Shown here one piece after another: positions 1 to 27,305 of a stretch of 27,305 nt of DNA. The notes below the pieces were generated by a model that saw only the letters and a program-made list of their open reading frames with translations, did no database searches and had not been told where the DNA came from. The position numbers and the translations under genes were made by a program. Every line of letters begins with the position of its first letter. Position 1 is the first letter of the stretch. The stretch spans positions 1-27,305 of IMG/VR virus record IMGVR_UViG_3300033144_000611; one strand, written 5' to 3'. The DNA is from a virus.

Positions 1-1197
1 ACAGAATTCTCCATTGGTGGTGGTACTAACCGTGGTAACAACGTATTAGCCCTAACAGCTAATAGTAACTTAAACAACAGCACAGCACAAGGTACAGTTG
101 CCGCATATACATTTACTATCTCTCAAGCTTATACTCAGATTGATGGTGATGGTAATGGCGCGGATGAAAATTACTATGTAGAGTGGGATATGCTTGCTCA
201 AACTAAAAATGATTCATACGAGTATTCTCAGAATATGATTCGTGAAGGTGTAGCAGTAACTCCGGTTAATGGTACATTTGGATTAGATCCTAATATCTTC
301 CGTGGTATTACTCACTCAGTAGCTATCTCCGGTGGAGCTGGTACTTGGGTTATTCCAGAGAGTTTATCTTGGGGTACGGGTGCAACAGCGGGTACAGGCC
401 AATTATTATCTGTTGATAATCTAACAGCATCCAGCTCAACAATTTTATATATGCAGTTACTTACAGGTGTTTTACCATCTGCTAATACTATAACAGGTAA
501 TGGTGCTGCTACAGCAACAGCAGGTACAGTAACTGGTCAGGTAATCAGTGTTCCACCAATCGGTGCTTCTACTGGTACAAATATTAAAGGTGCTTACGGT
601 GTTGGTATACAAGAAGCCGACTTAGCATCTGGTGATACAATCATCGATTTAACAGGTACTGCGAACAACGCTCCTAATAACGTACAGTTTGATGTAATTG
701 GTTTAAATATTACAACTACTGGTGATTATGTTATGGTTGGGCCTGATTCAGCGGGTGCTTTAAACTTAGCTCAGATGGCAAACAATGCGCTACTAAACAG
801 TGGTACAACTACAGCAGTAAGTGTAGGTACAGGTAATATCCCAGCGGATACTCCTGCTACGGGTACAATTCGTATTGAGAGAGATAGTGGTGAGTATACT
901 CGTCATCCTTACTCATCATATGATGGTACTAATACTACATTTACTATTACTAGTGCTGACTTCTCAACTGATAACGCAACAGCGACTAACAATATCTTTA
1001 TATCTTATATTGATAAAGTATCAACAGCAACAACCGAATCGTTTAATACAGTATATAGCTCATCTAGAGCACTACGTATTATTGTACGTAATGGTGAAAT
1101 CATTGGATCTATTGCGCCAATTATACCTATTGATACCGCGGGTAGCTTAGGTTCAGGTGGTGGTTCAACTACTATCTCACGTCAATTGGATACATAA
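1..1197 (+). CDS. Beta-rich virion structural protein, 5' end outside window
   Basis: The frame is open from base 1, so the gene starts to the left of the window; the first internal ATG, at 190, is not the likely start because the 63 upstream codons are open and of the same composition. The visible 398 residues are rich in Gly, Thr, Ser, Asn and Ala with almost no charged helices, as in beta-structured phage fibre, baseplate or decoration proteins. There is a TGTANNAPNN-like Pro/Asn turn near the middle and a Gly/Ser-rich tail ending SRQLDT. Glycine is mostly GGT and arginine mostly CGT, unlike the AGA/GGA-rich tape measure, which suggests high expression. I recall similar proteins in uncultured marine phages next to genes like the two that follow, but cannot verify this. 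The exact virion location is unknown; adhesin, collar or capsid fibre are all possible. Confidence 0.75.
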   Translation, partial: TEFSIGGGTNRGNNVLALTANSNLNNSTAQGTVAAYTFTISQAYTQIDGDGNGADENYYVEWDMLAQTKNDSYEYSQNMIREGVAVTPVNGTFGLDPNIFRGITHSVAISGGAGTWVIPESLSWGTGATAGTGQLLSVDNLTASSSTILYMQLLTGVLPSANTITGNGAATATAGTVTGQVISVPPIGASTGTNIKGAYGVGIQEADLASGDTIIDLTGTANNAPNNVQFDVIGLNITTTGDYVMVGPDSAGALNLAQMANNALLNSGTTTAVSVGTGNIPADTPATGTIRIERDSGEYTRHPYSSYDGTNTTFTITSADFSTDNATATNNIFISYIDKVSTATTESFNTVYSSSRALRIIVRNGEIIGSIAPIIPIDTAGSLGSGGGSTTISRQLDT

Positions 1198-1218
1198 GAT
1201 ATATAGGAAATATAATAA

Positions 1219-3096
1219 ATGGCAGTAACAATAAACAGCTCTGGGACTTATAATGTAGTTAGGCCAACTAATGCTGATGCCGAATCCACTACAGGTTGGA
1301 ATATCGTTAAACTAGAAGGTGCAGGTGGTACTCCATCATTAGTTCAGTCAGTAGGAACTATTGATTTATTTGCCGAAGGTAGTGATGCCTTAGCATGTCA
1401 GGTTAATAAAACCAGAGTACAGATATATTTTGACTATGCAACAGGCTATGATTTCACTACAGGAAGTACGGGTACAGGGGGTACAGCAGTACCCGATGGA
1501 TCCACTTACATATGGAATGCTTTCTTAGCAGCAGGTGTTGCGCTTACTAAAGCTAACGGAGGTCTACAAATTAGTCTAGGTGATGGAACAAATACTTCCT
1601 ATTGGAATGTAGCAGGTTCAAACACTTACTCTGGTGGTTTAGTTAAGTGGGCAGCAAATACAACAATTTCAGAAAGTGAGAACAGTGGTACGGCAGCAGA
1701 TTTAGGTGATATAATAGAAATAGGCTTTGTTTGTGATGTTGGTACTACTACTGCGCGATTTAATAATATGGTTGTTGATGCATTTGATATTGGTGATGGT
1801 CTTGATATAGAGGGAACTACTACAAGCGATACTTTATTTTTAGAGGCTCAAGCCTTAGATGCAACAACTGCAATAGGTGTACTTAGTGAATCAAATGGTA
1901 TTATCTTTTCTCAAGGTAGCCTTGAGTTTGGTGGCACAGCGCAAACATCTATTGCTGAAACACTGGTATTTACCGATACATTAGGTGGTGCTTATACATA
2001 TCAACTAGATATTACAGGTACAATAGTCTTTACTAACACTATTGTGAATAACTCTGGTGTAGTAGATTTTAACTTTGATTCATCTGGTGCTACAGCATTT
2101 ACAATGACAGGTGGTTCCTTAGGTGGTTTTAATAATTTAGATACAGGTTCTGGTCAGACTATGAGTGGGATAGTATTCCAGTCTGGTGGTATTTCTAATA
2201 TTGCAAATACAATATCTAATAGCTCATTTAATCAATGTGGTCTAATTACATTAACTGGTTCTTTAGATACCTGTACTATAGATAGTGCTTCAGGTACTAT
2301 AGCTGTGTCAACAGCCATTAGTAATATAGCTAATATTTCAGATACTTCTTTTATAAGTGATGGTACTGGCAACGGTTTAGAAATTACAGGTACGGCAACG
2401 AATATAACTTTAGATAATTTATCTTTTAGTGGGTATTCAACTAGCGTAGACGCCGATAAGGCTATTTACGTTAATATTGCAACAGGTAGTGTTGAGTTAA
2501 ATATCAGTGGTGGATCAGGTATATCGGTTGCTAGTGATGTTAGGACTGCCGGAGCTACAATAACAGTAGTTGCTGGTGCTGTAAATGTACAAGCATTAGC
2601 GGCACTTAAAGATGGTACCCCAGTAGAAAATGCTAGAGTATATCTAAAAGCTTCCAATGGCACAGGTCCATTTCCATTTGAAGAGACTGTGACATCAATT
2701 ACTCGTAGTGGTACTACAGCTACAGTTAGTCATACAGCTCATGGAATGGGTACTAATGATAAGGCGATATTTGAAGGTATCACAGATAAAACAGAAGATA
2801 ATTATTCTGTAAAACAAATTACTGTATCAGATGCTAATACTTATACATATACAACAACAGATTCAGGTTCAACAAATTATACAGGTACAATTAAAACAAC
2901 ATTTGTAGCTTTAAAAGGATTAACTAATGCGAGTGGTATTATAACTTTATCAAGAGTATATACTTCTAATCAACCTGTTGTAGGTTGGTCACGGAAGTCA
3001 ACTTCATCTCCATTTTTACAAGAAGGTGTTTTGGTTGGTGAAGTAGATAGTACAACAGGATTTTCTGGTGTCGCGGTAATGCTAACGGATGAATAA
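1219..3096 (+). CDS. Modular beta-helix virion protein, possible tail or head fibre
   Basis: A 625-residue protein starting at ATG 1219, after an AGGAAA-type ribosome binding site. Residues about 1-190 look like a lectin or concanavalin-like beta sandwich (alternating aromatic and Gly/Thr strands such as YIWNAFLAAG). Residues about 190-440 have the short, repetitive Asn/Ser/Thr/Ile strand pattern of a right-handed parallel beta helix. Residues about 450-625 form a separate module that begins ALKDGTPVENARVYL, continues with SITRSGTTATVSHTAHG and ends with a strand-rich domain containing VVGWSRKS; this combination is familiar from many phage adhesins. It probably binds a surface glycan or forms part of the virion exterior. 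Its stop overlaps the next start by one base (TAATG), implying translational coupling with the 733-residue protein. No enzymatic residues could be identified. Confidence 0.7.
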   Translation: MAVTINSSGTYNVVRPTNADAESTTGWNIVKLEGAGGTPSLVQSVGTIDLFAEGSDALACQVNKTRVQIYFDYATGYDFTTGSTGTGGTAVPDGSTYIWNAFLAAGVALTKANGGLQISLGDGTNTSYWNVAGSNTYSGGLVKWAANTTISESENSGTAADLGDIIEIGFVCDVGTTTARFNNMVVDAFDIGDGLDIEGTTTSDTLFLEAQALDATTAIGVLSESNGIIFSQGSLEFGGTAQTSIAETLVFTDTLGGAYTYQLDITGTIVFTNTIVNNSGVVDFNFDSSGATAFTMTGGSLGGFNNLDTGSGQTMSGIVFQSGGISNIANTISNSSFNQCGLITLTGSLDTCTIDSASGTIAVSTAISNIANISDTSFISDGTGNGLEITGTATNITLDNLSFSGYSTSVDADKAIYVNIATGSVELNISGGSGISVASDVRTAGATITVVAGAVNVQALAALKDGTPVENARVYLKASNGTGPFPFEETVTSITRSGTTATVSHTAHGMGTNDKAIFEGITDKTEDNYSVKQITVSDANTYTYTTTDSGSTNYTGTIKTTFVALKGLTNASGIITLSRVYTSNQPVVGWSRKSTSSPFLQEGVLVGEVDSTTGFSGVAVMLTDE

Positions 3097-5297
3097 TGAC
3101 TAAAATTATAGGAACAACAATACAGAGACATTTATCTCCTCGTATCGTAACTTTCCCTGTTGCTGAAACAGAGGTTACTGTTGCAGATGTGCAAGACACA
3201 TTGCAAGATATTGAAGATGATGAATTAAGTATCCCTTGGCCTAAGTTGAGGGTTACAACAGGTGACCAAGATTTAGGTGGTGGTGTATCTGTTGGGTTAA
3301 CAATGCAATTACAAAATGCTCAGTTAGCCTTTGCTCCTAGAACTATTAATAAAGAAGAAGGTACAGTAACTACTGCTAATGCAGTAGGGACTACTTTAAT
3401 AGATAGTACAGCACTATTTATTACTAAAGGTGTTAATCCTGGAGCTACAGTTGTTAATTTTACTGATCAGTCAGTTAGTACTGTTATATCTGTAGACTCT
3501 GAAATTCAGTTAACTATGTATAGTTTAAGTGATGGTACGGATAATCAATGGGATAGTGCTGATGTATATAAGATATGGAACGAAGATCAAGTAGAAGTAA
3601 CAGGTGGTAATACAGTAGCTGTTGATACAGGTGGTAATACTATATCAGCTGTCTTTCCTACATTTGGAACACAAGTACTTAAGACCTCTTCATCTTCTGC
3701 AACATCTACTAGTCAAGTGGATATTGAATATGCTTCTTATGCTGGTGCAATTAATATTGATTCGATCAATGGTGATACAGCAACAGGTGGAGCAACAGGT
3801 AGTGTACGTAGTCCATTTAGTACCTTAGCAGATGCTCTGATAGAAGATGCATCTAGAGGCTTTGGTAGATTAAGATTTTTTAATGACTATACTTTCGGCG
3901 CAACCGATGATATAGATAATTATGAAGTAACAGGACAACATATAACTGATACTATACTTACCTTCACTGCAGGATGTTCTACTTCCAATGTATATGCATC
4001 AAGTTGTACCTTAACAGGAGCAATGGATGGTACTGTTAATGCTAAGGAAGTTCTATTCAGTGATGTTACTGGTATAGGTGGAACTACTACTGCTATGGTA
4101 TGGGAGTTTTGCCTGTTTCAAGGAACAACTGTCCTTCAAGCAAGTAATACAGTTCAACTTACTTTCGTTGAAGGACACTCAAATGTAGCGGGAACAAATA
4201 CATTTATACTTGATTTAAATGGTACTATTACTCCATTAAAGATTAGTGGATATGTTGGAGGCTTTGAACTTACAAATAAAACTCAAGCCGTTAGTAGTTC
4301 GATTGATATGAATGGTCACTTCATACTTAATGGTACAAATACAGCAGGATCTGTAACATTACGTGGTAGTGGTAAGAAGTCTTTATCTCCTAATGGTACT
4401 ACGATTGATCATAGACATTATTTATCAGGTGATGAGTTCAAGAATATACAATCTGCTATTGAATTACTTATTCCTGAACAAGCATCTATGGGTAATATTT
4501 GGTATGTTGACCCCGTAGGTGGACTAGATACTAATGTTGGTACAGATAACGATAGAGCCTTCAAAACAATTAACTATGCTGTAAGTCAGGCGGAAGATAA
4601 TCATGGTGATGTTATCTTTGTATTGGCACATGATGTTGCCGAGGTAGAAATTGATGAGAATGTTGTTATAAATAAAAACAATATATCAATACGAGGCTCA
4701 GGGCATAATGTCCATATACATCCATCTGTAACGGGTAGTAGTACTATAACAATTACAGGAAATAATGTCAGCTTTAATAACCTTACGGTACATACGCCAG
4801 TGGGTGGTACTGATGATGCAATGGTATTTACTGGTGCTACGAACTGTGCAATAAAAGATGTAAGGATTGAAGATGCAACAGGACGTGGATTAGTATTAAA
4901 TGCTGGCTGTGACAAACTACAAATGAAAAATTCATTTATAGGGTACTCAGGGTCACATGGGGTAGAAGTAACAGATTGTCACGACGTAACGATCTCTGTT
5001 ACACATATTGATACTAATGGTGGGGATAATATTAAACTTAATTCAACTACAGATGGGGATTTACATGAGGTTGCTTTCCGCAACTGTATAATTCATGAGG
5101 CTGGTGGATGGGGTGCTAATATAGGAACCGGTTGTGAAACAGTACAGTTCTTTGATAGATGTAAGTTTATCTTGAATACTACTGGTGATATTAATGATAA
5201 TGGTATTACTACATATAATGAGGCAGATAATATATCTGACGAAGTGTGGATTAATGGTAAGGCATTAACATTACCTAAATACTTAGGCTTAAAATAA
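3096..5297 (+). CDS. Pectate-lyase-fold (parallel beta-helix) virion protein
   Basis: A 733-residue protein beginning at the ATG that overlaps the previous stop by one base. It reads as a mosaic. Residues about 1-85 hold a short N-terminal domain (DIEDDELSIPWPKLR, then a Gly-rich DLGGGVSVGL stretch) that may be the virion attachment part. Residues about 88-170 are a small beta module (GTVTTANAVGTTLID to VYKIWN). Residues about 220-420 start with NGDTATGGATGSVRSPFSTL. Residues about 466-700 start with IWYVDPVGGLDTNVGT and have the repeated strand pattern, Asn ladders and FKTI motif of pectate-lyase-like or DUF1565-type beta helices, as in tailspikes. A polysaccharide-binding or depolymerase role is possible, but no catalytic Asp/Glu cluster can be assigned by eye. 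It ends the three-gene adhesin-like block; a 66-base gap follows. Confidence 0.7.
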   Translation: MTKIIGTTIQRHLSPRIVTFPVAETEVTVADVQDTLQDIEDDELSIPWPKLRVTTGDQDLGGGVSVGLTMQLQNAQLAFAPRTINKEEGTVTTANAVGTTLIDSTALFITKGVNPGATVVNFTDQSVSTVISVDSEIQLTMYSLSDGTDNQWDSADVYKIWNEDQVEVTGGNTVAVDTGGNTISAVFPTFGTQVLKTSSSSATSTSQVDIEYASYAGAINIDSINGDTATGGATGSVRSPFSTLADALIEDASRGFGRLRFFNDYTFGATDDIDNYEVTGQHITDTILTFTAGCSTSNVYASSCTLTGAMDGTVNAKEVLFSDVTGIGGTTTAMVWEFCLFQGTTVLQASNTVQLTFVEGHSNVAGTNTFILDLNGTITPLKISGYVGGFELTNKTQAVSSSIDMNGHFILNGTNTAGSVTLRGSGKKSLSPNGTTIDHRHYLSGDEFKNIQSAIELLIPEQASMGNIWYVDPVGGLDTNVGTDNDRAFKTINYAVSQAEDNHGDVIFVLAHDVAEVEIDENVVINKNNISIRGSGHNVHIHPSVTGSSTITITGNNVSFNNLTVHTPVGGTDDAMVFTGATNCAIKDVRIEDATGRGLVLNAGCDKLQMKNSFIGYSGSHGVEVTDCHDVTISVTHIDTNGGDNIKLNSTTDGDLHEVAFRNCIIHEAGGWGANIGTGCETVQFFDRCKFILNTTGDINDNGITTYNEADNISDEVWINGKALTLPKYLGLK

Positions 5298-5303
5298 AAA
5301 ACA

Positions 5304-5334
5304 TGGAAGTTTTAAACATAAATTAGTGTATAGT
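5304..5334 (+). promoter_or_regulatory. Weak sigma70-like promoter candidate
   Basis: The 66-base gap between the beta-helix gene and the membrane protein contains TATAGT at 5329-5334, a fair -10 element, in a very AT-rich setting. The only upstream candidate at usable spacing is TGGAAG at 5304-5309 with a 19-base spacer, which is a poor -35. No hairpin terminator is visible in the same gap. Transcription of the head genes could start here, or simply read through from upstream. Confidence 0.25.
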
Positions 5335-5363
5335 ATTACGCAATAAAAATAAAAAGGTATACA

Positions 5364-5714
5364 ATGACTGAAAAGACAATACACGTTCCGGATTACGATG
5401 GAAGTGACCGAAGATTAAATGCAGACTGGCATCAAACAAAAGGATTGTCTTTATCAATAATAGGATTATTATTAGTAAACATAGTATCTACTGTTTGGTG
5501 GGCAGCCACTTTAACTAATGATGTAACACAAATTAAAGAAGCCCCCGATCTATTGGAAAGAGTAATTAAGATGGAAGGTAAGTTAGAAGCTTATGATACA
5601 GTACTTACTAGACTATTATCAGTAATAGATAAACTAGATAATACAGTAGATAGAATAGATAGAGAACAAGCTAAGCGTGGTCCTATTGTGTATAAGAAGA
5701 ATAAAAGGAATTAA
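5364..5714 (+). CDS. Small single-span membrane protein with C-terminal coiled coil, holin-like
   Basis: A 116-residue protein. Residues 1-27 are polar and charged (contains DGSDRR), residues about 28-50 form one hydrophobic segment (LSLSIIGLLLVNIVSTVWW) and residues about 53-103 are a heptad-like amphipathic region (DLLERVIKM to DRIDREQ) with a Lys/Arg-rich end. This layout, a short cytoplasmic N terminus, one membrane span and a coiled coil, is seen in several phage holin or holin-accessory families, and phage lysis genes often lie near structural genes. There is no endolysin or spanin gene beside it in the window, so the lysis role is inferred only from topology. An alternative is a membrane-anchored virion or superinfection-exclusion protein. 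It is preceded by AAAAAGGT, a plausible ribosome binding site. Confidence 0.55.
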   Translation: MTEKTIHVPDYDGSDRRLNADWHQTKGLSLSIIGLLLVNIVSTVWWAATLTNDVTQIKEAPDLLERVIKMEGKLEAYDTVLTRLLSVIDKLDNTVDRIDREQAKRGPIVYKKNKRN

Positions 5715-5719
5715 ATAAA

Positions 5720-6094
5720 ATGGATTTAAAAAGAGATGAGATTAAGTATGTAAGGGATTTATCTAAGAGCGCATATAAAAAAGCAAATGCTTGTTATATA
5801 TGTGGCGCGGAAGAAGAATTACAATTTCATCACTTTTATTCAATGACTTTGCTTTGGGCAAAGTGGAAGAAAGATGAAGGTGTACGTATTAATAGTGTGG
5901 AAGATATATTAAAGTATCGTGAGATTTTTAAAGAAAAATTTCAAGATGAAATATATAATAAAACTATTACGTTATGTAAGTTTCATCACATGGATAGGCT
6001 ACATAAAGTCTATGGAAAAGTACCAGCACTAATAACAGCCCCTAAACAGGAACGTTGGTGTGACAAACAAAAAATTAAATTTCAGGAGAAATAA
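5720..6094 (+). CDS. HNH-type endonuclease, probably assisting DNA packaging
   Basis: A 124-residue protein with the zinc and catalytic layout of small HNH nucleases: Cys25-x2-Cys28 (CYIC), His37-His38 (FHHF) and a second pair Cys86 with His89 and His90 (LCKFHH), then His95 in DRLHKVYG. The N-terminal part is basic. In many long-tailed phages a small HNH protein is encoded close to the terminase and portal and stimulates terminase cutting at the packaging site (HK97 gp74 is the studied case). Its position just upstream of the portal fits that role. A free-standing homing endonuclease is the main alternative; against that, it is a tightly packed member of the operon, five bases after the previous stop, with the same codon style as its neighbours. 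Confidence 0.75.
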   Translation: MDLKRDEIKYVRDLSKSAYKKANACYICGAEEELQFHHFYSMTLLWAKWKKDEGVRINSVEDILKYREIFKEKFQDEIYNKTITLCKFHHMDRLHKVYGKVPALITAPKQERWCDKQKIKFQEK

Positions 6095-6097
6095 ATA

Positions 6098-6289
6098 ATG
6101 GCAATACAATCAAAAAGCAAAGATAAACTTTTAGTAATGAAAGACAAGGTTTCAGTAGAAGCTACAGCAGCAGTTTTAGTTGGTGGAACAAATATCTTAG
6201 CAACTACTACATATTCTATACCAGCATATGATGAAAATGGTAACATTTTAGGCTACATCGCGTTATTTGATACAGCTACTCTAGTATAA
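6098..6289 (+). CDS. Small conserved-looking unknown protein
   Basis: A 63-residue protein with a good CAGGAG ribosome binding site ending 8-10 bases before ATG 6098. The first 18 residues are Lys-rich and polar; the remainder (VEATAAVLVGG, YSIPAYDENGNILGYIALFDT) looks like a small beta fold with a DENGN turn. No signal peptide or convincing membrane span. It lies between the HNH gene and the portal, three bases after the first and ten before the second, so it is probably virion-related or a packaging accessory. I do not recognise a family. Confidence 0.6.
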   Translation: MAIQSKSKDKLLVMKDKVSVEATAAVLVGGTNILATTTYSIPAYDENGNILGYIALFDTATLV

Positions 6290-6299
6290 GGTTAGTATC

Positions 6300-6752
6300 A
6301 TGGTTAAATGGATAGATAGTATATTAGAAAAACTAAATCCAGCTCAGCCAGAAATAGTAGACGATTTTGGGCAAGATATCGCACCCTCAAGGAATCACTA
6401 TAATAACCAGAAGGCTTACAACACAGTTGGTACTGTTGGTAGAGGAGTTGACTTAATAGTTGATTCAGCGGCTGGCATTAAGATCGATGTTGGGGAAATA
6501 CAAGATTGGTTCACTTCTGAAACAAGAATTCGGAAGAAAAAACTAAATCAGTTACTCAATTTCAGACCTAATCCGTATCATAGTGCAGATGTATTTTTTA
6601 GAAATATATACACAGATTTAGTACTTGAAGGAGATGCATTTATATACTTTGATGGTGTATATTTATATAATCTTCCAGCACTTAAAACTGAAATTATTAC
6701 GGATAAGAAAACTTATATAAAAGGATATACATATGGAGAAAGCAAACATTAA
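6300..6752 (+). CDS. Portal protein, N-terminal part (HK97-type, broken frame)
   Basis: 150 residues matching the first half of an HK97/T5-type portal, the dodecameric ring through which DNA is packaged. Recognisable elements are an N-terminal region followed by YNTVGTVGRGVDLIVDSAA, then LLNFRPNPYHSADVFFRNIY, then LVLEGDAFIYFDG and VYLYNLPA, in the usual order for portals. It stops at TAA 6750-6752, shortly after the sequence where portals normally carry a segment of the type E-I-x-H-I-x...G-x-S-x-L. That segment is absent; the next frame resumes at NINLLMSMNDFQ. Together the two frames encode about 371 residues, whereas T5-type portals have about 400, consistent with roughly 30 lost residues plus a frameshift. 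It is either a real split gene, a defective prophage lesion, or a sequencing or assembly error. Confidence 0.8.
   Translation: MVKWIDSILEKLNPAQPEIVDDFGQDIAPSRNHYNNQKAYNTVGTVGRGVDLIVDSAAGIKIDVGEIQDWFTSETRIRKKKLNQLLNFRPNPYHSADVFFRNIYTDLVLEGDAFIYFDGVYLYNLPALKTEIITDKKTYIKGYTYGESKH
6721..6735 (+). promoter_or_regulatory. Shine-Dalgarno and start of the portal C-terminal frame
   Basis: AAGGA at 6721-6725 is followed after seven bases by ATG 6733-6735. This is one of the better-spaced sites in the window, and it would allow the C-terminal portal frame to be translated independently although it lies inside the N-terminal frame. The frame-1 reading is open only from 6721 (TAA at 6718-6720), so any shift between the frames must happen within 6721-6752. 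Confidence 0.5.
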
Positions 6753-7398
6753 CTTATTAATGAGTATGAATGACTTTCAGAAGAATTTTTTTGATAACTC
6801 AGCAGTACCTGGTATTATTCTTAAAACTCCTAATCCTTTATCGGATAGAGTTAAAGATAGAATGGTTCAGCGTTGGATGTCAAAATATAACCCGCGTAGT
6901 GGAGGCAAAAGACCACTAATATTGGATGGTGATTTCTCAGTTGAATCATTGTCAAAATATAACTTTAAGGAACTTGATTTTTCCGAAAGCATTAAGACGC
7001 AAGAAAGCGCGATACTTAAAGCTTTAGGTGTTCCACCGTTATTACTAGATTCTGGTAACAATGCAAATATTAATCCAAACTTAAGAATGTTTTACATTAA
7101 CACAGTAATGCCGTTAGTAAATAAAACTATACAAAGCTTGGAATACTTCTTTGGCTATGATTTAAAAGCTATAGAACAAGATGTATTAGCACTACGACCA
7201 GAACTTAGAGAATCTGCCAATTATTTTAGTACTTTAGTTAATGCTGGTATTATAACTAGAAATGAAGCTAGAGATAAATTGAGATTTGAAGTATCAGATA
7301 GTGAAATAGCTGATGATTTAATACTTCCTGCTAATATAGCTGGTAGTAATGTAGATTCAACACAAGGAGGAAAACCTCCCAGTAAAGAGGACCCTTAA
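6733..7398 (+). CDS. Portal protein, C-terminal part (HK97-type)
   Basis: 221 residues covering the second half of an HK97/T5-type portal: DFQKNFFDNSAVPGIIL, then RMVQRWMSKYNP, KRPLILDG, LDFSESIKTQESAILKALG and the strongly conserved VPPLLLDSGNNANINPN followed by a TVMPLVNK helix. It ends in a Ser/Pro/Gly-rich tail (GGKPPSKEDP). It overlaps the N-terminal frame by 20 bases and lies in the +1 frame relative to it. ATG 6733 has a usable ribosome binding site, but the first residues of a normal portal C-half would be preceded by a conserved His- and Gly-containing segment that neither frame encodes. It sits directly upstream of the protease-capsid gene, as expected for a portal. Function as a separate chain would be unusual. 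Confidence 0.8.
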   Translation: MEKANINLLMSMNDFQKNFFDNSAVPGIILKTPNPLSDRVKDRMVQRWMSKYNPRSGGKRPLILDGDFSVESLSKYNFKELDFSESIKTQESAILKALGVPPLLLDSGNNANINPNLRMFYINTVMPLVNKTIQSLEYFFGYDLKAIEQDVLALRPELRESANYFSTLVNAGIITRNEARDKLRFEVSDSEIADDLILPANIAGSNVDSTQGGKPPSKEDP

Positions 7399-7401
7399 AT
7401 T

Positions 7402-9351
7402 ATGAAGATAAATAAAAATATGCACCTTACATCAACATTTAAAGTGAAAGCCATAAGTGAAGATAAAGAGAGTGTGAAAATTGAAGGATATGCAAATACC
7501 ACTACTAAAGATAGAGCTGGTGATGTAATTATTGAAGAAGCATGGGCAAAGGGAGGATTAGATAATTATCTTAAAAATCCAATTGTACTTGCTTTTCATA
7601 ATCACGAGAAACCTATCGGAGAAGTTACTGAGTATAGCATTAATCAACAAGGTCTACGAGTTGTAGCAGAAATCAGCAAGTCCGCTGGTGATGTTTATAA
7701 CTTAGTAAAAGAAGGAGTACTAAAAGCTTTTTCAGTAGGGTTTAGAGTCAAAGATGCCGACTATGATTCTGAAACTGATATCTTTGTTATCAAAGATCTC
7801 GAACTATTTGAAATTTCAGTAGTTAGTGTTCCAGCAAATGCCGAATCTGTATTTTCTGTAAAGAAAGCCTTTGAAGACGAAAACGAGTATAGTAAGTTTA
7901 AACACTTATTTAATAATGAAAATATCCAGGATCCAGAAGTAACTAAAGCAGTTATAGAAGATACTGAGAATAAAGGAGAAGAACCTGTGGATAAAGATAA
8001 ACTTTCTTTAACGCCTCAAGAAATTGAAAAATTGCAAAAAGATGCAGTTGAAAAAGCATTTGCTGCTAAAGCGGCTGACGATAAGAGAAAAGAAGAAATT
8101 TCAACTATCGCAACTAACGCTGGAACATCCGGTGCAGAACTATTAATAAAAGAACTAGAAGATAGACTTTTAGTAAAAGAAAATACAGTACAGGAAACTT
8201 TAACAAGTTTACAAACTGAACTTAAAGAAAAACAAGATGAAATCATTAAGCTAACTAATAGCAAAATGACTTTCCAAGATAAACGCTCAAACGTTCAAGT
8301 TAAGCAAGCTGAAATCGATAAATTCGTTTTAACTTCTAAAATTATGAACAAGAGTATTGCAGAATTAGATGCATATAAAATGTATGTTGAAAAAATCGGT
8401 GATCACTTAGGTGGCATGGATTCTGGTGGTGCTGGAGACGGTAGTGACTGGGAAACTTTATTCTCAACTAGTTTATATGAAGATATGAAGGATAAATTAG
8501 TAGTAGAACCATTGTTTAACAATAGAGTTACAATGAATTCTAGAACTTTAGTATTCCCATACAATCCAGAAGCAGGACACGCATCTTGGGTAGCTGATAC
8601 AGCATATAAATCTACAAATGGTGATTCATCTGGTGTTGCTAGAACACATTTACCAGGCGATAATCTATTAAAAGCTGAGAAATTAGCTTCTAAAGAATAT
8701 TTAGGTTATGAAGAAGAAGAAGATTCAATCATCGCGATTGCTCCTATTGTTCGTAATGCTATTGTTCGTAGAATGTCTCGTACAACAGATACTGAATTAC
8801 TTCGTGGTAATGCTGGTGTTGAAACTATTGCTGGTCAAACAGGTTTAGCTTTAATTACAGGTGTTGCAACTTTCGCAACAGATAATAGTGCTTCAGTAAC
8901 TCAAGATGGTACATTTGGTGCAGCTAATCCAGTTACTATTGCTGACTTACAAGCTACACGTAGAAAAATGGGAGCTTACGGTCTTAATCCTAGTGAAGTT
9001 GTTTACTTAGTTAACGAAAGCGCGTATTACGATTTAATGGATGATCCTGATTTCCGTACTATGGATTTAGTTGGCGAAAATGCTACTATCTTACGTGGTC
9101 AAATTGGTTCCGTTAATGGTTCTCCAGTAATTATATCAGATACATTTGCTACTGCAGCAATTGGTACAGTAGCTGCTGTTGCATTAAATGCATCACATTA
9201 CTTATTTGGTGAATTACGTGGTATGAGAGTTGAACGCGACGTAGATATTGAAAACCAAAAGAACGTTTTAGTTGCTACTCGCAGATTTGCGTTTAATGAA
9301 TTAATTCCAGGAGCTACAAGCTCTGCAGCATTAATTTACCCAGCATCATAA
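7402..9351 (+). CDS. Prohead protease fused to HK97-fold major capsid protein
   Basis: 649 residues. Residues about 8-155 are a herpesvirus/HK97-type prohead serine protease: candidate catalytic His66 or His68 in AFHNHEKPIGE, Ser111 in KAFSVGF and Glu137 in ELFEISVVSVPANAE. Residues about 196-330 are charged and helical, a delta or scaffold region with coiled-coil character that is normally cleaved off during maturation. From about residue 340 (WETLFSTSLYEDM) the HK97-fold capsid domain runs to the end, with VEPLF, ADLQATRRKMGAYG and a C-terminal DVDIENQKNVLVATRRFAF. Protease-capsid fusions are known in some phages, but in T5 these are separate genes. ATG 7402 follows GAGGA at 7387-7391. Codon use changes within the frame: protease glycines are mostly GGA, capsid-domain glycines mostly GGT, with CGT arginines appearing only in the capsid part. 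Confidence 0.9.
   Translation: MKINKNMHLTSTFKVKAISEDKESVKIEGYANTTTKDRAGDVIIEEAWAKGGLDNYLKNPIVLAFHNHEKPIGEVTEYSINQQGLRVVAEISKSAGDVYNLVKEGVLKAFSVGFRVKDADYDSETDIFVIKDLELFEISVVSVPANAESVFSVKKAFEDENEYSKFKHLFNNENIQDPEVTKAVIEDTENKGEEPVDKDKLSLTPQEIEKLQKDAVEKAFAAKAADDKRKEEISTIATNAGTSGAELLIKELEDRLLVKENTVQETLTSLQTELKEKQDEIIKLTNSKMTFQDKRSNVQVKQAEIDKFVLTSKIMNKSIAELDAYKMYVEKIGDHLGGMDSGGAGDGSDWETLFSTSLYEDMKDKLVVEPLFNNRVTMNSRTLVFPYNPEAGHASWVADTAYKSTNGDSSGVARTHLPGDNLLKAEKLASKEYLGYEEEEDSIIAIAPIVRNAIVRRMSRTTDTELLRGNAGVETIAGQTGLALITGVATFATDNSASVTQDGTFGAANPVTIADLQATRRKMGAYGLNPSEVVYLVNESAYYDLMDDPDFRTMDLVGENATILRGQIGSVNGSPVIISDTFATAAIGTVAAVALNASHYLFGELRGMRVERDVDIENQKNVLVATRRFAFNELIPGATSSAALIYPAS
7973..7989 (+). promoter_or_regulatory. 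Internal Shine-Dalgarno and GTG start for the capsid part
   Basis: AAGGAG at 7973-7978 lies eight bases before an in-frame GTG at 7987-7989 (codon 196 of the fusion). It falls in the linker between the end of the protease domain (about residue 155) and the delta region, the one place where an internal start would release a complete capsid precursor without the protease. The motif is encoded by Lys-Gly-Glu codons, so chance is possible in purine-rich linker sequence. Confidence 0.5.
7987..9351 (+). CDS. Predicted separate major capsid precursor from internal GTG
   Basis: If translation starts at GTG 7987, the product is 454 residues: delta region (starting MDKDKLSLTPQEIEKL) plus the whole capsid domain. 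This is almost the length of the T5 major capsid precursor (pb8, about 458 residues, with a removable N-terminal delta domain). It would solve the stoichiometry problem of a fusion, since hundreds of capsid subunits but far fewer proteases are needed per head. Supporting signs are the strong ribosome binding site and the codon shift toward GGT and CGT downstream of it. The concept resembles lambda C/Nu3, where an in-frame internal start within the protease gene makes the scaffold. It remains a prediction; the fusion alone could also suffice. Confidence 0.5.
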   Translation: MDKDKLSLTPQEIEKLQKDAVEKAFAAKAADDKRKEEISTIATNAGTSGAELLIKELEDRLLVKENTVQETLTSLQTELKEKQDEIIKLTNSKMTFQDKRSNVQVKQAEIDKFVLTSKIMNKSIAELDAYKMYVEKIGDHLGGMDSGGAGDGSDWETLFSTSLYEDMKDKLVVEPLFNNRVTMNSRTLVFPYNPEAGHASWVADTAYKSTNGDSSGVARTHLPGDNLLKAEKLASKEYLGYEEEEDSIIAIAPIVRNAIVRRMSRTTDTELLRGNAGVETIAGQTGLALITGVATFATDNSASVTQDGTFGAANPVTIADLQATRRKMGAYGLNPSEVVYLVNESAYYDLMDDPDFRTMDLVGENATILRGQIGSVNGSPVIISDTFATAAIGTVAAVALNASHYLFGELRGMRVERDVDIENQKNVLVATRRFAFNELIPGATSSAALIYPAS

Positions 9352-9357
9352 GATAAC

Positions 9358-9382
9358 AATAAACCTTTTTAGGTTTATTTTT
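9358..9382 (+). terminator. Intrinsic terminator 1 after the capsid gene
   Basis: AATAAACCT (9358-9366) pairs perfectly with AGGTTTATT (9371-9379) around a TTTT loop, and the run of T continues to 9382. The nine-base-pair stem is AT-rich but starts seven bases after the capsid stop codon and has a U-tract, so it is a good rho-independent terminator or mRNA 3'-end stabiliser. Confidence 0.75.
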
Positions 9383-9402
9383 GAGCTGCTTAATTTGGCT
9401 TA

Positions 9403-9434
9403 GGTCGGGGGTGTAAAAACCCCCTACCCTTTTT
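9403..9434 (+). terminator. Intrinsic terminator 2 after the capsid gene
   Basis: GGGGG (9407-9411) pairs with CCCCC (9420-9424) around an eight-base A-rich loop; the stem extends by GGT (9403-9405) with ACC (9426-9428) across one mismatch. A TTTTT tract at 9430-9434 follows closely. It lies 20 bases after the first hairpin and immediately before the ribosome binding site of the head-tail adaptor gene. Confidence 0.65.
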
Positions 9435-9444
9435 AAGGATAACA

Positions 9445-10023
9445 ATGGCAATTATAAATTTAAGTACATATAAGAAAATGAAAGGTATTACAAGTACAAC
9501 TAAAGATGTAGAAATTTCACAGTCAATAGCTGCTGTTAATTCATACATACCAAGTTACTGTAATAGAGAATTCACAGCTTATTATGCTACTGACAAAACA
9601 GAATACTTTGATGGTGTAAGAAACAAGGAATTATTTCCAGATGTATACCCATTAGTATCAATAACAACGGTTAAGGTTTCCACAGATGGTGGACAGACTT
9701 ACCCAACTACGTTGGCGGAATTTACCGACTATGTAGTAGATTTTAAAAACTCAAGTGTAATATCTAACGTAGACTGCTTCGTAAACTCAGATATACCTAT
9801 CAACAGTGTTGAAGTTATATATAAAGGAGGTTACGTAAAGGTTCCAGAAGATTTACAACTGGCTGCAGCACATTTAGTGGAATACTACTTGGAAGAACAA
9901 TATACACCTAAGAAAGCTTTCTCAGGTGTTAGTGTAGAGAATGTTAGCATTTTAGATAATAGTGCTAGATTACCAGCACACGTTAGAAGGATTTTAGAGC
10001 ATTATAGATCTCTAAATATGTAA
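9445..10023 (+). CDS. Head-tail adaptor (connector) protein, HK97 gp6 / SPP1 gp15 type
   Basis: 192 residues with the features of the first ring protein that docks under the portal: an N-terminal helical segment (LSTYKKMKGI, then EISQSIAAVNSYIPSYCNREF), a central beta portion with a FDG turn (EYFDGVRNKELF) and LVSITTVKVS, the typical VEVIYKGGYVKVPEDLQLAAAHLVEYYL segment (a Gly-Gly turn leading into a long helix), and a C-terminal HVRRILEHYRSL helix. It starts at ATG 9445 after AAGGAT and follows the paired hairpins that end the capsid unit. Such adaptors assemble as a 12-mer at the neck and provide the platform for the next neck protein. Length and order match T5-like and HK97-like genomes. 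Confidence 0.8.
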   Translation: MAIINLSTYKKMKGITSTTKDVEISQSIAAVNSYIPSYCNREFTAYYATDKTEYFDGVRNKELFPDVYPLVSITTVKVSTDGGQTYPTTLAEFTDYVVDFKNSSVISNVDCFVNSDIPINSVEVIYKGGYVKVPEDLQLAAAHLVEYYLEEQYTPKKAFSGVSVENVSILDNSARLPAHVRRILEHYRSLNM

Positions 10024-10024
10024 T

Positions 10025-11377
10025 ATGCCAAAATCAAAGATAACTAAATCAAAACCTAGTATTACAGGAACTTCAGATGGTGAAGCAACTAAAATAGCTT
10101 TGTCAGACTATGTGAAGAAGTTCTCTAAACAAGAACTACCTGCAGCTGAGGAGTTATCAAGCATACTAGAAGCGTTCCCACTTAGTTACTTAGATTTAAG
10201 AGACAAAGCTTTTAGGGAGATGATAGGGTTTTCTAATTCTATTATAAGTAACTCTGAAAATGTAGATGAAGAATCTTTTGATAATACACAAACTTTTTTA
10301 AAACAGGAAGCTATTGCTTGGGAAGCATTACAAGCTTTAGGCAGTGATGCTGTATTTAATTCTAAAGATCATACTTTACAAACCAGCGATATATCAACAT
10401 CTTTATTAAGGTTAAAAATTATAGAGAAAAACTGGCCTAAATCTAAAATGACTGCAACTATGGCTAAGCAACTTAAAACTGCTATGGTTATATTAAATAA
10501 GTTAAAGAACATTACATACCAACAAGCTGTATCCTTAGGATATGGTAAAGGAGGTTCTAAAGGTGGAAAAATACAACCCTCATTAACAGATATGGAAGCT
10601 CTTATGAGTCTAGCTGACTCACCCCATAAGATAGTAATGAAAACTGTTAGAAGTAGTTATATAGATTCTAAAAAAGGTATAGGTTCGGTACATATAGACT
10701 GGGAAGATGCTTCATTAAATAGAGTGAAGGGTAGATTATCTAGATCAGTAAATGCACAAATTGATAAAGTGTTTGGAAAACCCTCTAAAAATACTATAAG
10801 TTATCTAGAGAAAATGAATATAATGGATATAGAATCCTCACCCTCATTCCTTTTAGATATGGAAGCTTATATTACTACGGCGCTGCTAGGTAAGAAAATA
10901 ACTAAGTATAAACGTAAAACAGTTAGTAAGACTCAGTATAAGTTATCAAATAGAAACAAAGTAAAAAGGGCTAAAAGACAACTAGAAGGTAAAGTACTAC
11001 CAAAGCTACCAACAATTAAAAATATACAAGAAGGTGCAGAACTTCCATTATTTAGTATACAAGTATTAATAAACGAAGGATTAGCAAAACAAATAAAGGG
11101 TAATATGGGAGAACCATACCACCCTCCAGTATTGCTAAGAAATCAAACTGGTAGGTTCTCAGAGTCTGCAAGGTTATTAACTTTAACAAGAGGTCAAAGA
11201 GGAACACTGTTGGGTACTTATACCTATCAAAGAGATCCCTATGATACATTTTTACCTGAGGGTAAATTAGGTACACCGGAAAGAAATCCCAAAACATATA
11301 TAGAAGGATCTATTAGAGAATTAGCTCTAGCTATTATGAAGCGCAAATTCCCCGGCCTAGTATTGGAGCTAACTTAA
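10025..11377 (+). CDS. Neck / tail-completion protein, unusually long
   Basis: 450 residues starting one base after the adaptor stop, without a clear ribosome binding site, so probably translationally coupled. The C-terminal 80 residues carry a compact, clearly conserved-looking block: LLRNQTGRFSESARL, GTLLGTYTYQRDPYDTFLP and RNPKTYIEGSIRELAL ending in a helix. This fits the HK97 gp10-like or T5 neck proteins found between adaptor and terminator. The first 360 residues are mainly helical and basic with a central Lys/Arg-rich stretch (KKITKYKRKTVSKTQYKL) and are not something I recognise. The position suggests it seals the head exit channel or joins the tail. The long N-terminal region may be a separate domain entering the head or contacting DNA. 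Confidence 0.65.
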   Translation: MPKSKITKSKPSITGTSDGEATKIALSDYVKKFSKQELPAAEELSSILEAFPLSYLDLRDKAFREMIGFSNSIISNSENVDEESFDNTQTFLKQEAIAWEALQALGSDAVFNSKDHTLQTSDISTSLLRLKIIEKNWPKSKMTATMAKQLKTAMVILNKLKNITYQQAVSLGYGKGGSKGGKIQPSLTDMEALMSLADSPHKIVMKTVRSSYIDSKKGIGSVHIDWEDASLNRVKGRLSRSVNAQIDKVFGKPSKNTISYLEKMNIMDIESSPSFLLDMEAYITTALLGKKITKYKRKTVSKTQYKLSNRNKVKRAKRQLEGKVLPKLPTIKNIQEGAELPLFSIQVLINEGLAKQIKGNMGEPYHPPVLLRNQTGRFSESARLLTLTRGQRGTLLGTYTYQRDPYDTFLPEGKLGTPERNPKTYIEGSIRELALAIMKRKFPGLVLELT

Positions 11378-11818
11378 ATGTCAAGACGAAGAAAAATAGT
11401 AAACAAACTAAGAGATACATTATCGGAGGAAATATGTGGGGTTGATCCATATAATTCAGACTTAAGAGATAGAGTATTTAACAAATTAAAATTTTGGGAC
11501 GAAGTAAATGATTATCCCTCAGTTTTTGTAACCGCAGGGCAAGAGACCAGAGAGTATCTGCCAGGCAATTTTAAATGGGGACACCTACTTGTATCTATTC
11601 GTATATACGTTAGTAGTGAATACCCAGAAGAAGATCTAGAAGGCATCTTCGAAGATATAGAAATAATCATAGACGAATACGGCAATTTGGAATATGATAC
11701 GAACAGTATGATAGAAGATATGCAGATATTATCTATTAATACTGATGAAGGGTTACTAGCACCTATCGGCGTAGGTGAAATGACTATTAAAATAATGTAT
11801 GATTTAGAGAGTAATTAA
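11378..11818 (+). CDS. Tail terminator protein (T5 p142 / lambda gpU role)
   Basis: 146 residues with an N-terminal basic helix (RRRKIVNKLRDTL), a central beta hairpin (YPSVFVTAGQETREYLPG, then LLVSIRIYV), an acidic helix (EEDLEGIFEDIEIIIDEYG) and a C-terminal strand pair around TDEGLLAPIGVGEM. This alpha-beta layout and length are those of phage tail terminators, which form a hexamer that stops tail tube growth and joins the tail to the head. It is encoded directly before the tail tube protein, the usual place, and the TDEGLLAP motif is what I remember from T5-type terminators. Its ATG follows the previous stop immediately, with GGAG at 11365-11368 as ribosome binding site inside the previous gene. 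Confidence 0.75.
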   Translation: MSRRRKIVNKLRDTLSEEICGVDPYNSDLRDRVFNKLKFWDEVNDYPSVFVTAGQETREYLPGNFKWGHLLVSIRIYVSSEYPEEDLEGIFEDIEIIIDEYGNLEYDTNSMIEDMQILSINTDEGLLAPIGVGEMTIKIMYDLESN

Positions 11819-11863
11819 ATAAATATTTAATAAATCTAAACTACGTTTAAGGAGAATAAACTA

Positions 11864-13264
11864 ATGGCTAGAAGTTTAGCAAGAAATACGAAAGTATATG
11901 CATCTACTCTAACTAAAACTGCTTTAGAGGCGGGAAGCGCAGCTATAACAGATACTTTTGAAGTTAAGGTATTAGATGGATATAGCTATTCACAAGATAC
12001 AACAAATGAAGAAATCTCAGTTAATGAAGCTGGTACAGCACCAGTACGTGGATCAAGAACATTTAATACTGCACTTAATCCAGCAGATGTAACATTCAGT
12101 ACTTATGTTAGATCATTTATTAATGCAGATACATATGGAGATTCTGGTGAGAAGATTCTATGGGCAAGTGCTCTAGGTACAGCAACAGGTTTCACTAACA
12201 GTGCAACTGCTGGTTCTGAAACACCACCAAACACATATGATAGATCAAACGGAGCGGGTACTGAAGATATTACATTTAATCTTAGTACTTCAAATTCTAA
12301 CGAATTATTAACATTAACATTAATTTTTAACTTAGATAATACTACTTATGTAATTGAAGATTTTAACGTAGCAACTACAGAAGTTGATTTCAGTATTGAT
12401 GGTATCGCTACTATTAACTGGTCAGGTCAGGGTTCTAGTGTTAAAGAAAGTCAAGTTATGCATGATGAAGTTGCAACTTGGGTAGCTGGTTCAGATTATA
12501 CAGCAACACCAGTAACAACAGCATCAACATTCATAAGAAACAAGTTAAGTACTTTAGTTCTTACAGATCACTCAGACACTCCAGCACAAGCACAAGATGC
12601 TATTGATACTGTAGTTAGTCAAGTAATAACAATGAATTCAGTATCAGCATTAACTGCAAGTGAATTCATTGATGGTAAGATCAAAAATACAACAAGAGCT
12701 CCTACAGAATGGGCAACTATTATATCTAATGATACAGACAGTGTAACAGTATCTGCAGCAGATGATGTAAGTACTTGGGTGAATACCGACGTTGTAGATC
12801 TTTACACAGCACTAGAACATGCTGGAGTTGATTACACAATTCCTATTACTGGTGCTACATTAACAGTAGAAAATAACTTCACATACTTAACTCCAGAAGA
12901 GTTAGCGGTTGTGAATCAACCATTACCTGGATTCTCAGGAAGCAGGGTTACATCTGGTACGTTCACAGCATACTTAAATACTGGTGCGGAAGGAACAGGT
13001 GGTTTACTACAAGATCTATTAGAAAAGATTAATGAAGTTTCAAATAACTTTACATTAACATTTCAAATGGGTGGAACAACAACAACTAATCCTAGAGTAT
13101 ATTTCAATATTCCTTATGCTCAAATTGGGATTCCAACAGTTAGTGTTGAAGACATCTTAACTACTGAAATTTCATTTAGTGCTCAACCTTGGGATACTGG
13201 CAACAGTGTAGCGAGTTTCGAAGATACAAATGAAATAACAATTCAATATTTACCAGCAACATAA
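11864..13264 (+). CDS. Major tail tube protein, T5 pb6 family
   Basis: 466 residues. The N-terminal part (SLARNTKVYAST, then ISVNEAGTAPVRGSRTFN and DVTFSTYVRSF) and the later block (YTIPITGATLTVENNFTYLTP, GTFTAYLN, NIPYAQIGIPTVSVEDIL) line up well with what I remember of T5 pb6, a duplicated tube fold that assembles as trimeric rings. Two differences stand out. About 85 residues (roughly 236-322) are inserted where pb6 passes almost directly from NKLTILKI to YDIPITG. The pb6 C-terminal Ig-like domain is absent: the chain ends soon after the tube fold at QYLPAT. AAGGAG at 11849-11854 lies nine bases before ATG 11864. A hairpin terminator follows the stop codon, as for the capsid gene. Confidence 0.88.
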   Translation: MARSLARNTKVYASTLTKTALEAGSAAITDTFEVKVLDGYSYSQDTTNEEISVNEAGTAPVRGSRTFNTALNPADVTFSTYVRSFINADTYGDSGEKILWASALGTATGFTNSATAGSETPPNTYDRSNGAGTEDITFNLSTSNSNELLTLTLIFNLDNTTYVIEDFNVATTEVDFSIDGIATINWSGQGSSVKESQVMHDEVATWVAGSDYTATPVTTASTFIRNKLSTLVLTDHSDTPAQAQDAIDTVVSQVITMNSVSALTASEFIDGKIKNTTRAPTEWATIISNDTDSVTVSAADDVSTWVNTDVVDLYTALEHAGVDYTIPITGATLTVENNFTYLTPEELAVVNQPLPGFSGSRVTSGTFTAYLNTGAEGTGGLLQDLLEKINEVSNNFTLTFQMGGTTTTNPRVYFNIPYAQIGIPTVSVEDILTTEISFSAQPWDTGNSVASFEDTNEITIQYLPAT

Positions 13265-13266
13265 TA

Positions 13267-13296
13267 TAGAGGGGGGTTTATCCCCCTCTACTTTTT
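13267..13296 (+). terminator. Intrinsic terminator after the tail tube gene
   Basis: TAGAGGGGG (13267-13275) pairs perfectly with CCCCCTCTA (13282-13290) around a GTTTAT loop, followed by C and TTTTT (13292-13296). A nine-base-pair GC-rich stem with a U-tract, three bases after the tube stop codon, is a textbook rho-independent terminator. The ribosome binding site of the next gene (AGGAG, 13297-13301) begins right after it. Confidence 0.85.
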
Positions 13297-13311
13297 AGGA
13301 GATTTACCAAA

Positions 13312-13722
13312 ATGGATTTAAGCACATTAATTGTACCAATTTCAAAAACATCAATAGAGTATCCAGGATGCCCAGACTTTTGGGTTGAACTAGCATACTT
13401 AACTAAAGATGAGTTAATGAAACTTAGAGATAAGTGTACAAGTCAAAAATTAGATAGAAAAACAAGACAAATGAAGGAAGATGTTGATAGTGACCTTTTC
13501 CAAAAGTTATATATAGAAGCTATTGTAGTGGGTTGGAAAGGACTTAAAATTTCTTACTTAAAATCTATGATTCCAGTTAACTTATCTGGTATTGAAGATA
13601 TAGAAGCTGAAGTAGAATTCAGCCCAGAAAATGCAGAGTTACTAATGAAGAATGGTGTAGACTTTGATAACTGGGTAACTTCAGTATTGGATGATGTTGA
13701 AAATTTTACCAAAGTCAGCTAA
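13312..13722 (+). CDS. Tail assembly chaperone, unshifted product (lambda G-like)
   Basis: 136 residues, mainly helical in its second half, with a conserved-looking start (LIVPISKTSIEYPGCPDFWVELAYLTKDELMKLRDKC) and the segment IVVGWKGLKISYL, typical of the first of the paired chaperones encoded between tube and tape measure. These proteins coat the tape measure during tail assembly and are not in the finished virion. ATG 13312 follows AGGAG. The frame ends at TAA 13720-13722, a few codons past a slippery heptamer, so most ribosomes should make this short form. Confidence 0.75.
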   Translation: MDLSTLIVPISKTSIEYPGCPDFWVELAYLTKDELMKLRDKCTSQKLDRKTRQMKEDVDSDLFQKLYIEAIVVGWKGLKISYLKSMIPVNLSGIEDIEAEVEFSPENAELLMKNGVDFDNWVTSVLDDVENFTKVS

Positions 13723-14099
13723 TATTAATAGAGACTAAGTTAAGAAACTTCTACAATAACTCAGCAGTTAAAATGACTACTGAGAAATATTTTATGATGT
13801 GTGAACAATTAGGCAAAGAGCCTTTAGAAGAGGAAGTACCTGCAACCTTTGAGGATTTCCCATACGTCGTACAAACAGCTATGAATATTCACGCGGTCCT
13901 CCCAGATAAGTGGGAGGGCTTCAGTGGTACATATATGGGAAAAGAATATGTATTACTTCCATACTTAGCTGATGTAGTATATAAGGTTGACAATAAAGCA
14001 CAATTAGTACAGTTCGTTACTTTAATAGATAGAATAATTACAGAGTATAGAGCTGCAGAACAGAAAATAAGACAAAAGAAAAACAATAAGAAAAAATAA
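13312..14099 (+). CDS. Tail assembly chaperone, -1 frameshift product (lambda GT-like)
   Basis: A -1 slip on AAATTTT (13701-13707) joins the first frame to the one running to 14099, giving 132 + 130 = 262 residues. The second frame is closed by TGA at 13698-13700 and open from 13701 onward, so it overlaps the first frame only over 22 bases, and the slippery heptamer sits right at the start of that overlap. The joined part begins YQSQLILIETKLRNFYNNS and continues with MTTEKYFMMCEQLGKEP, acidic and aromatic patches and a Lys-rich end. An ATG at 13773 could start the second part separately, but it has no convincing ribosome binding site and lies in a hairpin; it also omits the 22 residues that precede it in the open frame. 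Confidence 0.75.
13701..13707 (+). promoter_or_regulatory. Slippery heptamer for programmed -1 frameshift
   Basis: AAATTTT in the zero-frame register A-AAT-TTT fits the X-XXY-YYZ rule, allowing AAT to AAA and TTT to TTT re-pairing after a one-base backward slip. It occurs at the only place where the two chaperone frames overlap. Confidence 0.75.
13760..13784 (+). other. RNA hairpin covering the second chaperone ATG
   Basis: CTCAG (13760-13764) pairs with CTGAG (13780-13784), then after one mismatch AGTT (13766-13769) pairs with GACT (13775-13778, one G-T wobble) around a five-base loop. The hairpin contains ATG 13773 and would tend to mask it. At over 50 bases from the slippery site it is too far to be a classical frameshift stimulator. 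Confidence 0.35.
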
Positions 14100-14118
14100 A
14101 ATTTAAAAGGGCACATTA

Positions 14119-17100
14119 ATGGCTAAGCAGTATACCCAAAGATATACACTGAAAATGAATGCTGAAGGCGTTCAAACTATAACTAAAGAAGTTGTTCAAA
14201 TGAATTCTGCTTTAGGTACATCAAGTAGTGCAGTTAAAGGAACAACTGACGCCTTTAAAAATGCTAAGAAAGCTCAAGATCCATATCTACGTGGATTGAA
14301 AGGTGCCGGTGGTGGTACAAATAACCAAAGTAAGGCCTTTTCTAAAATGGCTCAAGGTATGAATGGCACACTTGTGCCTGCATACGCCACAGTAGCAGCA
14401 AACGTCTTCGCGTTAACAGCTCTATTTGGCGCACTTAGACGAGCGGCAGATTTTGATATATTAACTAAATCTGCTGAGACTTATGCCGTACAAACCGGTA
14501 GATCCTTAACTGGATTAAGTCAGTCTATGAAAGACATTACAAACAACGCAATAACTATGAAAGAAGCTTTAACTAGTGCTAGCATAGCTGCGTCTGCTGG
14601 TTTTGACAATTCAACTATTGAGAAACTAACACAAGTTGCTAGAAACGCGTCAGTAGCCTTAGGTAGAGATATGACTGACTCTTTAGATCGTGTATTCAAA
14701 GGTGCTATTAAAGCGGAACCAGAATTACTAGATGAATTAGGTATTATACTTAGATTAGATCCAGCAGCTAGAAAATATGCTGCTTCTATAGGTAAGTCTG
14801 TATCTGCTTTAACTACATTTGAGAAACAACAAGCGGTTGTTAACGAAGTAATTGAACAAGGTGAAGAAAAATTTAGTGAATTTAGTAATGTAGATGTGAA
14901 TGCATTTACACAATTAGGTTCTGCGTTTACTGATATTAGTGTAGCTATGTTACAATTAATTAGTACACCACTTGTACCTATTATTAAATTTATATCAGAT
15001 AACGTTGTTTTATTAACAGCAATTATAGTTTTATTTGCAACTTCTGTTGCAAAAAAAGCATTTCCAGCATTAGAGAATTTTGCTAAAGTAATGGAAACGA
15101 AGTTTGTTAAAGCTACCGAAACTGCAGCAGACGCAACTATAAAAGCACAACAGACTAATGTTAATTGGGTAAAAAGTCTGCAAGGTACAACAAAAGCAGT
15201 ATCTAAAACTTTAGATACATTTGAGCGTGGGGTATTCCAAGTTAGTGATGTAGTAAAAAAAGAAGGTGTTAAAATAAGTAAAAACTTTAAAACTGCTTTT
15301 ACACCTGGACCAACTAGCCTTAAAAAATTAGAAGCTTATAAGAAAGGGATACAAGGAGTTCTAACAGCATTTAAGAGAGGCACTAATGTGTCTCAAGGTT
15401 TTAAAAATACAACTAAAAATATTGCATTTTTAAATGAAGAACTTGGTGAAACTAAAACAGTTATAGAACAAGTTAAAAATCAGTCTATAACTACTCAGAA
15501 TAGATTTCAAGCATTTGGCGCAGGTGTAACTGCGTCATTCACAAAAGCTAAATTTGCCGTTGTATCTTTTGGTAGTGAGGTTTCAGCAAGTTTAACTAAA
15601 GGTGCTTTATCTGGATATCAACATGGATTAGTGGGTGTTAAAGATGAATTAAGATTCACAATAGAAAGGTTCAAAGGATTTACTAGAGTTGCTAAAGTGG
15701 CTAGTGTAAGTATAGCTGGATTAGGTGGAGCATTTTTAAAATTCCTACCTATATTAGGCTTACTAACTGCTGCTTGGTCAATACTATCATCTGCGTTTGG
15801 ATTTATAAAGGAAGCTTTATTTGGTAAAGAGTTAGTAGATTTATCAGAAACTTTAGAAAATAATACAGAAGCTTTAGAAACAGCAGCTAAAAGTGCTGAA
15901 CTATTTGCAACTAAATTAAGCAAATTACCAACTACTATTGATAATGTAGCAAAAAGCACATTATTACTAGCTAATACATTCGGAGCACTATCTGAAAACC
16001 TAACTAAAACTTTGGAAGATCTAACTCTTCTAGGTGGGTTTGATGATGCTGATGAATTTTTAGATGCATTTAGCTTTGGAGATTTAGATGAATTCAAAGA
16101 TCAATTAGATAGTACATTTAAAGCAATGGCTAGATTTGGTGAGTTAGAGGGTGTTAATAAAATACTTGCTAAATTTGGCGAAATATCTAGACTATCTGGT
16201 GCAGAAGCTAGAAAAGCTGCGGGGGAACTACTAAAATTAATCAATATTTCTAGAGACGTTGCTCGTAGCGCAAATGACCTAAATACTTTAGTAGGTGAGG
16301 CATTTGAAGGATTGGGTAAAGGTTTACTTGCAATAGATGGTGGATTACCTGCGTTAACTGGTATTGAACAAGGTTTTCAAAAATTACAACTTATATTAAA
16401 TACATTAGATGTAAAAAATGTACATTTAGTAGCTTCAGTGATTACTAATTTAACACACTTTGAACTTAGAGAACTGGGTTTAAGTGATATAGCTAAAGAA
16501 ATAATAGAGATTAATAAACCTTTAGACGATTTTACATCTAAGTTAATTGAAGCAGACAAAAGATTAAAAATATTAACAGCACAAAGAAAAAGAGCATCAG
16601 AATTTAGAGAAGGTACTGCTCAACGTGCAGGTATTGAGGGTCTTATAAAGAAAAACTCAGCAGAATTCTTCAAATTAACATTGCAAGTAGCTGGATATAC
16701 TGGTTTAATAGATGGAGTTACTGCAAGACTTAAAAAGCAATCAGCAGGTATTATTAAACAATTAGATATAGTTAATGAAAAGTTTAAAAAAATAACAGAA
16801 GCACAAAAGAAAATAGCGGATATTAGAGATAAAAACGCAATTTCCAATTTAGAACAGGGAGCAGGCTTAGATAAGAGATTAGATTCTTTAAAAAGAATAA
16901 CCGATGCTGAAAATGAATACTTAGAAACAATAACCTCTAATACTAATGATAGTTTAACAAGTATTAATAAAGCTATTGATGATGTACAGGAAAAAATAGC
17001 TGCAAATACTACAGGTAAACCGGATGCAGGTTTAGCAGATGAGCAGTCTAAAAATTTCGGTAAGAAACAACAAATAGAAAATAAATTAATAGAAACTAGA

Positions 17101-20100
17101 AGTAAAATTACAGCTAATTTAATAAAACAAGTAAAAACGTTGCAATCAGAACTAAGTAAAACTACTAAATTGGCTGCGGCAGGTTTAACTGTGTCTAAAG
17201 AACAGGCAGAAACTGTTGAGAAAGATTTATTTGATGCTTTAGTAAAGGTTGGCTTACAATCAGGAAAAAATGCAATGGAAGCTGCAACGTTCGCAAGTAA
17301 AATGACACTTGCTAGTGTAGCTGCAGAGAGATTAAATGCATTTTTACAACAAGCTAGAATTCCAAGTGTGGAATCTTTAGTATCTAGTATAACTGGATTA
17401 GAGGCTAGAGCCAATGTTTTAAAAGAAGAATCAAACTATTTAGAAAAGCATAATACTTTAATAGGTGAGAGAGTAGACAAAGAATTAATACTAGCACAAC
17501 TAGAAAATCAAAGAAGAGCTAATAGAGTTCAAACTGAATTAACAAGTGCCCTTGCTACAGATCCAAAAGGTTCAAAAAAGATAACTACGTTGCAGAATAC
17601 CCTAGAAGCTTTAAAAAAAGAAAATGCACAACTTAAATTAGTACAAACTGCAGTAATAAAAAGTGCAGCAGAAAAATTAACTAATAAATTAAACAGAGAA
17701 ATAAAATTTCAAAAACAAATATTAGATCAAGGTATACTAATAACAAAAGCTAAACGTGATGAAATTAAATTAGAAAAAGAACGTCAAGATTTACTAGCTA
17801 AAGGATTTAAAAAAGAAGCAGCTAATTTAATAAAACTTACTAAATTAAAGCAAGATCAAGAATACCAAAAAGAGTTTAATAAGGAGATTGCTGATACTAT
17901 AGAAAATATGTCTAAGTTTTCTAGTATAATAAATAAATTAAATGATGATAAAGATAAATTAGGTAAAGATCAGCAAATTACTGCCAGTTTCAAAGCTTTA
18001 GGCGACGTAGCTGCTGCTGCTGGTGATAATATGGGTAAAGCATTTGCTGATATGGGATTATTACTTAATGTTTATAATAAAAAGTTATCTGAAGGTGGAA
18101 TGAAAGCTAAAGAGTGGTCAGCATTTACTATGTCAGCACTTGGAGCAATGTCTCAATTATTTGAAGAAGGTTCTTCAGAAGCTAAAGCCCTTATGATAGC
18201 ACAACAAGCATTAGCTGTAGTTAATGCTGTAGCATCAATAGCGGCCGCAGCTACAAGTGGAGACCCATACACGGCTCCAGCTCGTGTAGCACTTATGTTA
18301 GGTTTAATGTCATCAGTATTAGGGTTAGCAAATATTGGATTAGGTGGAGTTTCAGGTGATGGTGGAGAGAAAGCTTACTTAGATAGTATAAGTGAGCAGG
18401 GATTAGTAGGTCAACGCGATTTACAATCAAATACCTTAATAGATTCAATAGAAGATTTAGTGGAGATAGATACAGAATTGTTCTCTACTAATAGAGATCT
18501 TCAGTTAACATTAGTTAATTTAAATAAAACATTTTCTAAAATTGGTGCTTCTTTATTTAATCAAGCAGGTAATTTTGGGGCTGGAAATATAGCTGATTTA
18601 TTTGGTAAAACCTTTGGAACACAAGGTGGTAGTACATCTATATCTCTAAAATCTATAGGTAAATTATTAGGTGGAGGAGCAGGGGGATTTGGTTCATCAA
18701 CTTCTGTATCTAATAGATTAGTAGATGCCGGTATACAGCTATCAGCATCTATAGAATTTGTTAATGGAGAGCTTATAACTTCACTTACTGATGCATCTTT
18801 CTTTTTAATAGAATCAGTAACTGTCGTAAAGAAAAAATTCTTTGGAGCATCAAAGAAAACAAGTACTTATCTTAGAACAACTTTTAAAGATATTGAAAGT
18901 AGTTTATTAGATGAGTTAGCTAGAGCTATATCTAGAATAGGTGGTGTAGTATTTGGATTATTTTCAAGTTTTTCCAATATAATAGATTTAAATTTAACTA
19001 ACTTATTTGCGGGACTTGGTACATTAGCTTTTGATGATTTAAAAATTAGTTTAACTGGTAAAGATGCTGAGGAACAAGCAGAAGCTATTGGGGCATTTAC
19101 TTCCTTATTATCTGCTACACTAATAGAATCATTGCTTCCAGCAATAGGTATATTCTCTTTAGCAGGTGAAGAATTTATTGATACATTGATAAGAATAACT
19201 GAAAATATTTGGAAGATAGAAGGTTCATTTAGTACTTTAGGAATGTCTATTAGTTCATTTGTAGATGTTTCAAGTTTAAATGCTTTAGATCCAAATACAC
19301 TTTTTGAAGAAGCTTTTGGTGGTACAGAAATAGATACTTCATTTTTAGAAAGTATAGGTGTTTCATTTGGAGAAACACTAAGTTTCTTCGAAACTGTAGC
19401 AAGATTTGCAAATGCTCCAGCTGGTTTTGGTAACCTGGGTGGTTTCTTAACTAAACAAGTAGAAAATTTCTTTTTTGCATTCTTTGATGAAGCTACAATT
19501 AAAAAGAATATAGCATCAGCTATTGAAGCTATGAAAATAGCTGTTATAGCCGCTTGGGAAGAAGAATTCTTAGCTAACTTTAAAGACTTCGATGAATTTA
19601 ATGCTATATTTGAGAAATTTTCTGAAACATTATATAATGAAACAGAACTAGCTCAATTAGCATTAGAAAATGCAGGTAATATTGTAGGTAATGGATTTGC
19701 AGCACTTAGATCTTCTTTAGAAGATGCAGGTGCTACAGACTTACTTGAGTTATTAGATAGTGGTGGAGCGTCAGAAGCAACACTAAGATCAATATATGAA
19801 CTTGGGTCTGAGTTAGGTACTTTTGCTGCAAGATTCGATGTAGCTACTGGTGAGATTGATACTTCCGGCGCAGACTTACTTGCATTACTTATTCAACTAG
19901 GTGCTGCAATGGGTCAAGAAAACGACGCAGCTGAAGACTTATTAGATGCATTAGATAACTTAAATCAACAATATGAAAGACAAATTGCATTATTCGGTTT
20001 AGTTGGAAAAGAATTAGATTTATTACAATTAAGTTTTGACTTTTCTGATGCTTTAATAGAAGCAGAAGAAACAGGTACTAATATAGCACTAGTTGAAACA

Positions 20101-21420
20101 TACTATGGATTAGAACGCCTAGATATTATTAGAAGATATAACCAAGAAATAGTAGATTTAATAGAAGAAGGTATGAAAGGTATAAATGATTCTATACTAT
20201 CAGTACTACAATCTGCAGAAGGTTGGGATGAAGTAGCTTATCAAAGTATACAGGTAGCTAAGCTAGTAGATAAGTTAACGGCTAGTCTAGGTAATTTAGG
20301 TTCTGGGATTGATTTCTCAGTATTTTCTAGTTTATCAGATACTTCTGAGTTTCTTGAAACATTAGAAAACTTTATAGATATTACAGTTAGTAGTGGGGAA
20401 TCTATAACAGATCAAATTCTTTTAGTAGAAGAATTACGCACAGCTGTAGTAGCTAGATATGAAGCGGAAGTATCTGCTGCTGAGGAGTTAGAGGGTAGTA
20501 TCTATGATTCAATCTCAGCTCTTCGAGACTTATCTGAAGAGATAGGTAGCTTCTTAGATGACTTATTTGTTGGTGATTTATCACCTTTAACAAATGCTCA
20601 AAAGTTAGCTGAAGCACAAACACAATTTGATGAAAACTTACAAAATGTACTATCACAAGATACAGCACTAGCAGAATCTGCTAGAGACGATCTGTTAGAA
20701 AGTGCATCTACATTACTAGAATTAGCTAACTTATTCTTTGCTATAGGCCCAGAATACCAAGCAATATTTAATAATGTAGTTGGTTCTTTAGAATCAATAG
20801 ATCAAAGTATATTAGATGAGATTGGAATATCAGAAGAAACATTAGCTATTCAATCATTAGAGTCAACATTAACTGAGTTACAGTTACAAACTATATCTCA
20901 ATTACAAACATTAGATTCAATACTGGTAGCTTTAGAAGATCAAAATACTATTAACTTAAATAATGAATTATCTTTATATGTTCCAGAAATTATTAATAGC
21001 TTAGATACTATAACAACTAAACTAGAGCAAGTAAATAATGATTCATGGAATCCTATATTACAACAATTAATTACTCTAAATAATACAATGAGTAATTTAA
21101 GTTCTTATGGTAAGGGTTCTGAAGAAATAGGGTTTGACCAAGTAGCTATGATACATAAAGGTGAAACAATATTAACAGCCGATACTTCCGAAGCAATTAG
21201 AAGTGGAGAAACAATATATGGATCATCCGATGTATTAACAAGTGGTAGTACTAGTGGTAGTAATGCAGATGTTGTATCTGCTATACAAGTATTAACACAA
21301 GTATTAGCAAATGGTCAAGAAGATATAATAGATAAAAATGAAGAAATCAGACAAGCTACACAAGGTTTAAGTACTGATATAAATGTTTCTAGACCAGCAA
21401 GTGCAAAAGGTATAATATAA
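14119..21420 (+). CDS. Tail tape measure protein (very long)
   Basis: 2433 residues, the largest gene here. It follows the chaperones, as expected. The N-terminal 250 residues contain a recognisable tape measure domain (MKEALTSASIAASAGFDNS, LGRDMTDSLDRVFKGAIKAEPELLDELGIIL). Hydrophobic stretches occur at about 284-306, 538-563 and 1355-1410 (MIAQQALAVVNAVASIAAAA and onward), the kind that can enter the host membrane during DNA ejection. Residues about 800-1320 are Lys/Glu/Gln-rich coiled coil. The later half is acidic and helical. Near the C terminus VAMIHKGETILTADTSEAIRSG (about 2341) is a motif I associate with tape measure ends in many phages. By the usual 0.13-0.17 nm per residue the tail would be roughly 320-400 nm. 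No lysozyme or peptidase motif was found by eye. AAAGGG lies before ATG 14119. Confidence 0.9.
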   Translation: MAKQYTQRYTLKMNAEGVQTITKEVVQMNSALGTSSSAVKGTTDAFKNAKKAQDPYLRGLKGAGGGTNNQSKAFSKMAQGMNGTLVPAYATVAANVFALTALFGALRRAADFDILTKSAETYAVQTGRSLTGLSQSMKDITNNAITMKEALTSASIAASAGFDNSTIEKLTQVARNASVALGRDMTDSLDRVFKGAIKAEPELLDELGIILRLDPAARKYAASIGKSVSALTTFEKQQAVVNEVIEQGEEKFSEFSNVDVNAFTQLGSAFTDISVAMLQLISTPLVPIIKFISDNVVLLTAIIVLFATSVAKKAFPALENFAKVMETKFVKATETAADATIKAQQTNVNWVKSLQGTTKAVSKTLDTFERGVFQVSDVVKKEGVKISKNFKTAFTPGPTSLKKLEAYKKGIQGVLTAFKRGTNVSQGFKNTTKNIAFLNEELGETKTVIEQVKNQSITTQNRFQAFGAGVTASFTKAKFAVVSFGSEVSASLTKGALSGYQHGLVGVKDELRFTIERFKGFTRVAKVASVSIAGLGGAFLKFLPILGLLTAAWSILSSAFGFIKEALFGKELVDLSETLENNTEALETAAKSAELFATKLSKLPTTIDNVAKSTLLLANTFGALSENLTKTLEDLTLLGGFDDADEFLDAFSFGDLDEFKDQLDSTFKAMARFGELEGVNKILAKFGEISRLSGAEARKAAGELLKLINISRDVARSANDLNTLVGEAFEGLGKGLLAIDGGLPALTGIEQGFQKLQLILNTLDVKNVHLVASVITNLTHFELRELGLSDIAKEIIEINKPLDDFTSKLIEADKRLKILTAQRKRASEFREGTAQRAGIEGLIKKNSAEFFKLTLQVAGYTGLIDGVTARLKKQSAGIIKQLDIVNEKFKKITEAQKKIADIRDKNAISNLEQGAGLDKRLDSLKRITDAENEYLETITSNTNDSLTSINKAIDDVQEKIAANTTGKPDAGLADEQSKNFGKKQQIENKLIETRSKITANLIKQVKTLQSELSKTTKLAAAGLTVSKEQAETVEKDLFDALVKVGLQSGKNAMEAATFASKMTLASVAAERLNAFLQQARIPSVESLVSSITGLEARANVLKEESNYLEKHNTLIGERVDKELILAQLENQRRANRVQTELTSALATDPKGSKKITTLQNTLEALKKENAQLKLVQTAVIKSAAEKLTNKLNREIKFQKQILDQGILITKAKRDEIKLEKERQDLLAKGFKKEAANLIKLTKLKQDQEYQKEFNKEIADTIENMSKFSSIINKLNDDKDKLGKDQQITASFKALGDVAAAAGDNMGKAFADMGLLLNVYNKKLSEGGMKAKEWSAFTMSALGAMSQLFEEGSSEAKALMIAQQALAVVNAVASIAAAATSGDPYTAPARVALMLGLMSSVLGLANIGLGGVSGDGGEKAYLDSISEQGLVGQRDLQSNTLIDSIEDLVEIDTELFSTNRDLQLTLVNLNKTFSKIGASLFNQAGNFGAGNIADLFGKTFGTQGGSTSISLKSIGKLLGGGAGGFGSSTSVSNRLVDAGIQLSASIEFVNGELITSLTDASFFLIESVTVVKKKFFGASKKTSTYLRTTFKDIESSLLDELARAISRIGGVVFGLFSSFSNIIDLNLTNLFAGLGTLAFDDLKISLTGKDAEEQAEAIGAFTSLLSATLIESLLPAIGIFSLAGEEFIDTLIRITENIWKIEGSFSTLGMSISSFVDVSSLNALDPNTLFEEAFGGTEIDTSFLESIGVSFGETLSFFETVARFANAPAGFGNLGGFLTKQVENFFFAFFDEATIKKNIASAIEAMKIAVIAAWEEEFLANFKDFDEFNAIFEKFSETLYNETELAQLALENAGNIVGNGFAALRSSLEDAGATDLLELLDSGGASEATLRSIYELGSELGTFAARFDVATGEIDTSGADLLALLIQLGAAMGQENDAAEDLLDALDNLNQQYERQIALFGLVGKELDLLQLSFDFSDALIEAEETGTNIALVETYYGLERLDIIRRYNQEIVDLIEEGMKGINDSILSVLQSAEGWDEVAYQSIQVAKLVDKLTASLGNLGSGIDFSVFSSLSDTSEFLETLENFIDITVSSGESITDQILLVEELRTAVVARYEAEVSAAEELEGSIYDSISALRDLSEEIGSFLDDLFVGDLSPLTNAQKLAEAQTQFDENLQNVLSQDTALAESARDDLLESASTLLELANLFFAIGPEYQAIFNNVVGSLESIDQSILDEIGISEETLAIQSLESTLTELQLQTISQLQTLDSILVALEDQNTINLNNELSLYVPEIINSLDTITTKLEQVNNDSWNPILQQLITLNNTMSNLSSYGKGSEEIGFDQVAMIHKGETILTADTSEAIRSGETIYGSSDVLTSGSTSGSNADVVSAIQVLTQVLANGQEDIIDKNEEIRQATQGLSTDINVSRPASAKGII

Positions 21421-21421
21421 T

Positions 21422-23443
21422 ATGACAGAGCAAGAGTGGCTAGAATCTGACAGTCATAAAATTATTTTAGTAGATATTTCATATCATGATGGAGATACAT
21501 TAAATACTAAGTATTTTAGCAACTTTCCCTATATTCAAAAATATGGTGAAACTTTTGTTAATATATTAGGTAATACTGTTAATAGTATTTCATATGATGA
21601 TATAGTACTTAATATATCAAAAATAACTACTAAGATTAATTCATCTAAGTCTATTGGTAATATTACATTACTTAATACTAAGGGTGAGTATGATGAGTTA
21701 CTAAGTATAAGAAATTCTTGGGAAGGTCATACTATTAAAATATATATTGGGTCACCTAGTTGGTCTAGATCCCAATTTATCTTAATATTAGAAGGTGTGG
21801 TTGATAAATTCACAGCACCACAACCACACTTATTATCTATAGCTGTAACAGATAAAAAAGAAGTAATGAATGTAGCAAGTCAAGAAGCTACTTTATGGAA
21901 TGATTCTAATGTGTTAAATTATCTTAATGATAATATAAACCTTACTGGATTATATGATAAGTTTCCATATATCTTTTCTAAAAAATTATTTGATACTAAT
22001 GGTACATATGTGGATTTTAATACTTCTTTAGGTGTAATACCTACAGGCACAGAAAATAGTTTAGTACCTATCTGCTTAGGAAAAGTATTTAATATTGAAC
22101 CTATACTAGTAGATTCTTTTAACCATGTATATCAAATACATGAGTGCCCAGATATATCTAATTATGGTATATCTAAAGTGATTGAAGTACGAGCAAATGG
22201 TGTTAAATTAAGAGGTATAAATGACTTTGAAGTAGATACACTAATATCTAATACTGGAGGAATTGCAGAAACAGGTCTAACAGTATCTAACATAACTAAT
22301 AATATTATAACTATAACCGGCGCTGATTTTAATATTAATGGATATTCTAGAGCAGTTATACGTAATGTAACTCTAAACGAGGCCAGATACGTAATAGATT
22401 CTACGGCAGCAACAATTATAGAGGTAGATGATAATGCATCTGGTTCAGATGCTCAAAACGCTGGCTGGACTATATCACATTCTTATGATATATGGTATCC
22501 CACAAATGCACCCACTGTTGATGTATTACAATATGAAGAAAATCTGGATGCAGGATGTATTAGATTATTAGTACATGCTCAAAGTACACAACTTACTTGT
22601 GACATTATAGGACAAATAAATAGAACACAATATACTAAAGAATCACTTATACCTGATATAGTTCCGCATAGTGCAGCTTTCATAATAGAATATTTAGCAC
22701 TAGAAAAAACTAGTTTACAAGTTATATCTTTAGGTAATACAGATATATGTCCTAAAACATTCAGCCCTACAGGCAGTAGTGCTTTCACAAATACAGATAG
22801 TTTAGGTATATATATTAAAGATAGCTCTACAATACTAAATTTAGTTACAGAGGTTATATCTTCTTTAGGTGGTTATTTAAGGTTTGAACGAGTATGTGTA
22901 CTACAGATATTTAGATTTGTAGATCCATTATATGAAACTTCATTATTAAATATATCAGAAAGTTCAGTAATTGAAAATGGTCTTAGTCTTAAAACTATTG
23001 AGTTACCGGAAAAATCTATTAACTTAGGATATATGAAAAACTGGACTGTGCAAGATAAAGGTGCTATTGCATCTTCAGTTCTTGATAGTGATAATTTAAC
23101 ATTCTTAGATCAAATTACTACTGAATATAGTAATATAATAGAATACACAGGTTTAACAAATATTGAGTATCCTTTATTAACAGATGCAGAAGTAAAAGGT
23201 ACACTAATATATTCAAACTTAGATGCAGAAAAAGAAGCACTAAGACGATCTGTTTTAAGAAAAACAAAAAGATATATTTATAGAATAGATACTATAAGTG
23301 CACCCTTTACTTTAAATATTGGTGATGTTATAAATATACAACATACAAGATACAACTTTTCTTACCCAGGAAAGAATGTAATAATAATAGGAATGGAAGA
23401 GTACCCAACAGATAAACGGGTTATATTGGAGGTTTGGGGTTAA
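21422..23443 (+). CDS. Tail hub / tip protein (gpJ- or T5 hub-like role)
   Basis: 673 residues, starting one base after the tape measure stop with AAAGG upstream. Residues 1-150 are strand-rich (IILVDISYHDGD, FILILEGVVDKF). About 216-240 holds a block like those of tip-attachment proteins (VPICLGKVFNIEPILVDS, then VYQIHECPDI). Residues about 255-360 look like an inserted beta domain (VIEVRANGVKLRG to GWTISHSYDIWYP). The C-terminal part (about 440-673) contains a helical hub segment (ILNLVTEVISSLGGYLRFE) and ends with a small barrel-like pattern (FTLNIGDVINIQHTRYNF, then VIIIGMEEYPTDKRVILEV), as in hub proteins of the gp27/gpJ type. It probably closes the tube end and carries the tip proteins. 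The assignment rests on order plus pattern. Confidence 0.6.
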   Translation: MTEQEWLESDSHKIILVDISYHDGDTLNTKYFSNFPYIQKYGETFVNILGNTVNSISYDDIVLNISKITTKINSSKSIGNITLLNTKGEYDELLSIRNSWEGHTIKIYIGSPSWSRSQFILILEGVVDKFTAPQPHLLSIAVTDKKEVMNVASQEATLWNDSNVLNYLNDNINLTGLYDKFPYIFSKKLFDTNGTYVDFNTSLGVIPTGTENSLVPICLGKVFNIEPILVDSFNHVYQIHECPDISNYGISKVIEVRANGVKLRGINDFEVDTLISNTGGIAETGLTVSNITNNIITITGADFNINGYSRAVIRNVTLNEARYVIDSTAATIIEVDDNASGSDAQNAGWTISHSYDIWYPTNAPTVDVLQYEENLDAGCIRLLVHAQSTQLTCDIIGQINRTQYTKESLIPDIVPHSAAFIIEYLALEKTSLQVISLGNTDICPKTFSPTGSSAFTNTDSLGIYIKDSSTILNLVTEVISSLGGYLRFERVCVLQIFRFVDPLYETSLLNISESSVIENGLSLKTIELPEKSINLGYMKNWTVQDKGAIASSVLDSDNLTFLDQITTEYSNIIEYTGLTNIEYPLLTDAEVKGTLIYSNLDAEKEALRRSVLRKTKRYIYRIDTISAPFTLNIGDVINIQHTRYNFSYPGKNVIIIGMEEYPTDKRVILEVWG

Positions 23444-25029
23444 TGAATAAAATAAGATTTATAATTGATAATTATATAGATACTGCTAATATATCGGCAG
23501 AACCTAGTATGGATGTAAATTTACCTGTAACTAATGTAAAAGAATCATCTAAATCTAAAGTTGCTAGAAGTGTGGGTAATGCCAATCAAACAATTAGAGG
23601 TTCATTTTCTACAGCCAAAGAAGTTTCTGCTATTGTAATAGGTAGACATAATTTCGTTATAGATATGCAGTATAAGATATATTTATATAATAACTCTACT
23701 ATAGATAATGATTATGTTAATACTGGTGGATTAGAAAGTGCAAATGATGATTTTTATATACCTGGTAATTATGCAAGTATTTTTATAGGTGGTGTTAATT
23801 TCGATGTTATAGGAGATACTTCATATACAGATAATTGTTTAAATGGTGTAAATAATGTAAAGCCTGCACAAGATGTATTTCGTGTAGTTACAGATCAAAC
23901 ATCTATATATACAGCAGGAACTAAATTTGATTATACAGGTGATACTAATACAACATCTAATAAAACATATACTATTGTAAGCTCTGTTTTTAGTAGTCCT
24001 AACACAGAGATAACAGTGGAAGAAGATACAGACACAGCAGGTTTCAACGGTACTCTAGCACCTTATGCTAGATATACCGTTAATACAGGTGGAGCAGTTG
24101 AAAATTCAACTACATATAATGTAACAGGTGGTACAGATAACACAGATCCAACAAAGGATATATTCTTTGTGGCTGGAGATCAAACATCTATATTTGATAT
24201 AGCTGATTTAGTTACATGTTCAAATGATACTAATTCTGGCTCAAATATTACATATACTATAGTCAGTACAACATATAATGGTGGGGCTGGAAGAACTGAA
24301 ATTACTGTTGAGAATAATGTAAGTAATCATAATTTCGATGGGGATTTATTGCCAATATACACAACTATACCAGTAACTACAAATATAATTACTAGTCCCA
24401 ATTTTGATGGTACTATATTACCAGATTTCTTAGTTTGGGATAGTGGAACTTTAAATGTAACTACAGAGTCTGTAGGTAGTACACTATGGGAATGGGGAGC
24501 GTTTTTATGGGGCTCTGAAGGTTGGGGATCAGATCAAATAGTAGCTGAGTATACTCCACCAGCAAATATAGTAGAATGGCTTACAACACCTCAAACTGGT
24601 ATTAGGGGATTTAAATTAGAACTATTAACAGCAGGGGGTAGCGTAACATACTTTGAAGTTGGAAGATTAATTATAGGTAAGTATATCCAACCTACTTATA
24701 ATATAGGATATGGACATTCCTTAACTTGGGAAGAGTCTACTAAACAATATAGAACAGATTCTGGAAGTTTGAGATCAGATAATTCTATACCTTATAGAAA
24801 ATTTGAATTTAATATAGGTACTATTACGGAAGCGGATAGAATATTATTACAACATGAACTAAGAAACGCTGGCTTGAGAAGAGATTTATTTATAAGTTTG
24901 TTCCCAGAAGATGTATCTTTAGAGAAGAAATCAGATTATAGTGGAATAGTAAAAATGACAAAAGTACCAAAATTTACAGAATTTGCACAAAATTATTATA
25001 AAGCAAAATATATAATGGAAGAGGTTTAA
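23443..25029 (+). CDS. Tail tip / baseplate-associated protein with repeat insertion
   Basis: 528 residues from ATG 23443, which overlaps the preceding stop by one base (TAATG) and has GGAGG at 23428-23432. A TTG at 23434 is in frame but sits only one base after GGAGG, so I prefer ATG 23443. Residues about 1-75 (ending VSAIVIGRHNF) and about 350-528 (WEWGAFLWGSEGWGS, LLTAGGSVTYFEVGRLIIG, FEFNIGTITEADRILL, KMTKVPKFTEF) look like the two halves of a compact conserved core. Between them lie about 270 residues of repeated beta modules. The Trp/Gly-rich WGxxxWGxxxW pattern is typical of tail tip and receptor-binding-associated phage proteins. It is encoded between hub and fibres, so it may link them. 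Precise role unknown. Confidence 0.6.
   Translation: MNKIRFIIDNYIDTANISAEPSMDVNLPVTNVKESSKSKVARSVGNANQTIRGSFSTAKEVSAIVIGRHNFVIDMQYKIYLYNNSTIDNDYVNTGGLESANDDFYIPGNYASIFIGGVNFDVIGDTSYTDNCLNGVNNVKPAQDVFRVVTDQTSIYTAGTKFDYTGDTNTTSNKTYTIVSSVFSSPNTEITVEEDTDTAGFNGTLAPYARYTVNTGGAVENSTTYNVTGGTDNTDPTKDIFFVAGDQTSIFDIADLVTCSNDTNSGSNITYTIVSTTYNGGAGRTEITVENNVSNHNFDGDLLPIYTTIPVTTNIITSPNFDGTILPDFLVWDSGTLNVTTESVGSTLWEWGAFLWGSEGWGSDQIVAEYTPPANIVEWLTTPQTGIRGFKLELLTAGGSVTYFEVGRLIIGKYIQPTYNIGYGHSLTWEESTKQYRTDSGSLRSDNSIPYRKFEFNIGTITEADRILLQHELRNAGLRRDLFISLFPEDVSLEKKSDYSGIVKMTKVPKFTEFAQNYYKAKYIMEEV
23866..24440 (+). repeat. Tandem internal protein repeat, unit about 95 residues
   Basis: Two diverged copies, starting about 23866 and 24151, share the order DQTSI, then a gap, TYTIVSS or TYTIVST, TEITVE and FNGTL or FDGDL. 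At the DNA level GATCAAACATCTATAT recurs exactly at 23893-23908 and 24178-24193, 285 bases (95 codons) apart. A degenerate earlier copy may start near 23735 (DDFYIPGNYASIF). Confidence 0.65.
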
Positions 25030-25032
25030 TAC

Positions 25033-26625
25033 ATGGCTAATTATACACAATATATACCACAATTAAATTCAACTACATATCCAATAAGTATTTCGGATTG
25101 TTTTTCGGCACTAACTACTGATGTGACTGCGTTAGAAAATGATAAATTGAATTTAACAGGTGGAATACTATCTGGTAATGTAGATATTAGAAGTACTAAT
25201 TTAACAGTTGGTATAGATACCAACACATCAGGTACTTTAAAATTATATGGAGCTGGAACTGGAAATTTAGAAGGTGGACAATTAGATATATATCCAGCAG
25301 CAGATTATGATACTACCGTAGCTTATTGGTCGCTAGATGCCTATAATAATACATTTAGAATTTTTGGGGCAACTACTGGAATTATTGCATTAACTATAGA
25401 TGTTTCTGGTAATATTGTTTTTGGTGGTGATGTTACATTTTCTAATAATGTAGTTGGTGGTTTAACAGTTTCTACAGGTGACGTAGTAGTTTCCCTAGGT
25501 GATTTAACAGTTTCCACAGGTAGTTTATTTGTAGGGGCTGATAATGTAGCTACCAGAGATGGGGCATTAACAGATACACTAATAGTTTCAGCAGATTCTA
25601 GTGGTAGGCTTACTACTAGCTCAGGAGTAGTTGATACAGATATTGCAACAATATCTACCTCTCAGACAATAACTGGAAATAAAACTTTCGGTGGTAATAA
25701 TATTATGATGGGTAGTAATACATTTAATACAATACCAGCATTTGATGGGGGTACTTCCGGAGCCACACCACCTTTTACAGTAGATTCAACTCAACTTGTA
25801 ACTAATCTTAATGCAGATTTAATAGATGGAGTACAAAGTTCTCAAATTGCGAGGTTAGATACTACTAATACATTCGCTGACGATATTATATTTACAGGAG
25901 ATACTACACATACTGGTACCCAGATATTAGGTGCAAATACTGCCACCTCTGCGGCCAACTTAATTTTAGGTGTTGGTAACTTTTTTACTGTTTCTGGAAC
26001 TTCTGCTATAAGTAGTATTAGTTCCAAAGGCGTAGGAACTATTGTTACTTTATATTTTACAGGTACTCCAAATCTATCACATAGTGCTGTGGATTTAATA
26101 CTACCAGGAGCCGCTTCAATAGGGGTAAACTCGGGGGATGTTGCAGTATTCTGGGAATACGCTGTAGGAGATTGGAGATGTATATCTTATACAAGATCTG
26201 ATACTACAGCTATACGTAATTACTCAGGAACGTGGACACCTACAATAGTAGATGATAGTCGAAGTGACGCAGAGGGTCAAACATATACTACACAATATGG
26301 TACGTATAATGTAATTGGGCAATATGCACATATATCATTTTATTTAAAAGTAAATTCATTAGGAACATTAACTACATCTCAGCAAGCAAAAATAAGTGGA
26401 TTGCCTTTCAGTGCTTGGGGGGGTTTAGAATTTGGTCATGTTACAATTTCAAAAGCAAATTCACTAGCAATAACTACAGGTACCAGTTTATCTGGTTTGA
26501 TAGATACGTTCCCTCAGATTGATTTATATAAATGGTATAATAGTACTGGTAGTTCTAATTTACTAATATCCGAGTTTTCTGCGGGTGGTGAAATATATGG
26601 CCATGGTGTTTATAGAGTACTTTAA
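25033..26625 (+). CDS. Tail fibre protein
   Basis: 530 residues with GAGG upstream of ATG 25033. The N-terminal 55 residues (MANYTQYIP, then YPISISDCFSAL and LNLTGGILSG) are shared with the next gene and should be the attachment module. Residues about 60-320 are repetitive beta shaft sequence, including a short LTVSTG duplication (about 145-165). Residues about 330-395 form a module (GTIVTLYFTG to GDWRCISY) commonly found before fibre tips. From about 397 (YSGTWTPTI, then TTQYGTYNVIGQYAHISFYL and ISGLPFSAWGG) a C-terminal knob of the GTWTP type ends the protein; such knobs are candidate receptor binders. No chaperone gene is visible after it. Confidence 0.8.
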   Translation: MANYTQYIPQLNSTTYPISISDCFSALTTDVTALENDKLNLTGGILSGNVDIRSTNLTVGIDTNTSGTLKLYGAGTGNLEGGQLDIYPAADYDTTVAYWSLDAYNNTFRIFGATTGIIALTIDVSGNIVFGGDVTFSNNVVGGLTVSTGDVVVSLGDLTVSTGSLFVGADNVATRDGALTDTLIVSADSSGRLTTSSGVVDTDIATISTSQTITGNKTFGGNNIMMGSNTFNTIPAFDGGTSGATPPFTVDSTQLVTNLNADLIDGVQSSQIARLDTTNTFADDIIFTGDTTHTGTQILGANTATSAANLILGVGNFFTVSGTSAISSISSKGVGTIVTLYFTGTPNLSHSAVDLILPGAASIGVNSGDVAVFWEYAVGDWRCISYTRSDTTAIRNYSGTWTPTIVDDSRSDAEGQTYTTQYGTYNVIGQYAHISFYLKVNSLGTLTTSQQAKISGLPFSAWGGLEFGHVTISKANSLAITTGTSLSGLIDTFPQIDLYKWYNSTGSSNLLISEFSAGGEIYGHGVYRVL

Positions 26626-26646
26626 CTAATAAAAAAGGAGAAATAA

Positions 26647-27305
26647 ATGGCTGATTATGCCGCGTATATACCAAGTGTTGGTAATACAGATTATCCAACA
26701 CAAATAGCCACTTTTATAACTATTAGTGAAGCTATGGATACAGAAATAGAAGAAGCTAGAGATGGTAATGCGTCTTTACTTGATCATATAAATTTAAAGC
26801 TTAATTTAACAGGTGGAAGTTTGTCTGGAAGTCTTACTTTAAATAATACATCACCCACATTGTGGTTGATTGAATCTGGAGTAAGTACAGATAATAGTAA
26901 ATGGTCTATGCATGTAAATAATGAAGAGTTTAGTTTAAGAGCAAATAATGATGCATTGAACAGCTTTAATAATGCATTCAATATTACTAGAACTGGTGAT
27001 ACTATAGATGGTTTTAATATAAACGCAACATGCAGTGTAGAAAAAGAATCACCTACATTATATATCAAAGATACTAGAGTTGGTGGAACTGTAGATGAAA
27101 ATAATTTCAGAATAATTCAAGCTTTTAGTTCTACACAGTTTTCTCTTTTTAATGATGCTTTGACTTTACAAAGTACATTTATGAATATTACTAGAAATGG
27201 TTATAATGTAAATGAAATAAACTTTTCAGCACTTACAAATACTAGTGTTAAAATTAATAGTAATACTGTTTGGAACGCTGGTAATGATGGAACAGGTTCT
27301 GGTCT
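26647..27305 (+). CDS. Second tail fibre protein, 3' end outside window
   Basis: Open from ATG 26647, with AGGAG about 10 bases upstream, to the last base: 219 codons plus two bases. The N-terminal module (MADYAAYIP, then YPTQIATFITI and LNLTGGSLSGSL) parallels that of the preceding fibre, suggesting both dock on the same tail component. Two shaft-like repeats follow (SPTLWLIESGV and SPTLYIKDTRV, each leading to an FNITRTG or MNITRNG turn), then VWNAGNDGTGSG, a segment that in many phage fibres precedes further shaft repeats. The distal receptor-binding part lies outside the window. Confidence 0.75.
   Translation, partial: MADYAAYIPSVGNTDYPTQIATFITISEAMDTEIEEARDGNASLLDHINLKLNLTGGSLSGSLTLNNTSPTLWLIESGVSTDNSKWSMHVNNEEFSLRANNDALNSFNNAFNITRTGDTIDGFNINATCSVEKESPTLYIKDTRVGGTVDENNFRIIQAFSSTQFSLFNDALTLQSTFMNITRNGYNVNEINFSALTNTSVKINSNTVWNAGNDGTGSG

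Follow-up and report, generated by a model that had tools for sequence, protein, structure and literature searches.

A conserved internal start within the protease-capsid fusion gene of uncultured T5-like phages predicts separate synthesis of the capsid precursor

The window analysed here, the whole 27,305-base stretch of a virus record, contains a run of head and tail genes in which protease, delta and capsid regions are encoded by one open reading frame of 649 codons (7402–9351; plus strand, as for all parts of this gene described below). This frame begins with ATG and is preceded by the Shine-Dalgarno (SD)-like sequence AGAGGACC (7386–7393), with an anti-SD duplex of -5.8 kcal/mol. Residues 13–154 (7438–7863) form a Peptidase_S78 domain of the HK97-type prohead protease (Pfam PF04586, E 6.4e-19) that scored over the curated cut-offs of both PF04586 (69.1 vs 21 bits) and TIGR01543 (72 vs 59 bits), and this protease part shares 49% identity with the T5 protease across 160 amino acids. 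The protease is followed by a hypervariable linker (7867–7986) containing an internal SD, AAGGAG (7973–7978; duplex -8.7 kcal/mol), located eight nucleotides before an in-frame GTG at codon 196 (7987–7989), and the preliminary description had placed both elements between protease and delta regions correctly to the base. The nested frame that begins at this GTG (7987–9351) is predicted to encode a free delta-capsid precursor of 454 residues.

Mapping of this predicted product identified a mostly helical delta (scaffolding) region (7987–8409), homologous to the T5 delta region, with helices at product residues 10–44, 50–90, 107–120 and 128–137 in an AlphaFold2 model (mean pLDDT 73.5). Product residues 142–150 (8410–8436) form a low-confidence loop in the model and are the probable maturation cleavage region; in the profile alignment the match to the mature T5 chain 5tjt begins with chain residue 11, at position 158. 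The remaining HK97-fold major capsid domain (8437–9348) matched phrog_267, a profile of 32 internal products matched the capsid proteins of DT57C (E 6.5e-76) and T5 (E 7.9e-74), and the modelled HK97 fold matched T5/DT57C capsids in Foldseek searches (best 8ho3, E 2e-22).

Three further features of the surrounding gene run were observed. The portal gene (6300–7398) is present as two overlapping frames, with a junction at 6737/6738 that lacks 89 bases found in three otherwise near-identical contigs (L001–L003), of which L003 has an intact 400-codon frame, and the gap may reflect a genuine deletion or faulty assembly. A small HNH-endonuclease-like protein (phrog_3497/8048) is encoded directly upstream of the portal gene at 5720–6094. 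Two adjoining tail assembly chaperone-like frames (phrog_313 and phrog_3914; 13312–14099) precede a 2433-codon frame at 14119–21420 and are a possible frameshift pair.

Comparison with T5 and DT57C (Demerecviridae), in which the protease is gene 150 and the capsid precursor gene 149, showed that the window shares their gene order, a homologous S78 protease and, as the preliminary description had noted, a delta-capsid precursor of nearly equal length (454 vs 458 residues). Most of the predicted internal product can be aligned with the T5 capsid precursor, the alignment with T5-type precursors (458–463 residues) beginning near the N-terminus, and the internal start falls where the separate T5-type capsid genes begin. 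The window therefore resembles a T5-type module in its homologous protease and precursor but differs from it in gene separation, as T5 and its named relatives have distinct protease and capsid genes 13–17 nucleotides apart, whereas the window has a single frame.

Relatives were collected by two scans of IMG/VR viral contigs, the second of which used only the capsid part as query so that the fusion was not selected for, and relatives from both scans almost all carried protease and capsid in one open frame. A search of genome contigs returned one relative, which was truncated. One exception to the open fusion is contig L010 (267–566), in which a duplication-like junction is followed by a stop at codon 99 of the fusion frame; this local rearrangement resembles a mis-assembly. 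An in-frame ATG or GTG with a preceding SD was found inside the linker of all of the approximately 105 distinct IMG/VR fusions, somewhat further downstream in L028 and L030, so that no homologue lacking a start codon or SD at this boundary was seen. In L101 and L108–L112 there were two strong in-frame linker SD-ATG sites, at codons about 170 and 231–243, and these paired sites about 60–70 codons apart could give rise to two capsid precursor lengths.

Among lineages sharing less than 60% identity, the SD and start were present in 31 of 31, with every SD duplex at -5.4 kcal/mol or better. Shuffles that permuted synonymous codons, leaving the protein and its ATGs unchanged, retained an SD and start in 13.8 of these 31 lineages on average and never in more than 20. 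Linker length ranged from 20 to 104 codons and nearly every linker residue varied among lineages, while the SD and start within it were conserved. The SD itself was encoded by KGE, SEE, IEE, LEK, IKE or KGK in both codon phases, with spellings such as AAA GGA GAA, AGT GAG GAG, ATT AAG GAG and TTG GAG, which indicates that selection keeps the nucleotides and not the protein. Furthermore, at the aligned column of the window's GTG, valine was encoded by GTG in 11 of 11 cases, and this was the only all-GTG column of 23 conserved valine columns.

These results bear on the possibility that only the 649-residue fusion is made as a single polyprotein, with the protease of each subunit cutting itself away and the SD-GTG present by chance or as a relic. 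Such an arrangement would agree with the account of MD8 gp5 as a single gene for protease, scaffold and capsid, in which an internal start is not mentioned (PMC8508860). A relic, however, would not be expected to last in 31 of 31 lineages while the linker drifts, to hold GTG at one valine column or to yield a step in codon usage at that point (below), and we consider this explanation highly improbable.

The fusion also appears to be actively maintained. No in-frame stop codon was found in the linkers of 30 lineages, over 20–104 codons, in comparison to the other two frames, in which stops occurred in 26 and 30 lineages. This bears on a second explanation, in which the internal start makes the capsid, the upstream part serves as protease only, and the fused product is a tolerated read-through or is promptly cut in the linker. 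The two separate genes of T5-like relatives are consistent with such a division, and so are the unconserved linker residues, which would suit a spacer or a site of cleavage. An in-frame stop, however, is trivially gained and was nevertheless absent from every lineage although stops abound in the other frames, which can be interpreted as selection for the fusion and renders this explanation unlikely. Taken with the conserved SD and start, the always-open linker suggests that the long and short products are both under selection.

Codon usage was then considered on either side of the internal start. Our counts agreed with the glycine codons given previously for the window, with 6 GGA, 3 GGT and 1 GGG in the protease and 22 GGT, 4 GGA and 3 GGC in the capsid domain from 8398. 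The accompanying claim that CGT arginine codons occur only downstream of the GTG held for all eight CGT codons, but these all lie in the capsid body, CGT being absent from the delta region, where a single CGC occurs. The rare-codon fraction at arginine, isoleucine and glycine was 0.46 in the protease part, 0.21 in the delta-capsid part and 0.38–0.67 in the neighbouring head and tail genes that were checked, which thus resemble the protease part and not the delta-capsid part. Codon usage in the window sequence alone says little (p ~0.05 for capsid against protease), but over 30 lineages it is decisive.

For the 30-lineage comparison a fixed set of rare arginine, isoleucine and glycine codons was used, with the SD codons left out because GGA inside the SD raises the upstream rare fraction. 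The rare fraction of these amino acids was 0.43 upstream and 0.15–0.28 downstream of the internal start, and the pooled best break in rare-codon use was located +6 codons from it, with a wide bootstrap 95% interval of -12 to +66. CGY codons represented 0.26 of arginine codons in the protease, 0.63 in delta and 0.79 in the capsid, the capsid value exceeding that of the protease in 30 of 30 lineages. The gene for the major tail protein of the window, tried as a codon reference, gave no useful signal, with the best break falling elsewhere (t 1.6 at codon 196), and was dropped because it is no clear high-expression reference.

The codon step could alternatively reflect domain composition or a mosaic join instead of differing output from two starts. 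The T5 capsid gene also has fewer rare codons than the T5 protease gene, so the step could have been inherited from separate genes. T5 genes are, however, separately translated, so that the T5 contrast is itself explained by output; the step is upheld in 30 diverged fusions, including arginine in each of them, which argues for continuing selection, and it sets in already within the delta region, close to the internal start, and not only in the capsid body. On this basis composition or mosaicism is a very unlikely account of the step. It is scarcely conceivable that the SD-like stretch acts solely as a translational pause allowing the protease to fold before the capsid: an SD-like sequence in frame between two domains would be in place for this, but a pause would need neither a start codon just downstream nor conservation of GTG, and would need no codon step.

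Local folding energies were -3.3 kcal/mol at the internal start, -3.8 kcal/mol at the fusion start and -7.4 kcal/mol elsewhere. The internal start thus lies in RNA about as weakly structured as that around the fusion start, and in 29 of 30 lineages this RNA was more open than in the remainder of the frame. The fusion start also carries a good SD, and the internal SD, although stronger than the fusion SD in the window (-8.7 vs -5.8 kcal/mol), was not stronger over the 30 lineages (p 0.16). As the two are alike across lineages, SD strength offers no guide to the ratio of products.

The explanation we favour, with a probability of about 0.88, is that two starts in one frame produce a minor protease-delta-capsid fusion and a main free delta-capsid precursor that co-assemble. 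The claim of the preliminary description that one frame encodes both a protease fusion and a capsid precursor is thus supported at the sequence level by start conservation, the codon step, low RNA structure and colinearity with T5. Initiation at 7402 would yield the 649-residue protein, and initiation at the internal SD-GTG (7987) the 454-residue precursor equivalent to the product of the separate T5 capsid gene. In HK97 and T5 heads the protease works within the procapsid, and the delta domain serves as an internal scaffold. We propose that the free precursor is the main shell subunit and that the scarcer fusion, having delta and capsid domains of its own, uses these to co-assemble, bringing its covalently attached protease into the procapsid. 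Since the protease is N-terminal to delta, co-assembly would place it on the inside, where it may cleave off itself and the delta domains. A single gene with an internal start could in this way supply little protease and much capsid.

Nested starts of this type have a precedent in lambda C/Nu3, where an in-frame internal start in the protease gene produces the abundant assembly partner alone, and the window's clade likewise conserves an in-frame internal SD and start inside a longer frame. Lambda differs in nesting only the scaffold, with capsid protein E encoded by a separate gene, whereas the predicted nested product here comprises the scaffold and the whole capsid domain.

Other protease-capsid fusions were also compared. 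The NCBIfam families NF045541 (scaf_prot_MCP2) and NF045540 (ClpP-like) and the PAJU2 and MD8 types resemble the window in encoding protease, scaffold and capsid in one frame, although the window itself fell below the NF045541 cut-off (62.6 vs 525 bits), with only residues 57–286 matched. In NF045541-like prophage fusions from bacterial genomes, also below the family cut-off, the occurrence of an SD and start at the domain boundary exceeded the null (0 of 200 shuffles), and the codon step was present in 12 of 12 examined. PAJU2, in which the gene carries the annotation of a capsid protein fused with a prohead protease, has AGGAGG before ATG 197 (-10.8 kcal/mol) and a codon step of 11/35 vs 5/88; its fusion was already known, as cited in a passage of PMC8306868. 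The F10/MD8 type has a candidate ATG at codon 220 after the ClpP domain, and the codon step in F10 is small. Protease and capsid genes are likewise fused in Arthrobacter AM/AU/AN, Gordonia and RRH1 phages, a fusion that Klyczek et al. 2017 (PMC5513430) call unusual, but the capsid sequence of these actinophage fusions differs and was not recovered at useful coverage with the window as query. Most of the GC-rich actinophage fusions had a boundary SD-ATG, at a frequency not above the synonymous-shuffle null.

Passages in the literature describe protease-capsid fusions as simple fusions or autocleaved polyproteins (PMC5513430, PMC8508860, PMC8306868), and two of these texts, checked for an internal start, mention none. 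The literature searched, mostly papers available without subscription, yielded no account of such a start within a protease-capsid fusion. Protease-capsid fusions and in-frame nesting in a protease gene, as in lambda, were thus known before; the nesting of a whole capsid precursor within a protease fusion gene is new as far as this literature shows.

In summary, in a large group of uncultured T5 relatives the conserved internal start of the fused gene almost certainly also makes the capsid protein alone, and the prediction is specific, with initiation at residue 196 in the window. With less assurance, we lean towards the broader view that protease-capsid fusions of tailed phages are generally nested dual-start genes and not polyproteins, each retaining an internal start for the free capsid precursor. 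The protease would then be brought in covalently, by co-assembly of a minor fusion product, and translation initiation alone would set the protease:capsid ratio. A dual-start gene would explain how a protease can be fused to a capsid protein without a protease on each of the hundreds of shell subunits. It would also set right the view of fused genes as polyproteins and call for correction of the many database entries in which the long product alone is listed as capsid protein.
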